Shown here in pieces: positions 1 through 64,000 of a stretch of 64,000 nt of DNA. Each line of letters begins with the position of its first letter. Position 1 is the stretch's first letter. A model generated the notes under the pieces. That model made no database searches and had not been told where the DNA came from. It was given only the letters and a program-made list of their open reading frames with translations. Both the position numbers and the translations under genes were made by a program. The DNA lies in NCBI RefSeq assembly GCF_002736105.1, contig NZ_CP024123.1, positions 3,278,001-3,342,000 of the forward strand, in the 5' to 3' direction. The stretch comes from Solibacillus sp. R5-41. Lineage in GTDB: Bacteria; Bacillota; Bacilli; Bacillales_A; Planococcaceae.

Positions 1-37
1 CAAAATAGAACCTCCTAAAAATAATAATACAAACTAT

Positions 38-66
38 ATTATACTGTTATTTTTAAAGTGATTCAA
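38..66 (-). promoter_or_regulatory. Sigma-A promoter and RBS of a gene off the left edge
   Basis: On the minus strand there is a TTGAAT -35 box (61-66), a 17-base spacer and a TATAAT -10 box (38-43). A strong AGGAGG ribosome-binding site follows at 11-16. A minus-strand gene therefore starts at or beyond base 1, possibly at TTG in 1-3. In B. subtilis the gene downstream of tyrS is rpsD, so rpsD is the likely identity, but none of its coding sequence is visible. Confidence 0.6.
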
Positions 67-126
67 AGTTATCGAACGTTAAAAATCGTTGCAACTAATT
101 TCACTACGCATTCACTCCGATAATAT

Positions 127-157
127 AAAAAACGCCTCAGAGTAATTTCTGAGACGC
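127..157 (-). terminator. tyrS terminator
   Basis: On the minus strand GCGTCTCAGA pairs with TCTGAGGCGT around a six-base loop, followed by a T-run. It lies 27 bases past the tyrS stop codon. Confidence 0.85.
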
Positions 158-183
158 TTCCCCTATAAGCTCGTCATTTAAGA

Positions 184-1737
<1,554 letters not shown>

Positions 1738-1743
1738 TTCTTT

Positions 1744-1771
1744 ATTCTACTCAATATCTTTACTATGTCAA
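1744..1771 (-). promoter_or_regulatory. tyrS promoter
   Basis: Minus-strand TTGACA (1766-1771), a 16-base spacer and TAGAAT (1744-1749), placed just upstream of the T-box leader. Confidence 0.75.
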
Positions 1772-1798
1772 TAATTATATTCGTATCAGAAACAAATA

Positions 1799-1807
1799 TG
1801 CTATAAT
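1799..1807 (+). promoter_or_regulatory. Extended -10 box upstream of the PBP gene
   Basis: TGCTATAAT is an extended -10 element with no good -35 box. Its last bases merge with the start of repeat copy A, so the repeat would lie in the 5' untranslated region of the downstream gene. Confidence 0.45.
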
Positions 1808-1914
1808 CAATTACGCCTAGGCGTAATTGTGTCTAGATTTTCAAAATCTGTGACATTCGCCGGGAGCTTTATCTTCGTTCAGTAAATATTATCTTTGTGA
1901 ATGAAGATAAACAA
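1806..1914 (+). repeat. Structured intergenic repeat, copy A (short form)
   Basis: Contains the perfect 20-base palindrome AATTACGCCTAGGCGTAATT (1809-1828), a collapsed AGATTTT/AAAATCT hairpin (1835-1849), the linker GTGACATTCGCCGG, and a closing stem TTATCTTCGTTCA (1869-1881) with TGAATGAAGATAA (1898-1910). The inner arms seen in longer copies are missing. It ends just before the AGGAGG of the PBP gene. Confidence 0.85.
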
Positions 1915-1934
1915 GACTTTAGGAGGTCGATGAA

Positions 1935-4793
1935 GTGAAAGAATGGCTCGAAAAATTAAATAAAAAAATCGAAATCCTTGCTTCTTCAAAATGGATGCGT
2001 CATTTCCGTATAGCGGGTGGCGTTTTTTGGAACCTGACTCTTTTAACGATTATATTCCTCACCGCCTCAGCCATTTTTATGGTAAGCGTTGGAGCTGGTT
2101 ATTTTGCTTCACTCGTTAAGGAGGAACCACTCCGTTCAAAAGAAGAAATGCGCGAGGAAATCTTTAGCTATGAAGAAACAAGTGAGCTTTATTTCGCAAA
2201 CGATATTTACATCGGAAAAATCCGTACTGATTTAGACCGTCGTGAAACATCGCTTGCCAATATATCACCTAACGTAATTAATGCAGTTCTTGCGACAGAG
2301 GACGAATATTTCCGTGAGCATAATGGGATTGTACCGAAAGCGGTTTTACGTGGTCTTTTACAGGACGTATCGAATTCCTCAACTCAAACAGGTGGTTCAA
2401 CGTTAACGCAGCAATTAATTAAAAACCAAATATTAACAAACGAAGTATCTTATGAGCGTAAAGCAAAGGAAATTTTACTCGCATTACGTTTAGAGTATTT
2501 TATGTCAAAAGAAGAAATTTTAGAGGCATATTTAAATATTATTCCTTATGGACGTAATTCATCTGGGCGTAATATTGCAGGGATAGAAACGGCGGCACAA
2601 GGTATTTTCGGGATTCCTGCATCTGAATTATCTTTGCCACAATCTGCTTATATTGCCGGTATTCCACAGGCTCCTTTTAAATATACTCCTTTCACGAACA
2701 AAGGGGAGCGTAAAAGTCAAGAAGGGATGCAACACGGAATTGACCGTATGAAAACCGTTTTGTATCGCATGAATGAAGTTGGATACATTACGAAAAAAGA
2801 ATATGAAGAAGCTATTGCTTATGATATTACACAAGATTTTAGAGATCACGAAGAACGTCCAGAGGATAAATATCCATGGCTAACAGCGGAGCTAGAAGAA
2901 CGTGCTAAAGAGGTTTTTGCCACTATCCTTGCTGAAAAAGATGGGATTGATCCAGCACGTCTAAAAGAAGAATCAAATCTTCACGATAAATATACAATCT
3001 TAGCTGACCGTCAGATTCGTTCAGGTGGTTACCGCATTTATTCAACAATAAATAAAGATATGTATGATGCAATGCAGCAAGTAACAGATGAATTTAAATT
3101 ATATGGTCAAACGTATAAGAAAAAAGTAAAAGACCCTGAAACTGGGGAAGAAATTGAAGTCGATGTCCCTGTACAAACTGGTAGTATGGTCATCGAAAAT
3201 AAGACGGGCAAAATTTTAAGCTTCGTTGGTGGACGTGATCATGAATTAGAACAATTAAATCACGCTACAAAGGCATACCGTTCAAACGGTTCTACGATGA
3301 AGCCTCTACTCGCATATGCACCCGCTTTAGAGTATGGTGTTATCGGTGCGGGTAGCCCAGTCGTTGATGTGAAATTTAAACGTAGCTACGACAACTATGA
3401 ACCAGTCAACTACAATCCAAATCAAGAGCTTGGTATTATTTCAGCTCGTCAAGCAGTTGCATCGTCACAAAACTTAGCTGTGCTCCGACTATATGACGAC
3501 ATTTTAGATAAACGACCTGCCACGTTTTTAGAGAAAATGGGCTTTTCAAAATTAACGGAAGGCGATTTCGTTAACCTTTCTACTGCAATTGGTGGGATTA
3601 CCCACGGCGCAACGGTAGAAGAAAATACGAATGCCTATGCAACATTTGCGAATAACGGACAATTTATCGACGCCTATATGATCGAACGCATTGAAGATTT
3701 AGATGGCAATGTCATTTTTGAACATCAAACAGAGCCAGTAGACGTATTTTCTGAAGAGACTGCTTATATGATGACAGATATGCTGCGCGGCGTTTTAAAA
3801 GACGGTGGAACAGCAACAAAAGCGAAGAACTTATTAAGTTTCTCATCTGATTTTGCAGCTAAAACTGGGACAACGCAAGATCATAAAGACGTCTGGTTAG
3901 TTGGATATAATCCTAATATTTCACTCGGGGTTTGGTTAGGTTATGATCAGCCACGTACTTTATACGCTTTCAATAATACGTATCAGCACCCAAGTGCTCG
4001 TGTTAACACGCTTTGGGCAAAATATATGAATAGTTTATACAAAGTAGACCCAGAATTGATTGGGACAAAAGAGCCGTTCCAAAAACCTGCGAATGTCGTT
4101 TCCGCTTCATTTTGTGGAATTTCAGGCTTAGCGCCATCCACTTCCTGTGCAAATGCAGGTCTTGTAACGTCTGACTTATTTAATAAAAGCGTCCTTTATC
4201 CATCGAAGCCTGATGATAGTTTTATATCCTCTTCATCGGTTGTCATAAATGGAAAGTCTTATGCAGCACTTGGAAAAACACCACCAGAATTCGTTAAAAA
4301 AGGTGGCTTCGGTTTGAATCAAGCATTTGCAAATCGAATGTTAGGTAAATTAGGTGGGGACGCATCAAAACTATTACCACACAGTTCCGGTAATACGGTC
4401 GTTTCTAGTTCAGCATTCAAAGCTGATAGTGTGTCTCCAAGCCCTGTATCGGCAACATTGGGGAATGGGGTACTATCATGGACGAATTCCGCTTCAAACG
4501 ATATTGTTGGCTATCGTGTATATAGCCTTACAAATGGTGGTCGATCATTCGTTGCTTCATTCAAATCTAATGAAAGTCACAGTATGAAAGTTACACCTGG
4601 TGTACGTTATGTAGTAGTCGCAGTGGATATTACAGGTTTTGAATCGAGTCACTCAAATGAAGTTGGGGTAATTATTGAACTCCCTCCAGATCCTGAAGAA
4701 AATACGAACCCAGGTGACAATACCGAGGACACTATCGAACCGACGGAACCAGAGGACATAGAACAACCTGTTGAAGATACTGGTACGAACTAG
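1935..4793 (+). CDS. Class A penicillin-binding protein (PBP1A-type) with fibronectin III tail
   Basis: Bifunctional peptidoglycan synthase acting outside the membrane. Start is GTG with AGGAGG 8 bases upstream; an ATG at 1930 hits a stop at once. Of 952 residues, an N-terminal anchor spans about 31-57. The GT51 glycosyltransferase shows ATEDEYF (catalytic Glu about 122) and QTGGSTLTQQ (151-160). The transpeptidase has its Ser453-x-x-Lys456 nucleophile motif, an SQN motif (about 511-513) and KTGT from Lys643. About residues 830-920 look like a fibronectin type III domain, followed by an acidic, proline-rich tail. Homologues with this extension occur in Bacillales; the exact paralogue (PBP1 or PBP2d-like) cannot be settled by eye. 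It stands alone, convergent with the arg operon. Confidence 0.93.
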   Translation: MKEWLEKLNKKIEILASSKWMRHFRIAGGVFWNLTLLTIIFLTASAIFMVSVGAGYFASLVKEEPLRSKEEMREEIFSYEETSELYFANDIYIGKIRTDLDRRETSLANISPNVINAVLATEDEYFREHNGIVPKAVLRGLLQDVSNSSTQTGGSTLTQQLIKNQILTNEVSYERKAKEILLALRLEYFMSKEEILEAYLNIIPYGRNSSGRNIAGIETAAQGIFGIPASELSLPQSAYIAGIPQAPFKYTPFTNKGERKSQEGMQHGIDRMKTVLYRMNEVGYITKKEYEEAIAYDITQDFRDHEERPEDKYPWLTAELEERAKEVFATILAEKDGIDPARLKEESNLHDKYTILADRQIRSGGYRIYSTINKDMYDAMQQVTDEFKLYGQTYKKKVKDPETGEEIEVDVPVQTGSMVIENKTGKILSFVGGRDHELEQLNHATKAYRSNGSTMKPLLAYAPALEYGVIGAGSPVVDVKFKRSYDNYEPVNYNPNQELGIISARQAVASSQNLAVLRLYDDILDKRPATFLEKMGFSKLTEGDFVNLSTAIGGITHGATVEENTNAYATFANNGQFIDAYMIERIEDLDGNVIFEHQTEPVDVFSEETAYMMTDMLRGVLKDGGTATKAKNLLSFSSDFAAKTGTTQDHKDVWLVGYNPNISLGVWLGYDQPRTLYAFNNTYQHPSARVNTLWAKYMNSLYKVDPELIGTKEPFQKPANVVSASFCGISGLAPSTSCANAGLVTSDLFNKSVLYPSKPDDSFISSSSVVINGKSYAALGKTPPEFVKKGGFGLNQAFANRMLGKLGGDASKLLPHSSGNTVVSSSAFKADSVSPSPVSATLGNGVLSWTNSASNDIVGYRVYSLTNGGRSFVASFKSNESHSMKVTPGVRYVVVAVDITGFESSHSNEVGVIIELPPDPEENTNPGDNTEDTIEPTEPEDIEQPVEDTGTN

Positions 4794-4830
4794 CTATTAC
4801 TAGGAATATTTTAAGGTTTTCCTCTAAATC

Positions 4831-4874
4831 AAAAATCATCATTTCGGGCTTTGGCCTAAAATGATGATTTTTTT
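4831..4874. terminator. Bidirectional terminator between the PBP gene and argD
   Basis: AAATCATCATTT pairs with AAATGATGATTT around a GC-rich loop, with A-run and T-run on the two sides, so it can serve both convergent genes. Confidence 0.85.
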
Positions 4875-4876
4875 GA

Positions 4877-6013
4877 TTATGATTTTTGTATAACTGATTT
4901 TAAAATGGCCACAGCCTCATCTATTTCTTGCTCTGAAACAGTTAGTGGTGGCAATAAACGAATGACTTTAGGACCTGCAGCAACTGTCAGTAACCCAGCT
5001 TCATCAAGTGCCGAAACATAGGGTGCTACTTCTTCACCAAAGCCGAAACCAAGCATTAAGCCCTTTCCTAGCACCGAATATTTTCCCTCTGGGAAAGCCT
5101 CTTTTAGCTTCGCAGTAAAGTAGGCTGATTTTTGCTGAACCGTTTCTAAAAATGCCTCGTCAAATACATGGTCAATCACGGTTTGCGCTACAGCTACGGC
5201 TAGTGGATTTCCACCAAACGTCGTACCATGCGTCCCTGCATTAAACGTTTCAAATAATTCGGCCGTCCCTAAAATACCTCCAACTGGGAAGCCTCCTCCT
5301 AAACCTTTTGCCAATGAAACGATATTCGGCTTAAGAACCGTTTGTTCAAATGCAAAACGTGTTCCCGTTCGACCAATTCCCGTTTGTACTTCATCAATAA
5401 TTAATAAAATGTCCGTTGATTGATGGATATCATGAATCGCCTGTGCAAATTCCTCCGATACCGCGTTTACGCCGCCCTCACCTTGAATCATCTCGAGCAT
5501 AATTGCAGCCGTTTCTCCATCTACCGCTGCCTGTAATGCTTCAACATCATTAAATGGCAATGTAATAAATTCGCTCACAAGTGGACCAAAGCCATTGCGC
5601 ACTTTATCCTGTCCAGTTGCACTCATTGCCCCAAATGTACGGCCATGAAAACTTTGTTCGAATACAATTATTTTATGCTTTCCTGTATGCTTACGAACAA
5701 GCTTAATCGCTGCTTCATTCGCCTCTGCACCACTATTACAGAAAAATGCATACGACAAATGTAAATCCATCAAAAGGCTAGCTGCTAATTTTTCCTGCCC
5801 TGGACTTTCGAACAGATTACTAATATGCCAAAGTTTTTCACTTTGCTTTTGAAGCGTCTCAACAATTCCTGGATGTGCATGCCCTAAACTACATACAGCA
5901 ATCCCGCTTGTAAAATCTAAAAAACGTTTTCCATTTACATCAAAAACTTCTGTTCCCTTGCCCTCAACTATCACGATTGGTCTTCTTGCATAATTTTGAA
6001 ATAATGCACTCAT
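4877..6013 (-). CDS. argD: Acetylornithine aminotransferase
   Basis: PLP-dependent class III aminotransferase that makes N-acetylornithine from N-acetylglutamate semialdehyde in arginine synthesis. Full length at 378 residues. Family signatures visible are FTSGIAVCSLGHAHP near the N-terminus, FCNSGAEANEAAIKL, the IIDEVQTGIGRTG stretch and the PLP-lysine region SLAKGLGGGFPVGG. The ATG overlaps the argB stop by 4 bases and is preceded by GAGGAG, indicating translational coupling. Last gene of the argCJBD operon. Ornithine aminotransferase is a related alternative, but the arg operon context favours ArgD. Confidence 0.95.
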   Translation of the reverse strand: MSALFQNYARRPIVIVEGKGTEVFDVNGKRFLDFTSGIAVCSLGHAHPGIVETLQKQSEKLWHISNLFESPGQEKLAASLLMDLHLSYAFFCNSGAEANEAAIKLVRKHTGKHKIIVFEQSFHGRTFGAMSATGQDKVRNGFGPLVSEFITLPFNDVEALQAAVDGETAAIMLEMIQGEGGVNAVSEEFAQAIHDIHQSTDILLIIDEVQTGIGRTGTRFAFEQTVLKPNIVSLAKGLGGGFPVGGILGTAELFETFNAGTHGTTFGGNPLAVAVAQTVIDHVFDEAFLETVQQKSAYFTAKLKEAFPEGKYSVLGKGLMLGFGFGEEVAPYVSALDEAGLLTVAAGPKVIRLLPPLTVSEQEIDEAVAILKSVIQKS

Positions 6014-6786
6014 TGGACTAGCTCCTCACTTAAAATAGTTGTACCTGTTAATGTTTCATTCACAATTTGTACCGATGGAATTCCCGCTGATAAGCAATTA
6101 ATCGCCCCTTGTACTTTCGGGATCATCCCACCATTAATATGACCTTCCTCAATCCATTGCTTGATGAGTGTTGGCGTAACTTCCCTTTGATACTCGTCAT
6201 TAATACGGATTCCTGCAACATCGGTTACGAGTAATAAGCGATCTGCGCCTACAGCAAGTGCAATCTCACTTGCAACCGTATCACCATTAATATTCAATGC
6301 TTGCCCTTCTCTCGTCGTACCAATACAAGCAATAACCGGGACAATGCCTGCTGCTGATAATGCATTCAATATTCGTGTATGAACGTATTTAACTTCACCT
6401 ACATAACCATATGTGGCTTCATCAAGAAAATGACTCTCTAGTAAATTTCCATCAAAACCATTTAATCCAACTGCAGCAATTCCTGCCGCTGTTAGCTCAT
6501 GCACAAGTGCCGGATTTACTTTTCCAATTAACGTCGATTGGACAATGCCAATCATGTCCTCATTCGTTACACGTAAACCATTAACTGTATACGATTCAAT
6601 CCCCGCTGCCGCAAGCTCACGATTAATCGCAGGTCCTCCACCATGTGTAATAATTAATTGAATTCCCTGATGCTGTAATGCTTTAAAATTACGAAAGAAG
6701 GCCTCGTTTAGACCTTCTAAAGTACTACCACCAAGCTTGATGACCATTTTACGAACGGTATGATGCGTTGATTTGAACGTAGTCAT
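6010..6786 (-). CDS. argB: Acetylglutamate kinase
   Basis: Phosphorylates N-acetylglutamate, the second step of arginine synthesis. Amino-acid kinase fold: the N-terminal MVIKLGGSTLEG phosphate loop, ITHGGGPAINREL, and NINGDTVASEIALAVGADRL with VTDVAGI. The start at MTTFK (258 residues) overlaps argJ by 38 bases and has a GGGGGTG about 12 bases upstream. An internal ATG at MVIKLGG, just past the argJ stop, is an alternative without an obvious ribosome-binding site. Confidence 0.93.
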   Translation of the reverse strand: MTTFKSTHHTVRKMVIKLGGSTLEGLNEAFFRNFKALQHQGIQLIITHGGGPAINRELAAAGIESYTVNGLRVTNEDMIGIVQSTLIGKVNPALVHELTAAGIAAVGLNGFDGNLLESHFLDEATYGYVGEVKYVHTRILNALSAAGIVPVIACIGTTREGQALNINGDTVASEIALAVGADRLLLVTDVAGIRINDEYQREVTPTLIKQWIEEGHINGGMIPKVQGAINCLSAGIPSVQIVNETLTGTTILSEELVQ

Positions 6787-7972
6787 AAGTTAAATCACAC
6801 CCCCATGCAAATCCGCGCCCTTCTCCAACTTCTAGCGATACATAAATTTTTACTTCATGCTGCTTTAAAATTTCAATCAATTCTTCTTCTGAGAATTTAA
6901 TTGGCTCGCCATTTTCGACCATTGTTGCACCGCCAATTTTAATCGTAATTTTTTCAGGATCTACATGTGCACCCGAGTATCCCACTGCCGCGATAATACG
7001 TCCCCAGTTTGCATCACAGCCAAAGACCGCTGTTTTAACAAGTGGTGAACCAACGACTGTTTTCGCAATTTTTCTTGCTTCTTCATCTGAAATTGCCCCG
7101 TCTACTTCGACTTCAATTAATTTTGTCGCACCCTCTCCGTCACGAGCAATCGATTTAGCTAAATCTTCCGCTACAAGACGTAGTACCGTATAAAAGTTTT
7201 CCCATTCTGGATGTGCAGGTGTTAGCGATTCATTCCCTGCTAAGCCATTTGCCATCACAATTACTGTATCATTCGTTGACGTATCTCCATCCACTGTAAT
7301 TGAATTAAACGTGCAATCCGTCACGCTCGATAATGCTTTTTGTAATTCATCCGATTCAATATTGGCATCTGTTGTTATAAAGCCTAGCATCGTCGCCATA
7401 TTTGGTTCAATCATTCCTGAACCCTTTGCAGAGCCTGAAACGAGCACTTCTTTGCCATCAATTACAGTTGCGTACGTCGTATTTTTCATAACCGTATCCG
7501 TCGTCATAATTGCCTGTGCAAAATCAATGCCATTTTCTAATTTTGAATCTGGTATTAGTAGTTCAATGCCTTTTTGGATTGGCTCCATCTTCATAATTTC
7601 ACCAATAACACCCGTAGAAGCTACACCGATTAATTCGCTATCAATGCCTAATTTTTGCGCTGCCAACTGTTGCATTTCATACGCGTCCGCCAACCCTTGC
7701 TTTCCTGTGCAAGCATTCGCATTTCCTGAGTTAACAATCATCGCTTGCATTTTTTTAGTGGCATACACAACTTCCTTCGTAACTTTGATCGGAGCCGCCT
7801 GTACAGCATTTGTCGTAAATACACCCGCAACGCTTGCCGGTACCTCACTGACTAAAATTGCTAAATCTTTTTTCTTATGCTTGATGCCACAATGAATTCC
7901 TGCTGCTTTGAAGCCTTTCGGTGAAACGATATTTTTACTCGATAATTTTTTCATTTCAATTGTTGATACCAT
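6749..7972 (-). CDS. argJ: Bifunctional glutamate N-acetyltransferase / ornithine acetyltransferase
   Basis: Recycles the acetyl group from acetylornithine to glutamate and can also use acetyl-CoA, closing the cyclic arginine pathway. 407 residues. The precursor self-cleaves at the conserved threonine in IEPNMATMLGF, giving alpha and beta chains. The GVFTTNAVQAAP and IVNSGNANACTG motifs and the C-terminal INASYRS ending are as expected. GGAGG lies 8 bases before the ATG. A fragment of the intergenic repeat (copy B) separates it from argC. Confidence 0.97.
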   Translation of the reverse strand: MVSTIEMKKLSSKNIVSPKGFKAAGIHCGIKHKKKDLAILVSEVPASVAGVFTTNAVQAAPIKVTKEVVYATKKMQAMIVNSGNANACTGKQGLADAYEMQQLAAQKLGIDSELIGVASTGVIGEIMKMEPIQKGIELLIPDSKLENGIDFAQAIMTTDTVMKNTTYATVIDGKEVLVSGSAKGSGMIEPNMATMLGFITTDANIESDELQKALSSVTDCTFNSITVDGDTSTNDTVIVMANGLAGNESLTPAHPEWENFYTVLRLVAEDLAKSIARDGEGATKLIEVEVDGAISDEEARKIAKTVVGSPLVKTAVFGCDANWGRIIAAVGYSGAHVDPEKITIKIGGATMVENGEPIKFSEEELIEILKQHEVKIYVSLEVGEGRGFAWGCDLTYDYVQINASYRS

Positions 7973-8003
7973 ATAAAATTCCTCCTCAGGATAATGTGTT
8001 TTT

Positions 8004-8064
8004 TAATCAATTACACCTCGACTAACTTTAGTCCAGATTTTTTTCGAACCTGCTGAAGCAAATT
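8004..8064 (+). repeat. Structured intergenic repeat, copy B (internally deleted)
   Basis: Keeps the family start TAATCAATTACACC, a GACTAA/TTAGTC mini-hairpin in place of the usual palindrome, GTCCAGATTTTTTTCGA, then jumps to the family end (TGCTGAAGCAAATTA). It fills most of the argC-argJ gap and ends about 2 bases from the argC stop. Confidence 0.75.
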
Positions 8065-8066
8065 AA

Positions 8067-9101
8067 CTAAATAAAATACGGAATGAGATCCAATCCTGTT
8101 TTTTGTGGTAATCCAAACTGAACGTTCATATTTTGAATTGCTTGCCCTGCTGCCCCTTTGACTAAATTGTCAATGACGCCAACAATTGTTGCACGATTTG
8201 TTCGTTCATCTAGCTTTACTGAAATATCACAGTAATTGGACCCCTTCACTCTGTTCGTTCCGATAGAAGATGCTTCTTCTATTACTCGCACAAATGGATG
8301 GTTGGCATACGTTTCTTTTAAACAATGTACTAATTGCTGCTGTGTAGTACCTGCGTGAACTTGGGCATAGGACGTGGCTAAAATTCCGCGCGTCATCGGG
8401 ACTAAATGTGTGTTAAATGTAATTTTTGTATCAACATGCGCGAACATTGAAATGGCCTGCTCAATTTCTGGAATATGCTGATGTTCATTAATTTTATAAA
8501 TGGAGAAGCTTTCATTGGTTTCACTAAAATGCGTCAATTGAGATGGCTTATTCCCTGCCCCTGAAACCCCACTTTTTGCATCAATCACCAAAAAACTTGG
8601 ATCAATCAAATTCGATTTAATTAAAGGCAAGAGGGATAGTAATACAGCAGTCGGGTAGCATCCTGGATTTGCGATGAGCTCTGCTTGCCTAATTTCCTGT
8701 TCATTCCATTCTGTTAAGCCATACACACTTTTTTTCACAGTTTCTAGAGGTGCTGCCGCCTTTTTATACCACGTTTCATAACTGGTAACATCTTTTAAAC
8801 GAAAATCTCCCGATAAATCAATAAGCTTTGGTCCTACGCCTACTAATGGAGGAAATAGATTACTAGATACCCCAGATGGTGTACTCGCAAACACCACATC
8901 AAACTTAGCTAATGCATCATAATCGATTTTTTGTAATGGCTGATTATATAAATCTGTTAAATGAGGAAACTTTGCTGAAAAAATTGTTCCTTCCTCCGAA
9001 GATGTGAATAATGCAATATCTTCTACTTCTTTATGATTATGTAAAAAACGTACTAACTCTAAGCCACCGTAGCCAGTAGCCCCAATAATTCCAACTTTCA
9101 T
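8067..9101 (-). CDS. argC: N-acetyl-gamma-glutamyl-phosphate reductase
   Basis: NADPH-dependent reductase of arginine synthesis, producing N-acetylglutamate semialdehyde. 344 residues from the MKVGIIG start; the open frame extends nine codons upstream, but AGGGGTG sits correctly before this ATG. The Rossmann glycine motif GATGYGGLELVR is at the N-terminus, the catalytic cysteine is in ANPGCYPTA, and the HQHIPEIEQ motif is present. First gene of argCJBD. Confidence 0.96.
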   Translation of the reverse strand: MKVGIIGATGYGGLELVRFLHNHKEVEDIALFTSSEEGTIFSAKFPHLTDLYNQPLQKIDYDALAKFDVVFASTPSGVSSNLFPPLVGVGPKLIDLSGDFRLKDVTSYETWYKKAAAPLETVKKSVYGLTEWNEQEIRQAELIANPGCYPTAVLLSLLPLIKSNLIDPSFLVIDAKSGVSGAGNKPSQLTHFSETNESFSIYKINEHQHIPEIEQAISMFAHVDTKITFNTHLVPMTRGILATSYAQVHAGTTQQQLVHCLKETYANHPFVRVIEEASSIGTNRVKGSNYCDISVKLDERTNRATIVGVIDNLVKGAAGQAIQNMNVQFGLPQKTGLDLIPYFI

Positions 9102-9179
9102 CACGTCACCCCTGGATTTCTTAATCATTCTATTTCACGGAAAATAATATTCTGTCTATTTTTATAAAGGATAAAAGTA

Positions 9180-9209
9180 AGTATAAATTATGTATATTTA
9201 TTTAGTCAA
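9180..9209 (-). promoter_or_regulatory. argC operon promoter
   Basis: Minus-strand TTGACT (9204-9209), an 18-base spacer and TATACT (9180-9185). The spacer and flanks are AT-rich with TAAATAAATATACAT, which loosely resembles an ArgR/AhrC operator half-site. The operator is an inference; the promoter boxes are directly visible. Confidence 0.65.
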
Positions 9210-9270
9210 CTGTATTTTTATATAAATATAAATAATTCTAAATTTTTTAAATTTAACTTGCGAATCAAAT

Positions 9271-9302
9271 AAAAAGAAGCCTTATGCTCACATAAGACTT
9301 CC
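9271..9302 (-). terminator. acsA terminator
   Basis: GAAGTCTTATG pairs with CATAAGGCTTC around a four-base loop on the minus strand, followed by TTTTTATTTG. Confidence 0.85.
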
Positions 9303-9328
9303 ACATGCATTTAATTACTTGAGACCTA

Positions 9329-11056
9329 TTACTCTTCCATTGTTGAAAGATCACCAGTTGGGAGATTTAGTTCCCATGCTTTTAATACACGACGCATAAT
9401 TTTTCCGCTCCGTGTTTTTGGCAGCTTGTCCTTAAATTCGATTTCTCTTGGAGCCGCATGTGCAGACAATCCCGTTTTAACAAATTCACGAATTTCTGCT
9501 TCTAATGCTTCTGAAGGTTCTACCCCTTCACGTAATGAAACAAACGCCTTTATAATTTCCCCGCGCACCGGATCAGGCTTCCCAATAACACCCGCCTCTA
9601 AAATATGTGGATGCTCGAGTAATTTGCTTTCTACCTCAAATGGACCAATACGTTCACCCGCAGTCATAATGACATCATCCACTCGACCCTGGAACCAAAA
9701 ATAACCTTCCTCATCCATATAAGCGGAGTCTCCAGAGACATACCATTCTCCTTTTAAGAAGTAAGATTCATAACGTTCTGGATTGCCCCAAATTTGACGC
9801 ATCATTGCCGGCCATCCTCTACGAATTGCTAAATTCCCCATTGTACAAGGTGGTACTTCATCTCCTTGGTCATCCACAATTGTTGCAAAAATTCCAGGTA
9901 CCGGTTTCCCCATCGAACCTGGCTTAATATCCATGGAAGGATAATTACAAATCATATGCCCGCCTGTTTCTGTCATCCACCATGTATCATGTATACGATG
10001 ATTTAGCGTTTCAATCCCCCATCGTACAACCTCTGGATTTAACGGCTCCCCAACCGATAAAACATGGCGTACCGTTGAAAGATTAAACTGCTCAAGCGCT
10101 TTTGGACCTGCACCCATTAGCATTCGGAATGCAGTCGGTGCGCTATACCATACAGTAACACCATATTCCTCAATGGCACCATACCAAGCTTGTGGACTAA
10201 AGCGACCACCGACAACTACATTCGTGACACCATTTAACCAAGGACCAAAAATACCATATGCCGTACCTGTAATCCAGCCTGGATCCGCTGTACACCAATA
10301 AATATCATTCTCTTTTAAATCGAGTACCCACTGTGCTGTTTGATATTGTTGTACCATCGCATAATGTACATGTAACACGCCTTTTGGTGCCCCAGTAGAA
10401 CCCGATGTATAATGTAAAATAGAGCCATCTTCCTTATCCATCCATTCAATTTCAAAGTTTGAAGAGGCTTCTTTAAAATTACGATTAAAATCAATAATTA
10501 TATCGGTTTCTTCGACGTTCTCCCCAACAACGAAAACCGTTTTTAAGTTTGGTAATTTATTGATTGGAACACGACTTAGCAATGATGGTGTTGTCACAAT
10601 CGAAACCGCCTCACTATCAGCCAACCGGTCATATACCGCACCTTCCATAAACGCTTCGAATAACGGACCAACAATCACGCCCATTTTTAATGCGCCAAGC
10701 AAACTAAAATATAATTCTGGTGAGCGTGGCATAAAAATAAATAGGCGATCACCCCTTTGTAAATTAGCCTTCTCTTTTAAAACATTTGCCGCTTTATTTG
10801 AGTTGCGCTTCATATCATAAAATGAATACGACTCTTTACGTACACCATCATTATAATAAAGTGCGACTTTATTTTTCCGATGACTATCTACATGACGGTC
10901 TATTGCTTCATACGCAATATTCACCTTCCCCGTTTCATACCAAGAAAAAGCCTTCTCCGTATTCTCCCAATCGTGAGTTGCTGCCGTATCCTCATAGTTT
11001 ATTAAACTATGTTCCCCTGGACGTGCTGCTAATTTCTCCAATGTTTTCATCCCCAT
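9329..11056 (-). CDS. acsA: Acetyl-CoA synthetase (acetate-CoA ligase)
   Basis: Adenylate-forming enzyme converting acetate, ATP and CoA to acetyl-CoA. 575 residues, the size of the shorter Bacillus AcsA. Motifs: the P-loop-like YTSGSTGAPKGV, WWMTETGG, YVSGDSAYMDEEGYFWFQGRVDD, and the C-terminal PKTRSGKIMRR containing the lysine whose acetylation silences the enzyme. Start ATG at 11056 follows AAGGGGG by 7 bases; a second in-frame ATG at 11050 is possible. Divergent from acuABC, whose products are known to modify AcsA in B. subtilis. Confidence 0.97.
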   Translation of the reverse strand: MGMKTLEKLAARPGEHSLINYEDTAATHDWENTEKAFSWYETGKVNIAYEAIDRHVDSHRKNKVALYYNDGVRKESYSFYDMKRNSNKAANVLKEKANLQRGDRLFIFMPRSPELYFSLLGALKMGVIVGPLFEAFMEGAVYDRLADSEAVSIVTTPSLLSRVPINKLPNLKTVFVVGENVEETDIIIDFNRNFKEASSNFEIEWMDKEDGSILHYTSGSTGAPKGVLHVHYAMVQQYQTAQWVLDLKENDIYWCTADPGWITGTAYGIFGPWLNGVTNVVVGGRFSPQAWYGAIEEYGVTVWYSAPTAFRMLMGAGPKALEQFNLSTVRHVLSVGEPLNPEVVRWGIETLNHRIHDTWWMTETGGHMICNYPSMDIKPGSMGKPVPGIFATIVDDQGDEVPPCTMGNLAIRRGWPAMMRQIWGNPERYESYFLKGEWYVSGDSAYMDEEGYFWFQGRVDDVIMTAGERIGPFEVESKLLEHPHILEAGVIGKPDPVRGEIIKAFVSLREGVEPSEALEAEIREFVKTGLSAHAAPREIEFKDKLPKTRSGKIMRRVLKAWELNLPTGDLSTMEE

Positions 11057-11089
11057 GAAATATCCCCCTTCAACTTCAAAGATAGTATT

Positions 11090-11119
11090 ATTCTACACGA
11101 AAACTTTTTTAATCGGCAA
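11090..11119 (-). promoter_or_regulatory. acsA promoter
   Basis: Minus-strand TTGCCG (11114-11119), an 18-base spacer and TAGAAT (11090-11095). No convincing cre site was found by eye in the acsA-acuA gap, although acsA is under CcpA in B. subtilis. Confidence 0.6.
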
Positions 11120-11222
11120 AATTTTTATAATTTTGTGACAATTTAGTTGTTTTTAACAATATTGAGCGTATTTTCGCATTAAATCCTGTATAATAGAAAT
11201 ATAACGAGCAGGTGGTGTGAAA

Positions 11223-11855
11223 ATGGAGCACATTAAAATTTTTTACAGTATTGAAGAAAATACAAAAAACGGTAAAGTTTTAATTGAAGGTCCTGTTCCC
11301 TCTGAGATATTAGCTACTTACGAATTACACGAAGACCTCAAAGCATTTAGACCTTCCAAGCAACAACATGAAGCACTCATCGGAATTGCCCAACTTGACG
11401 AAGGACGTATTATCGTCATTCGGCAAAATAGCCTTGTCGTCGGCTATGTAACCTATCTTTATCCCGACCCGCTCGAGCGCTGGGCAGAAGATCGAATTCC
11501 CAATATGATTGAACTTGGAGCGATTGAGGTGATTCCATCCTTCCGTGGAACAGGCGCTGGAAAGAAATTACTTGAAGTGTCGTTCATGGATGACGCTTTA
11601 GAAGATTATTTAGTTATTACGACCGAATATTACTGGCACTGGGATTTGAAAGGTACTGGTTTATCCGTTTGGGATTACCGTAATATGATGGAGCGGATGA
11701 TGAGCTCTGCTAAATTTGAATATTATGCAACAGATGACCCAGAAATTACTTCTCATCCAGCAAACTGCTTAATGGCACGTACTGGCTCACGAGTTCAAGC
11801 TGAGACGCTTGAACGTTTTGACAGACTTCGTTTTAAAAGTCGTTTCATGTATTAA
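11223..11855 (+). CDS. acuA: Protein lysine acetyltransferase AcuA
   Basis: GNAT-family enzyme that acetylates the active-site lysine of AcsA and turns it off. 210 residues. Strongly conserved stretches include GYVTYLYPDPLERW, ELGAIEVIPSFRGTGAGKKLL (acetyl-CoA binding loop), and TTEYYWHWDLKGT. A GTG two codons upstream is in frame, but AGGTGG at 11210-11215 is best spaced for the ATG at 11223. Preceded by a TATAAT at 11189-11194 with a weak -35. First gene of acuABC. Confidence 0.95.
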   Translation: MEHIKIFYSIEENTKNGKVLIEGPVPSEILATYELHEDLKAFRPSKQQHEALIGIAQLDEGRIIVIRQNSLVVGYVTYLYPDPLERWAEDRIPNMIELGAIEVIPSFRGTGAGKKLLEVSFMDDALEDYLVITTEYYWHWDLKGTGLSVWDYRNMMERMMSSAKFEYYATDDPEITSHPANCLMARTGSRVQAETLERFDRLRFKSRFMY

Positions 11856-11880
11856 TTCTTATCACAAAGGGGATTGAAAA

Positions 11881-12522
11881 ATGATTGTCGAAGAGATTAT
11901 GAATACCGAAGTACATACACTATCGCCTGAAAATACAATTCGAGAAGCCTCTCGTTTAATGCGTGAAAAAAAATTCCGCCATTTACCGATTATCGACGAG
12001 CACAAGAGCGTAATTGGTATTATTACAGAGCGTGATATTAAAAATGTTTTACCTGCTCGTGAGGAGCCAGATTCTTCATTATTTGATGCACCCATCGAAA
12101 GTATTATGACGAAAAATCCAATTGTTGGCCATCCTTTAGATTTCGTCGAGGAAATTGCCCTTATTTTTTATGAATCTAAAATTAGCTGCATGCCGATTGT
12201 GACAGCAGGCGAGCTTGTAGGTATCGTCACAACTACGGACTTGCTATATACCTATATCGAATTAACAGGCACTCATAAACCAGGCTCTAAAATTGATATT
12301 CGTGTCACAGACAAGCCCGGAGTGTTATTTGAGATTTCGAAAATATTTAATGATCATAAAGCCAACGTTTTAAGTGTTTTGGTATATCCAGATGGTGAAA
12401 GCGCTAATACGCGTATTTTAAGTGTCCGATTACAAGTAATTAACCCACTCTCAATTATTGAAGATTTACGTCAGCAGGGCTACAATGTGCTCTGGCCAAA
12501 TCTCCCTGGCGTTACGCTATGA
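11881..12522 (+). CDS. acuB: AcuB, CBS-ACT domain protein
   Basis: Cytosolic regulatory protein of the acetoin/acetate utilisation operon; its molecular role is not well defined. 213 residues: two CBS domains (about 8-60 and 75-130; MNTEVHTLSPENTIREASRL and IMTKNPIVGHP mark their starts) and a C-terminal ACT domain (about 139-210, starting IDIRVTDKPGVLFEISKIF). CBS pairs usually bind adenosyl nucleotides. The stop overlaps the acuC ATG by 4 bases. Confidence 0.92.
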   Translation: MIVEEIMNTEVHTLSPENTIREASRLMREKKFRHLPIIDEHKSVIGIITERDIKNVLPAREEPDSSLFDAPIESIMTKNPIVGHPLDFVEEIALIFYESKISCMPIVTAGELVGIVTTTDLLYTYIELTGTHKPGSKIDIRVTDKPGVLFEISKIFNDHKANVLSVLVYPDGESANTRILSVRLQVINPLSIIEDLRQQGYNVLWPNLPGVTL

Positions 12523-13682
12523 AAAAAGCAGTTTTTGTTTATTCGCCAGACCAATTAAATTACAAATTTTCGGACACACACCCTTTCAACCATAAACGAT
12601 TACACTTAACAATTGATTTATTAAAAAATATTAACGCATTGAGCGATGATGATATTATTCCTGCACGTATGGCCACAGATGAAGAAATTGCACTAGCTCA
12701 TGATCCGAAATATATTGAAATTGTCAAAAAAGCAGGTCACGGGGAATTAACTGCTAAGCAAGGAGAGCCTTTCGGAATCGGGACGGAAGATACGCCCATG
12801 TTCCAAAATATGCATGAGGCAAGTGCACTGCTTGTAGGAGGTACTCTCCAAGCAGTGGATTATGTTTTACAAGGAAAAGCACAGCACGCGCTCAATCTTG
12901 GCGGTGGTTTGCACCATGGTTTCCGTGGTCGTGCTTCTGGATTTTGTATTTATAACGACAGCAGTGTCGCTATAAAATATATTCAAGAAAAGTATGGTCT
13001 ACGTGTTTTATATGTGGATACCGACGCACATCATGGTGACGGGGTGCAATGGTCATTTTATGATGACCCCAATGTTTGTACATTGTCCATTCATGAAACA
13101 GGTCGCTATTTATTTCCAGGTACAGGGAATATTACCGAGCGAGGCAATGGTGAAGGTTATGGTACTTCTTTTAACTTCCCTGTCGATGCATTTACCGAGG
13201 ATGAAAGCTTCTTAGAAATATATGAGCAATCGATGCGTGAAGTATTCGAATTTTTTAAACCCGATGTTGTGCTCACACAAAATGGCGCAGATGCACATTA
13301 TTTTGATCCGCTCACACACTTATACGGAACGATGAATATTTATAAAGAAATTCCAAAGCTTGCCCATAAACTCGCTCATGAATATTGCGGGGGAAGATGG
13401 ATCGCAGTTGGTGGGGGTGGCTATGATATTTGGCGCGTTGTTCCCCGTGCCTGGTCTTATATTTGGACGGAAATGACAGATCAACAAGAACCTGCCGGGC
13501 CATTGCCACAAGCTTGGCTAGATAAATGGCAAGCCGAATCTCCCGTACCGTTAATTCCGACTTGGAATGACCCATTTCCCCTCTATGAAGCGATTCCTCG
13601 AAAGGCGGAAATTCAAGAAAAAAACGCCCAAATGCTTGCAAAGGCGCTACATATGATACGTACTGAAAAAAATCGATCATAG
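12519..13682 (+). CDS. acuC: AcuC, class I histone deacetylase-like protein deacetylase
   Basis: Zinc-dependent deacylase that removes acetyl groups from AcsA and reactivates it. 387 residues. HDAC signatures: NLGGGLHHGFRGRASGFC (tandem His), VDTDAHHGDGVQ (zinc ligands and charge relay), LSIHETG, and GGGGYDIWRVVPRAW. Overlaps acuB by ATGA, so co-translation is likely. Confidence 0.95.
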   Translation: MKKAVFVYSPDQLNYKFSDTHPFNHKRLHLTIDLLKNINALSDDDIIPARMATDEEIALAHDPKYIEIVKKAGHGELTAKQGEPFGIGTEDTPMFQNMHEASALLVGGTLQAVDYVLQGKAQHALNLGGGLHHGFRGRASGFCIYNDSSVAIKYIQEKYGLRVLYVDTDAHHGDGVQWSFYDDPNVCTLSIHETGRYLFPGTGNITERGNGEGYGTSFNFPVDAFTEDESFLEIYEQSMREVFEFFKPDVVLTQNGADAHYFDPLTHLYGTMNIYKEIPKLAHKLAHEYCGGRWIAVGGGGYDIWRVVPRAWSYIWTEMTDQQEPAGPLPQAWLDKWQAESPVPLIPTWNDPFPLYEAIPRKAEIQEKNAQMLAKALHMIRTEKNRS

Positions 13683-13690
13683 CAATTGAC

Positions 13691-13730
13691 TAGCTATACA
13701 CTCTTTGGACAAAGATTGTATAGCTTTTTA
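13691..13730 (+). terminator. acuABC terminator
   Basis: AGCTATACA pairs with TGTATAGCT followed by TTTTTA. Confidence 0.85.
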
Positions 13731-13807
13731 GCTAAAAAAAGAAGAATGACCCAAAAATATTCAGCCTTATACTATAATAGTATCATAATAGATTAGGGGG
13801 AGTTTTT

Positions 13808-14221
13808 ATGTATAAACATATTTTACTTGCAGTTGATGGTTCTGACAATTCATTCCGCGCAGCACAGGATGCAGTGAATATTGCAACATCTAATACTTTA
13901 ATCGAAATTATTTCTGTTATATCAACAGAAGGAATTACTTCACAAGCAGCTCACGCAGGTACTTTAGATAACTTAGAACAAAATTACCGCACTAAGTTTG
14001 CCAGAGAGGAACAATTCATTAAAAATAATCATGCCAACTATAAAGTCGTTATTACTCATGGTCATGCAGGTCGTATGATTTCAAAATACGCGAACGACAA
14101 TAAAGTGAATTTAGTTGTCATCGGTTGTCGCGGATTAAACCCAATGCACGAAATGGTATTTGGCAGTGTGAGTACATATGTAACGAAAAATGCGAACTGT
14201 TCGACTTTACTAGTAAAATAA
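13808..14221 (+). CDS. Universal stress protein (UspA family)
   Basis: Small cytoplasmic nucleotide-binding stress protein; the specific role is unknown. 137 residues, a single Usp domain: MYKHILLAVDGSDNSFRAA at the N-terminus and the ATP-binding G-2x-G-9x-G-S/T motif seen as GCRGLNPMHEMVFGSVS near the C-terminus. AGGGGGAG lies 5-6 bases before the ATG. Monocistronic, bounded by terminators. Confidence 0.92.
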   Translation: MYKHILLAVDGSDNSFRAAQDAVNIATSNTLIEIISVISTEGITSQAAHAGTLDNLEQNYRTKFAREEQFIKNNHANYKVVITHGHAGRMISKYANDNKVNLVVIGCRGLNPMHEMVFGSVSTYVTKNANCSTLLVK

Positions 14222-14252
14222 CCATAAAATTATAGTTCAAAATGAAAGATTA

Positions 14253-14300
14253 AAAAACGCCCTTTCCACATTAACAATTAATGTGGAAAGGGCGTTTCTT
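14253..14300. terminator. Terminator after the universal stress gene
   Basis: AACGCCCTTTCCACAT pairs with ATGTGGAAAGGGCGTT, with an A-run before and T-rich sequence after. The following stretch to 14489 shows no gene and only AT-rich sequence. Confidence 0.9.
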
Positions 14301-14489
14301 TATTTATGCGGTTAGCCTTGGTTAGCAGTAAACGATGTTCGATTGCCCTGTATTTATTGAATTTGAACATGGGTGATAAAATTCGTAATTTATCAATATA
14401 GTGATAGTAATCGCAGTTGGACATTTCACTTGGCTGTAGAATGTATTTAGATTAAACCTAGCAAGAGGCTGGGAGAAAGGTGTTGGTTA

Positions 14490-14675
14490 ATGAAAAACAA
14501 GCTAACTTCATTATTGGAGGTAAGGAAGATTATTGCGTTAGTTACGGTATTATTATTCTTTGTCCTTTCGGTGAAGGGCTTGCTGGAGACTAATTTTATT
14601 CAAACGGTTATCATTTCAATTGTTTCATTTTACTTTGGAAAGACAGCTTCGATTAATGAAAAAGGTGATAAGTAA
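14490..14675 (+). CDS. Small membrane protein, phage-like
   Basis: 61 residues with two hydrophobic stretches (about 13-31 and 36-50) and a polar end. The pattern VRKIIALVTVLLFF followed by SFYFGKTAS is, from memory, typical of short phage-encoded membrane proteins found near holin/lysis genes. An AAAGGTG lies about 9 bases before the ATG. No other phage gene is nearby, so it would be an isolated remnant or a domesticated gene. Function unknown. Confidence 0.6.
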   Translation: MKNKLTSLLEVRKIIALVTVLLFFVLSVKGLLETNFIQTVIISIVSFYFGKTASINEKGDK

Positions 14676-14783
14676 TCAAACTAAAACAAAATTTAGTGTT
14701 TCTGAAACGCCAAAACTCGTAAAGACAACGAACAACATGAAAAACGGTACTCCAAATCACTAGCCAAACGTAACGTAAGAATA

Positions 14784-14996
14784 AATCAATTACACCTCGG
14801 CGTAATTGCGTCCAGATTTTTATCGAGCATACTCGTAAAAAATCTGTGATATCCTCCGGGGGCTTAGGGCCAACAAGATGTTGGTTACTCAGGCGTTTCC
14901 GCAGGACGTGGCGATCTTAGCCTGAGTTCCCCTATTCAGCCGGGGTTTGAACTCCTACTGAATTCAGTACATATTTAGCATTCATCCAACACTTAA
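14784..14996 (+). repeat. Structured intergenic repeat, copy C (with extra insert)
   Basis: Starts AAATCAATTACACCTCGG, with a 20-base near-palindrome (14788-14807). A CAGATTTTT/AAAATCTG hairpin (14813-14846) holds a TCGAG/CTCG inner stem. After the CCTCCGGGGGC linker comes an insert with CCAACA/TGTTGG and ACTCAGGC/GCCTGAGT stems (about 14868-14926), then ATTCAGCCGGGGTTTGAACTCC. The right-hand closing strand has decayed. It occupies most of the 366-base gap before ccpA. Confidence 0.85.
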
Positions 14997-15040
14997 AACT
15001 CCCTATTCACATTAATAAATCGATGAATGGGGAGTTTTCT
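14994..15040 (-). terminator. ccpA terminator
   Basis: AAAACTCCC-ATTCAC and its partner GAATGGGGAGTTTT form a stem just beyond the ccpA stop, with T-runs on both strands. Confidence 0.75.
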
Positions 15041-15041
15041 A

Positions 15042-16043
15042 TTATTTTTGAATGGAGTCGCGCATTTCAATTCGATGAGGCAGAATGACCTTTTGAACTT
15101 CTACTTCTTCTTTATTCATATACTTCGTTAATAGACGCATCGCAACAGCTCCGATATCGTAAAGCGGTAAAACGACACTTGTTAGCTGTGGGCGAACCAT
15201 GCGGGCAAGTTTCGAGTTTCCAAAGCTAATTACTTCTATATCTTCAGGTACTTGTTTTCCGCTATCTTGCATGCCGTGGACAAGACCAATTGCTAACTCA
15301 TCATTTCCTACAAATATAGCAGTTGGTGGATTTTCTAGTTGGCTTAACGTTTCCCATCCTTCTAAACCATCATCATAGGAATCTTCCCCTGCAACGATTA
15401 ATGAATCATCTAGCTCAATTCCAGCCTCTTGCAATACATCCAAATAAGCCTGTAACTTTTGCTGACCATTGACTGTATGTTTTAATGGACCTGAAACAAA
15501 TGCAATTCGTTTATGACCATGCTCAATAAATAATTGAATCGCTTCATACGTTGCTGTGTAATAATCAATATTAACTGATGCCACTTTTTCTGTTAAACTA
15601 ATGGAACCCGCTAAAACGATTGGTACAGAGCATGCTTCAACTGCTCGTTGAATATTTTCTGTTACTTCATCACTCATTATGACAATGCCATCTACTTGTT
15701 TGCCAAGCATTGTATCTAAAAGTGTTAACTCTTTTTCTTCGTTTTGGTCTGAATTGGCCAGAATAATATTATATCGATACATCGTTGCGATATCTTCAAT
15801 CCCTCTCGCTAACTCTGCATTTAAATTATTTGAAATATCAGGGATGATGACTCCTACTGATGTTGTTTTTTTACTTGCCAAACCACGTGCTACAGCATTT
15901 GGACGATACTCTAGTCGTTCAATTACATCTAATACTTTCTTTCTTGTTGCAGGCTTTACATTTTGATTACCATTTACTACTCGAGACACCGTTGCCATTG
16001 ACACATTTGCCTCACGTGCAACATCATAAATTGTGACAGTCAA
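15042..16043 (-). CDS. ccpA: Catabolite control protein A
   Basis: LacI-family regulator that, bound to HPr phosphorylated on Ser46, binds cre sites to repress or activate carbon-use genes. Start is TTG ([16 protein letters not shown]) because AAGGGGGAG precedes it by 5-6 bases; this gives 333 residues, matching the family. The HTH at residues 5-24 and hinge [15 protein letters not shown] are near-identical to B. subtilis CcpA as remembered, followed by the periplasmic-binding-protein fold. In B. subtilis motPS lie next to ccpA; they are absent here. Confidence 0.95.
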
Positions 16044-16163
16044 AGAATCTCCCCCTTTTTTATTGATAAATGCTATTTTCCATCCAATTAGCCCAGACTT
16101 ATTTATAGCACCGAATATGGTTATACTAATCATATAATACTTTCATTTCCATTTTCAATCAAT

Positions 16164-16256
16164 TAATCAATTACACTAAGACTAACTTTTGTCCAGATTT
16201 TTTATTCATCCCGTACTCGTATAGACGTTGAGGACATTCTACTAAAGTAAGTTAAA
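16164..16256 (+). repeat. Structured intergenic repeat, copy D (degenerate)
   Basis: Begins TAATCAATTACACTAAGACTAAC and GTCCAGATTTTTT as in copy B, then decays; the end TCTACTAAAGTAAGTTA resembles the family 3' end. Lies between the ccpA start and the MarR gene stop. Confidence 0.6.
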
Positions 16257-16271
16257 CATAGTCGATTCAAT

Positions 16272-16299
16272 AAAAAAAGCGCTACCAAGAGATAGCACT
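16272..16299 (-). terminator. Terminator of the SDR-MarR operon
   Basis: Minus-strand AGTGCTA pairs with TAGCGCT (one wobble), followed by TTTTTTTATT. Confidence 0.75.
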
Positions 16300-16307
16300 C
16301 CTTCATA

Positions 16308-16745
16308 TTAATTTCGAATGTTCTTTTTCGCATTGCTCAATAACTTTTGTTGTAATGATAAATAGGTTGCGATTTCTTCTGGAGTAAATATTTTGTATAA
16401 CTCCATATACATCTCTTCACCAATTTTTTGTGCCATAAGAAAAGCTTCGTTCCCTTTTTCTGTTATACGAAGTTGAATGATTCGGCGATCTGTTTCATCA
16501 TACATCCGCTCCGCTAAATCAAGCGATACTAATTTATTTGCAATGCTTGTCATAGCGCCTTTTGTATAACCGAGCACTTCTGCTAGTTCTACTTGTTTCC
16601 TTGGCCCCTTAGTTCTTAGCTCGGCTAATACTAAAATGGGTGATACGCCGATTGGATAAGGATATCTTTTGGTGAAACGGATAATGTATTCATTATTCAT
16701 TTGCTCAACTGTATGAATTAATTGAAAAATACTCTTTTTTTCCAT
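16308..16745 (-). CDS. MarR-family transcriptional regulator
   Basis: 145-residue winged-helix regulator. The recognition region KQVELAEVLGYTKGAMTSIANKL and the wing DETDRRIIQLRITEKG are characteristic. Lies 24 bases downstream of the short-chain dehydrogenase gene on the same strand, so it probably controls that operon through the palindromes at 17572-17597. The ribosome-binding site is weak (AGGTT). Ligand unknown. Confidence 0.88.
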   Translation of the reverse strand: MEKKSIFQLIHTVEQMNNEYIIRFTKRYPYPIGVSPILVLAELRTKGPRKQVELAEVLGYTKGAMTSIANKLVSLDLAERMYDETDRRIIQLRITEKGNEAFLMAQKIGEEMYMELYKIFTPEEIATYLSLQQKLLSNAKKNIRN

Positions 16746-16769
16746 TTGAAAACCTAACCTTTTTTATCA

Positions 16770-17522
16770 TTATCTTAACATAATTGACCCACCATCTACC
16801 ATAATTGTTTGACCAGTGATATATTGTGAATCCTCGCTTGCTAAGAATACTGCAACACGACCGATATCTTCTTCGATATGACCGAAACGACCTAAAGGAA
16901 TTTTCGATAATACTTCTTGGTAATAATCAGGTTGTGCCTCTGCCCATGCGCGAACTCCTGGAGATTCTGCGATCGGACTAATTAAGTTAACATTAATTCC
17001 ATCTTTACCCCATTCATTTGCTGCAACACGAGAGATCCCGCGAATCGCCTCTTTTGCTGCTGCATAAACACCTTGTGTAACGTGACCATTTAGACCAGCA
17101 CCAGAAGCAAAGTTAATAATATTACCTTCAGTTGCTTTTAAGTGCGGGTATGCTGCTTGCATTAAGTAAAATGTTGGGTAGAAACCTGTATTAAATGATA
17201 AATCTAAATCTGCTTGAGTTGCTTCTTCAAGACTTACTTGACGTGATGCATGTGCATTGTTTACTAATACATCTAATTTACCGTATTGCGCAATTACTAT
17301 ATCAATAATTTTCGGTAGGTTTTCGCGGTCAGTTAAGTTCGCTTGAATAAACATTGATTTTGGAGAAATTTTTTGTAATTCCGCTTCCATCGCTTTACCT
17401 GTTTCTTCATTTAAATCAACGATTGCTATAATTGCGCCTTCTTTTGCCATTGCATTTGCCATACCGCCACCAATACCACCAGCACCGCCAGTAATAATAA
17501 CAACTTTATCTTGTAATTTCAT
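16770..17522 (-). CDS. Short-chain dehydrogenase/reductase
   Basis: 250-residue classical SDR, an NAD(P)-dependent oxidoreductase of unknown substrate. The cofactor motif TGGAGGIGGGMA is near the N-terminus, NNAHAS replaces the usual NNAG, the catalytic serine is in NFASGAGLNG and the Tyr/Lys pair is in GVYAAAKEAIRG. The C-terminal TGQTIMVDGG is typical. GGGAG lies 9 bases before the ATG. It leads a two-gene operon with the MarR regulator. Confidence 0.9.
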   Translation of the reverse strand: MKLQDKVVIITGGAGGIGGGMANAMAKEGAIIAIVDLNEETGKAMEAELQKISPKSMFIQANLTDRENLPKIIDIVIAQYGKLDVLVNNAHASRQVSLEEATQADLDLSFNTGFYPTFYLMQAAYPHLKATEGNIINFASGAGLNGHVTQGVYAAAKEAIRGISRVAANEWGKDGINVNLISPIAESPGVRAWAEAQPDYYQEVLSKIPLGRFGHIEEDIGRVAVFLASEDSQYITGQTIMVDGGSIMLR

Positions 17523-17571
17523 AAGAATACAGCTCCCTTATCAGTTAATTATAATTAGTTTATCATTAAAT

Positions 17572-17597
17572 AGTTTAAAGGTAAACTGTTCAGTTTA
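17572..17597. promoter_or_regulatory. Probable MarR operator (overlapping palindromes)
   Basis: AGTTTAAAGGTAAACT (17572-17587) and the perfect palindrome TAAACTGTTCAGTTTA (17582-17597) overlap, lying 50-75 bases upstream of the SDR start. A TATAAT on the minus strand sits between them and the gene. Assignment to the neighbouring MarR protein is inferred from position. Confidence 0.5.
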
Positions 17598-17710
17598 TAA
17601 ATCATGGGTTGGATTCTCAAATATTACTTGTGGTAATCCCGCTTCATTTTTATCTGATAAGGTCATTTTTATTCCTTCATTTGAAAGTAAGTAAATAATT
17701 TATTATAAAA

Positions 17711-17740
17711 AATCTCTAAGCCTTAGTTGACTTAGAGATT
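17711..17740 (-). terminator. aroA terminator
   Basis: AATCTCTAAG and CTTAGAGATT form a perfect 10-bp stem; the minus strand continues with TTTTTATAATA. Confidence 0.85.
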
Positions 17741-17750
17741 AGACATTCAC

Positions 17751-18839
17751 TTATTTTGATACTTCATATTGCCTCATGAATTTTTGAATTTCTTCATAGA
17801 AAGCATTGAACGTTGGGATGTCCATTTGTTGTTGTTGATCAGATAGTGCAATTGAAGGATCAGGGTGTACTTCTGCCATAACACCGTCTGCACCAATTGC
17901 AATTGCCGCTTTTGCACATGGTAATAATAAATCACGACGACCTGTAGAGTGCGTTACGTCTACCATTACCGGTAAATGTGTTTCTTGCTTTAAAATAGGC
18001 ACAGCTGAAATATCTAATGTATTACGTGTTGCTTTTTCGTACGTACGAATACCGCGTTCACAAAGGATAATGTTTTCATTGCCCTTTGACATAATGTATT
18101 CCGCAGCATGGATGAATTCATCAATTGTAGCCGCTAAGCCACGTTTTAATAATACCGGCTTATTCGTAGCACCTGCTGCCTTTAATAGCTCAAAGTTTTG
18201 CATATTACGCGCACCAATTTGGATCACATCAATGTAATCTAACGCATGATCTAAGTCCGATGGCGTTACGATTTCTGTAATAACCCCTAAACCGTATTCA
18301 TCTGAAACTTGTTTTAAAATTTTCAAACCATCTAAGCCTAAACCTTGGAAATCATATGGTGATGTACGTGGTTTGTATGCACCACCACGAATTAGTTTTA
18401 AGCCTTTTTCTTTAATTGTTGCGGCAACCGCTGCTACTTGCTCGTATGACTCAACTGCACATGGTCCGAATACAAAGGAAGGTGCCCCAGAACCAATTAA
18501 TTCGCCGTTCACATTAATGACAGTATCTTCTGACTTTTCTTTTCGTGAAACAAGGAGCTCTTTTTTCTTTTCAGCTTCAAGTTGTTTTAACGCTGTCTTG
18601 AAGATTTGCTTGAAAATAAAATCAACCGTCATTTGATTTAAAGGACCGTTATTATTCTTTTTTATTAAGTCCAGCATGTGACGTTCACGTAGCGGATCGT
18701 ATCGATTAACGCCTTGCTTTTCTTTAATTTTACCAATTTCTTCAACTACTGAGGCACGTTCATTAATTAAACGTAAAATTTCTAAGTTTAAATCGTCGAT
18801 CTGACTACGTAAGCTTTCTAAATCTTGTTGACCCATCAT
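17751..18839 (-). CDS. aroA: Bifunctional chorismate mutase / 3-deoxy-7-phosphoheptulonate synthase
   Basis: First enzyme of the shikimate pathway with a fused N-terminal AroQ-type chorismate mutase acting as the allosteric domain. 362 residues: chorismate mutase about 1-90 ([30 protein letters not shown]), DAHP synthase about 100-355 ([58 protein letters not shown]). The frame is open 19 codons further, but GAGGGG precedes this ATG-ATG pair by 6 bases. Also named aroG in other species. It keeps the ccpA-aroA-ytxHG order of B. subtilis, except for inserted genes. Confidence 0.95.
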
Positions 18840-18913
18840 CTTGTTCCCCTCTTCCTCGTATCCGGCACTTTCTGTTACTATAAAAGTATGATACATTTTA
18901 AAATAATAATCTT

Positions 18914-18942
18914 ATTATAATCAACTAATGATAGAATGTCAC
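18914..18942 (-). promoter_or_regulatory. aroA promoter
   Basis: Minus-strand GTGACA (18937-18942), 17 bases, TATAAT (18914-18919). Confidence 0.65.
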
Positions 18943-19012
18943 GTATTTTATTTTAGCGCTTCAACTCGTTAAAGTATAATGTGAGAATTTGAACGGAAGG
19001 AAGCGTTTTCAC

Positions 19013-21169
19013 ATGACGAAAAAATTATTTGCTTTGGACATTGGTACTCGCTCCGTAGTCGGCATTATTTTAGAACAGCACGATGATCATTACCATGTTT
19101 CAGATATTCTCGTAAAAGAACATAAAGAACGAGCAATGGTAGATGGTCAAATACATAATGTGCTCTATGTATCCGAGCTCATACAAGTAATTAAAAAAGA
19201 ATTAGAAGTACTGCACGGGCCTCTAAAAAAGGTAAGCGTCGCAGCTGCTGGTCGTGCTTTAAAAACGGAGCATGCAAGTGTCACAATTCCGATTAAAAAC
19301 CGTCCAATTTTCACTGAAGAAGATATTAATCGTTTGGAATTACAAGCTGTACAGCAAGCACAGCAGCAGCTTCTTCAACAAAAAGAGGATGCGAAATCCA
19401 ATCACTATTATTGTGTCGGTTATTCCGTGTTGTACTACCGGTTAGATGGGGAAGAAATCGGTAGTTTATTGGATCAACAAGGTGACGAGGCAACAATTGA
19501 AGTGATTGCGACTTTTTTACCGCGCGTCGTTATAGAATCTTTACTCGCAGCATTGAAACGGGCGGATTTAGAAATGGAAGCACTGACGCTTGAACCGATT
19601 GCTGCAATCAATGTGCTCATCCCTCCTACAATGCGTCGATTAAATATTGCACTTGTTGATATTGGCGCTGGCACATCTGACATAGCCATTACAGATAATA
19701 GCACGGTTGTTGCCTACGGAATGGTACCGACAGCTGGAGATGAAATTACTGAAGCATTGAGCGACCATTATTTACTTGATTTCCCTGTTGCAGAAATGGC
19801 GAAGCGTCAAATGCATACGGCGCAAGAAATCTTAATACAAGATATTTTAGGCTTCGATCAATATTTCCCTTATGATGACGTGTTAAAAGCGATATATCCT
19901 GCAATACAAAACTTAGCTCAATCCATCGGTAAAGAAATTTTACGTCTTAATAATAATGTTGCCCCAAAAGCGGTGATGTTAGTCGGTGGAGGAAGCTTAA
20001 CACCCAATTTACCTAAAGAAATTGGAAATGTTTTAGGGCTACCAGAAAATCGTGTAGCTGTTCGAGGAATTGACGCTATTCAAAATTTAACACGTGATGA
20101 GAAGATTGCTGCAACACCAGAGCTTGTGACGCCAATTGGTATTGCCATTGCTGCACAAAAAGCACCCATTCACTACATGTCCATTTCTGTAAACGAGCAA
20201 GTTATTCGTTTATTTGAATTGAAGGAAATGACTGTGGGGGATGCCTTTTTAGCGGCAAATATTCGTGCAAAACAGCTTTACGGAAAATTAGGACATGGTT
20301 TATCTATTACAGTCAATGGCCAAAGTATCTTTGTTCCAGGTGAGCATGGGCAACCCGCGCAAATACTATTAAATGGACAAACTGCCTCGACGAAATCGCT
20401 CGTTAAAAATGGCGATCAAATAGAGCTGATTGCTGGATTGGATGGTACAGACGCCACGGTAAATGTACGTGATATTATTGATAATGCCGCTGTTAAATCT
20501 GTAACGATTCAAAATACATTGTTTATGATTGAACCAAAAGTATATGTAAACGGTGAATTAGTCAGCCTGGATACGATGCTAAAAGATCGTGATATTATAA
20601 TGGTCGAAACCGTTGAAACTATTGAAGCGGCTTTTAAACATACCGATAACCTTTTACAATTAAATCAATTCAGTTCATACTTTATTCATATTGATGGGAA
20701 GCCCGTGCACCTGCCTGAATTTTCATCGCGATTATTTGTTAATGGCAAGCCTGGTAAACTGAACTACCCAATTCAAAATGGGGATGTCATTACATTTGAA
20801 CAGTTCCAGTTACCTACGGCTGATATGATTGCAAACGAGCTCAATTTACTGCTTGAGGAAAAAGCAGTTGTTACATTCCAAAAGGAACTAGTTGAGCTTG
20901 TAAAAACGGCACGAGAATTTTTTGTTAATGGGATAGTCGTACAAAAACATGCGACTGTGCCAAATGGAGCGACGATCAAAATTTTAGAAAAAGATTCGAG
21001 CAAGTGGATTTATCAAGATGTGTTCCGTTTTTCATCTTGGCAACTGCCTACTGCCTTTAAAGGTTCGTTTTCCATTTTAAGAAATGGACAGTCTTCTTCA
21101 TTTGATGCAGAAATATTCGGTGGGGATCAATTGGAAATTCAGTTAATCGAGCAATCTATAAAAATATAA
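19013..21169 (+). CDS. FtsA/PilM-like actin-fold protein with extended C-terminus
   Basis: 718 residues. The first ~400 show the actin-like ATPase signatures of FtsA/PilM proteins: FALDIGTRSVVGIIL (phosphate 1), an SHS2-like insert, NIALVDIGAGTSDIAI (phosphate 2) and VMLVGGGSLTPNLPKEI (adenosine). The remaining ~300 residues contain several beta-rich repeats (ITVNGQSIFVPG, VKNGDQIELIAGLDG, YPIQNGDVITFEQFQ) reminiscent of small ThiS/ubiquitin-like or SLBB folds. The ATG at 19013 is preferred because GGAAGGAAG lies 9 bases before it; TATAAT at 18975-18980 is a possible -10. The true division protein FtsA is about 420 residues and sits with ftsZ, so this is a paralogue of unknown role. Confidence 0.75.
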   Translation: MTKKLFALDIGTRSVVGIILEQHDDHYHVSDILVKEHKERAMVDGQIHNVLYVSELIQVIKKELEVLHGPLKKVSVAAAGRALKTEHASVTIPIKNRPIFTEEDINRLELQAVQQAQQQLLQQKEDAKSNHYYCVGYSVLYYRLDGEEIGSLLDQQGDEATIEVIATFLPRVVIESLLAALKRADLEMEALTLEPIAAINVLIPPTMRRLNIALVDIGAGTSDIAITDNSTVVAYGMVPTAGDEITEALSDHYLLDFPVAEMAKRQMHTAQEILIQDILGFDQYFPYDDVLKAIYPAIQNLAQSIGKEILRLNNNVAPKAVMLVGGGSLTPNLPKEIGNVLGLPENRVAVRGIDAIQNLTRDEKIAATPELVTPIGIAIAAQKAPIHYMSISVNEQVIRLFELKEMTVGDAFLAANIRAKQLYGKLGHGLSITVNGQSIFVPGEHGQPAQILLNGQTASTKSLVKNGDQIELIAGLDGTDATVNVRDIIDNAAVKSVTIQNTLFMIEPKVYVNGELVSLDTMLKDRDIIMVETVETIEAAFKHTDNLLQLNQFSSYFIHIDGKPVHLPEFSSRLFVNGKPGKLNYPIQNGDVITFEQFQLPTADMIANELNLLLEEKAVVTFQKELVELVKTAREFFVNGIVVQKHATVPNGATIKILEKDSSKWIYQDVFRFSSWQLPTAFKGSFSILRNGQSSSFDAEIFGGDQLEIQLIEQSIKI

Positions 21170-21192
21170 CGTAAGAGGATTTTCGAAAAACC

Positions 21193-21232
21193 AAAAACGC
21201 ACCATTTCAACTTTTGTGAAATGGTGCGTTTA
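21193..21232. terminator. Bidirectional terminator between the FtsA-like gene and ytxH
   Basis: ACGCACCATTTCA pairs with TGAAATGGTGCGT, with A-run and T-run flanks. Confidence 0.9.
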
Positions 21233-21262
21233 CTAATGCGTCTTAAATGGATTGCATAGTTC

Positions 21263-21748
21263 TTACTTATATGACTCCTCCACAGAAGTATGGCGAGTCG
21301 AATTGGCCACTTCTGAAATGCCTTCCGTCGCCTCTGTTACAGTCGCATCTACCACATCTTTAATTGAGTCTAGCGGCTCCTCGCCTTCAAAAGAAACCGT
21401 TCCATCATCAAAAGCGGGTGGCTGTTTTGCTGTTTTTGCTTTTACTTTTTCTACTAAGTTAGTTGATTGCTCTTTTAATTGGTTCGAAATTTGAGTTGTT
21501 TTTTCTTTTGCCGTTCCTGAAAATTCTACACTCTTTTCTTTTAAAGAAACTGCTTGGATTGCAACGTCACTTCTTAATTCACTACCTGCCTTTGGTGCTA
21601 GAAGTAATGCGGCAGCTGCACCTACAATTCCGCCTACAAATGCACCGAGAATGAAATCTTTCAACTGTATTGTCTCCTCTCCATAAATCGATTCGTTAAT
21701 ATGCGTATAATCTTGAGGTGCATTTACAGTAAATTGCTTTTCAGACAT
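21263..21748 (-). CDS. ytxH: YtxH-domain general stress-type protein
   Basis: 161-residue membrane-associated protein. The YtxH motif (a glycine-rich transmembrane stretch followed by LLLAPKAGSELR) lies at about residues 27-60, followed by a charged Lys/Glu/Thr helix and an acidic tail. B. subtilis YtxH belongs to the sigma-B-controlled ytxGHJ operon; no sigma-B site was recognised here. GGGGAG lies before the ATG. Separated from ytxG by repeat copy E. Function unknown. Confidence 0.88.
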   Translation of the reverse strand: MSEKQFTVNAPQDYTHINESIYGEETIQLKDFILGAFVGGIVGAAAALLLAPKAGSELRSDVAIQAVSLKEKSVEFSGTAKEKTTQISNQLKEQSTNLVEKVKAKTAKQPPAFDDGTVSFEGEEPLDSIKDVVDATVTEATEGISEVANSTRHTSVEESYK

Positions 21749-21763
21749 ATTCAGCTCTCCCCT

Positions 21764-22008
21764 TATCGATTACGCCTCGGCGTAATTGGTCCAGATTTTG
21801 AATTGTATTTGCACAGGATGTTAGCCTAAGTTCGTCGCATCCATACGACAACGGCTAACTGACCTGCATCCCTCCCTTCAAAATCTGTGACATCCGCCGG
21901 GGGCTTTATCTTTGTTCATTGTATGTTTGAACACCCAATAAACAAAACGAACACTCCATTCATCTCTACCTATTGAGGTAGGAATTTTCTGCTGAACGAA
22001 GATAACAG
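21764..22008 (+). repeat. Structured intergenic repeat, copy E (full length, inner arm orientation 1)
   Basis: Palindrome ATTACGCCTCGGCGTAAT (21769-21786). The 11-bp stem CAGATTTTGAA (21792-21802) / TTCAAAATCTG (21877-21887) encloses a 56-base hairpin module (21815-21870) with GTTAGCC/GGCTAAC and GTCG/CGAC stems. Then come the linker GTGACATCCGCCGGGGGC and a closing stem TTATCTTTGTTCA (21906-21918) / TGAACGAAGATAA (21993-22005) enclosing CTACCTATTGAGGTAG. Ends about 3 bases from the ytxG stop. Confidence 0.92.
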
Positions 22009-22010
22009 AA

Positions 22011-22526
22011 TTATGCTTTATTGCGTTTTAAGAAGCCAAACTTTGATTTCGTTTCCATTCCTGCTGGTGTTTCATTTGTTTTCGTGCTAGTAAAAACCAC
22101 TTCATCTTGATCAATTGGTTTACGTTGACGCCATTGTTCGGCAATACCCATTGCTACATTACTCCATTGAACAACTTGCGCAATTTTTTCTTCATTCTTT
22201 TGAACTTCTGTTGAAATAGAAGTGGTAATGCGTTGTACGGATGAATTTAAACCATTTACTGATTCGCCAACACCTTGTACAGCATGTATAACGGAATTCA
22301 ACTTCTCAGATTTATCTGAAATATCATCAGCCAAATTATTTGTTTTCGTTAATAACGAGGTTGTTTCACGTGTGATGCCTTCCATTTGGCCTTCAATCCC
22401 GGCTACCGTCCCAGCAATTGAATTTAATGTGTTCTTCAATGAGAACAATGTCATACCAATACTAATACATAAAACTAAAAAACCAATTGCTGCAATTAAA
22501 GCGGCAATATAAAGTACTAACTCCAT
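22011..22526 (-). CDS. ytxG: YtxG, DUF948 membrane protein
   Basis: 171 residues. One N-terminal transmembrane helix (about 4-27), then a long coiled-coil-like stretch (SLKNTLNSIAGTVAGIEGQ onward) and a polar tail; typical of DUF948, a general stress protein of unknown function. GAGGAGG lies before the ATG. Upstream of ytxH on the same strand with the repeat between them. Confidence 0.88.
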   Translation of the reverse strand: MELVLYIAALIAAIGFLVLCISIGMTLFSLKNTLNSIAGTVAGIEGQMEGITRETTSLLTKTNNLADDISDKSEKLNSVIHAVQGVGESVNGLNSSVQRITTSISTEVQKNEEKIAQVVQWSNVAMGIAEQWRQRKPIDQDEVVFTSTKTNETPAGMETKSKFGFLKRNKA

Positions 22527-22701
22527 CTGATGACCTCCTCCATCTCGTTCCTATATAATTATTCGACAAAAATAGTGACAATCCTGCTTGGAAATATCCA
22601 TTACATATTATCCATAATTACATAATTCCCATTCATTTAAAAGATAAAACAATATTATATGTAAAAGGAATCGAGAAATTTGTCATACTATTCAATTGAA
22701 G

Positions 22702-22736
22702 AAAAACAGCCTATCCGTAATGGACTAAGCTGTTTC
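22702..22736 (-). terminator. murC terminator overlapping its stop codon
   Basis: Minus-strand AAACAGCTTAGTCC pairs with GGATAGGCTGTTT, followed by TTC. The stem includes the murC stop codon. Confidence 0.75.
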
Positions 22737-24035
22737 TTCGTTCAATAGCGCTTCAAAAGCATCTTGATATTTGTGTACGTCGCCAGCACCCATGAATAGG
22801 AACACAGCATGTTTATGCTTTTGTAATTGTGATATTGTCTCCAATTGTAGCACTTCACTACGGTCGATTAAATCGCTTAAATCTGTAATAGTTAATTCAC
22901 CTTGTTTTTCACGAGCTGAACCAAAAATATCACATAAATAAGTAGCATCGGCTCCGCTTAGGCTATCTGCAAAATTTTGCAGGAATGCTTGTGTTCGTGT
23001 AAACGTATGTGGTTGGAAAATCGCCACAACTTCACGATCTGGATACTTTTGACGAGCAGATTGAAGTGTCGCAGCAATTTCTGTTGGGTGATGTGCATAA
23101 TCATCCACTAACACATTGTTGCCAATAGTCTTTTCCGTAAATCGTCTTTTTACACCACCATATGTGTGAAGGCGCTCCTGAATTAAGCTCGCTGGAATCC
23201 CTTCATAATGACATAGTGAAATAACAGCTAATGAATTTAAAATCGTGTGATCACCAAACAATGGAATGAAGAACTTACTATAAAATTCATTGCGGACATA
23301 TACTTCAAATTCTGTACCTTCCGTTGTTTTCACAATATTACGCGCTGCAAAATCATTTTCTTGACCAAAGCCGTAATAGACAACAGGGACATTTGCCTGG
23401 ATTTTTTGTAATTGCTCGTCATCACCACATGCAATAATCGCTTTATTTACTTGTAAAGCTAATGATTGGAATGCGTTGTATACATCGTCAATATTTTTAA
23501 AATAATCTGGATGGTCAAAGTCAATATTCGTCATCACAGCATAATCTGGATGATACGCTAAGAAATGTCGGCGGTATTCACATGCCTCCATTACAAAATA
23601 AGACGCATCTTCTTTACCTGCCCCTGTACCATCACCAATTAAAAAAGATGTTGGCATATAGCCGCCGATTACATGACTCATTAAGCCTGTTGTTGACGTT
23701 TTTCCGTGAGCACCAGTAATCGCAATGGACGTATAGCGGTTACTATATTCCCCTAAAAACTTATGGTAGCGAATGATTTCCAAACCTAATTCACGTGCGC
23801 GAACAAGCTCTGGGTGGTCATCTGAAAAAGCATTTCCAGCAATTACTGTTAAACCTGGTTCTATATTATTTTCATCAAAAGTTAAAATTTTAATACCACG
23901 GTCACGTAAAGGTTGTTCAGTAAAATAATACGTTTCTACATCAGAACCTTGCACTTCTTCACCAGAATCAAATAAAATTTGCGCAAGTGGGCTCATACCC
24001 GAACCTTTAATACCTGTAAAATGATATCGTGTCAT
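22725..24035 (-). CDS. murC: UDP-N-acetylmuramate-L-alanine ligase
   Basis: ATP-dependent cytoplasmic ligase adding L-alanine to UDP-MurNAc in peptidoglycan precursor synthesis. 436 residues from [11 protein letters not shown], where AGGAGGG lies 10 bases upstream; 19 further in-frame codons have no ribosome-binding site. N-terminal [14 protein letters not shown], the ATP loop [24 protein letters not shown], and the C-terminal [10 protein letters not shown] are as expected. An extended -10 box (TGCTATAAT, 24114-24119) lies upstream. Confidence 0.96.
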
Positions 24036-24113
24036 TTTGTAAAACCCTCCTAGGATGCAAAGATCCCATTGAATCATCAATATTTTAATCATTATTTTGT
24101 TTAAACTATATTT

Positions 24114-24122
24114 ATTATAGCA
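24114..24122 (-). promoter_or_regulatory. Extended -10 box upstream of murC
   Basis: Minus-strand TGCTATAAT with a poor -35 region. Position suits a murC promoter. Confidence 0.45.
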
Positions 24123-24140
24123 CTATTTGCTCAAAATAAT

Positions 24141-24181
24141 AAATGAACGACAATTCTAAAAATTGATTCCGTTCATTTACT
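24141..24181 (-). terminator. Probable sftA terminator
   Basis: AAATGAACG pairs with CGTTCATTT and the inner TCAATTTTTAGAATTG extends the stem; T-rich sequence follows on the minus strand. Confidence 0.65.
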
Positions 24182-24187
24182 AGATCT

Positions 24188-27100
24188 TTAGTCTCCAAAT
24201 TGTACAGCTAAATCCTCTTCCGTAATAAAAACATCCCTCGGTTTACTACCTTTTGGCTCTGAAACATAGCCATGTTTTTCTAACATATCGATTAATCTTG
24301 CTGCGCGATTATAGCCAATATGGTAGCGACGTTGTAATAAAGATGTGGAAGCAGAGCCTTGTTCAAATACGAATCGGCAAATTTCTTCAAACAGCTCATC
24401 CTGCTCTTCTAAAGATTCTGAACGTTTTAATAACTCTTCTTGTTTGAAAATATATTCTGGCTCTCCTTGTTCACGGACATATTCAATAATTTCTTCAATT
24501 TCATCGTCCGTTACAAATGTGCCTTGAATGCGCGTTGGTGCAGACATACCATTTCCTAAATATAACATATCTCCCCGCCCAAGTAATCGTTCCGCACCTT
24601 GTGCATCTAATATTGTACGAGAATCAATTTGTGATGAAACAGAGAAGGCAATACGAGATGGTATATTGGCCTTTATTAAACCGGTAATAACATCCACAGA
24701 AGGACGCTGTGTAGCAACAATCAAATGAATTCCAGCTGCACGTGCCTTTTGTGTAATGCGACAAATGCTATCTTCTACATCTTGTGGCGACATCATCATT
24801 AAATCTGCTAGCTCATCAATGACAATTAATAAGTAAGGTAATTTTTGTGCGTACATTCGATTCTCTTCACACATTTTATTATATGCTTCAATTTTTCGTG
24901 CACCGCTATGCATAAATAGCTGATAACGTCTTTCCATTTCTTCTACTGCCCACTTCAATGCAGCTGTGGCCGCTTTAACATCTGTAATGACTGGGCTCAC
25001 TAAATGTGGAATGTGATTAAACGGTGCTAACTCCACCATTTTCGGATCGATTAACATTAATTTTAAATCATTTGGATTCGCTTTATATAATAAGCTCACT
25101 AAAATTGAGTTTATACATACCGATTTTCCAGAACCAGTTGCGCCTGCGATTAATCCATGTGGCATTTTGCGTAAATCAATCGTTACAGGCTTCCCTGTCA
25201 AATCTAAGCCCAGCGCTGCTTCAAGTGGTGAATCGGAATTGCGGAATGAATCCGAATCGGTAACTTCAGACAAGCGAACTGCTCGTGAAATACGGTTCGG
25301 AATTTCGATTCCAATGGAGCGTTTCCCTGGAATTGGCGCATCAATTCGAATATCTTTTGCCGCTAAAGCAAGCTTGATATCATCAGCAAGGTTGCGAACT
25401 TTGCTCACTTTTGTCCCTTGTCCAACTGTAATTTCAAATTGGGTAACAGCCGGACCTTGAACGATCGATTCTATATGTGCTTGAATTTGAAAATACGACA
25501 ATGCTTCTACTAATCGTTCCCCTTGCTCATCCATCCATTCTCGATCTTCTAACATTTCCTCTGGTGGAACTAAAAAATCTAATGGTGGCTTCACATATGG
25601 GATTTTTTTCACTTCTACTGCTTGTTGAATCGGCTCGAATCTATCTAGAACGACCTCGACTTCTTGTGATGAAAGGTCGATTGGTTCTTCGATTGGTTCT
25701 TCGATTGGTTCTTCACTTATTTCTTCCATTGCTAGTTCGCTTATATCCTGCGTCGGTTCCTCAATCTTTTCTTCAACTATTTCACCCGTTATAGCTAGCT
25801 CAATTTGTTCGGGCATCAGTTTACTCAGTTCTTTAATAGGTTCCACGTCTTTTTGAACTAATTTTTCAATTGGTTCAGTTTTTTGGTCAAGTAGTTCGCT
25901 ATCCTTTTGCAGTTGTTCATGTTCAACTATTTCTTGTAATGGCACAGCGATCATTTCAACTGGCGCACTCAAATGTTCATTAACTGGCTCACTTTTTTCT
26001 TCATCAACTACATTCAAATGTGCGTCATCTTTTATCAATACATCTTCAATGCTTTTTTCGTGACTGATTTCTTTCATTTCAGCATTTTGTGTCGCATGTG
26101 CTTGATAAAATTGTTTTTCAAGCATTTGGCGTGCCATTAGTTTTTGCTTATCAGATTTTAGCATGACCACATTAAATGGCACACGACTTCTTGTTCTTTC
26201 ACGTAATTGTTGCGCTACTTGTCTATTTTCATCCGTTACTTGTACCTCTTCAGTTTGTGGAATTTGCTCAACATTTAACTGCCCGATATGAATGGTTGAA
26301 TTTTCAATCGTTACATGTTTCACTTGAACTTCATTTAACGATTCTTCTTCCACTGCATCTCCTTGAATCGATGGTGCACGATGATTTTCAGAGAAAGCCG
26401 TATCATCTACGATTTCTTTTGATACATCCGTTATTTCCGCTTTTAATGGAATCGGCTCTTTTTCTAGTACCGACTCTACTGTTGTTACTGCTACTTCATC
26501 TAAAATTTGTTGTTCTACTAGAACGGGTACTATTTTTGGTGCTTCCATATTTTCATTATGTACCAAAATTTCTTCATTAGCTGGCAATGGCGCAACTTTG
26601 CTCTCGACCTTTTCAGTTACAGCTGAATGGTTCTCGTTGTTTAGCTGATCGCTTTGAGTTGGTTGCTGTCGTTCCATTAACGTTTCAATCGGTGTTAGTT
26701 TTTGAAATCCATATACTGGTGATGGCACATCTGTCGGTACAAAACGTTTACGATTAGCTAGTGGATTAACAAATTCCTTATTAATTTTTCGCTCTTCACG
26801 CTTTGGATTTGTCGTTAAAATTTCGCGTTCTGCTCTTGTCACCTGCGCTCTAGGTTCTGTACTATCTTGACTGCGAATGACATTTGAATGACCTCGACCT
26901 TTTCTACGGCGTTCTAATAAATCCCGAATACCTGATATTTCAACATCGTAAACAGTGTTGGGCGCTGGTTTTTGCAAATATTGCGGTAATTTAAATTCCT
27001 CATTATCTTCACTTTTATAATGATTATTGTGTTGCTCATATTTTTTCGGTTCAAATTGTTGTTGCTTCTGTTGTTCAGTTACTTCGGCAGCTTCATCATC

Positions 27101-27280
27101 AATTAAAGGGAAACGAAATGTTGTACGACTCGATTGCGGCGTATCATGAACAACGCGTTGTCCCCCATATTGTGCTTCCTTATTTTCTGAAAAACGCTCG
27201 TATTCAGCGTCATCAAACTCATCTTCTGTATCCTTATAGAGGAATTTATTTAACTGATTTTTTATCCAACTCAAGTTCAT
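24188..27280 (-). CDS. sftA: DNA translocase SftA (FtsK/SpoIIIE family)
   Basis: Hexameric DNA pump that helps clear chromosomal DNA from the division septum; SftA is the soluble paralogue of SpoIIIE. About 1030 residues. No transmembrane helix is visible, fitting SftA. Residues 40-580 form a long low-complexity linker rich in Glu, Val, Pro and Gln. The motor follows: HGLIAGATGSGKS (Walker A lysine about 719), LLIVIDELADLMM (Walker B), and RAAGIHLIVATQRPSVDVITG. A C-terminal winged-helix gamma domain (LLQRRYHIGYNRAARLID) reads polar DNA sequences. The start at MNLSWIK has only weak GAAAGAAG upstream, so it is uncertain by a few codons. Confidence 0.95.
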   Translation of the reverse strand: MNLSWIKNQLNKFLYKDTEDEFDDAEYERFSENKEAQYGGQRVVHDTPQSSRTTFRFPLIDDEAAEVTEQQKQQQFEPKKYEQHNNHYKSEDNEEFKLPQYLQKPAPNTVYDVEISGIRDLLERRRKGRGHSNVIRSQDSTEPRAQVTRAEREILTTNPKREERKINKEFVNPLANRKRFVPTDVPSPVYGFQKLTPIETLMERQQPTQSDQLNNENHSAVTEKVESKVAPLPANEEILVHNENMEAPKIVPVLVEQQILDEVAVTTVESVLEKEPIPLKAEITDVSKEIVDDTAFSENHRAPSIQGDAVEEESLNEVQVKHVTIENSTIHIGQLNVEQIPQTEEVQVTDENRQVAQQLRERTRSRVPFNVVMLKSDKQKLMARQMLEKQFYQAHATQNAEMKEISHEKSIEDVLIKDDAHLNVVDEEKSEPVNEHLSAPVEMIAVPLQEIVEHEQLQKDSELLDQKTEPIEKLVQKDVEPIKELSKLMPEQIELAITGEIVEEKIEEPTQDISELAMEEISEEPIEEPIEEPIDLSSQEVEVVLDRFEPIQQAVEVKKIPYVKPPLDFLVPPEEMLEDREWMDEQGERLVEALSYFQIQAHIESIVQGPAVTQFEITVGQGTKVSKVRNLADDIKLALAAKDIRIDAPIPGKRSIGIEIPNRISRAVRLSEVTDSDSFRNSDSPLEAALGLDLTGKPVTIDLRKMPHGLIAGATGSGKSVCINSILVSLLYKANPNDLKLMLIDPKMVELAPFNHIPHLVSPVITDVKAATAALKWAVEEMERRYQLFMHSGARKIEAYNKMCEENRMYAQKLPYLLIVIDELADLMMMSPQDVEDSICRITQKARAAGIHLIVATQRPSVDVITGLIKANIPSRIAFSVSSQIDSRTILDAQGAERLLGRGDMLYLGNGMSAPTRIQGTFVTDDEIEEIIEYVREQGEPEYIFKQEELLKRSESLEEQDELFEEICRFVFEQGSASTSLLQRRYHIGYNRAARLIDMLEKHGYVSEPKGSKPRDVFITEEDLAVQFGD
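25679..25714 (-). repeat. Three tandem 12-bp repeats inside sftA
   Basis: GATTGGTTCTTC is repeated three times on the plus strand, encoding (EEPI)3 in the SftA linker. Exact identity of the units suggests recent slippage; copy number may vary between strains. Confidence 0.85.
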
Positions 27281-27340
27281 CACTTCTTTCTCAAAAAACA
27301 TCGCCCTACAAGCTTATATTTTGTAGTGGTCTTTATAGTA

Positions 27341-27540
27341 TTTATCAATTACGCCGAGGCGTAATTGCGTCCAGATTTTTTTCGAGCTCACTCGAAAAAC
27401 TCCCCTTAAAAAATCTGTGACATCCGCCGGAACATTAACTTGATTTAGCCGGGGTTTAAACCCCCACCTAATAAAAATGCATATTTATCATTCATCCCCA
27501 CTTATAGAGGTAGGGGACTTCTGCTGAAACAAGTTATAAT
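27341..27540 (+). repeat. Structured intergenic repeat, copy F (best three-way-junction copy)
   Basis: Palindromic AATTACGCC/GGCGTAATT (27347-27366). CAGATTTTTT/AAAAAATCTG (27372-27417) encloses TTCGAG-CTCA-CTCGAA. Linker GTGACATCCGCCGG. Closing stem TAACTTGATTTAGC (27436-27449) / GCTGAAACAAGTTA (27523-27536) encloses the perfect palindrome GGGGTTTAAACCCC (27451-27464) and a CCCC/GGGG hairpin (27496-27516). Lies in the gap between sftA and ytpR. Confidence 0.92.
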
Positions 27541-27611
27541 ACGCATCCCTCAAAATCATATCATATTTAGTGGGGGAAATGGGCATTGTACGGATGTTTT
27601 TCAACATAAAA

Positions 27612-27651
27612 AAAGTCAGTATGAGCAATAATAAAAACTCATACTGACTTT
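27612..27651. terminator. ytpR operon terminator
   Basis: AAAGTCAGTATGAG pairs with CTCATACTGACTTT, flanked by A-run and T-rich sequence. With copy F and this hairpin, the 359-base gap between sftA and ytpR shows no gene. Confidence 0.88.
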
Positions 27652-27660
27652 ATATTCAAA

Positions 27661-28275
27661 TTAGCGTGCTAGAACTTCGAACGGACTACCCACTTCTGAT
27701 GATTCCTCTAGAACTAAAATCCCTTTAACTTCTGGTGCTCCAGGAATAGCTAATTCGCGAGCCGAACAAAGCATACCGAAAGAATCTTCTCCGCGTAAAT
27801 TTCCTTCTTTAATTAATAAACCAGATGGCATAACCGCGCCTACTTTTGCAACGACTACTTTTTGACCTGCTTCAACATTTGGCGCTCCACATACAATTTG
27901 TACTGTTTCATCGCCCACGTTAACTTGGCACACACTTAATTTATCTGCATTTGGATGTTTTTCTTTCGATTGGACATACCCAACAACAAACTTTGGCGAG
28001 AAGTCAACATTTAATGAAAGCTCTGCACCGTTTGCTTGAATCGCAGCTTCTAATTTTTCTACAAGCTCAGGCGTTACTTCTACGTTGCCCACGACATCTA
28101 ACGCAATATATTTACTTGCGTTGAACAAGTTAAATGCTTTTACCTCACCTGTTGCTTCTTCTTTTAAAATGGCTAAATCGCCAATGCGCTCCATTTGTGT
28201 TTGTACAATTTCTTCCATCGCGATTTGAACTAATAGAACATCGCCGACATGTTGTTTGTTATAAGCTACTTTCAT
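27661..28275 (-). CDS. ytpR: YtpR, tRNA-binding domain protein
   Basis: 204 residues. N-terminal part of unknown fold (about 1-90) and a C-terminal EMAP/PheT-type OB-fold (about 95-200): FVVGYVQSKEKHPNADKL, VCGAPNVEAGQKVVVAKVGA, SFGMLCSARELAI. This domain binds tRNA or structured RNA; the cellular role of YtpR is not established. Its ATG overlaps the ytpQ stop by one base, so the two are coupled. Confidence 0.92.
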   Translation of the reverse strand: MKVAYNKQHVGDVLLVQIAMEEIVQTQMERIGDLAILKEEATGEVKAFNLFNASKYIALDVVGNVEVTPELVEKLEAAIQANGAELSLNVDFSPKFVVGYVQSKEKHPNADKLSVCQVNVGDETVQIVCGAPNVEAGQKVVVAKVGAVMPSGLLIKEGNLRGEDSFGMLCSARELAIPGAPEVKGILVLEESSEVGSPFEVLAR

Positions 28276-29087
28276 TAATCTTCTTGCTCCTTTTTCACTT
28301 TGTTTTTTGCTAAAATAAAGATAGGTTCGAGATGACCGTTCTCGTAAACAAACGAAAGCGATGTAATTGGAACCGCTCCGACTGTAAAGAAATGCATCGT
28401 CATCTGTGCTAATACATCATACCCTACTTCATTGCGAATATCACCAATAATTAACACGTCTTGATGAGGAACAGATACCGTCATTTCCCCTTCTATTTGT
28501 TGTGCCATCTCATTTAAAAAGCTTTCATTTAAAATGCGACTCGCATCATAACCATCATTATGATTTAAAAAGTAATACACATTGCCTGAAACTTCATCAC
28601 GTTTGAAAGAAGTCGGTAATTTTTTTACAGTAAAACGTGCCGCTTCTCGTATTTGATCTTGTGTTATTGTCAATTTCGGCAGCATGGACTCGTCAATCAA
28701 TCGATACGTAGTGCCTAAATCAAGTGCATAATAAATTCTAGTTTCTGCTGTATGATCTGTCGTAATAAATGTATGTCCTTCATTTGATTTTAAGGGGAAT
28801 GAAGTCGAACGAATAATTGGATATACTGCAGCAAAGCCCGCAAAGCCCTCTTTTAGTTCACGTTCCATCGCCAAAAACGTTTGTTTAATCGTATAAATAA
28901 CTTCATCTATTGCTTGATCTTTTTTCGTTTCATATTTTGCTAAAACTTCAGCTAAAGAAATATCCATCCCTTTCTCTAAAACTTTATGATCTAGGCGCAA
29001 TTTATCTTGCTTCTCATCAAAAGTAAACGAATACGTCGCTTCCCCTAATCGGCTTTTAATTTGCGCGACTAATTGTGGAGATTCCAT
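28275..29087 (-). CDS. ytpQ: YtpQ, DUF1444 protein
   Basis: 270-residue cytoplasmic protein of unknown function, conserved next to ytpR in Bacillales. Conserved stretches include YPIIRSTSFP, TAETRIYYALDLGTTYRLID, NDGYDASRILNE and SVPHQDVLIIGDIRNE. Start at MESPQL: AGGAG is 8 bases upstream of this ATG but only 2 from the ATG two codons earlier. Confidence 0.9.
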   Translation of the reverse strand: MESPQLVAQIKSRLGEATYSFTFDEKQDKLRLDHKVLEKGMDISLAEVLAKYETKKDQAIDEVIYTIKQTFLAMERELKEGFAGFAAVYPIIRSTSFPLKSNEGHTFITTDHTAETRIYYALDLGTTYRLIDESMLPKLTITQDQIREAARFTVKKLPTSFKRDEVSGNVYYFLNHNDGYDASRILNESFLNEMAQQIEGEMTVSVPHQDVLIIGDIRNEVGYDVLAQMTMHFFTVGAVPITSLSFVYENGHLEPIFILAKNKVKKEQED

Positions 29088-29212
29088 TTTCATCACTCCT
29101 CTACTTTTATGTACCAATAGAAAACGGTCCACCATTGTGAACCGTTCCATTATCGCTATCGTTACTTCATTGTATCAAAAAAGTACCCATAATGCCCTGT
29201 TCCTTGCTTGAG

Positions 29213-29731
29213 TTAATCAATGGTGCGAACAGTTTGCACAATTTCCATCATTTCCTGTAATTTTTGATCGATTTTTTTATTATTAGAAAGAGTAGTTAAT
29301 TTTACGCCACCGATACTAACAACGAGTTCATATTGATTTTCATCGCGTCTGATTACAGTAGAAAAGCCAAAAACTTCATCAGCCTTATATATTTTTTCTT
29401 GCACAATTTCTATATTTGGTTCCTCTTTTAAAATTGTATGATGTAATTGACTATCACCTGGTTCATGGGGATTCACAAATAAAATATAAGAATCCTCACC
29501 ATTCACTATTGTATAATTTAATTCATCAATCCCTTTTTCAATGCCATAGCCCTTTGGAATATATAGTTCAATATGTCCAATCATTTTATTCGGCTCATTC
29601 GGCTTGCTTTCAAAAGTCGTTTTTGCATTTTCTAAGCCAGCTGAAACTTGTTCTTCAACAGACTGATTACATCCAGTAATAAGTAACATTACGATACTTA
29701 CGAAAAAAACAAGAACCCATTTGCGTTTCAT
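29213..29731 (-). CDS. Putative lipoprotein
   Basis: 172 residues. A lipoprotein signal peptide is clear: MKRKWVLVFFVSIVMLLITGC, with LITGC as lipobox and Cys21 as the lipidated residue. GAGGGA lies 7 bases before the ATG. The mature part (about 150 residues) shows IELYIPKGYGIEKGIDELNYTI and YELVVSIGGVKL and resembles uncharacterised Bacillus lipoproteins. B. subtilis has the thioredoxin-like ytpP near here; this is not a thioredoxin. Function unknown. Confidence 0.8.
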   Translation of the reverse strand: MKRKWVLVFFVSIVMLLITGCNQSVEEQVSAGLENAKTTFESKPNEPNKMIGHIELYIPKGYGIEKGIDELNYTIVNGEDSYILFVNPHEPGDSQLHHTILKEEPNIEIVQEKIYKADEVFGFSTVIRRDENQYELVVSIGGVKLTTLSNNKKIDQKLQEMMEIVQTVRTID

Positions 29732-29829
29732 TTTCAATTCCCTCACCTTCACTCTTTTTCTTCTATCATAATTTCTCTTTTTAACTAATTGCAAATTTTG
29801 TGATTTGACTAAACCTTTTAGTTTGTTAA

Positions 29830-29936
29830 CTATCAATTTCGACTCAGCTAACTGATGTCTAAATTTTGAAACCTACGAACATTGCATTCATCTTACCAAC
29901 TATTTTGGTGGGAGTTCTTTGCTAGACGAAAATAAA
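29830..29936 (+). repeat. Structured intergenic repeat, copy J (5'-deleted, overlaps a gene end)
   Basis: Starts TATCAATTTCGACTCAGC and ends with GCATTCATCTTACCAACTA, TTTTGGTGGGA and GCTAGACGAAAATAA, which align with the 3' module of copy E (CATTCATCTCTACC, AGGTAGGA, GCTGAACGAAGATAA). The palindrome and CAGATTTT hairpin are missing. It covers the stop codon and last dozen codons of the DUF84 gene. Confidence 0.65.
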
Positions 29937-30433
29937 ATTTGTCCAATTAAAAGCTTCACAATATGTTCAAACATCTCTTTGCGATCAATTAATCCATTTG
30001 TGAAAATTCCAATTGCGCCTGCATGGTGTCGTATATTCTTTTCATTAGTAAAGACGTCCATGACCGTACCAAGTTCCTTGCCACTACGTAATTCAATGGC
30101 TATTTTTTCAGGCAGGGCAAATTGTGCGCCTGAACTTGAAAGGATTGTCCCATCTTTTAAAGCAACCGCTCCCCAATTACAGCAATACATTAAACCGTCT
30201 ATTTCTTCTACACCGCCCTCTAAGCCAAAACTGATGTCTGCATGTGTTGCAATCAATGCATTTCGCGCGCGATTTATCGCTCCTTGTCTCGTCTCTTCAT
30301 TCGAAAATGGTTGAATAGATACTTCAGAAGCGACATCCACATGCTCAAATTGAACATTCGAAAAATACTGTGAAACGATGGCTTCTACTGCACCAACTTT
30401 TGCCTGATTTTTTGTACCAATTGCAATTTTCAT
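29900..30433 (-). CDS. DUF84 / inosine-xanthosine triphosphatase family (YjjX-like)
   Basis: 177 residues. NTPase that in characterised relatives hydrolyses non-canonical purine NTPs to keep ITP/XTP out of nucleic acids. Family marks: KIAIGTKNQAKVGAVEA, PFSNEETRQGAINRARNAL, and SFGLEGGVEE. The C-terminal residues ILFSSSKELPPK lie inside the degenerate repeat copy J and are unlikely to be ancestral. Two adjacent ATGs exist; the second is 8 bases from GGAG and matches the family start. Confidence 0.85.
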   Translation of the reverse strand: MKIAIGTKNQAKVGAVEAIVSQYFSNVQFEHVDVASEVSIQPFSNEETRQGAINRARNALIATHADISFGLEGGVEEIDGLMYCCNWGAVALKDGTILSSSGAQFALPEKIAIELRSGKELGTVMDVFTNEKNIRHHAGAIGIFTNGLIDRKEMFEHIVKLLIGQILFSSSKELPPK

Positions 30434-30478
30434 CATTTCATCTCCATTAATTTTATCAATATACTTTCATATGTTTAA

Positions 30479-30516
30479 CTAAAAAAAACAAGAATGTGAG
30501 TACACCACATTCTTGT
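30479..30516 (-). terminator. ytoP terminator
   Basis: ACAAGAATGTG pairs with CACATTCTTGT, followed on the minus strand by an eight-T run. Confidence 0.92.
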
Positions 30517-30540
30517 ATTATAATGCATACGCTTTTTTTT

Positions 30541-31626
30541 TTATACGTTTGCTTTAATTGACTCAATTGTAGAACGGTCTGCAGATTGGATAAGCTTTAC
30601 TAATAATTCTTTTGCTGCAGCGTAGTCATCTACATGGATAATAGAAGCTGCAGTATGAATATAGCGTGAACAGATTCCAATAACAGCTGATGGAATACCG
30701 TCATTTTGTGTATGTACACGACCAGCATCTGTTCCACCAGGAGAAACGAAATATTGATATGGAATTTTATTCGATTCAGCTGTATCTAATACAAATTCAC
30801 GCATTCCGCGATGTGTCACCATAGAACGGTCGAAAATACGTAATAACGGACCTTTTCCTAATTGACCAAATTGATTATTGTCGCCAGATGTATCATTTGC
30901 TGGTGAAGCGTCAAGCGCAAAGAATAGATCAGGCTGAATCATATTAGCAGATACAGCCGCGCCACGTAAACCGACTTCTTCCATTACGTTCGCACCTGAA
31001 TAAATATGACTCTTCACTTCTTGGCCATGTAATTCTTTTAATAATTCAATCGCTAAACCACAACCATAACGGTTATCCCAAGCTTTCGCCATAATTTTTT
31101 TCGGATTTGCCATTGGTGTAAATGGACAGATTGGGATAATGGATTGTCCCGCACGTACGCCCATATTGTGCGCGTCCTCTTTCGAATCAGCACCAATATC
31201 AATTAACATATTCTTAATGTCCATTGGCTTTGCACGCTCTGCATCTGTTAATAAATGCGGAGGAATCGAAGCAATGACCCCTGGAATTTCACGATCTTTC
31301 GCATAAACTGTTACGCGCTGTGCAAGCATCACTTGATTCCACCAGCCACCTAGCGTTTGGAAACGTAGCATCCCATTATCCGTAATAGAAGTTACCATGA
31401 ACCCGACTTCATCCATATGACCCGCAACTAAAATTTTGGGCGCATTTTCATCCTGCGCTTTTCGAACACCGAAAATCCCACCTAATTGATCTTGAATAAT
31501 CTCATCTGCGTATGGCGTTAGTTGCTCACGCATAAACTGACGAACTGCTCGTTCATTTCCTGGAGCACCAGGTAATTCTGTTAACGTTTTAAACATCGCA
31601 AGTGTATCTTGATTCACTGTAAACAC
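30541..31626 (-). CDS. ytoP: M42 family metallopeptidase (glutamyl aminopeptidase-like)
   Basis: Di-zinc aminopeptidase forming large tetrahedral cytosolic assemblies in this family; trims peptides. 361 residues. Metal ligands in [27 protein letters not shown] and [12 protein letters not shown], then [11 protein letters not shown], and a conserved C-terminal [15 protein letters not shown]. Synteny with B. subtilis ytoP-ytzB supports the name. Confidence 0.94.
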
Positions 31627-31762
31627 CTCGTAAAATTTGAATTTTTCTCATTATAACATAAATTAAAAGTTTATTTCGTAATTCGAACCTTCTATTTTTT
31701 TGTACACCGAAATAACAGTATGTTAAAGTGATAGTAGTTCATTATTTGAGGGGGTTATTTGT

Positions 31763-32077
31763 ATGAAAATGAAAGATTTTGCACTTGGCGTTGTTACGGG
31801 ACTAGCAGCAGCTGTCATCATTAAGGAAATGAGCGAACGCGTTTCACCTTACTTATCTCCAAATAACATTTTAACTACGATTAAAGACGAATTTAAAAAA
31901 CAAGCACCAATTGACGGCTCTTGGATTTATATGAAAACAGAGCAATTTAACAATGGCTTTACGGAAACACCTGTCTATCGTGGCGGTATTTCTCGCATGA
32001 TGGATGGCGAAATGGAAAACTTTGAATTCGCTGCCGATGCCCGTTCTGGCGCCGTTGTTGAATTAAAAAAAGTTTAA
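31763..32077 (+). CDS. ytzB: YtzB, PepSY-like small protein
   Basis: 104 residues. N-terminal hydrophobic stretch with glycine/alanine (FALGVVTGLAAAVIIKEM) that may anchor it, then a small alpha/beta domain ending ADARSGAVVELKKV, similar to PepSY-type modules. GAGGGGG lies 8 bases before the ATG. Divergent from ytoP, as in B. subtilis. Function unknown. Confidence 0.82.
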   Translation: MKMKDFALGVVTGLAAAVIIKEMSERVSPYLSPNNILTTIKDEFKKQAPIDGSWIYMKTEQFNNGFTETPVYRGGISRMMDGEMENFEFAADARSGAVVELKKV

Positions 32078-32110
32078 CTTGAAGTTACTAAAAAAAAATT
32101 TATTAATACA

Positions 32111-32147
32111 AAAATGCCTATCTGACCTAGATCAGTAGGCATTTTAT
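32111..32147 (+). terminator. ytzB terminator
   Basis: AAAATGCCTA pairs with TAGGCATTTT, extended by CTGA/TCAG, followed by ATTTTT. Confidence 0.92.
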
Positions 32148-32178
32148 TTTTGGTTTCATTAAAATTTATTAGTCATTA

Positions 32179-32219
32179 TGACAAAAATAATTGTCAAAAT
32201 GTTTGCTTTAGTTTACATT
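32179..32219 (+). promoter_or_regulatory. Promoter and operator of the XRE/membrane pair
   Basis: TTGTCA (32191-32196), 17 bases, TACATT (32214-32219). The -35 box is the right arm of the inverted repeat TGACAA-6-TTGTCA (32179-32196), so the encoded XRE protein may repress its own operon here. The autoregulation is an inference. Confidence 0.6.
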
Positions 32220-32238
32220 ATTTTCAAGAGGTGAAACG

Positions 32239-32442
32239 ATGAAAACAAGAATAAAGGAATTGCGTGCACGTGATCAATTAAATCAAACCGAATTGGCTAA
32301 ACGTGCAAAAGTTTCTCGTCAAACAATAAGCCTAATTGAACGCGAAGAACTCGTTCCATCGCTAATAATTGCCGTTAGGATTTCCAAAATATTTAACGAA
32401 CCAATTGATAACATTTTTATTTTCGAGGAGGATGAATTGTAA
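32239..32442 (+). CDS. XRE-family HTH regulator
   Basis: 67 residues, almost only a Cro/C1-type helix-turn-helix (LNQTELAKRAKVSRQTISLIE, residues about 14-34), in the YgzD/YozG class of mini-regulators. AAGAGGTG lies before the ATG. The next gene starts on the last base of its stop codon, so the two are translationally coupled. Likely an autorepressor. Confidence 0.88.
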   Translation: MKTRIKELRARDQLNQTELAKRAKVSRQTISLIEREELVPSLIIAVRISKIFNEPIDNIFIFEEDEL

Positions 32443-33122
32443 TGAGAGTATTAAAACAATTAGGCTATGGCGCACTAATCGGGGGGTTTTTAGGGTATGT
32501 TCTTTTAGGAGGTTCCTTTACACTTCCGATTTATGATTTTTCAACAGAAACAATGGTCATTTTCGCTATCATTTCGTTCTTTCTATGTATTTTTAGCTTA
32601 ATTCGCTTAGCTACAATTAAAAAGAAAGCATCACAAACGCTTTATGGAGAGGAGGAAGATTTACGTGATGATTGGCTATACAAGAAATATAGCGATGTAT
32701 CTTTAGCAAGTTCTACTGCTCTCATTTTAAGCATTGTGATACTTTGCATTGGTGTCATTACAGAAGAGGTTTTCCCACTTATTATTATTTCCTTAATATT
32801 AGTATTCTTTAGTTCGATCGTTTCCATTATGACAGGCAATTCCATGCGTTATGTTTATCCAGACCGTAACCTTCCAAACCAAAATGATAAAAATTATATG
32901 AACAAACTTTTAGAAGCTGCTGATGAAGGGGAGCGTCATATTATATTAAATGGTCTTTATTCTGCCTATAATTTAATGTATGTTTTACTTATTTTTGCCC
33001 TCGTTCTTTTTATGGTGTATTCCGTTTTAACAGGTGAATCACAACTATTTTCTATTTTAGTAATTTCTCTCATACTAATCAGCATTAACGCACAATATAT
33101 ATTTAAAGTTCGCAGTAAGTGA
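32442..33122 (+). CDS. Membrane protein paired with XRE regulator (DUF3169-like)
   Basis: 226 residues with about six hydrophobic helices (about 10-28, 37-57, 87-106, 107-128, 175-195, 200-220) and a charged central loop. Membrane proteins coupled to a tiny XRE regulator are common in Firmicutes, and DUF3169 is the best guess from memory. GAGGAGG lies within the end of the upstream gene. Function unknown; a stress or peptide-sensing role is only a guess. Confidence 0.75.
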   Translation: MRVLKQLGYGALIGGFLGYVLLGGSFTLPIYDFSTETMVIFAIISFFLCIFSLIRLATIKKKASQTLYGEEEDLRDDWLYKKYSDVSLASSTALILSIVILCIGVITEEVFPLIIISLILVFFSSIVSIMTGNSMRYVYPDRNLPNQNDKNYMNKLLEAADEGERHIILNGLYSAYNLMYVLLIFALVLFMVYSVLTGESQLFSILVISLILISINAQYIFKVRSK

Positions 33123-33157
33123 TCGGGATTTGTTTTTTTTTGAGGTTTCTATTAACT

Positions 33158-33198
33158 AAAAAATGTAGAAACGCTTTTATTAACGTTTCTACATTTCT
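33158..33198. terminator. Bidirectional terminator before ytnP
   Basis: AATGTAGAAACG pairs with CGTTTCTACATT between convergent genes. Confidence 0.88.
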
Positions 33199-33203
33199 AA
33201 GCA

Positions 33204-34070
33204 TTATTTAAATTGAATCATTGCCTCGTTCGTTCGCTTCAAGCTATCAACAATATTCTTACCCGTTACATCCCACTGAATCATTCGGAAGTATGCATCA
33301 TGGTAAAAAATAAAACGATAGCCATTTTCTAGTGCTTCTTTTAATAACTTTTCCTTTGCAAATACACTTGTCATCGGATAATCATCATAAGCAAGCACCC
33401 ATAAAGGATTTTGATGTGCATGTGTCGGCATAATATCGGCCATGTGTAATGCCACCTCACCATTTTGCTCAATACGAATAATGGCATGTCCATCACTATG
33501 TCCACCTGTATGAATCATTTTTAAACCAGGCGCTACTTCTAGCTCCCCTTCAAATGTCTTCACTAAATGCTGCACAGGCTCCCAATTTTCTTTCCAATAC
33601 GTGTTTTTCGAACGGATATTTGGATTACGCATTTCATCCCATTCCGTTTGAGTCGTGTGTATTACCGCATTTGGAAACACGGGTACTAACGTATCGCCTA
33701 CCCATTTTGTTAAACCTCCGGCATGATCGAAATGTAAGTGCGTCATTAAAATCGCATCAATTTGCTCTGGCTTTATGTCGAGTTTTGCCAAGCTTTTTTC
33801 GATTGTTGATTCCTCTGAAACGCCGAAGTTACGCAATTGCTTTTCGTTCAACTTTCCTGCGCCTACACCCGAATCTATTAAATAATTTTTCCCCTCATAT
33901 TGAATTAATATAGGTTCACAAGCTAATTCAATTTGATTTAATTCATTCACTGGGTATTTGCGTGACCATAATGCTCTTGGCACTACCCCAAACATCGCCC
34001 CGCCATCAAGTGCTGTAACACCACCGTTTAACCAAGTTAATGTCATGTTGTGAAATACGTAAGAATCCAT
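33204..34070 (-). CDS. ytnP: MBL-fold lactonase/hydrolase
   Basis: 288 residues, metallo-beta-lactamase fold. Zinc motif HLHFDHAGG, with later ligands in [12 protein letters not shown] and [11 protein letters not shown]. subtilis YtnP has reported quorum-quenching lactonase activity; by sequence and synteny this is its orthologue, although the true substrate here is unknown. GGGGGAG lies 7 bases before the ATG. Last gene of a four-gene operon starting at 36732. Confidence 0.9.
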
Positions 34071-34092
34071 CCATTTCTCCCCCTTAAAACAA

Positions 34093-34743
34093 TTATTTAT
34101 TCGATTTAAATTGACATTCCAATCGATAAATCGGCTGACCTAGCGCAGAAAATTTCTCTTCATACTCAGTCATCACATTGTCCTCTGGCATATTGACATG
34201 TAAATCTAATGAAACAAAATTTAATGCCATGCCATATTCATTCATACTAACTAATGAATATTCAAAAAGACCACGGTTATCCGTTTTAAAGTGAATTTCA
34301 CCATTATCAATTAAAACATTTTCATATAATTTCAGGAAGCCCTCATGCGTTAAACGACGCTTTGCATGGCGTATTTTTGGCCAAGGATCCGAGAAATTCA
34401 AGTAAACACGACTTACATCGCCTTTCGCAAAAAACTCTTCTAATTTAGCACCATTTACTTTTAATAATCGTAAATTGGCTGGCTTTTCTGCCTCAATAAT
34501 TTTTTCTAATGCGCACACAATGACGCTGTCGAATAATTCGATACCAATATAGTTAATATCCGGATTTTGCAAAGCCATTCCTAGAACAAATTGACCTTTT
34601 CCTGTTCCTACTTCAATATGAACGGGATTTTCATTTCCGAATACTTCACTCCATTTTGTTTTATGTGCTTCTGGGTTTGGAATAACCACATCTGTATGTG
34701 CATCGATAAATTCTACTGCCCATGGTTTATGTCTTAATCTCAC
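34093..34743 (-). CDS. trmB: tRNA (guanine-N7)-methyltransferase
   Basis: SAM-dependent enzyme forming m7G46 in tRNA. 216 residues. The start is placed at a GTG (MRLRHKPW) with GAGGA 7 bases upstream, matching known TrmB N-termini; an in-frame ATG 16 codons earlier lacks support. Motifs: [11 protein letters not shown] (SAM loop), [38 protein letters not shown], and C-terminal [18 protein letters not shown]. Confidence 0.95.
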
Positions 34744-34807
34744 TAATAAATCCTCATTTCTATGTTGTACATTGCCCATATTATAGCGCAAATTTATAGG
34801 TTTCGCT

Positions 34808-35740
34808 TTAATATTTACTTTTTTTTGCTAGCTTCCATGCTTTTTCTTTTACGACAAGCTTGATTGTATTATGTCCATGCGGCAATGTCTGAATTTCTCC
34901 ATCCGCATGACCTAAAATCGTTGCATCGTATTTTAAAGTTATCGCATTGCTACTAAATTGGTGAACTTCCTTAAAATTCGTATGTCTTGCAAAGTAAACA
35001 GTCATGAAAACAAACAGTAATTTCCATTTTGACAACTCCGAAACGACGGTCACCTCAAGCATGCCGTCAGAAGTATCGGAAGTCGGGGATAAATTCATTC
35101 CTCCACCAAAAAATTGTTGATTGCTCACGGTCACAAACCAAACATCTTTAAATCTTTTTTCATACCCGTTATGTAGCACCTTTAAATGAAAAGGCTTAAA
35201 TGTAAATAATGCATAAATGACAAAAAATGCGTAGCTTATCTTCCCTAGCTTTATCCGATTTAAAAATTTTTTTAGTTGGGATTCATTTGTTAATTTTCCG
35301 ACAAGTGCATCAAAACCAATGCCAAAATTATTAACAAAGAGCTTCTTTTGCTCGTTAAAATATGCTACACCGTAATCATGAACAGTCACTTCACGTGTTT
35401 GAATAAATTGCTCAATTTGCTCGATTGTTTCAAAAATCTCATACCCACGTGCAAAGTCATTTCCTGAACCAGCAGCAATGACACCAATAATAATATGGTC
35501 GTACATTCCCGCTCCATTTAATAATTCATGGATCGTTCCATCTCCGCCAATAGCAATCAAGCACACGTTCTCTTGCTCTGTTGTCGCTTGTGCAATTTCT
35601 CTCGCAATCTCACTTGTATGTCCAGAATATTTTGTCCAATGTATTTCATATGGTATTTTTAACTGTTGCTCAAACCGTTGCCAAACTTCTTTTCCCTTTC
35701 CACCGCCCGCAAATGCATTCACAATAAAGTGTAGCTGCAA
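34808..35740 (-). CDS. ytlR: Diacylglycerol kinase-family lipid kinase
   Basis: 310 residues. DAGK catalytic domain: [32 protein letters not shown] (the GGDGT motif), and [14 protein letters not shown]. Phosphorylates a lipid such as diacylglycerol or undecaprenol; substrate unknown. The start is TTG at 35740 with AGAGG 7 bases before it; that ribosome-binding site lies across the end of the upstream gene, whose stop is 2 bases away. Confidence 0.88.
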
Positions 35741-35742
35741 AT

Positions 35743-36732
35743 TTAATCCTCTATCTTTTCCGTGTTCCAAATATCACGGTTGAAAGATGTTGTTTGGACC
35801 GTTTTTAAAATCGTTTGAGCTGCACGAATTTGCATATGCTTCATTGGGGACACTGATTTTTGTAAATTTTGCATCCATTCAGGAAAATTTCGTTTATCAA
35901 CAAGTTGAATACCATACATTGTACCTGGATAATCTATATAGCCATTTCGCGTTAATAATACTCTTCTAATTGGAAGTTCAATTCCGTTTTGCATAAATAA
36001 TTGCTCGACCACTTTTTCCATGCGATTTAATTGGATGAGCGGGTTTAATACTTTTTTATCAACTTTCCCCACTTTTTTTACCCAAAAACGTTCGCTCGTT
36101 CCTACATATACTGCTTGATCTTCTTGTTCTAATAACGTCACACATATACATTCTGTTGGTGTCATTATCATAATATCTAATTCAATTGGCGCCTTTTTGA
36201 CACGCAAAATCGGAAAATAAAACAGAAGATACGTATCGGGCAATGTTTGAAGCATCGCACGCAGTAATGTATCACGCATATATTTTGGATCCACATAGGA
36301 TTTTTCACGTAATGTCGAACTCGCCCACTTCATTTGAAAATGGAAAAATTGGTCAATAAACATTCGCTTTAATTCTTCTATTGTTTTCGGTGCATATACA
36401 ATATTCGGTTCAAACATTAAAGTTGAGCTTTCCTCAGGAATTTCGTCTTCATTTAATAACAATTCATTTGAACTATCTACATTTTCACTATCCGATTTAT
36501 CGTCTTTCACCTTATTAAATGAAAAAAGCTTTTGGAAAATGGAAGACTTTTTCGGTTCTTCTACTTCCGTATCCAATTCTTGCTCCCAACGCTCAATAAT
36601 TTCGCCTGATTGCCACTGGTATTTTACCCGTTCCCATTGGTTTTGTTTTAAGCGAATAAATTGCGTCGGATAACGGGTCAAGTCCTTTTCATAGCGTGAA
36701 ATATAATCTTGAAGTTTTACTAACTGAGCCAT
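35743..36732 (-). CDS. Conserved hypothetical, possibly NERD-like
   Basis: 329 residues, no signal peptide or membrane helix. A charged central linker (about 55-105, rich in Ser, Glu, Asp) separates an N-terminal helix-rich part from a C-terminal alpha/beta domain with IELDIMIMTPTECICVTLLE and FWVKKVGKVDKKVLNPLIQLNR. The hydrophobic-strand pattern followed by NPLIQ resembles the nuclease-related NERD domain. By position it corresponds to B. subtilis ytlQ. First gene of the operon with ytlR, trmB and ytnP. Function unknown. Confidence 0.7.
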   Translation of the reverse strand: MAQLVKLQDYISRYEKDLTRYPTQFIRLKQNQWERVKYQWQSGEIIERWEQELDTEVEEPKKSSIFQKLFSFNKVKDDKSDSENVDSSNELLLNEDEIPEESSTLMFEPNIVYAPKTIEELKRMFIDQFFHFQMKWASSTLREKSYVDPKYMRDTLLRAMLQTLPDTYLLFYFPILRVKKAPIELDIMIMTPTECICVTLLEQEDQAVYVGTSERFWVKKVGKVDKKVLNPLIQLNRMEKVVEQLFMQNGIELPIRRVLLTRNGYIDYPGTMYGIQLVDKRNFPEWMQNLQKSVSPMKHMQIRAAQTILKTVQTTSFNRDIWNTEKIED

Positions 36733-36834
36733 AATGATCTACTCCCTATTTATATCTAGTTGTCATTGCTTCATATTTTACAGGTTATTGACCGAAAAAA
36801 ATAGAGAATTGCTAAATTGCAATTCTCTATTTAC

Positions 36835-37096
36835 TAAATCAATTACGCCTCGGCGTAATTGCGTCCAGATTTTGAATTGTGCTTAGGCCCGCACGATGCA
36901 GGTCAGTTAGCCGTTGTCACATGGATGCGACGAACTTAGGATAACATCCTAATATTAATTTCCTTCAAAATTTGTGACATCCGCCTGAGGCAATATCTTC
37001 ATTCAGTGAGCGTTTGAACACCTTTTGATAAAAGTTTAAAACTGCATTCATCCTACCACCTATTGAAATGAGCATTTTCTACTGAATGAAGATTAG
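36835..37096 (+). repeat. Structured intergenic repeat, copy G (full length, inner arm orientation 2)
   Basis: AATTACGCCTCGGCGTAATT (36841-36860). CAGATTTTGAA (36866-36876) pairs with TTCAAAATTTG (36964-36974) and encloses a hairpin module (36895-36950) that is the reverse complement of the one in copy E with 3 mismatches in 56. Linker GTGACATCCGCCTG. Perfect 13-bp closing stem ATCTTCATTCAGT (36995-37007) / ACTGAATGAAGAT (37081-37093). Ends 4-7 bases from the dat stop. It fills the 367-base gap. Confidence 0.92.
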
Positions 37097-37099
37097 TGA

Positions 37100-37951
37100 T
37101 TATGCGCGAATACCTTTTGGAATTTTCGTATCAAATTGTGCTTGTAATTTACGTGTCCATTCACCCGGTTTACCCGCACCAATTACTGTTCCATCTATAT
37201 CGATAATTGGCGTTACTTCTGAAGTTGTTGATGAAACAATCACTTCATCCATTGCAAGAAGTTGAGTTTTAGTCATTGCTTCTTCCTTCACCGGTAAGCC
37301 AATTTCAGCTGCACATTTAATAATTACTTGGCGAGTAATACCGTTTAAGATGAAGTTATTCGCTGGATGTGTGTATAAAATACCATCTTTAATTCCATAA
37401 ATATTTGAAGAAGACCCTTCTGTTACGATTTCATCACGATGTAAAACCGCTTCATAGCATCCTTTTTCATGAGCTTCTTGTTTCGCAAGAACCGCACCAA
37501 GTAAATTTAATGATTTAATGTCACAGCGTAACCAACGAATGTCTTCTACAAATGTTGCTTTCACACCGTTTTCAAAGTTTGCAACGGGACGTGGATTTTC
37601 CTTGGTATTACCTGTTAATACTGGCTTCACTTCATCACCAGGGAAAATATGATTACGAGGGCCAGCACCACGCGTAATTTGGAAATAAATATGCCCTGTT
37701 TCAACTTTATTCATTTCAACTAACTGATGCAATAATTGATGCAATTTGTCTTTCGTATAAGGAATCGTAACGCGAATTTTTTCAGCGCTCGCGTAAAAAC
37801 GATCGACATGCTCCTCTGCTGTAAATAATTCACCGTTATATACTTTTACAACTTCATAAACACCATCGCCAAATTGATAGCCACGGTCCTCCTTATCAAC
37901 TACTACTTTTTCATCATTTACGATTTGGTCATTCCATAAGCTATAACTCAT
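37100..37951 (-). CDS. dat: D-amino-acid (D-alanine) aminotransferase
   Basis: PLP fold-type IV transaminase making D-amino acids such as D-glutamate for the cell wall. 283 residues. Very close to the thermophilic Bacillus enzyme as remembered: YSLWNDQIV, DRGYQFGDGVYEVVKVYNGE, RGAGPRNHIFPG, and the PLP-lysine in LLGAVLAKQEAHEKGC. The second ATG (MSYSLW) is used since AAAGG touches the first one. Lies 19 bases after pepV, so pepV-dat is an operon. Confidence 0.95.
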   Translation of the reverse strand: MSYSLWNDQIVNDEKVVVDKEDRGYQFGDGVYEVVKVYNGELFTAEEHVDRFYASAEKIRVTIPYTKDKLHQLLHQLVEMNKVETGHIYFQITRGAGPRNHIFPGDEVKPVLTGNTKENPRPVANFENGVKATFVEDIRWLRCDIKSLNLLGAVLAKQEAHEKGCYEAVLHRDEIVTEGSSSNIYGIKDGILYTHPANNFILNGITRQVIIKCAAEIGLPVKEEAMTKTQLLAMDEVIVSSTTSEVTPIIDIDGTVIGAGKPGEWTRKLQAQFDTKIPKGIRA

Positions 37952-37970
37952 TTTTATCATCCTTTATTAA

Positions 37971-39365
37971 TTATTTACTTGCTAATTTTACAATTGCTTC
38001 TGCATAAATCGCAGCCGCTTTTACTAAGTTTTCAATGACAACGAATTCATCTGCTTGATGCGCCACGTCAGGCTCGCCAGGAAAGAGCATTCCAAAGGCA
38101 ACGCCCTTTTTCATAACGCGGGCATACGTTCCACCACCAGTAGATAGTGGCTTTGAGAAGTCCCCACTATACTTTTGGTACACTTCCAGTAGCGTTTGAA
38201 CAAACTCGTCATCTTCACTAACATAATGTGGCTTTGAATTCCCTACGACATCTAATGTAAACGGCTGCTCTTGCAACATTTTTTGTGCAGATGTTATTTT
38301 TTGTTCAAAAGGGTACGAGACAGAATAACGCATGCTTACTTCAACAAAACCGCCATTTCTATCAAATTTCACAACACCTGGATTCAACGTAGTAGGACCC
38401 GACATGGCATCTTCAAAGTTTAATTGCAGCATAGAGCCGGTATGATCTCCATCAAAAAGTTGGACAATAAATTTGATAAATGCGGCATCTTGTCCTTCGA
38501 CTAAAACAGCTTTTAAAAACTTTGCTAAATAAACTGCAGCATTTCGCCCTTTTTCTGGCTCCATTGCATGGGCAGATTTCCCTTTAATCGTTATTATAAT
38601 CCCTTCATCCGACTCAATGAAAGACCCATCTATACGATTATCTGCTAAAAATAGCTCAAAATTCTCTTTTGTATCTTTTTGTACCGCTTTTAATTTTGCA
38701 GTTGCTTGTTCCGGAACCATATTTATTCGCTTTCCTGCTTCAAATGTAATGAGCTGTTCTTGTCCCGTTTTTTCAGCATTTAAACTAAACACTAGATGAG
38801 CAATTCCTTTTTCAGCATTTATTAACGGAAAATCCGCGTCCGGTGCAAAGCCAACAGTTGGCATCTCCTCTTGTTCAAAATAGCGCTTCACACAACGGAA
38901 GCCACTTTCCTCATCTGAACCAATAATCATGCGCACACGTTTCGTTAATTGGATGCCTTCATCTTGAATCATCTTCATCGCAAGCCACGCCGCCATCGTT
39001 GGCCCTTTATCATCAATTGCACCACGACCAAAAAGTTTTCCACCTTCAACCTGCCCTGCAAATGGAGGATAAGTCCATGTGGCTACGTCTCCAGCTGGCA
39101 CAACATCTACATGGCAAAGCACACCGATTAACTCTTCGCCCTCACCCATTTCAATATGTCCTGCCATATGGTCTACATCTTTTGTTTTCATGCCGTACTG
39201 ATGCCCTTTTGCTAGCATAAAATCAAGCGCTGCACGCGGACCAGGTCCAAATGGCGTCTCTTTAGACTTATGCTGTTCATCTAATATACTTTCAATTTGA
39301 ATCAGTTGTTGTAATTCTTTTACGAGTTCCTCTTGCCTCATTTCGGCAATTTTCAACCAGTCCAT
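37971..39365 (-). CDS. pepV: Dipeptidase PepV (M20 family)
   Basis: Di-zinc dipeptidase hydrolysing a broad range of dipeptides in the cytosol. 464 residues. Metal and catalytic motifs: LCHVDVVPAGD, GRGAIDDKGPTMA, IIGSDEESGF, and the late STGGGTYAR region. A long lid-domain insert (about 180-380) carries KGKSAHAMEPEKG. The ATG is preferred to the preceding TTG by its spacing from GAGGTG. Confidence 0.94.
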   Translation of the reverse strand: MDWLKIAEMRQEELVKELQQLIQIESILDEQHKSKETPFGPGPRAALDFMLAKGHQYGMKTKDVDHMAGHIEMGEGEELIGVLCHVDVVPAGDVATWTYPPFAGQVEGGKLFGRGAIDDKGPTMAAWLAMKMIQDEGIQLTKRVRMIIGSDEESGFRCVKRYFEQEEMPTVGFAPDADFPLINAEKGIAHLVFSLNAEKTGQEQLITFEAGKRINMVPEQATAKLKAVQKDTKENFELFLADNRIDGSFIESDEGIIITIKGKSAHAMEPEKGRNAAVYLAKFLKAVLVEGQDAAFIKFIVQLFDGDHTGSMLQLNFEDAMSGPTTLNPGVVKFDRNGGFVEVSMRYSVSYPFEQKITSAQKMLQEQPFTLDVVGNSKPHYVSEDDEFVQTLLEVYQKYSGDFSKPLSTGGGTYARVMKKGVAFGMLFPGEPDVAHQADEFVVIENLVKAAAIYAEAIVKLASK

Positions 39366-39552
39366 CAAAGCACCTCACCTTTTCATTATGACAATCTCAA
39401 ACACTCATTTTACATAGATTTTTACAATTCCTACTTATCATACTACTTGGAACAATAATGAGTCCATTGCTACGTAATTTGGCAAAAGGTATTGTTTTAA
39501 AAACGAAAAAAAGGACCGAGCAATGAATGCCCAACCCCCTCGATTTTACCTT

Positions 39553-40635
39553 CTACTTAACAAGTCTAAACGATTGCCACGGTTTAATTTGATGGAGTAA
39601 AAATTTTTCCTCCTCTACAATTGTTCCCACAATGTTTGTTGTCCTTTCATTCGGCATTTCTTTTAGGACAATTTGCAGCTCCCCTTTATACCGAATATCT
39701 TCATTATTATCGATTGTCACATCGCCGAATCGTAATGGTTCAACCGTGTGTGCCGGAAAGCTTTCCTGTTTAAATTTTACGCGTGATTGCGTGCTGCGAA
39801 TCATATATTCTGATACATCCCCACGACTAAAGTGATGTTCATCAAAAACAATTTTTTCCTCTACAGAAGTAATGTCTGCTACCGGGAGGACCTGTAGTTC
39901 TAGTTTTTGACGATTTAGTTGACCAAGTGCTTGTAGCTCCTGCTCAGAGGCAAACATATTACCAATAATTAAATCGTCTATTAAACCGGTATTCCACAAA
40001 TCCTTTGCTTGTACAGTAATCGGTAAATCACGGTGTTCCTCTAATGTAGGGAGCCCGTGCAACGTCTCTTCCCATGGTCCAAACTTTCCGTGTTGCGAAC
40101 TAATCATCGCAGCCGTTCGAATATGTTGCGCTTTAAATTGTTGAGATGTTGTCAAAAAATGCTGACGAGAAAGTGCTGTATATTTTCTTGGATAAAAGTT
40201 GTGACAGCCTAATAAATTTTCACGATTTGCTTCGTAGGACAAAATCGTTTCAACATATTTAGTTCCGTTGCTCATATTTAATTCTACTTTAATATTGCTT
40301 TCATCAAGAGACATAAACGCCTCCTCTTGCCCGCTAAAGCCCATATCGAGACGCAATGCCGATAGATGAAATTGCTCTTTAAAATAACCAGCATCACGAT
40401 ATGTTTTGCCTAATTCCTGAAACACTGATGGTGCAATATCTGCGGAAATATTAAAACCTAATTTTTTTGCAAATGCATTGACTTGCTGTAGCTTGTTCAG
40501 TTCCTGTTCATTTGTTAATGACATTAAGCATGTAAACATTCGATCAAAGCCATTACTATGCGCAAGCTGAATATAGGCTTGCAGTTCTTCTACTGTGCTA
40601 TGCTGCGGATAAACAGCAATTCCAAGCCTTCTCAT
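39553..40635 (-). CDS. mupG: MupG-type 6-phospho-N-acetylmuramidase (DUF871)
   Basis: 360-residue TIM barrel with a C-terminal beta domain. Characterised Gram-positive MupG cleaves MurNAc-6-P-GlcNAc taken up by a PTS during cell-wall recycling. Visible marks: RRLGIAVYPQHSTVEE at the N-terminus, NGFDRMFTCLMSL, LRLDMGFSGQEEA, GCHNFYPRKYTALS. GGAGG lies 7 bases before the chosen ATG. Last gene of the EIIB-EIIA-EIIC operon, so its substrate is probably the sugar phosphate that PTS delivers. The exact disaccharide is an inference. Confidence 0.85.
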   Translation of the reverse strand: MRRLGIAVYPQHSTVEELQAYIQLAHSNGFDRMFTCLMSLTNEQELNKLQQVNAFAKKLGFNISADIAPSVFQELGKTYRDAGYFKEQFHLSALRLDMGFSGQEEAFMSLDESNIKVELNMSNGTKYVETILSYEANRENLLGCHNFYPRKYTALSRQHFLTTSQQFKAQHIRTAAMISSQHGKFGPWEETLHGLPTLEEHRDLPITVQAKDLWNTGLIDDLIIGNMFASEQELQALGQLNRQKLELQVLPVADITSVEEKIVFDEHHFSRGDVSEYMIRSTQSRVKFKQESFPAHTVEPLRFGDVTIDNNEDIRYKGELQIVLKEMPNERTTNIVGTIVEEEKFLLHQIKPWQSFRLVK

Positions 40636-40652
40636 TGCAATACCTCCATACA

Positions 40653-41921
40653 TTAATTCACGTTTTGCTCATTATTTTTCGCCATACGATTCGCCATCGC
40701 GATAAATGGTAAATAAATTAATACCGAAATGACAAGGAGCACTAAACTTAATACCGCGCCACTCCAATGTTGCGTTACTAAAAAGCCGTTTATAACAGGA
40801 GGGATTGTCCAAGGTATAACAGCAATTGCTGCAGGTACAAGGCCCAATTTTGTAGCGAAATAAGCGATTGATACATTGACCATCGGCGTTAAAATAAACG
40901 GAATGAATAAAATTGGATTTAATACAATCGGAAGTCCGAATAGTAATGGTTCATTAATATTAAATAAACCTGGTCCCGCTGAAAGTTTTCCGACGGTGCT
41001 ATATTGCTTGTTCTTTCTTGCAAATATGAATATTGCGATAATTAATGCGATTGTTGTTCCTGAACCGCCCATATTAACAAATGCATCAAAGAATGGCTTG
41101 TTAATAATATACGGTGCTGTTTCTCCCGCTTGTAGTGCTGCTACGTTCTTAGCAATCGCGTCTGCATTAATCGTTTGCATGAAAGGCTCAATAATATTTG
41201 CACCGTGCACACCTAATGTCCATAAAAACGCAGGGATAAACGCGATGATTAATCCTGCTGTCCAAGTGTTTGTTAAGCCCATGAACGGCTCTTGTACTGT
41301 CGAATAAAACGAACCAATAATATCAGGTATTTCCAACCCTACCGAAATCAATGTTCGAACGAGAGCAAAAATACTGATTGTAATAATTACTGGAAATAAT
41401 GCCGCAAATGATTTTGATACTGCTGGTGGTACACCATCTGGCATTTTAATTATTAGTTTACTATTTCCAGATAATCGGCAAAATATCTCAGAAGCAAGTA
41501 ATGAAACAATAATGGCAATAAATATTCCGCCTGTACCTGTTGTTAGCCCTGACAATCCACCATCACCGAATGTACCGAATGTCATGTAAGCCGCGAGTCC
41601 CATCACCCCTGCGGATAGTGCATCTTTGCCATAGCCCTTTGCTAAATTATAGGCAATTGTAAATGCCAGTAAGATGGACAGCACTGCGAAGGTAGCATTC
41701 CATATATTCCCTCCCCACTGCTTCCAATTTCCCTCACCAAAAATGGCGTTCATCGTGTTTTGATAAAAATCAATTGGCAAACTGTTAACTAATACTGCAA
41801 GTGATCCCGCAATTGTCAGTGGCATAATTGCGATAAAGCCATCTCGAATGGCAATTAAATGACGCTGGTTCCCAATTCTTGCTGCTACGGGTACAAATTT
41901 TTCTTCTAAAAATTTGAACAT
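40653..41921 (-). CDS. PTS EIIC, lactose/cellobiose (chitobiose) family
   Basis: Membrane permease of a Lac-family phosphotransferase system, 422 residues with about ten helices. Family marks: MFKFLEEKFVPVAARIGNQRH, RDGFIAIMPLTIAGSLAVL, FIPAFLWTLGVHGANII, and NINEPLLFGLPIVLNP. Works with the separate EIIB and EIIA encoded upstream. Substrate could be chitobiose, cellobiose or a muropeptide disaccharide; NagR-type sites and mupG favour amino sugars. Confidence 0.9.
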   Translation of the reverse strand: MFKFLEEKFVPVAARIGNQRHLIAIRDGFIAIMPLTIAGSLAVLVNSLPIDFYQNTMNAIFGEGNWKQWGGNIWNATFAVLSILLAFTIAYNLAKGYGKDALSAGVMGLAAYMTFGTFGDGGLSGLTTGTGGIFIAIIVSLLASEIFCRLSGNSKLIIKMPDGVPPAVSKSFAALFPVIITISIFALVRTLISVGLEIPDIIGSFYSTVQEPFMGLTNTWTAGLIIAFIPAFLWTLGVHGANIIEPFMQTINADAIAKNVAALQAGETAPYIINKPFFDAFVNMGGSGTTIALIIAIFIFARKNKQYSTVGKLSAGPGLFNINEPLLFGLPIVLNPILFIPFILTPMVNVSIAYFATKLGLVPAAIAVIPWTIPPVINGFLVTQHWSGAVLSLVLLVISVLIYLPFIAMANRMAKNNEQNVN

Positions 41922-41961
41922 AACAACCAATCCCCTTTGTTTTTATAAGATGCATCTAAAA

Positions 41962-42288
41962 TTAGATGGTATTTCCTTCAAAACGTTCATACAGCTCAAT
42001 CATTTCAATTGCCAAATCTCTAAATGTAATCGCGTTCATTAAATGATCTTGTGCATGTATCAACAACATCGTCAGTTCTACTTTTTCCCCATTTGCCTCT
42101 ATTGTAAGTAGCCCTGTTTGCGAATGATGTGCTTCAATTAACGCTTCATTCGCTAGTGCAATTTTTTCTTTTGCCTCGCTAAGATTCCCTGCTTTTGCAA
42201 GTTGTAACGCTTCCATACATTCACTTTTCGTATTCCCACTGTGGATGATTAACCCCATCACTGCTTGTAACATTTCATTTTGCTCCAC
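41962..42288 (-). CDS. PTS EIIA, lactose/cellobiose family
   Basis: 108-residue helical trimeric phosphocarrier. The phospho-accepting His lies in LLIHAQDHLMNA near the C-terminus; IIHSGNTKSECMEALQLAKAG is the N-terminal family mark. A GTG at 42288 is 8 bases after AAGGGG; TTG at 42294 is an alternative but only 2 bases away. Confidence 0.9.
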   Translation of the reverse strand: MEQNEMLQAVMGLIIHSGNTKSECMEALQLAKAGNLSEAKEKIALANEALIEAHHSQTGLLTIEANGEKVELTMLLIHAQDHLMNAITFRDLAIEMIELYERFEGNTI

Positions 42289-42300
42289 CGTCAAAACCCC

Positions 42301-42612
42301 TTATCCAATAAGCTGTAATGCGTGATTTAATACTTTATCACCATTCATCATGCCGTAATCAACCATCGCAATTGTATCAATCGGAATATTGTAATCTTTA
42401 TACTTCGCTTCAAAAGTAGATTTTAAATAACGAACTTGTGGACCTAGCAATAAAACATGGACATCTTCACTCGCTAAAACCTTGTCCACCTCATTTTCAG
42501 CAACTGCGAAAATATGAGCTTCTACATTTTTTTCCTGCGCTACTTTTTGCATTTTTGAAACAAGTAAACTAGTACTCATACCTGCAACACAAACTAACAT
42601 AATATTCTTCAT
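42301..42612 (-). CDS. PTS EIIB, lactose/cellobiose family
   Basis: 103 residues. The phosphocysteine loop is at the N-terminus (IMLVCVAGMSTSLLVSKM, Cys8), typical of Lac-type EIIB, with LLLGPQVRYL. First gene of EIIB-EIIA-EIIC-mupG, preceded by its own promoter with dre-like and cre-like sites. AGGGGTG lies before the ATG. Confidence 0.92.
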   Translation of the reverse strand: MKNIMLVCVAGMSTSLLVSKMQKVAQEKNVEAHIFAVAENEVDKVLASEDVHVLLLGPQVRYLKSTFEAKYKDYNIPIDTIAMVDYGMMNGDKVLNHALQLIG

Positions 42613-42656
42613 TTAACACACCCCTGTTCTAAAGATTTTCTTCTGTTTCCATCTCA

Positions 42657-42670
42657 TGAAATCGCTTTCT
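42657..42670. promoter_or_regulatory. cre-like site for CcpA
   Basis: TGAAATCGCTTTCT matches 13 of 14 positions of the cre consensus TGWAANCGNTNWCA. It lies just downstream of the PTS operon -10 box, where CcpA would act as a roadblock. Confidence 0.6.
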
Positions 42671-42677
42671 TAAAGTG

Positions 42678-42706
42678 AGAATAGCATCTGTCGGTCTATA
42701 CCACAA
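42678..42706 (-). promoter_or_regulatory. Promoter of the EIIB-EIIA-EIIC-mupG operon
   Basis: Minus-strand TTGTGG (42701-42706), exactly 17 bases, TATTCT (42678-42683). The spacer contains the dre-like operator. Confidence 0.65.
42690..42705. promoter_or_regulatory. dre-like NagR operator 1
   Basis: GTCGGTCTATACCACA closely resembles the GntR/DasR/NagR dre consensus (AGTGGTCTAGACCACT). It fills the spacer of the PTS promoter, so binding would block transcription. Confidence 0.65.
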
Positions 42707-42749
42707 TATGTTTTTTACAGAATATTTATTAATTACCATTTACTTGAAT

Positions 42750-42765
42750 GTGCGGTCTATAACGG
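42750..42765. promoter_or_regulatory. dre-like site 2 (imperfect)
   Basis: GTGCGGTCTATAACGG keeps the GGTCTATA core but has a poorer right arm. Upstream of the promoter. Confidence 0.4.
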
Positions 42766-42794
42766 AATTGCAATGAAATTAACCTTTCTTGAAA

Positions 42795-42810
42795 AACTGG
42801 TATAGTCCAG
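42795..42810. promoter_or_regulatory. dre-like site 3
   Basis: AACTGGTATAGTCCAG has the dyad CTGG...CCAG around TATAG, about 105 bases upstream of site 1; suggests looping or cooperative binding. Confidence 0.45.
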
Positions 42811-42830
42811 AAAAAAATCCAAAAAAAATT

Positions 42831-42934
42831 TTATCAATTACGTCGAGATTTTTTTCGAGCTTGCTCGAAATACTCCGCTAAAAATCTGTGACTTCCGCCG
42901 GCTGCATTAACTTGATTCATCTGATGCAAGTTAA
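42831..42934 (+). repeat. Structured intergenic repeat, copy H (short form)
   Basis: TTATCAATTACGTCGAGATTTTTTTCGAGC: the first palindrome is fused to the second hairpin. TTCGAGC/GCTCGAA inner stem, AAAATCTGTGACTTCCGCCGG, then TTAACTTG (42907-42914) / CAAGTTAA (42927-42934) with no inner arms. The last bases include the stop codon of the GNAT gene (42931-42933). Confidence 0.85.
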
Positions 42935-44106
42935 AAGTACTCGTAAAAAGTAGGTGCTTGAGACGGAATAGCCCTTTCCCAATGATGAATAATTTCCTCT
43001 TTACACGTAACATTTGTTAAATATACTAAACGTTCCATAGTAATATACCCAAGTAGCAATGCAGACAAGTGATTAATTGTTAGCATTAATATATGCTCCT
43101 TATTCACATTTTCTTCACTGTCTTTCGTAATTTTTCCACATTTATTTATTTCATAAAGTGCTTCATTCCACTCGCAAAATGGATCGGTAATTTGCACATA
43201 TAAATTCACTTCAACCGCTCGCCAATTGTATAGCTGCAAAAACTTTTCCACATCAACAATTCGAGCCATTACATCACGCGTCAGTTCACGCTTATATTGA
43301 GGCTCTTGGAATAGGAAGCCCATCTGCTCCTTGACCGAAGTAATACCGCATATTTTTTCTACACTTGCTGCATGAGCGGTCATAAAACGCCATAAAGCTT
43401 TATGGGCAGAATAGTTTTTTACAATAAAGTCTTGCACGTCAAATGTTAATTGATTGATCGTATAACGAATATAGCCGATCACTTCTTGCTGTTCGTAAAC
43501 AACAGCAAAATGGCTCGTTGGTTGGCGTCGTTCGATTCGCTTCCACCAAGCTAAATCACGTAACATGGCACCGTTTTTCTTCGCGCACATCGTATTATGA
43601 AACCGTTGTACATCGTAAAAAAGCTGTCCGTCTATTACTGAAAAGCTAAAACGTTTGACCTCATCTAGTTGCTTACCAAAGTCAGGAAATGTGGTGCGTG
43701 GTACTGTATAGTGAACTTTATCAACAAAAAGTTCCCAGCCAAAGTACCGATAAAAAGAAACAGAAAATGGTGCTAACACTGAAACAAGCTGCCCTTGTTG
43801 ACGCATGCTTTCTAATGCTCTTTGTATTAATTGTTTCATTACGCCCTTATTTCGATGCTCTGGATACGTTGCAACAAAGCCAATTCCCCCCATCGGCATA
43901 TTCACTTCATGCACAGTCATATTTAACGGAAGCACTAATAATTGACCGATTATTTGGTTTTGTTCATATGCACCAAGCGTTGTACTATTTGCTACCCAAT
44001 ATTGAAAATCCGCTTTTTTGTCGCCATCATAAACCGTCGGAAAGCTATAATCACGTAATCGATAAATTTGTTCATAATCAGAAGGTGGTACTTTTTTGAT
44101 TTCCAA
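42931..44106 (-). CDS. GNAT N-acetyltransferase (Eis-like, with SCP2-type C-terminus)
   Basis: 391 residues. N-terminal GNAT domain (IGGIGFVATYPEHRNKGVMKQLI is the acetyl-CoA loop), a second GNAT-like half, and a C-terminal sterol-carrier-like domain, the Eis architecture. Eis relatives acetylate amines, including aminoglycosides in mycobacteria; the substrate here is unknown. Start is TTG, with AAAGGTG about 9 bases upstream. It follows ptsI by 33 bases, so may be the last gene of nagA-nagR-ptsHI. Confidence 0.85.
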   Translation of the reverse strand: MEIKKVPPSDYEQIYRLRDYSFPTVYDGDKKADFQYWVANSTTLGAYEQNQIIGQLLVLPLNMTVHEVNMPMGGIGFVATYPEHRNKGVMKQLIQRALESMRQQGQLVSVLAPFSVSFYRYFGWELFVDKVHYTVPRTTFPDFGKQLDEVKRFSFSVIDGQLFYDVQRFHNTMCAKKNGAMLRDLAWWKRIERRQPTSHFAVVYEQQEVIGYIRYTINQLTFDVQDFIVKNYSAHKALWRFMTAHAASVEKICGITSVKEQMGFLFQEPQYKRELTRDVMARIVDVEKFLQLYNWRAVEVNLYVQITDPFCEWNEALYEINKCGKITKDSEENVNKEHILMLTINHLSALLLGYITMERLVYLTNVTCKEEIIHHWERAIPSQAPTFYEYF

Positions 44107-44139
44107 AATGTTTCATCACCTTTCATTAACAAGCAATAA

Positions 44140-45849
44140 TTATTTTAGTATATCTATTACCACCTGCTCTACTTGCTGTGCAGTGGATAGTTGTAGTAAT
44201 TTTTGGACATGTGGAACAAGCAGCTCTTTACTCAAAGTCGCGAGCTGACTACGTACAGTTAAAATCGATGAAGCACTCATTGAAAACTCGTCTAAACCGA
44301 GTGCAAGTAAAATTGGAATGGCTACCTTATCCCCTGCCATTTCACCGCACATCCCTACCCACTTACCTTCTGCATGGCCCGCATCAATAATCATTTTTAC
44401 TAAACGTAAAATGGCTGGATGATAAGGCTGATATAAGTACGATACATTTTCATTCATGCGATCCGCAGCCAATGTGTATTGAATTAAATCATTTGTGCCA
44501 ATTGATAAAAAATCTGCTTCTTTCGCAAATAAATCCGCAATAATTGCAGCTGATGGAATTTCAATCATCAGACCGATTTCTATTTCTGTTGATATTGGAA
44601 CGTCCGTTAATAGTAGCTTTTCTTTTTCTTCTTCTAAAATCGTCTTAGCCATACGAAACTCTTCTAACGTGGCAATCATCGGAAACATAACTTTTAAATT
44701 GCCATAAACACTCGCGCGCAGCAATGCTCGTAATTGAATACGGAATAGCTCTTGATGATCCAAACAAAGTCGAATAGCGCGATAGCCTAAAAAGGGATTC
44801 ATCTCATGTGGTAAGTTTAAATAAGGTAAGTTTTTATCCCCACCAATATCCAATGTACGAACAACGACAGGCTTACCATTTAGCGCCTCTAAAACCTCTT
44901 TATACGCTGTAAATTGCTCTTCCTCACTTGGCAAATCTAGTCGGTCCATATAGAGAAATTCTGTTCTAAAAAGACCAATGCCCTCACCACCAGCAGCTAG
45001 GACAGATGCGACATCTTGTGGCTTACCAATATTCCCTGCAAGCTCAACGGAATAGCCATCTTTTGATATACTTTTTAATTCACTATATTTCGCTAATTGT
45101 TGCTTGAATTGCTTGTTTTCTTCTTCTACTTTTTTGTATTGGGCAATCTGCTCGTTATTCGGTTGAATAAAAATTTCTCCCGTGGAACCATCAATAATTA
45201 AAGGTTCTCCATGTTTAATATCCATTGTCGCACTTTTAGCACCAACTACCGCTGGGATGCCCATCGTCCTTGCCAGAATAGCAGTATGCGATGTTTTCCC
45301 TCCGATATCTGTGATGAATCCCTTTACAAAAGTTGGATCCAACTGTGTTGTCATCGACGGCGTTAAATCCTTTGCTACAATAATGACGGCTTCGTTAATA
45401 CGACTATAATCTGGCAACTCCACACCTAACAGATGAGCCATTACCCGTTTTGATACATCGCGAATATCCGCAGCACGTTCTTTCATATAGTCATTATCCA
45501 TTCCTTCAAACATTTGAATGAAAAATTGCACCGTTTCATCTAATGCATGCTCAGCATTCATTCCACTTTGAATTTTTTGCGCCACCCCAACGAATAGTTC
45601 TGGATCTTGTAAAACAAGTAAATGTGCGCCAAAAATAGCCCCTTTATCTTCACCATATTTTTGTGTTGCAGCAGCTTGCATGCGTTCAATTTCTATTTTT
45701 GAATGCTCGATTGCTTCATTTAGCCGCATAATTTCTGCATCATTATTTTGAATCGTTATTTTGGAAAAGGACAAATCGGGCTCTACTAAACAATAACCCT
45801 TTGCAATGGCAACACCGTTCGAAACTGGGATTCCCTTTAATGCTAGCAT
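44140..45849 (-). CDS. ptsI: PTS enzyme I
   Basis: Cytosolic phosphotransferase that moves phosphate from PEP to HPr. 569 residues. Phospho-His in the [19 protein letters not shown] region, PEP-binding [18 protein letters not shown] and PCMCGE-type MCGEMAGD near the C-terminus. Its ATG overlaps the ptsH stop by 7 bases. Confidence 0.96.
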
Positions 45850-46112
45850 TCTTCTCCAATTCCCTTCGTCGCAATAACATCGCTAATTGCTTGCAATGCC
45901 TCTGCTTCATCGCTCCCTTGCGTAGAAATAACAATCGTACTTCCAGGAGCAACACCTTGTGCCATAACACCTATAATTGATTTTAAGTTTGCTGTTTTTT
46001 CTTTAAAATGCAATGTAATGTCCGCTTTAAATGGTGTAGCCGCTGATACAAGCAATGCAGCCGGTCTTGCATGAAGTCCTTCTGGCGCAGTAATTTTAAA
46101 CATTTTTTCCAT
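45843..46112 (-). CDS. ptsH: PTS phosphocarrier HPr
   Basis: 89 residues. Catalytic His in [11 protein letters not shown] and the regulatory serine in [11 protein letters not shown] (the Ser46 equivalent) are intact, so it can serve both sugar transport and CcpA co-activation. GGGGGTATG lies before the ATG. Unusually placed inside the nag cluster rather than beside ptsG. Confidence 0.96.
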
Positions 46113-46166
46113 TTTTCATACCCCCATTTATTTAAATTAAATTCATACTCATATTTTTATATCTAT

Positions 46167-46898
46167 TTATCTTTTAATCTCACTTATAAATTTATAGCTA
46201 TCCGCTCGATACGTACTTTCTACCACTTCAAATGGGAAGCCGTCGCTAAAGTAACTGATCCGCTTAATATTTAAAACAGCGGAAGTTGGGTTTATTTTTA
46301 AATGTTTACTTTCATCTTTTGTCACAAGGGAAGCCTCTATTTGCTGTACTGCATTGCCAATTTTTTGTTGAAACTTCCCTTCAATTAGCGCATATATAGA
46401 GCCCAATACTTTTTGTTCATCCAAATCTGGCAATAATCTTACAGGTATATAGGCGTGCTCGATGCCCATTGGTTTATTATCGGCACTTCGAATACGGACA
46501 ATGTAAAAAACCTCCACCCCTGGCTCTAAAAATAAATCATTTGCTATATCGAGCGAAGGGATTATTTTTTCAAACCGCAATACTTTGCTGCTTGGTTTCA
46601 TACCTCGTGCTAGCATATCCTCTGAAAAACTCCGAAGACCTGTTAGTGGCTGCTCTAATTTTGGATTGGCTACATAAGTCCCTCGCCCTTTTTCACGATA
46701 TAATAGACCACTATTAACCAAGTTTGTGATTGCTTGTCTAACGGTCATTCGGCTTACATCAAATTGAACCGAAAGCTCTCGTTCAGAAGGGATATTTTCA
46801 CCAATTTTATAACTCTTTGAATAAATGCTTTGCTTTAAAATCTCTTCTATTTGCCCATAAATTGGGATTCTAGAATTTTTATCAATTTTTGTATGCAT
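46167..46898 (-). CDS. nagR: GntR-family regulator of amino-sugar use (NagR/YvoA-like)
   Basis: 243 residues. N-terminal GntR winged helix (IPIYGQIEEILKQSI, NIPSERELSVQFDVSRMTVRQAI) and a C-terminal HutC-type UTRA ligand domain (GLRSFSEDMLARGMKPSS, RIRSADNKPMGIEHAYIP). NagR homologues bind dre sites and are released by GlcNAc-6-P or GlcN-6-P. Such sites lie upstream of nagA and of the PTS operon. Lies 18 bases after nagA. Confidence 0.92.
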   Translation of the reverse strand: MHTKIDKNSRIPIYGQIEEILKQSIYSKSYKIGENIPSERELSVQFDVSRMTVRQAITNLVNSGLLYREKGRGTYVANPKLEQPLTGLRSFSEDMLARGMKPSSKVLRFEKIIPSLDIANDLFLEPGVEVFYIVRIRSADNKPMGIEHAYIPVRLLPDLDEQKVLGSIYALIEGKFQQKIGNAVQQIEASLVTKDESKHLKINPTSAVLNIKRISYFSDGFPFEVVESTYRADSYKFISEIKR

Positions 46899-46916
46899 CT
46901 TTAATACCTCTCAAAT

Positions 46917-48074
46917 TCAGGATTTTTCATAAACAACCTGTCCTTGACGAATTGTTTTATGCACTGTTAATTCGCTGTCTATTAATACGAGATCAGCTTC
47001 ATAACCAACAGCAATGCGCCCTTTTGTAGTGGCATGTAGTTGTTGTGCTATATTTGACGAGGTCATCGCAACAATGTCTTCTAAACTACAAGCCGTAACC
47101 GCTCTCATATTTTTCAAAGCTTGCTCCATCGTGAGGACACTTCCAGCCAATGAACCGTCGTTTAACCGTGCACCATCTTCCGCAACATACACCGTTTGCC
47201 CACCTAAATCATATTCACCATAAGGTAATCCCTTTGCTCTCATGGCATCTGTTATTAAAATAATTTGCTTGGGCCCTTTCACTTTATAAACTAAGTTTAC
47301 AGCTTTTGGATGACAATGAATAAAATCGACAATTAACTCCACGAATATTTCATCATCTTGTAATGCCGCGCCAACTACTCCTGGTTCACGGTGATGGAAT
47401 GGACGCATTTGATTAAACAAATGGGTTGCTTGTGTTACACCTGCATCAACAGCTTTTTGCACTTCATCCATTGTTGCATCCGTATGTCCCATAGAGGCAA
47501 TAATATTAAGGTGACGCAGCTTCTTTACAAACGCCAATCCATTTTCAAGTTCTGGCGCGACCGTCATTATTTTTATTAATCCACCACTTAACTCCTGCCA
47601 ACGCTCAAGTAGTGGAATGCAAGGTGGTTGCATAAACTCGACTGGTTGTGCACCTGCACGCTTAACCGATAAAAATGGCCCTTCGACATGGACACCTAAT
47701 AGCTGAGCCCCTTCAAAATGATCTTCATAGTTTTTCACATTTACTAAAGCAGCCTCGATATTTCCGATTGATTGGGTCATCGTCGTAGCTAAAAAACTAG
47801 TTACGCCTTCTTTCACTAAATGCTTTGATATTTCTTCCAACGCTTGCTGCGAACTGTCCATCGTATCAAAGCCATTCGCTCCATGAATGTGAATATCAAT
47901 AAATCCAGGAAGTAAAAATAATGACTGTTGTTTACAATCAATTGTCCGCATTGCTTCTTTTTTTAAAGATTGGCCAATTTCAATAATTTTCCCATTTTCA
48001 ATAAAGATGTCGCATATTTCTTGTCTTTCATCGCAATTAACAATTGTACTATTCGTAATGAGCAATGTTTCCAT
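46917..48074 (-). CDS. nagA: N-acetylglucosamine-6-phosphate deacetylase
   Basis: Converts GlcNAc-6-P to GlcN-6-P and acetate. 385 residues. Amidohydrolase marks: LLPGFIDIHIHGANGFDTMD (metal HxH), GVHVEGPFLSVKRAGAQP, SMGHTDATMDEV, THLFNQMRPFHHREPG, and the late ILITDAMRAKGLPYG. Start at METLLI with GGTGGTGG about 8 bases upstream. No nagB is seen in the window. Leads nagA-nagR-ptsH-ptsI. Confidence 0.95.
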   Translation of the reverse strand: METLLITNSTIVNCDERQEICDIFIENGKIIEIGQSLKKEAMRTIDCKQQSLFLLPGFIDIHIHGANGFDTMDSSQQALEEISKHLVKEGVTSFLATTMTQSIGNIEAALVNVKNYEDHFEGAQLLGVHVEGPFLSVKRAGAQPVEFMQPPCIPLLERWQELSGGLIKIMTVAPELENGLAFVKKLRHLNIIASMGHTDATMDEVQKAVDAGVTQATHLFNQMRPFHHREPGVVGAALQDDEIFVELIVDFIHCHPKAVNLVYKVKGPKQIILITDAMRAKGLPYGEYDLGGQTVYVAEDGARLNDGSLAGSVLTMEQALKNMRAVTACSLEDIVAMTSSNIAQQLHATTKGRIAVGYEADLVLIDSELTVHKTIRQGQVVYEKS

Positions 48075-48128
48075 CAATGGTCCACCACCTTTACTATTTA
48101 CTACAACATATTTCGTTTCGTACAACTC

Positions 48129-48153
48129 GGTATAGTTGTCTATACCAATTATA
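48129..48153 (-). promoter_or_regulatory. nagA -10 box and dre operator
   Basis: The perfect dyad GGTATAG-TTGT-CTATACC (48129-48146) lies directly downstream of a minus-strand TATAAT (48148-48153) and 55 bases before nagA. It resembles the NagR dre element. Confidence 0.65.
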
Positions 48154-48331
48154 CACAAAAATTATTTAAATTTAAAATGTTTTTAATATTTTCTGAATTT
48201 TGTAGATATAGCCCCATTTTAATATACGTAGGTATTAAATTGAAATTGTTGAATAAAATTAAAGTATATGAATTTTCGGTAAAAATATTAACAATTCGGT
48301 TTCAATTATGGAAATATACTTAATTTTTCGC

Positions 48332-48363
48332 TATAATGTTTGTGTCAGAACATTCATTCTGAC
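48332..48363 (+). promoter_or_regulatory. Probable ytzE promoter and hairpin
   Basis: TATAAT (48332-48337) followed by a perfect GTCAGAA-CATTCA-TTCTGAC hairpin (48344-48363). The leader to ytzE at 48483 is about 140 bases long, with no coding sequence recognised. The hairpin may be an operator or an RNA element. Confidence 0.45.
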
Positions 48364-48482
48364 CAAACTTTTAGAAAAGGGGCTGTCTAAGGCAATCAAT
48401 TAAGTCCTCAGTGCACTCCGCACAAAACTTGTCGTCCGCTAGTCTTATGCCATGAGAATTAAGATCGAAGGAGTGGTTTTTT

Positions 48483-48704
48483 TTGAAACCAACTACTGAC
48501 AGAATGCTTAATCGTATTAAAGACGTGTATATGTTTATCTTAAATAAAGGTGAAGTGACTACACAGGATTTGGTCGAAGAGTTCAACATCACTCCTCGCA
48601 CCATTCAAAGAGATTTGAATGTGTTAGCCTTCAATGACTTGGTTGTTAGCCCAAGTCGGGGTAAATGGACAACGACGAAGAAAAAAGTAAAAATGACATC
48701 TTAG
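48483..48704 (+). CDS. ytzE: YtzE, DeoR-type mini regulator
   Basis: 73 residues, only a DeoR/HTH_11 winged helix (VTTQDLVEEFNITPRTIQRDLNVL region). Very similar to B. subtilis YtzE from memory. Start is TTG with AAGGAG about 9 bases upstream. Divergent from nagA and convergent with the pseudouridine synthase gene. Targets unknown. Confidence 0.88.
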   Translation: MKPTTDRMLNRIKDVYMFILNKGEVTTQDLVEEFNITPRTIQRDLNVLAFNDLVVSPSRGKWTTTKKKVKMTS

Positions 48705-48847
48705 AATAGTAATAGCGGCTGATTCTTATTTTAGTAGAATGGCATGAATTTGCCTCACACATATTATAAGGTGTCGATCAGCTATACAATGTAATAAATT
48801 ATGTATAGTATCAACTATATCTTTTGTAATTCAAAATTTTTGGTAAA

Positions 48848-48886
48848 CTAAAAGAGAATGCCTTTTCGTCGGGGCATTCTCTTTTA
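48848..48886. terminator. Bidirectional terminator between ytzE and the pseudouridine synthase
   Basis: AAAAGAGAATGCC pairs with GGGCATTCTCTTTT. Confidence 0.9.
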
Positions 48887-48903
48887 GCGCGCCTATCTAT
48901 TTT

Positions 48904-49620
48904 TTAGATGTTATGTTTAACTAAATTCGATAATTCTTCTTCCGTTAATTCACGGTAATCCCCTAATTCAAGCTCTGTGTCTAATTGCAGCGGCCCCATC
49001 GATATACGTTTTAAATACGTTACCTTTTTCCCTACGGCTTCAAACATGCGTTTGACTTGATGAAACTTTCCTTCTTGAATCATCAATTCAATTTCTGACT
49101 CAATGCCAGAAGATAAAATAACGAGCTCGCCTGGTTTAGTTTCGTACCCGTCATCCAGCGTTACACCCTTTGCAAACGCTTCAATATCCGCCTCTGTAAC
49201 GACTCCATCAATTTTTGCATAATACCATTTCGGTACATGCTTTTTCGGTGATAGCAAATTATGTGCGAGATTGCCATCATTCGTAATTAATAACAACCCT
49301 TCTGTATCCTTATCCAATCGTCCTACTGGAAACGGCTGAAAATGCTGTACATACGGGTCTAATAAATCAATAACCGTTTGATCATGGCGATCCTCTGTTG
49401 CAGAAATGACGCCTGGTGGTTTATGCATCATAATATAAATAAACTCTACATATTCTACACGCTCTCCGAAAACCGCAACATTTTGCTTAACGGGATCTAC
49501 ATGCATCGCTGAATCCTTCACTACTTCCCCTTCAACTGTAACCGCCTTTTGTTTTAATAAAACCTTTACTTCTTTGCGCGAGCCATAGCCCATATTAGCC
49601 AATAATTTATCTAATCTCAT
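48904..49620 (-). CDS. ytzG: RsuA-family pseudouridine synthase
   Basis: 238 residues; modifies uridine in rRNA (RsuA targets U516 of 16S rRNA in E. coli). N-terminal S4 domain (MRLDKLLANMGYGSRKEVK), catalytic FPVGRLDKDTEGLLLITNDG with the Asp, and HQVKRMFEAVGKKV. GGAGG lies before the ATG. The pair with the MurJ-type flippase is conserved in B. subtilis (ytzG-ytgP). Confidence 0.9.
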   Translation of the reverse strand: MRLDKLLANMGYGSRKEVKVLLKQKAVTVEGEVVKDSAMHVDPVKQNVAVFGERVEYVEFIYIMMHKPPGVISATEDRHDQTVIDLLDPYVQHFQPFPVGRLDKDTEGLLLITNDGNLAHNLLSPKKHVPKWYYAKIDGVVTEADIEAFAKGVTLDDGYETKPGELVILSSGIESEIELMIQEGKFHQVKRMFEAVGKKVTYLKRISMGPLQLDTELELGDYRELTEEELSNLVKHNI

Positions 49621-49638
49621 GAATAATTGCCTCCTTGA

Positions 49639-49832
49639 TTATCAATTACACCCCGGCGTTATTGCGTCCAGATTTTTTTCGAGCATGCTCGAAAAACTCC
49701 TTTTAAAATCTGTGACATCCGCCGGGGCTTTAACTTGATTCAGCCTGGTTTGAACCCCCACTGACTTTAATTTGGAATTCAGCCACCACTTATAAATGAA
49801 GATGACTTCTGCTGAAACAAGTTTAAGAAAAC
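49639..49832 (+). repeat. Structured intergenic repeat, copy I
   Basis: Near-palindrome AATTACACCCCGGCGTTATT (49644-49663). CAGATTTT/AAAATCTG (49669-49712) encloses the perfect 16-base palindrome TTCGAGCATGCTCGAA (49678-49693). Linker GTGACATCCGCCGGGGC. AACTTGATTCAGC (49732-49744) / GCTGAAACAAGTT (49811-49823) encloses GGTTTGAACC (49747-49756). Confidence 0.92.
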
Positions 49833-49861
49833 ACATCCCATCACAACGAATGGAATGTGTT
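49828..49861 (-). terminator. Flippase gene terminator
   Basis: AACACATTCCAT pairs with ATGGGATGTGTT (one mismatch/wobble) then TTTTCTT on the minus strand. Confidence 0.75.
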
Positions 49862-49868
49862 CGTTCGT

Positions 49869-51485
49869 TTATTTAACTAATTTTAATTTACGTGCAATTT
49901 TCGTTATTTTATCACCAAGTAATGCTTGTGCTAAACCGAGTTTGTAAGAAATCACACCGTAAATAGTACCTCCGATGCCAGCACAAATGGCTGCATAAAT
50001 AAAGGCTAAAACTTTCGTGTCAGCTGGTGAAATCCATGTTAATACAAAGTGGGTAATTAACACAGCAAGAATCATCACACCGGTTAAAATAAATATTAAT
50101 AAAATTCTTCGGACGATAATTTTCGCCTTATAGTCCGTTACTTTGTTAATGACCGCAATATTAATGCATATCGTCACACCATAACCAATTGCCGTGGCGA
50201 TAATTGCACCATCAACGGACCACATTTTAATTAAGGGTGTATTTAAAACGGTTTTCGTAAACACCCCTACTAATAGACTAAAGACAACCCACTTTTGATA
50301 TTCAACACCTTGTAAAATGGCTGCTGTCACAGTAAATAGCGCGAATAATACGGCAAGTGGTGCGTAATGACTTAATACTTGTGTACCCATTTCACTTTGT
50401 TCATAGAAGAAATGATATAAATCTTCTGCTAAAGCCGAAATACCTAAAGCAGCTGGCACAGTGATGAATAATAATATTTGATATGTTTTATCCATTGACA
50501 CGCGCACTTGAATGATATCCTTTTGCGCATAAAACTTCGCGATGGTCGGAATGATTGCCATCGAAAAACCTGTCGCTAAAACAACTGGAATCATGACAAT
50601 TTTTTGCGTTAATAAGTTTAGCATAGTGAAATATGTGTCCGTTAGCTTGGCGGATACACCACCAGCAATCATTGCACGGTTAAACGTTAACATATCAACT
50701 AATTGGAATAATGAGCTTCCAAGACCGACGAATACGATTGGTATAGCATACTTAAAGATTTCTTTATACATCGTTGAATAAGGCAATTGATGTTCTTTAG
50801 GTGCAATAACTTGCACCGCCTTTATTTCAGGTCGCAGCCTTTTCCAAAAATAAAATAATGTGGCAAGCCCTCCGATTGAACCGAAAAACGCCGCAAATAC
50901 CGAGACATTTACCGCTGTAACAGGATCACCTTCGAGTACGTTCATGACGATAAACACCCCGCCTAATAAAAAGACGATACGGGCAATTTGTTCAATTAAT
51001 TGTGACACAGAGGTCGGTAAAAAATGACCATAGCCTTGTAAATAACCGCGCACTAAACTCATAAATGGTACTAAAATTAAGGCATAGCTCACCCATTGAA
51101 TAACATTGGCAATTTCCTCAACGGTAAACATTTGCTCATCGTCTGCAATAACAATATTTGCAATCGGGGTTGCCAGCATGTTCATAATTATAAACGCGAT
51201 AAACCCCGTAATAATCATGAGTAATGCACCGGTTTTGACTAAACGACGGCCTGCATCATAATCTCCTATTGCATTATATTTCGAAACAAACTTCGACACT
51301 GCAATCGGCAAGCCCGATATCGCAATCGAAAGCATAATATTATATGGGATATACGCGTAATTATATAAACCAATATTTTCTTCACCAACAATAGCGTAAA
51401 ATGGAAAAATATAAACTAATCCTAAAAGCTTGGATAAAAACAATCCAATGGTTAAAATTGCCGTTCCCTTCATTAATGAAGACAT
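49869..51485 (-). CDS. murJ: MurJ-type lipid II flippase (YtgP, MATE/MOP fold)
   Basis: 538 residues, about 14 transmembrane helices. The N-terminal LMKGTAILTIGLFLSKLLGLVYIFPFY and ISGLPIAVSKFVSKY mark the polysaccharide_synt/SpoVB-YtgP family. B. subtilis YtgP is a lipid II flippase alongside Amj. GGAAGG lies 6 bases before the ATG. Confidence 0.9.
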   Translation of the reverse strand: MSSLMKGTAILTIGLFLSKLLGLVYIFPFYAIVGEENIGLYNYAYIPYNIMLSIAISGLPIAVSKFVSKYNAIGDYDAGRRLVKTGALLMIITGFIAFIIMNMLATPIANIVIADDEQMFTVEEIANVIQWVSYALILVPFMSLVRGYLQGYGHFLPTSVSQLIEQIARIVFLLGGVFIVMNVLEGDPVTAVNVSVFAAFFGSIGGLATLFYFWKRLRPEIKAVQVIAPKEHQLPYSTMYKEIFKYAIPIVFVGLGSSLFQLVDMLTFNRAMIAGGVSAKLTDTYFTMLNLLTQKIVMIPVVLATGFSMAIIPTIAKFYAQKDIIQVRVSMDKTYQILLFITVPAALGISALAEDLYHFFYEQSEMGTQVLSHYAPLAVLFALFTVTAAILQGVEYQKWVVFSLLVGVFTKTVLNTPLIKMWSVDGAIIATAIGYGVTICINIAVINKVTDYKAKIIVRRILLIFILTGVMILAVLITHFVLTWISPADTKVLAFIYAAICAGIGGTIYGVISYKLGLAQALLGDKITKIARKLKLVK

Positions 51486-51780
51486 GAAAAACCTTCCGTT
51501 CTATGTAAAATTCACTAAACTGTATTTCTATTTGCTCAATATTATCGCTAATAAAATTATATTACAATGATTTACCGAAATTAAATTATTACTTTTTATC
51601 CATTTTCGGTCGCTCTTCCTATCGACGGAATCCCATTTACGAGGTTCCCGTACCTTTCCTTTAACAAGTTTACATGTGAAAGTCCATTTACTCAAATAGT
51701 TTCTTTTTTTCATGTATAATAAGTCTTATAGATAGCACTTGAAATACAAATTTTTTTATAGAGAAAGCGAGAAATATCCA

Positions 51781-53052
51781 ATGATTGATGTAATAGTAAT
51801 TGGTGGTGGTCCGTCTGGATTAATGGCCGCGATCGCTGCAGCTGAGCAGCACAAAAAAGTAATGCTTATTGAAAAAGGTTCCAAGCTCGGAAAAAAATTA
51901 GCGATTTCTGGCGGAGGTCGATGCAACGTCACAAACCGTTTATCTGCGGATGAAATCGTCAAACATATTCCTGGCAATGGCCGTTTTTTATACAGTCCCT
52001 TTACCGTTTACAATAACGAAAATATTATCGAATTTTTTGAAGGCCTTGGCGTTCCATTAAAGGAAGAGGATCACGGTCGCATGTTCCCCGTTTCCAATAA
52101 CGCCCACGATGTTGTCGGTGCATTAGAAAAAGAATTAAAACGACTACAAGTAGATGTTCGTTTCCATACTGCTGTTAATAAGCTGTTAATGGATGATGAA
52201 CAAATTTACGGAGTCCGTTTAGCTAGTGGTGAAGAAATACGTGCACAAGCGGTCGTTGTCGCAGTCGGTGGTAAAGCGGTTCCTCAAACAGGCTCTACGG
52301 GAGACGGATACCCTTGGGCTGAGCGCGCTGGTCATACAGTGACGACATTATTCCCAACAGAAGTTCCTGTCACATCTAAAGAACCCTTTATTCAATCACG
52401 TGAACTACAAGGATTGGCATTGCGTGATGTAGCTGTTTCTGTGTTAAATAAAAAGGGCAAAACACTCGTTACCCATCAAATGGACATGCTCTTTACACAT
52501 TTTGGCTTAAGCGGTCCCGCAATTTTAAGATGCAGCCAGTTTATTGTAAAGGAACAATTAAAGACAGGGAGTGCACCTGTTCAAGTTCGAATTCAGTCAT
52601 TAACAGCATACAATGAAGAAACATGCTTCCAATTGCTAAATAAAACGATTAAAGAAGATCCAAAAAAAGCAGTGAAAAATTTATGGAAATCACTCGTCCC
52701 TGAACGATGGCTCCTCTTTTTAATGGAGCGAGCAACTATCGATCCAAGCATGACGGGTATTGAATTATCACAAGAAAAAATTCGCAATCTTGCTCGTGAG
52801 CTCATCAGCTTTACAATGGATGCTCACGGTACACAGCCTATCGAAAAAGCGTTTGTTACTGGCGGTGGTGTTTCCGTAAAAGAAATCGAACCAAAAACGA
52901 TGGCTTCGAAGAAAAAACAGGGACTTTATTTCTGTGGTGAAATATTGGATATCCATGGCTATACGGGCGGTTATAATATTACTTCAGCACTCGTAACAGG
53001 AAGAATTGCGGGAATGAGTGCAGGTCATTATAGTTCTCAAACTGCTAACTAA
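51781..53052 (+). CDS. ytfP: NAD(P)/FAD-dependent oxidoreductase (YtfP/HI0933 family)
   Basis: 423-residue flavoprotein of unknown substrate. FAD-binding [22 protein letters not shown] at the N-terminus, [46 protein letters not shown], and the C-terminal [16 protein letters not shown]. The frame extends 14 codons upstream, but the family begins at this ATG. The ribosome-binding site is weak. Divergent from the flippase gene, as in B. subtilis. Confidence 0.92.
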
Positions 53053-53100
53053 TTAATGGAAAATGAAACTTAAGCAACACTACGAGGGGGGATCCGAAAC

Positions 53101-53916
53101 ATGCAAAATAACCAAGATTCACCAACAACACTTTATTTGGCCACTGATGAGCAAATGCAGCTCCACTTAACTTCCTATCGAATGCAGGATTTTAATGCGG
53201 AGGAATTTGGATTTCTCGTTCGTGCGAATTGCTATTATGAAATAAAAGAAAAATATGCTAAAAATGTGCCACTTCAATTAATACTTGGATTAAGTAAAAA
53301 TGGTTTAGGCATGTCTTTAGCAATCGATTTGAACAATATTCCAAATACATTGCCAAAACAAATGAAGAAAATTGTTGAACATATACAAAAAAGTCCTGCA
53401 TTTTTACAAAGCATTTCAAGCAACTTAAATGCTTTGATTACGGCTGAGGACCCAGAAACAACGATACATGCAGCGCAGGCAAAGCAATTCTTTTTAAGCC
53501 AAGCACCTCGGGGCATTACATCGTTATCGACAAATCGTCAAACAAACGCGCTTTTTTGGCTATATTACGGGGATAAACTCATTTCAAATGTAAGTCCATT
53601 CACGATTGATGATACGGGTGGCCATATTGCCTTTACGGTAAAAGCAGGATTTAGCCATGAATATATTATGCAATGTTATGAAGTGGAGTGCATGATGCAT
53701 TTATTTAATGAGGAAGATAAGCTTGGCTATTACTTCGAACTTTATTTAGACCAGGAAAATTTCCATCATGAGCAACTTTATAACACGATACCTGATCAGT
53801 TTATGGAAAATGAGGATTTTTTAAACCGTATTTTATTACAAATGAAAAAATGCAATAATGAGCAATACGATGATTATTTACAAGATTTAATCGAAAAATT
53901 TGCTGCAAGTATATAA
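53101..53916 (+). CDS. Hypothetical protein
   Basis: 271 residues with no signal peptide or transmembrane helix. Mixed alpha/beta composition with many aromatic residues; acidic C-terminus. GGGGGG lies 9-10 bases before the ATG, a strong translation signal. Lies 48 bases after ytfP and may be co-transcribed. I recognise no domain; codon use looks like the neighbours, so it is a real gene of unknown function. Confidence 0.75.
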   Translation: MQNNQDSPTTLYLATDEQMQLHLTSYRMQDFNAEEFGFLVRANCYYEIKEKYAKNVPLQLILGLSKNGLGMSLAIDLNNIPNTLPKQMKKIVEHIQKSPAFLQSISSNLNALITAEDPETTIHAAQAKQFFLSQAPRGITSLSTNRQTNALFWLYYGDKLISNVSPFTIDDTGGHIAFTVKAGFSHEYIMQCYEVECMMHLFNEEDKLGYYFELYLDQENFHHEQLYNTIPDQFMENEDFLNRILLQMKKCNNEQYDDYLQDLIEKFAASI

Positions 53917-53938
53917 GGAACTTACAAGCTATATGAAA

Positions 53939-53976
53939 AAGGACAACCATTCGAAATTGAGTGGTTGTCCTTTTTT
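53939..53976. terminator. Bidirectional terminator
   Basis: AAGGACAACCA pairs with TGGTTGTCCTT, followed by TTTT; between convergent genes. Confidence 0.9.
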
Positions 53977-53995
53977 CTTATATAGACTTTTCATT

Positions 53996-54637
53996 TTATA
54001 CGTATAAATAAATTGCGGCAAACATCGCGGCGCTACCAGCTACAACAAATAAATGCCAAATTGCGTGATTGTATGCAATTCGTTTATTTTTATAAAAATA
54101 TGTTCCCGCTGTGTAACAAAGCCCCCCGACAAGCAGTAGGGAAAAACCTTCCCATGAAATATGAGCTAACAGTGGCTTTGCAACAAAAATAATAATCCAG
54201 CCCATCCCAATATAGACAAGCAACGAAACAATTTTAAAGCGGTATACAAAAAACTGTTTTAATATAATGCCAATTGCCGCAAGTACCCATTGAATAACAA
54301 ATATCGTCCAACCGAGATTCCCACCAATAGCTACTAAAACGACCGGTGTATACGTTCCAGCGATTAAAAGGAAAATGGAACTATGATCAAGTTTTTTCAA
54401 AAATACTTTATGTGTTGGCCAAATATGATACATCGTAGAGGCAAAATATAAGCAAAACATGGAAATACCAAAAATGATATAACTAATCATTTCAGTTTGT
54501 GACCCACTTATTTGAGCCTTTTCTATTAATAAAAGTGTTGCAGGTATTGTTAACAACGCTGCAATTCCATGCGTTAATCCATTCCAAAATTCCTCTTTTG
54601 CACTATAACTACTCTGATTCGTCATTACTTGCGTCAC
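53996..54637 (-). CDS. trhA: Hemolysin III family / TrhA membrane protein
   Basis: 213 residues, seven helices, PAQR-like family. Conserved marks: EEFWNGLTHGIAALL, STMYHIWPTHKVFLKKLDHSSIFLLIAGTYTP is the core region, and the C-terminal HAIWHLFVVAGSAAMF with the zinc-type histidines. Despite the name most homologues are not toxins; B. subtilis YqfA influences membrane fluidity. GTG at 54637 has AGAGGTG 7 bases upstream; an ATG four codons later is an alternative. Confidence 0.9.
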   Translation of the reverse strand: MTQVMTNQSSYSAKEEFWNGLTHGIAALLTIPATLLLIEKAQISGSQTEMISYIIFGISMFCLYFASTMYHIWPTHKVFLKKLDHSSIFLLIAGTYTPVVLVAIGGNLGWTIFVIQWVLAAIGIILKQFFVYRFKIVSLLVYIGMGWIIIFVAKPLLAHISWEGFSLLLVGGLCYTAGTYFYKNKRIAYNHAIWHLFVVAGSAAMFAAIYLYV

Positions 54638-54763
54638 GCCAATGCACCTCTTTCTTACATTAAGTATAATAGACGTGCCGAATAAGTAGTAGAGAAAAGT
54701 GTCATGCATATGATGTGATGTTTATCATGGGTTAGTTGGATATTTGTTCCTCTAACAAAAATA

Positions 54764-54789
54764 GAAGTACACTCATGAAGAGGTACTTC
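54764..54789. terminator. Terminator of the large secreted protein gene
   Basis: GAAGTAC pairs with GTACTTC around a 12-base loop, T-rich on both sides. Confidence 0.65.
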
Positions 54790-54805
54790 CTTTTGATAAT
54801 TGATT

Positions 54806-57800
54806 TTATCGATTATTATATAAGCCCATTTGGCGGCTATTTAATCGGTTGTACGCCTTTTTCCAGTCCTTTTCCGCATTTATTGCAGTTGCTGACGTTG
54901 GATCTTTTTTAGCTTCCTCATTCTTCAACTCCTCTAATTCAATCGCCTTTGTTACTGCTTCAATATCCTTTTTCACAGTATTTAACTTTGAATAATTTGT
55001 AATTAGCTTTTGATCTGCGCTTGGTAATGCTAAATATTCTGCGTCAATTTGAGCTACTTTTTCATTCAACTCAGCTAAAGTAGGATATGTAGTATTTTTA
55101 TCTACAATTGAATTAATTTTTTCATTTAATTGTTTTGCAGTGTTTGTTTTATTGTAAACGTCTGCTTCATAAGCAATTAATCGATCCACTGGTGATTGGT
55201 AAGCTCCACCATCACTATAATTATCTTTAAACAACTTTACTTGAGTAGTTGATAATTTGTAATAGCTTTGTAAAATAGATTCTTTCTTTGAAAATGTTGG
55301 GTTAAATCCTAGCTTATCCAATTTTGAGACAAAGCTTTTAACTGCTGACACATCTTTTAAAATATCTTTTAAAATGGTGTAATTTGATACAAGCTTTTTC
55401 TGAGAGGATGTTAATTTATTATATTGCAGATTTACAGACTCAATATCTTCCAACAATACTGTTCCGTTTACTATAAGACCTCGCAAATCATTAATAGCCT
55501 CTTCCACTTCACCAACAATTTCATTTATCCCTTCCATCCCATCTGTATTAATATCGGAAAAATCTATGAGCGATTGTTGTAATGAGGTAAGTTTCTTATA
55601 AGAGTCTAATGCACTTTGATATTTCTTTTGATCATTCGCATTTGCTGCTGCTTGAAGCTTGGATAACACACTTGCCGCCTTTTTAATATCAGAACTTGCT
55701 TTTGTTAAAGTAGAATAATTGTAAATGGCCTTTCGATCCTTAGACGGTAACTCCTTATATTTTTGAAGCAATTCATTAACTGTCTTTTGGAAATTTGGAA
55801 TCGTTCCCGTATAAGATAATTTGTCAGAAGAAATCAATGCTGCAATGCTACTATTCAACGAAAAATCAGGCTTTTCAATATCTAAATCTGGATTTTTGTC
55901 TAGTTTAATTGCGATTTCTAGTTCATATGCTGCTATTACTAAATCACCATATGTCGCTAATGTATTATTCAGAGAGATATCTGAAATTAATGATTGCTGC
56001 ATTTTTGTTAATTTTGCATGGGCAGAAATGGCACTTTTATATTTCGATATTGCTTTTTCAGTAGCAGATAACTCTTCTTTTTCAGTATTTCCACCAATAT
56101 TACTTTCTAATGTTTCAGCTTCTTCAAATAATTTATTTACATTTAGTGCTGCTTTAATATCCTTTTGAGCTGTTGTTAAATAGTGGTAGTTTGTAATAAA
56201 TTTCTTTTCAGCACTTGTGAGCATTTTATAAGTAGCTAATAACGCATCCGTTTCTCCTTGCGCTGATGATAAATCATTCACCTCATAGGCATCATAGCTA
56301 TCACTTGCGCCTCCAAATAAATAATCCACAATGTTTTCATTTAACTCTAAAAGTTTATCATCTAATTCAATATCTATACCCGCTTTAATTAATGCAAAGC
56401 GCTCTTCTGAAATTAAAGATTTTTGTAATGGAGTCAATGCAATATAGGCTTTGTAAGCCGCACTTGCAGTTGCTTTTTTCTTATCGAGCTTTGCTTCTGA
56501 AATTTTAGTAATTTTTTTATCTACAGCTTCTGCTTTTTTTACATCCGCATCAATTTGCTTTACTAAATTCGTATAAACAAATGGCTTATAATTTTTATCA
56601 AGCTTTGAGATTTCCTTATTAATAGAGGCAATTTTACTTGATACTTCTGCAAGCGATTCATTATAAGCTGAACGTAAACTATCGACTACAATTGGTGAGG
56701 TACTTAAATCAAGATTCACATTAAATAATCCGATGATTTCATTATTTATTTCCTTCACTTTTTCAAATACGACATTATATTGTCGATTCTCTAAAACATC
56801 ACTTAAGACTGTCATTAATTCGTCATAATTAACTTCATTCATTACCTTCAATAATGAGTGCTGTAACGAATCAAGTGCATCGTATTTTGTTTGCAGTGAT
56901 AGTTGAATTTTTTCTAGATTATTTATTTGACTTTCAGTTAATTGATTTAACATATCATCGCTTGGAATTTTTACTTTAGCAGCTTCAATTTCTTTAACGA
57001 ATTCATTAATAATACCAATATTTTTTTCTGCGTCTTTTAAAATATCTGCATTTGTAATTTGAGCTTTCGCACCTTCAGCTAGCGCATTGTAACGTTTCAA
57101 TAAATTATTAATATCTTCCGAGAATTTACTATAATCCCCAATCTCATATACATCTTGATCCTGAACGGTAGAATATATAATTAAATCATCAATATCTTTA
57201 TTCAATAAAGCGATACGATCTAAATTTCCACTCAAATCAAATGAATCTGTATAATTCGAATACGTTTCACCATTTAATTCAAACGATACTTTTGCTAAAA
57301 TCGTTTTATCCTTTGTAGCAGGTGTAATTTTAAATGATCGAGCTGTTGCACCGGAAATAATACTATAATTATTTTCATCTTTTTCATACCATTCAAAAGT
57401 GTACTTAATTTGATTATTTTCAACCGGTAAAACTTTTTGAGTATCACTATCTTTTAATACAATTTCCCCCACTGTAATTACATCACCAACCGTTGCAGCT
57501 TGCTCTACATCAATTCCTACTAATGAGATTGGATCCATTGTTATATTGATTTTATTTACTTCATGGGGTTGGTCGGCGACGAATACCTTCTTTTTAATAT
57601 TGCCTGCATCATCTTTCACAGGTTTATCATTTGCATCAATTTCATGAGCTGTTACTTTCACTTGAATACTTTTCCCAAGTGCTTCTAGCGGAACTTTTAG
57701 CGTTTTGGAAGTTGCGTCTTGAATGATGAATTCCTTCTCTACCCCATCTACAGTCTCAACATAATACCATTCATATTTTTCTGTAATATGTCTTGGTGGA

Positions 57801-58006
57801 ATCTTTTTTGCATCCACTTCAATCGTATAATTAATTTTCGGTGTCTCGCCATTTACTTTATGTACTTTAATTAATTCTGAAATTTTTTCAACAGGGACTT
57901 CTTTCACTTCCTCCGCCCCAGCTATAGCTACCGGGACGACAATAGCAGCTGTTGCGATGGCTGTCGTTGCAAATAATTTATTAAAATTCGAGCTGTTTTT
58001 TTTCAT
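54806..58006 (-). CDS. Large secreted protein: Ig-like domains plus helical repeats
   Basis: 1066 residues. Signal peptide about 1-31 (KLFATTAIATAAIVVPVAIAGA). Two bacterial Ig-like domains follow (about 45-155 and 158-262), each with a Trp-Tyr core and an ATS/ATA turn then a VKVTA-type strand. Residues about 265-1066 hold at least nine degenerate helical repeats with the theme Y-x-x-L-x-x-x-Q-K-x-L-I-x-N-Y-x-x-L, seen in YKMLTSAEKKFITNYHYL, YNKLTSSQKKLVSNYTIL and LALPSADQKLITNYSKL. No LPXTG, SLH or transmembrane anchor is seen, so attachment is unclear. AGGAGG precedes the ATG. Resembles S-layer or adhesin-like proteins; function unknown. Confidence 0.82.
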   Translation of the reverse strand: MKKNSSNFNKLFATTAIATAAIVVPVAIAGAEEVKEVPVEKISELIKVHKVNGETPKINYTIEVDAKKIPPRHITEKYEWYYVETVDGVEKEFIIQDATSKTLKVPLEALGKSIQVKVTAHEIDANDKPVKDDAGNIKKKVFVADQPHEVNKINITMDPISLVGIDVEQAATVGDVITVGEIVLKDSDTQKVLPVENNQIKYTFEWYEKDENNYSIISGATARSFKITPATKDKTILAKVSFELNGETYSNYTDSFDLSGNLDRIALLNKDIDDLIIYSTVQDQDVYEIGDYSKFSEDINNLLKRYNALAEGAKAQITNADILKDAEKNIGIINEFVKEIEAAKVKIPSDDMLNQLTESQINNLEKIQLSLQTKYDALDSLQHSLLKVMNEVNYDELMTVLSDVLENRQYNVVFEKVKEINNEIIGLFNVNLDLSTSPIVVDSLRSAYNESLAEVSSKIASINKEISKLDKNYKPFVYTNLVKQIDADVKKAEAVDKKITKISEAKLDKKKATASAAYKAYIALTPLQKSLISEERFALIKAGIDIELDDKLLELNENIVDYLFGGASDSYDAYEVNDLSSAQGETDALLATYKMLTSAEKKFITNYHYLTTAQKDIKAALNVNKLFEEAETLESNIGGNTEKEELSATEKAISKYKSAISAHAKLTKMQQSLISDISLNNTLATYGDLVIAAYELEIAIKLDKNPDLDIEKPDFSLNSSIAALISSDKLSYTGTIPNFQKTVNELLQKYKELPSKDRKAIYNYSTLTKASSDIKKAASVLSKLQAAANANDQKKYQSALDSYKKLTSLQQSLIDFSDINTDGMEGINEIVGEVEEAINDLRGLIVNGTVLLEDIESVNLQYNKLTSSQKKLVSNYTILKDILKDVSAVKSFVSKLDKLGFNPTFSKKESILQSYYKLSTTQVKLFKDNYSDGGAYQSPVDRLIAYEADVYNKTNTAKQLNEKINSIVDKNTTYPTLAELNEKVAQIDAEYLALPSADQKLITNYSKLNTVKKDIEAVTKAIELEELKNEEAKKDPTSATAINAEKDWKKAYNRLNSRQMGLYNNR

Positions 58007-58149
58007 AACATTTTCCTCCTACTATCATTAAATTCTCTATGTATACTAAACTAAATATGAAACAACTTATACCTCTGTACTATTCATCGTCAAATTTTAA
58101 AAGTTATTTAGAACTATTTCTAATTACCCTATTCTTTTGTCTTTTCCAT

Positions 58150-58195
58150 CAAAAAAGCCCATTAGAAATAAGAAACATTTCTAATGAGCTAAAAA
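58150..58195. terminator. Terminator of the SRPBCC gene
   Basis: AGCCCATTAGAAAT pairs with ATTTCTAATGAGCT (one mismatch), with A- and T-rich flanks. Confidence 0.82.
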
Positions 58196-58196
58196 A

Positions 58197-58631
58197 TTAC
58201 GCTTGAATTTTACGTGCGATTTTTTCTGTTAAACGTGACGTCACTTTTGGTAACAACACTTTAATAGCTGGTGTTAAAACCGCGCCTGATAAACCACCCG
58301 CATTAATTTCTACTGTACCTGTCATCATTGTGCCGTTGTCATTTGCTTCGGCTTTAAATTCACCGCCACCAGTGAAGTTATCAGATAAACCTTTGATTTC
58401 AAATTTAATATTTGATGGTTCATTAAACTCTACAATTTTTATTTCAAGTTCTACTTTTTTCTTTAGGCCTTTAAAATTACCTTCGAAAGTCCATTTTGAT
58501 GTTTGATCATCGATTTCTGTGTGCTCTTTATAAGCAGGAACTAATGTTGCCCATTTTTCGATTTTACTAACAAAGCTCCATACCTTGTCTTGACTTACTG
58601 GAATTTCAACTGAATGTGATGCTTGTGCCAT
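58197..58631 (-). CDS. SRPBCC-family (CoxG/polyketide cyclase-like) protein
   Basis: 144 residues, a single START/Bet v1-like fold that binds hydrophobic ligands. Pattern: HSVEIPVSQDKVWSFVSKIEKWATLVP at the N-terminus, and a long C-terminal helix after GAVLTPAIKVLLPKVTSRL, similar to CoxG (carbon monoxide dehydrogenase subunit G) homologues. No cox genes are nearby, so the role is unknown. Weak ribosome-binding site. Confidence 0.82.
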   Translation of the reverse strand: MAQASHSVEIPVSQDKVWSFVSKIEKWATLVPAYKEHTEIDDQTSKWTFEGNFKGLKKKVELEIKIVEFNEPSNIKFEIKGLSDNFTGGGEFKAEANDNGTMMTGTVEINAGGLSGAVLTPAIKVLLPKVTSRLTEKIARKIQA

Positions 58632-58797
58632 CTTTATACACTACTTTCTTCTATTAGATCGTTAAATGGTCAAAATCATTTACTCCTATAGTATTACATA
58701 AATTTACTATGTTCTGAATAGCTATTTTGCCTTATACATATGACGTTTCATCGACAATTTTGTTTCATTTTTATTAGTTGCCAATTCTATATAACCC

Positions 58798-59490
58798 CTA
58801 ATTTTCGTCTATGTTCGTATTAAATACATAGCCGAAACCTCTTACTGTTTTAATTATTTCAGGTTTCGCAGGATTTTTTTCAATCTTTTTTCTGAGCATG
58901 CTTATATGTACCGTAACCGCTTTTATGTCGACTATTTCTTCAAAGCCCCATACATAATTAATTATTTGATCTACACTTAATACTTGATTCCGGTGTTCGA
59001 CTAAATAAAATAATATTTGTCTTTCTTTTGTATATAAATGCAGTTTCTCTCCCGCTTTGTATACAGACTTTTCTTCGAAATCGATTACTAGATTACTTAC
59101 AGTATATTGATGTTTTCGTTGGACATTTTTGCGATTTAAATGTGCCTTAATTCGAGCGATTACTTCTTTCGGTATAAAAGGTTTTGTAATATAATCTGCC
59201 GCTCCAACATCAAAGCCTTGCAACTTGTCTTCGATTGTATCATTGGCCGTAACAAAAAAGATGATGGCTTCCGATTGTTCACGTATTCGCTTTACTAAAT
59301 CGATGCCATTCCCATCTGGTAAATTGATATCAATTAACATTAAATCAATGGCTTCTGTCGTAATTAGCTTCCAGCCTTCTTCAACGGATGTTGCTTTTAA
59401 TGTGTGATATCCTGCATTTTGAACATACAATGAAAGTACTTCTAAAATATCAGCATCATCTTCTATGATTAATATTGTTGATTCTTCCAA
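58798..59490 (-). CDS. OmpR/PhoB-family response regulator (orphan)
   Basis: 230 residues. Receiver domain 1-115: acidic pair in ILIIEDDADILEVL, phospho-Asp in LMLIDINLPDGNG (about 54), Thr in FFVTAND and Lys in DYITKPF. A C-terminal winged helix (LTKERQILFYLVEHRNQVLS-type; KTVRGFGYVF) binds DNA. Start is TTG with AAAGGGACG upstream. No histidine kinase gene is adjacent, so its partner lies elsewhere. Confidence 0.92.
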   Translation of the reverse strand: MEESTILIIEDDADILEVLSLYVQNAGYHTLKATSVEEGWKLITTEAIDLMLIDINLPDGNGIDLVKRIREQSEAIIFFVTANDTIEDKLQGFDVGAADYITKPFIPKEVIARIKAHLNRKNVQRKHQYTVSNLVIDFEEKSVYKAGEKLHLYTKERQILFYLVEHRNQVLSVDQIINYVWGFEEIVDIKAVTVHISMLRKKIEKNPAKPEIIKTVRGFGYVFNTNIDEN

Positions 59491-59509
59491 AAGTGTTCAC
59501 GTCCCTTTT

Positions 59510-59660
59510 TTGAATCTCTCCCGTATGATAGGGGTTGATTTCCATTCCGGTTCGGACGCTTTCCACGGATACGGCCTGAGCCTGTAGTCTCAGAAGTCGT
59601 GCTGTTCCCGCAGGAGTCGCCTCCCCTTCATTCCAATCAACTTTAATTTTTCGCCATCCA
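59510..59660 (+). repeat. Second-type intergenic repeat (Bacillus-type)
   Basis: GGGTTGATTTCCATTCCGGTTCGGACGC-like left end, with the central CCCGCAGGAGTCGCC and right end ATTCCAATCAAC giving GTTGATT/AATCAAC inverted ends. From memory, similar GC-rich blocks (GACTCCTGCGGGAA) are scattered in many Lysinibacillus and Bacillus genomes. It occupies about half of the 326-base gap between leuS and the response regulator gene; nothing else but the leuS terminator is seen there. Confidence 0.7.
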
Positions 59661-59753
59661 AAGTTGTGATATTGATCATTCCAAAGCAGTTTATTTCTTA
59701 TCGCACAGTATTCTATTTCAAAATTCTACCATATCATTTGTGGTTTTAAAACA

Positions 59754-59793
59754 AAAAATGACATTTTCAGCATAAGCCAAAATGTCATTTTTT
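59754..59793 (-). terminator. leuS terminator
   Basis: AAAAATGACATTTT pairs perfectly with AAAATGTCATTTTT. Confidence 0.92.
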
Positions 59794-59816
59794 GAATAGA
59801 TTAAATTTACAGATTA

Positions 59817-62231
59817 TTATTTAACAACAATGTTTACTAATTTCCCTGGAATAACAACGACTTTTACGACTGTTTTGCCGTCGATAAATTCTTGTACTTT
59901 GCTATCTTCCAGTGCAACTTTTTCTAAATCTTCTTTAGAAATATCTTTTGCTACTTTTACTTTCGCACGTACTTTACCTAATACTTGAACAACGACTTCT
60001 ACTTCATCATCTACAAGCTTAGACTCGTCAGCTACTGGCCATTCTGTATACGTAATTGTACCTTCACGACCTAAAACCGCCCAAAGTTCTTCCGCTACGT
60101 GTGGTGCGATTGGGGATAATAACTTCACAAAGCCTTCTACATAATCAACTGGAATCACTTCCGCTTTATAGCATTCATTAATGAACACCATCATTTGTGA
60201 AATAGCTGTATTGAATCGGATACCTTCATAGTTTTCCGTCACTTTTTTCACTGTTTGATGATATACTTTTTCTAATGTTTGATCAGCCGAAACTTGAACT
60301 TTCTCAGCTAATTGACCTTCTTCTGTTACGAATAAACGCCAAATACGATCTAAGAAACGACGTGCCCCATCTAAGCCATTTGTGCTCCATGCAATAGATG
60401 CTTCTAATGGACCCATGAACATTTCATATAAACGTAATGTATCCGCACCGTGGGATTCAATAATATCATCCGGGTTTACAACATTCCCTTTTGATTTAGA
60501 CATCTTCTCATTACCTTCACCTAGGATCATTCCTTGGTTAAATAGCTTTTGGAATGGCTCTTTCGTGTGTACAACACCTAAATCGTACAGCACTTTATGC
60601 CAGAAACGTGCGTACAGCAAGTGAAGAACCGCATGCTCCGCGCCACCGATATAAATATCAACTGGTAACCAACGTTTTAGTAATTCTGGATCTGCTATTG
60701 CTTCATCATTTGTTGGATCGATATAGCGTAAGAAGTACCATGAAGAACCTGCCCACTGCGGCATTGTGTTCGTTTCACGACGACCTTTTAAGCCTGTTTC
60801 AGGGTGTACAACATTAACCCACTCGTCAATATTTGCAAGTGGTGATTCACCTGTACCTGAAGGACGAATATTATCTGTTTTCGGTAATTCTAATGGCAAT
60901 TGTTCAACTGGAATCGTTGTCATTGTGCCATCTTCCCAGTGAATAACTGGAATTGGCTCACCCCAATAACGTTGACGAGAGAATAACCAGTCACGTAAAC
61001 GGTACGTAATTTTCTGTTCCCCAACACCGTTTTCTACTAGCCAAGCAATTGCCTTTGCAATACCGTCTTCTTTATTTAAACCGTCTAGGAAATCAGAATT
61101 GATGTGGACACCGTCACCAGTGAACGCTTCTGTTTCAATGTTGCCACCTTCTAAAACAGCAACAATGTCTAAGCCAAATTCTTTTGCGAATTCATAGTCG
61201 CGCTCATCATGTGCTGGAACCGCCATAATGGCACCAGTACCGTAAGTAGCTAGCACATAGTCAGCGATCCAAATCGGTACTTGCTTCCCGTTAATCGGAT
61301 TCACAGCATAAGCACCAGTGAACACACCTGTTTTTTCTTTCGCTAAATCTGTACGCTCTAAGTCAGATTTTAATGAAACTTTTTCTAAATATGCTTCTAC
61401 CGCAGCTTTTTGGTCAGCTGACGTAATTTCTGCTACTAATTTATGCTCTGGCGCAAGTACACAGTAAGTTGCACCAAATAATGTATCTGGACGCGTTGTA
61501 AATACTTCAAAGTCTTTGTCAGTACCTGCAATAGTAAATTTCACTTGTGCGCCTTCAGAACGCCCAATCCAGTTACGTTGCATATCTTTAATTGATTCTG
61601 GCCAATCGACATCTACAAGATCGTCAATTAAACGGTCTGCGTATTTTGTAATACGTAAAACCCATTGGCGCATTGGACGACGCACTACTGGGTGACTACC
61701 GCGCTCAGAAAGACCGTCAATTACTTCTTCATTGGCAAGTACTGTCCCAAGTGCTTCACACCAGTTAACAGCCACTTCATCCACATATGCTAAATCCATT
61801 TCCACTAATTTCGTGAAAATCCATTGTGTCCATTTGTAGTATGAAGGGTCCGTCGTATTGATTTCACGATCCCAATCATAAGAGAAGCCGAGCTCTTGAA
61901 TTTGACGCTTAAATGTTGCAATGTTTTTCGCCGTAAATTCAGCCGGGTCATTTCCTGTATCCAGTGCATATTGCTCTGCTGGTAAACCAAATGCATCCCA
62001 GCCCATTGGATGTAGCACATTATAGCCTTGCATACGTTTAAAACGTGAAAGAATATCTGTTGCTGTATACCCTTCTGGATGCCCTACATGTAGACCTGAA
62101 CCCGATGGATATGGGAACATATCAAGTGCATAAAACTTTGGTTTATCCGCTTCATTTTCCGTTTTAAACGTTTTATTGTCGGCCCAATATTTCTGCCATT
62201 TCTTTTCGATTTGTTGATGATTAAAGCTCAC
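59817..62231 (-). CDS. leuS: Leucyl-tRNA synthetase
   Basis: Class I synthetase charging tRNA-Leu, with CP1 editing domain. 804 residues, the usual bacterial size. HIGH-type motif HVGH in [17 protein letters not shown], editing region with [12 protein letters not shown], and KMSKS in [13 protein letters not shown]. The start is GTG ([13 protein letters not shown]) with AGGAGG 7 bases upstream. Preceded by a T-box leader. Confidence 0.97.
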
Positions 62232-62387
62232 AAAAATTCCTCCTCTAGTTTTCGATTGCTGTGATTAGAAAGATATTTCTTGTACAAAAGTTGTGCAAGG
62301 TTCTATTCTTTCTTATGTGGATTCCTTTAAAAATGTATACATAAGCTGTTAATGTATTTGGGTTGAATTTACAGAAAATTCAGGAAA

Positions 62388-62640
62388 CAAAAAAATCCCG
62401 CCCCATTCTTAAAAAATAAGAAGGGACGAGAGATATTTTATACTCCCGCGGTACCACCCACATTAGTGACACTGCACTCAGCTTGATTTCTTAACGCGAA
62501 TACACGGCTTTAGCTACTATTAGTTCACCAAAGCTAACTCAAAGGCGAGTTCGACTTACTACCTACTAGCTTTCACCAACCGCTAGCTCTCTAAAAGGAA
62601 GAACCGTCTACTATTCCTTATCACAGTCTTTTTTAATATT
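62388..62640 (-). promoter_or_regulatory. T-box leader of leuS (Leu specifier)
   Basis: Minus-strand GGGTGGTACCGCG (62447-62459), Stem I elements near GCTAGCGGTTGGTG, and a terminator (62388-62431) with a TCTCGTCCC/GGGGCGGGA stem before a seven-T run. The likely specifier is CUC (62547-62549, complement of gag), a leucine codon. Confidence 0.92.
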
Positions 62641-62646
62641 TCATTC

Positions 62647-62675
62647 ATTTTAGCGGATTGTCAGCAAAAGCACAA
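62647..62675 (-). promoter_or_regulatory. leuS promoter
   Basis: Minus-strand TTGTGC (62670-62675), 17 bases, TAAAAT (62647-62652), just upstream of the T-box. Confidence 0.6.
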
Positions 62676-62735
62676 GAGGCTGTTTATCATTTACTGGCAA
62701 TTTCAATATTTCATATTGCTCTTTCATCAAAAAAA

Positions 62736-63908
62736 TCATCCAATTTCCTTGTTTTTCAATCCTCGGTCAAATAATAAACAAGGAACCATCGCTACAATCA
62801 ATATAACCGTTAAAATAAGCATTAATACTTGCATTCCGTATAGATCGACCATTAATCCACCAAATAACGGACCAATCATTCTTCCTACAGTTGTGGCACT
62901 GTTCACTAACCCTTGATAAAAGCCTTCCTGTCCAGGTGGCGCCAACTTATTCGCCAGCATTGGGATAACAGGTGAAAAGAATACTTCCCCTAAAGTCAAA
63001 ATAACCATCGCTGCGGCAAACATTTTAAAATCACCTGCAAAATACACGACGAAAAAGGAAACGGACATTAATGCTAAACCAAGTACGAGCTGATGTTTGA
63101 TTTTCTTTTCCCAACGTGTCACAAGTGGTTTAATAATTGGCTGAACCGCCACGATCATAAAGCCGTTCAATGTCCACAATAAACTATATTGCGACAAGCT
63201 CATACCTAAAAACTGCGTGTAAGAGGAGATTGTTGCACTCCATTGCGAATAGGATAACCAGCATAATACTAATGAAACACTTAAAATACTTAACGCAATA
63301 AGAGGTGCTCTCACTTTTTTATCGCTCGCTTCTGAAGTTACTTTTTTCATTGTGATTTTACCTGAATCAAAGCGCTTAAATGTAAAGATGACAATAAGGA
63401 AAAACACAATATAAGCAATTAAATTTGAAATAAAGACCCATTCAAATTGTATATCTGCTATGACCCCTGCAAGTGCCGGTCCAATCGCTACCCCTACATT
63501 ATTTGCTAAAAATATCGCGTTAAACGACCTCCTACCCCCTTCTGGCCAAGCACTTCCTGCAATAGCATAAAGTGCGGGAAATACAATCCCACCACTGAAC
63601 CCTAACATCGTTAAAAAAATAATGTATTGCGGCCATTCATGCCAAATTGCAAGTAATGTAATCGAAAATAAATTTAAAATGACTCCTATTAATATAGTTT
63701 TATAGCCGCCAAGCTTATCAAACAATATACCGCCTAATATATTGCCAAACACACCGGCTAAGGAATTGAGCATCAAAACAAACCCTGCCATCGTTAATGT
63801 CTTTCCTAAATAATCATGTATGTAAATACTGTTTAACGGCCATAAAAATGAATTCCCGACCGTATTGACAAATGTTCCAATTATTAAAAGCCAAACTTGT
63901 TTTGGCAT
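62736..63908 (-). CDS. yttB: MFS transporter (YttB-like)
   Basis: 390 residues, about 12 transmembrane helices, major facilitator family, possibly a drug or metabolite exporter. Marks: N-terminal QVWLLIIGTFVNTVGNSFLWPL, the A-like loop NILGGILFDKLGGYKTIL between helices 2 and 3, and NNVGVAIGPALAGVI (motif C-like). AGGAGG precedes the ATG. It sits upstream of leuS on the same strand, the neighbourhood of B. subtilis yttB. Substrate unknown. The last 92 bases of the window show no gene. Confidence 0.85.
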   Translation of the reverse strand: MPKQVWLLIIGTFVNTVGNSFLWPLNSIYIHDYLGKTLTMAGFVLMLNSLAGVFGNILGGILFDKLGGYKTILIGVILNLFSITLLAIWHEWPQYIIFLTMLGFSGGIVFPALYAIAGSAWPEGGRRSFNAIFLANNVGVAIGPALAGVIADIQFEWVFISNLIAYIVFFLIVIFTFKRFDSGKITMKKVTSEASDKKVRAPLIALSILSVSLVLCWLSYSQWSATISSYTQFLGMSLSQYSLLWTLNGFMIVAVQPIIKPLVTRWEKKIKHQLVLGLALMSVSFFVVYFAGDFKMFAAAMVILTLGEVFFSPVIPMLANKLAPPGQEGFYQGLVNSATTVGRMIGPLFGGLMVDLYGMQVLMLILTVILIVAMVPCLLFDRGLKNKEIG

Positions 63909-64000
63909 GTATTTTCCTCCTAAAATTTACAACTTTCATTGAATTAGTTTATTCTTTTAGCCGAAAATATACAATATAAAAGATTTTCTATTAGTACCGT

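What the first reader, a model, noticed from the sequence alone, without database searches (positions are those of the whole stretch)
27341..27540. Undescribed family of structured intergenic elements with covarying stems
At least ten copies or fragments lie in this window (about 1806, 8004, 14784, 16164, 21764, 27341, 29830, 36835, 42831, 49639). The shared order is: ATCAATTAC(G/A)CC palindrome, CAGATTTT...AAAATCTG hairpin, linker GTGACATCCGCCGG, then a closing stem that encloses one or two hairpins. The closing stem is AACTTGATTCAGC/GCTGAAACAAGTT in copies F and I, ATCTTCATTCAGT/ACTGAATGAAGAT in G, TTATCTTTGTTCA/TGAACGAAGATAA in E and TTATCTTCGTTCA/TGAATGAAGATAA in A. Sequence changes while pairing is kept, including G-T wobbles, which points to a selected fold. 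I do not recognise a named family; it is reminiscent in style of bcr elements of the B. cereus group.
Basis: seen in the sequence. Interest (0 to 1): 0.82.

Follow-up and report, generated by a model that had tools for sequence, protein, structure and literature searches.

The report
High-copy mobile hairpin repeat element
The repeated hairpin sequence is a small mobile DNA element with well over a hundred copies in this bacterium; it has moved since two related species split, is too short to hold a transposase gene, and often carries a catalogued "RNA family" inside it as an exchangeable hairpin part.

Summary
The repeat is real and far larger than the window: 183 places match its conserved linker in this genome, against 1 for the reversed pattern. 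Its stems covary. It is not only an RNA family but a mobile element. Of 30 sites compared with a congener about 87% identical, 23 copies are present in one genome and absent from the other, in both directions, without visible target duplication; 4 sites are shared and 3 unclear. There the consensus reads TTTAAC|TTGNTTCAG, and the long form resembles the left end of ISEfa4-like IS200/IS605 elements, including the preceding TTAAC. Best reading: a non-autonomous IS200/IS605-like element made of nested hairpin modules. One module is Rfam RF01690 Bacillaceae-1: 99 matches over cut-off here, 23 of the 30 best inside this element (my reading). Against: no Y1 transposase found in this genome, its right end matches no IS read, and occupied and empty junctions differ in a triplet. 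The carrier repeat was not found in Rfam, plasmids, phages, nor in the paper listings seen.

The parts
27344..27532 (-). reference copy (long form without RF01690 module); strand given is the sense strand: 5' end at 27532, 3' end at 27344
   Evidence: absent from the congener G061 at the orthologous site
27533..27537 (-). 5' junction pentanucleotide of the reference copy (sense ATAAC; family consensus TTAAC)
27496..27516 (-). hairpin module H5, alike (as family consensus) to the left end of ISEfa4-like IS200/IS605 elements
   Evidence: 55 bp at 83.6%, 44 bp at 88.6%, consensus against two IS left ends
27436..27449 (-). closing stem, one arm (pairs with 27523-27536)
27523..27536 (-). closing stem, other arm; it overlaps the 5' junction pentanucleotide
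27418..27430 (-). conserved linker (TGACATCCGCCGG on the + strand)
27372..27417 (-). hairpin H2 (outer arms CAGATTTT / AAAATCTG)
27346..27367 (-). terminal palindrome H1 (CAATTACGCC / GGCGTAATTG), 3' end of the element in sense
1804..1911 (-). truncated copy; the congener holds a shorter remnant at the same site (shared)
8003..8065 (-). short remnant with both ends; congener site empty
14782..14995 (-). copy with an RF01690 module; 5' end of the element not recognised
14870..14936 (-). Rfam RF01690 Bacillaceae-1 match, 69.7 bits, inside the copy
16163..16257 (-). decayed copy (weak)
21763..22006 (-). copy with an RF01690-like module placed antisense inside H2 (32 bits, below the cut-off of 35); congener site empty
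36835..37095 (-). copy with an RF01690 module inside H2; congener site empty
36888..36955 (-). Rfam RF01690 match, 54.5 bits
42833..42934 (-). partial copy; congener site empty
49638..49827 (-). long-form copy; congener site empty

Best explanation
It is a small non-autonomous mobile element (about 135-200 nt, or about 260 nt with an RF01690 module) of the family that holds Solibacillus. It most likely moves as single-stranded DNA with a Y1 (HUH) transposase of IS200/IS605 type supplied in trans. In sense its consensus reads 5'-TTTAAC | TTGNTTCAG ... GTAATTGAT-3'. The 5' end carries an IS-like left-end hairpin in the long form, and the 3' end is a terminal palindrome. Insertion is into T-rich sites, nearly always between genes, without visible duplication, mostly with the sense strand as presumed lagging-strand template. 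The closing stem pairs the junction pentanucleotide with an internal arm (TTAAC with GTTAA; TTATC with GATAA in a minor subfamily), which would act like an IS608-type guide. The interior is a mosaic of hairpin modules, some inserted into others, RF01690 among them. Shown: copy number, covariation, presence/absence at orthologous sites, no visible duplication, left-end likeness, strand bias. Inferred: the transposase, the single-strand route, the guide role.
For: Empty sites: of 30 distinct sites, 13 G000 copies and 10 G061 copies are absent from the other genome, 4 sites shared, 3 unclear. No duplication seen in the junctions read by eye. 5' junction T T T A A C at 0.70-1.48 bits over 102 junctions, the flank beyond at most 0.20. 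Left end alike to IS200/IS605 left ends over 55 bp (83.6%, E 3e-9) and 44 bp (88.6%, E 8e-10). Five left ends of this IS type (L253, L254, an L255 remnant, L261, L262) all follow TTTAAC; the five other loci read (L256-L260), of other types or broken, do not show it. The L231 element is 86% alike to ISEfa4-type elements of plasmids. 91 of 128 copies have the sense strand as lagging template (p 2e-6); 26 of 40 between convergent or divergent genes (p 0.08). Literature, passages only: IS608 inserts 3' to TTAC kept in the left flank, chosen by pairing with a guide; IS200/IS605 uses the lagging template and end hairpins (PMC5934647, PMC6006769).
Against: No Y1_Tnp match in G000, nor in the element-rich G112, G118, G082, G130 and G014. 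The right end of the one IS read to its end (L231) is not like the element's 3' end; no IS with both ends was found, but many loci fetched were too short to show the right end. Empty sites mostly read TT then AAT, GAA or GAT where occupied ones read AAC (or ATC) on the left and GAT on the right; textbook IS200/IS605 would leave the target unchanged. The short form lacks the left-end hairpin, yet two short G061 copies (134 and 128 nt) are absent from G000. The strand bias is partly confounded with gene direction: only 9 copies lie between lagging-strand genes, split 5:4, and the origin was assumed, not located.
Confidence: 0.57

Rival explanations
1. A REP-like element moved by a domesticated RAYT (TnpA-REP) transposase, not by a normal IS transposase.
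For: RAYT-like Y1 genes (about 190-250 aa..MRGNNRQ.. or alike; the label is mine, from recall) occur in many element-rich genomes. In 3 of 20 such loci fetched an element follows the gene directly: L239, L245, L246.
Against: L245 and L246 look like the same site, and at about 180 copies per genome one or two such neighbours are expected by chance (my estimate). G000, G112, G118, G082 and G130 are element-rich without any Y1 hit. The element is much longer and more complex than a REP hairpin.
Confidence: 0.15
2. Mobile by another route: an unknown integration chemistry in which the element brings its own triplets (AAC at the 5' end, GAT at the 3' end) and takes the place of the RAN triplet of a TTRAN target.
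For: In most of about 18 clean events read by eye the empty site holds 3 nt between the homologous flanks; the occupied left triplet seems to follow the element's subfamily (AAC, or ATC in 4 of 7 TTC-type ends) more than the target.
Against: The flanks differ by about 13% and the junctions are AT-rich, so alignment is ambiguous by 1-2 nt. Changes after insertion cannot be excluded. No formal alignment test was made.
Confidence: 0.15
3. Mainly a functional RNA (3' or 5' UTR element) kept by selection for its fold and spread long ago.
For: Covarying stems. Sense strand equals gene direction in 64 of 88 co-directional ORF pairs. In 26 of 97 junctions an upstream ORF's stop codon sits exactly before the junction, as TAA (once TGA) then one base, then TTG.
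Against: 23 of 30 sites compared differ between two congeners, many copies are decayed or truncated, and the orthologous genes exist without them.
Confidence: 0.08
4. Ordinary MITE of a DDE transposase.
For: Short, high copy, nearly always between ORFs (5 of 128 overlap one).
Against: No terminal inverted repeat seen between the two ends and no target duplication in the junctions read.
Confidence: 0.05

Closest known systems
Rfam RF01690 Bacillaceae-1 RNA
   Same: A 67-nt two-hairpin module inside many copies matches it above the gathering score.
   Different: RF01690 covers only the module. The carrier (H1, H2, linker, closing stem) matched no Rfam family. Here the module is one part of a mobile repeat, occurs in both orientations, and also nested in itself.
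IS200/IS605 insertion sequences (ISEfa4-like)
   Same: Left end with hairpin and preceding TTAAC; no visible target duplication; strand bias.
   Different: No room for tnpA or tnpB; a different right end; junction triplet differs between occupied and empty sites.
REP / BIME / REPIN elements with RAYT transposases
   Same: Palindromic, between genes, high copy, Y1 genes present in some carrier genomes.
   Different: 135-260 nt with nested modules; a GTAG-type foot was not looked for; no Y1 hit in G000.
bcr1 of the Bacillus cereus group
   Same: Short structured repeat of bacilli with mobile-element characteristics (title of its paper, seen in a reference list).
   Different: That title calls it specific to the B. 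cereus group; its sequence was not compared here.

Membership tests
Rfam RF01690 Bacillaceae-1 | Covariance model score at or above 35 bits | tested here: met
   For the module only: 99 of 103 genome matches over the cut-off (150 of 532 candidates scored). The reference copy at 27341 does not match.
IS200/IS605-derived non-autonomous element | End with subterminal hairpin homologous to an IS200/IS605 end | tested here: met
   Left end only, long form.
IS200/IS605-derived non-autonomous element | Right end homologous to the same IS | tested here: not met
   L231 right end read and unlike. Word-7 BLAST of the consensus to 30 short and 10 longer Y1 loci gave no right-end match at E<=1; many of these loci stop before the right end.
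IS200/IS605-derived non-autonomous element | No target duplication, fixed short target 5' of the left end | tested here: inconclusive
   No duplication seen; T-rich TTRAN target; but the triplet differs between occupied and empty sites.
IS200/IS605-derived non-autonomous element | Sense strand in the lagging-strand template | tested here: inconclusive
   91 of 128, but only 26 of 40 (p 0.08) where gene direction cannot explain it, and 5 of 9 between lagging-strand genes. Origin taken as position 0, not tested.
IS200/IS605-derived non-autonomous element | Y1 transposase in the same genome | tested here: not met
   PF01797: 0 in G000; 98 of 151 genomes of the family have a match.
REP / RAYT system | RAYT gene flanked by the repeat | tested here: inconclusive
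   Repeat on one side in 3 of 20 fetched RAYT-like loci, two of them one site.
MITE of DDE transposase | Terminal inverted repeats and target duplication | tested here: not met
   Neither seen in the junctions read by eye.
bcr1 | Sequence similarity to bcr1 | not tested
   No bcr1 sequence was fetched.

The most novel reading that the evidence does not exclude
A self-guiding mobile element: an internal arm pairs with the junction pentanucleotide, and the pairing changes together between subfamilies (TTAAC/GTTAA, TTATC/GATAA). The element replaces a target triplet with its own, and it serves as landing pad for a second mobile hairpin, RF01690, which nests in hairpins in either orientation. RF01690 would then be a mobile part and not a stand-alone RNA gene.
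Probability: 0.2. Interest if true: 0.8.

Novelty: new variant of a known kind. Interest (0 to 1): 0.6.

Why it matters
It turns an apparent orphan RNA family into a mobile element with at least 23 presence/absence differences between two congeners in the stretches compared. It places most of the best RF01690 matches of this genome (23 of 30 read) inside that element. If the single-strand route holds, the base pairing between element and target known from IS608 would be visible in natural evolution, where subfamilies change stem arm and junction together. In 26 of 97 junctions the element starts right behind an ORF's stop codon, so it would be part of many mRNAs.

Tried and rejected
RNAalifold consensus on 47 full copies: only 6 pairs. 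It is not used as evidence for the fold; the pair counts on 113 conserved halves and the permutation test are. For one search arms were picked by likeness to a few consensus arms, not by pairing. The 73 closing stems are those that passed; copies without both arms dropped out.

Model R1 was meant to hold structure but was built sequence-only, because RNAalifold returned no pair for A3. R1 finds relatives by sequence. Genome searches score only the first candidates (29, 22 or 11 per genome), so copy numbers there are lower bounds.

Y1 transposase in the own genome: none. Reference copy in plasmid and phage collections: none at 1e-5; the tool warns that records of this or a very near genome may be left out. 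Autonomous partner with both ends: not found among 30 short Y1 loci (L203-L232, one per genome, out of a longer list), 20 RAYT-like loci and 10 longer Y1 loci. RAYT as partner: 3 of 20, judged near chance; presence against copy number was not tested formally.

Literature: eight answered searches. In the 5 to 15 papers listed per search, often out of hundreds or thousands of matches, none was seen to describe this repeat. The library is open-access only. Papers seen as passages: PMC2864571, PMC6006769, PMC5934647, PMC2267715; the others only as search listings.

It is now 30 distinct sites, 23 differing, 4 shared, 3 unclear. Strand bias lowered from met to inconclusive. The best explanation went from 0.58 to 0.57 and the MITE rival from 0.04 to 0.05 for that reason.

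Full report
WHAT IS THERE. The genome, one contig of 4,283,411 bases, has 183 places for the linker pattern against 1 for the reversed control, and 176 against 0 for the left-end pattern. I took 100 and 100 of the listed ones, giving 134 distinct places. On the 606 kb fetched by then, 184 chains were found, 95 reaching both ends; some chains are antisense partial hits over the same copies. Length classes are about 197 nt (bare), about 257 nt (with an RF01690 module), about 135 nt (short, closing stem directly round one hairpin) and others, with remnants. The nearest named hits of a neighbouring protein are Solibacillus palustris (94% in the best segment, residues 565-1037) and a Caryophanon MAG (79%), so the genome is taken as Solibacillus or close to it; NCBI places Solibacillus in Caryophanaceae.

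STRUCTURE. On 113 conserved halves, 91.3% of cells pair against 88.3% in shuffles; 20 of 26 pairs have changes on both sides against 8.7; no shuffle of 500 reaches any of the five measures. With partners slid by 1-3 columns, 27.5-47.4% pair, 8-14 pairs have changes on both sides, and the covariation score is 0.015-0.046 against 0.125. Copies are related, so this is not a probability. The closing stem pairs 12.47 of 14 within a copy against 11.42 between copies (73 copies, 0 of 2000 permutations). H1 (main type, 122 copies: 8.93 against 8.74, 0 of 2000) and the outer arms of H2 (131 copies: 7.67 against 7.61, 1 of 2000) are smaller but also above permutation. Full-copy RNAalifold gives only 6 pairs. 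So the stems covary, while many single copies are decayed. Selection on an RNA, recognition of DNA hairpins by an enzyme, and hairpin-templated repair would all give this.

STRAND. I call that strand sense. The element then begins with the closing stem and ends with the CAATTAC palindrome.

RF01690 AS A MODULE. RF01690 has 103 matches in this genome, 99 over the cut-off (150 of 532 candidates scored). Of the 30 best, read with flanks, 23 lie in this element, 5 in a second repeat family and 2 elsewhere (my reading). Of the 63 with flanks held, a biased set, 54 are in this element (47 sense, 7 antisense), 1 doubtful, 5 in the second family, 3 other; 40 were not fetched. Modules sit next to the linker or inside H2, and some nest inside another RF01690 module. 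In the family, 72 of 101 genomes have RF01690, many in tens of copies.

MOBILITY. G061, a congener about 87% identical in DNA over the window, was compared in both directions. 19 G000 copies (one antisense partial hit left out) and 13 G061 copies had both flanks found. Two shared sites appear on both lists, so there are 30 distinct sites. 13 G000 copies are absent from G061 and 10 G061 copies absent from G000; some of these are truncated copies. 4 sites are shared (G000 3214833, 3251387, 3279804, 3350597). 3 are unclear (G000 3237544 and 3469194, G061 3303523). I saw no duplication of the target. Example, in sense: empty CGATTTAAC|TTTTAGGGGAGG, occupied CTGTTTAAC|TTG...GTAATTGAT|TTTTGTGAGGAGG (copy 3551909).

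ENDS. Over 102 5' junctions the bases TTTAAC before TTG carry 0.70, 1.12, 1.33, 1.48, 1.29 and 1.42 bits; further out at most 0.20. TTAAC itself is the junction in 48 of 80 TTG-type ends; of 7 TTC-type ends 4 read ATC. Over 154 3' ends, picked by likeness to the consensus, GAT is 90-96% per base and the next base holds 0.45 bits. The consensus matches the left ends of two IS200/IS605 elements of other genera: 55 bp at 83.6% in L253/L231 including TTAAC, and 44 bp at 88.6% in L254/L208. Neither of those two genomes (G025, G058) is among the 90 with an R1 match. The L231 element is 86% alike to ISEfa4-type elements of Enterococcus plasmids. Its right end is unlike ours. The published scheme for IS608 is a TTAC kept in the left flank, cleavage sites paired to guides, and TCAA at the right end (PMC5934647, passages); for the family, lagging-strand template and end hairpins (PMC6006769, passages).

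AGAINST. The empty sites mostly do not read AAC. By eye, in about 18 clean events, the triplet is mostly AAT, GAA or GAT, with AAC in three (G000 3029082 and 3551909, G061 3277407), while occupied sites read mostly AAC. The right junction is nearly always GAT. Either both triplets are element-borne or they changed after insertion. This is not textbook behaviour and is left open. G000 has no PF01797 match; 98 of 151 family genomes do. RAYT-like genes have the element next to them in 3 of 20 loci, two of these one site.

CONTEXT. ORFs of 90 aa or more were called mechanically. Of 128 copies with ORFs on both sides within 700 bp, 91 have the sense strand as lagging template (p 2e-6), 26 of 40 where the ORFs converge or diverge (p 0.08), and 5 of 9 between lagging-strand ORFs. 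The origin was assumed at position 0 and the halves divided at 2.12 Mb. 5 of 128 overlap an ORF. In 28 of 97 junctions an upstream same-sense ORF ends within -6..+4 of the junction, in 26 of them exactly one base before TTG (25 TAA, 1 TGA). Of the 134 listed places, 10 lie between 1.5 and 2.75 Mb.

DISTRIBUTION. With R1: 90 of 151 family genomes, 13 of 19 genera; 120 of 200 in the order sample, whose listed members are all of the same family; 21 of 398 in the class, of which 17 are of the own family and 2 of the other 4 are marginal. Matches per genome run from 1 to the cap within a genus (g3, for instance), as expected of a mobile element.

VERDICT. Mobile since the two congeners split: shown. 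Non-autonomous: at 135-260 nt it can hold no transposase gene. IS200/IS605-like route: likely, not proven. As a kind it is known (small non-autonomous element with structured ends). The mosaic with RF01690 and the stem that pairs with the junction make it a new variant. Gene and family names without a call (RAYT, LeuS, ComM, MFS, TnpB) are my reading of the translations.

Noticed in passing
L035, L037, L040, L049, L056 (around the RF01690 match): A second repeat family (GTTGATTGGAATG..GGCGACTCCTGCGGGAACAGC .. GTGCCCGCGGAAAGCGTCCG..GGAATGGAAATCAAC) also carries RF01690 inside; its ends look like imperfect inverted repeats.
   Followed up: partly
L041, L058, G000 near 3006390: A third setting of RF01690, beside CCGCCGCC..AGCGGCG-like sequence; not identified.
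   Followed up: no
L033, L042 (and G000 642408, 1073542): RF01690 modules nested in another RF01690 module.
   Followed up: partly
L233, L234 (G018, G036): A RAYT-like Y1 gene lies between homologues of the window's LeuS-like and MFS-like genes, which in the window have only a T-box region between them.
   Followed up: partly
L236, L238: RAYT-like Y1 genes next to a ComM/YifB-like gene.
   Followed up: no
G061, site orthologous to window 14676-14985: About 2 kb extra sequence with a TnpB-like gene; its left end also holds a CAGAAG..CCACTT..AAGTGG..GATGAATG hairpin.
   Followed up: partly
window 62419-62633 and 1525-1730: Two T-box leaders (Rfam RF00230) on the minus strand, upstream of a LeuS-like and a tyrosyl-tRNA-synthetase-like gene.
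   Followed up: no
G000 1.5-2.75 Mb: Few element copies there: 10 of 134 listed places in 1.25 of 4.28 Mb.
   Followed up: no
G251 and G345 (another family of the class): 6 and 4 R1 matches outside the home family, two of them close together in G251 contig 6; possible transfer.
   Followed up: no
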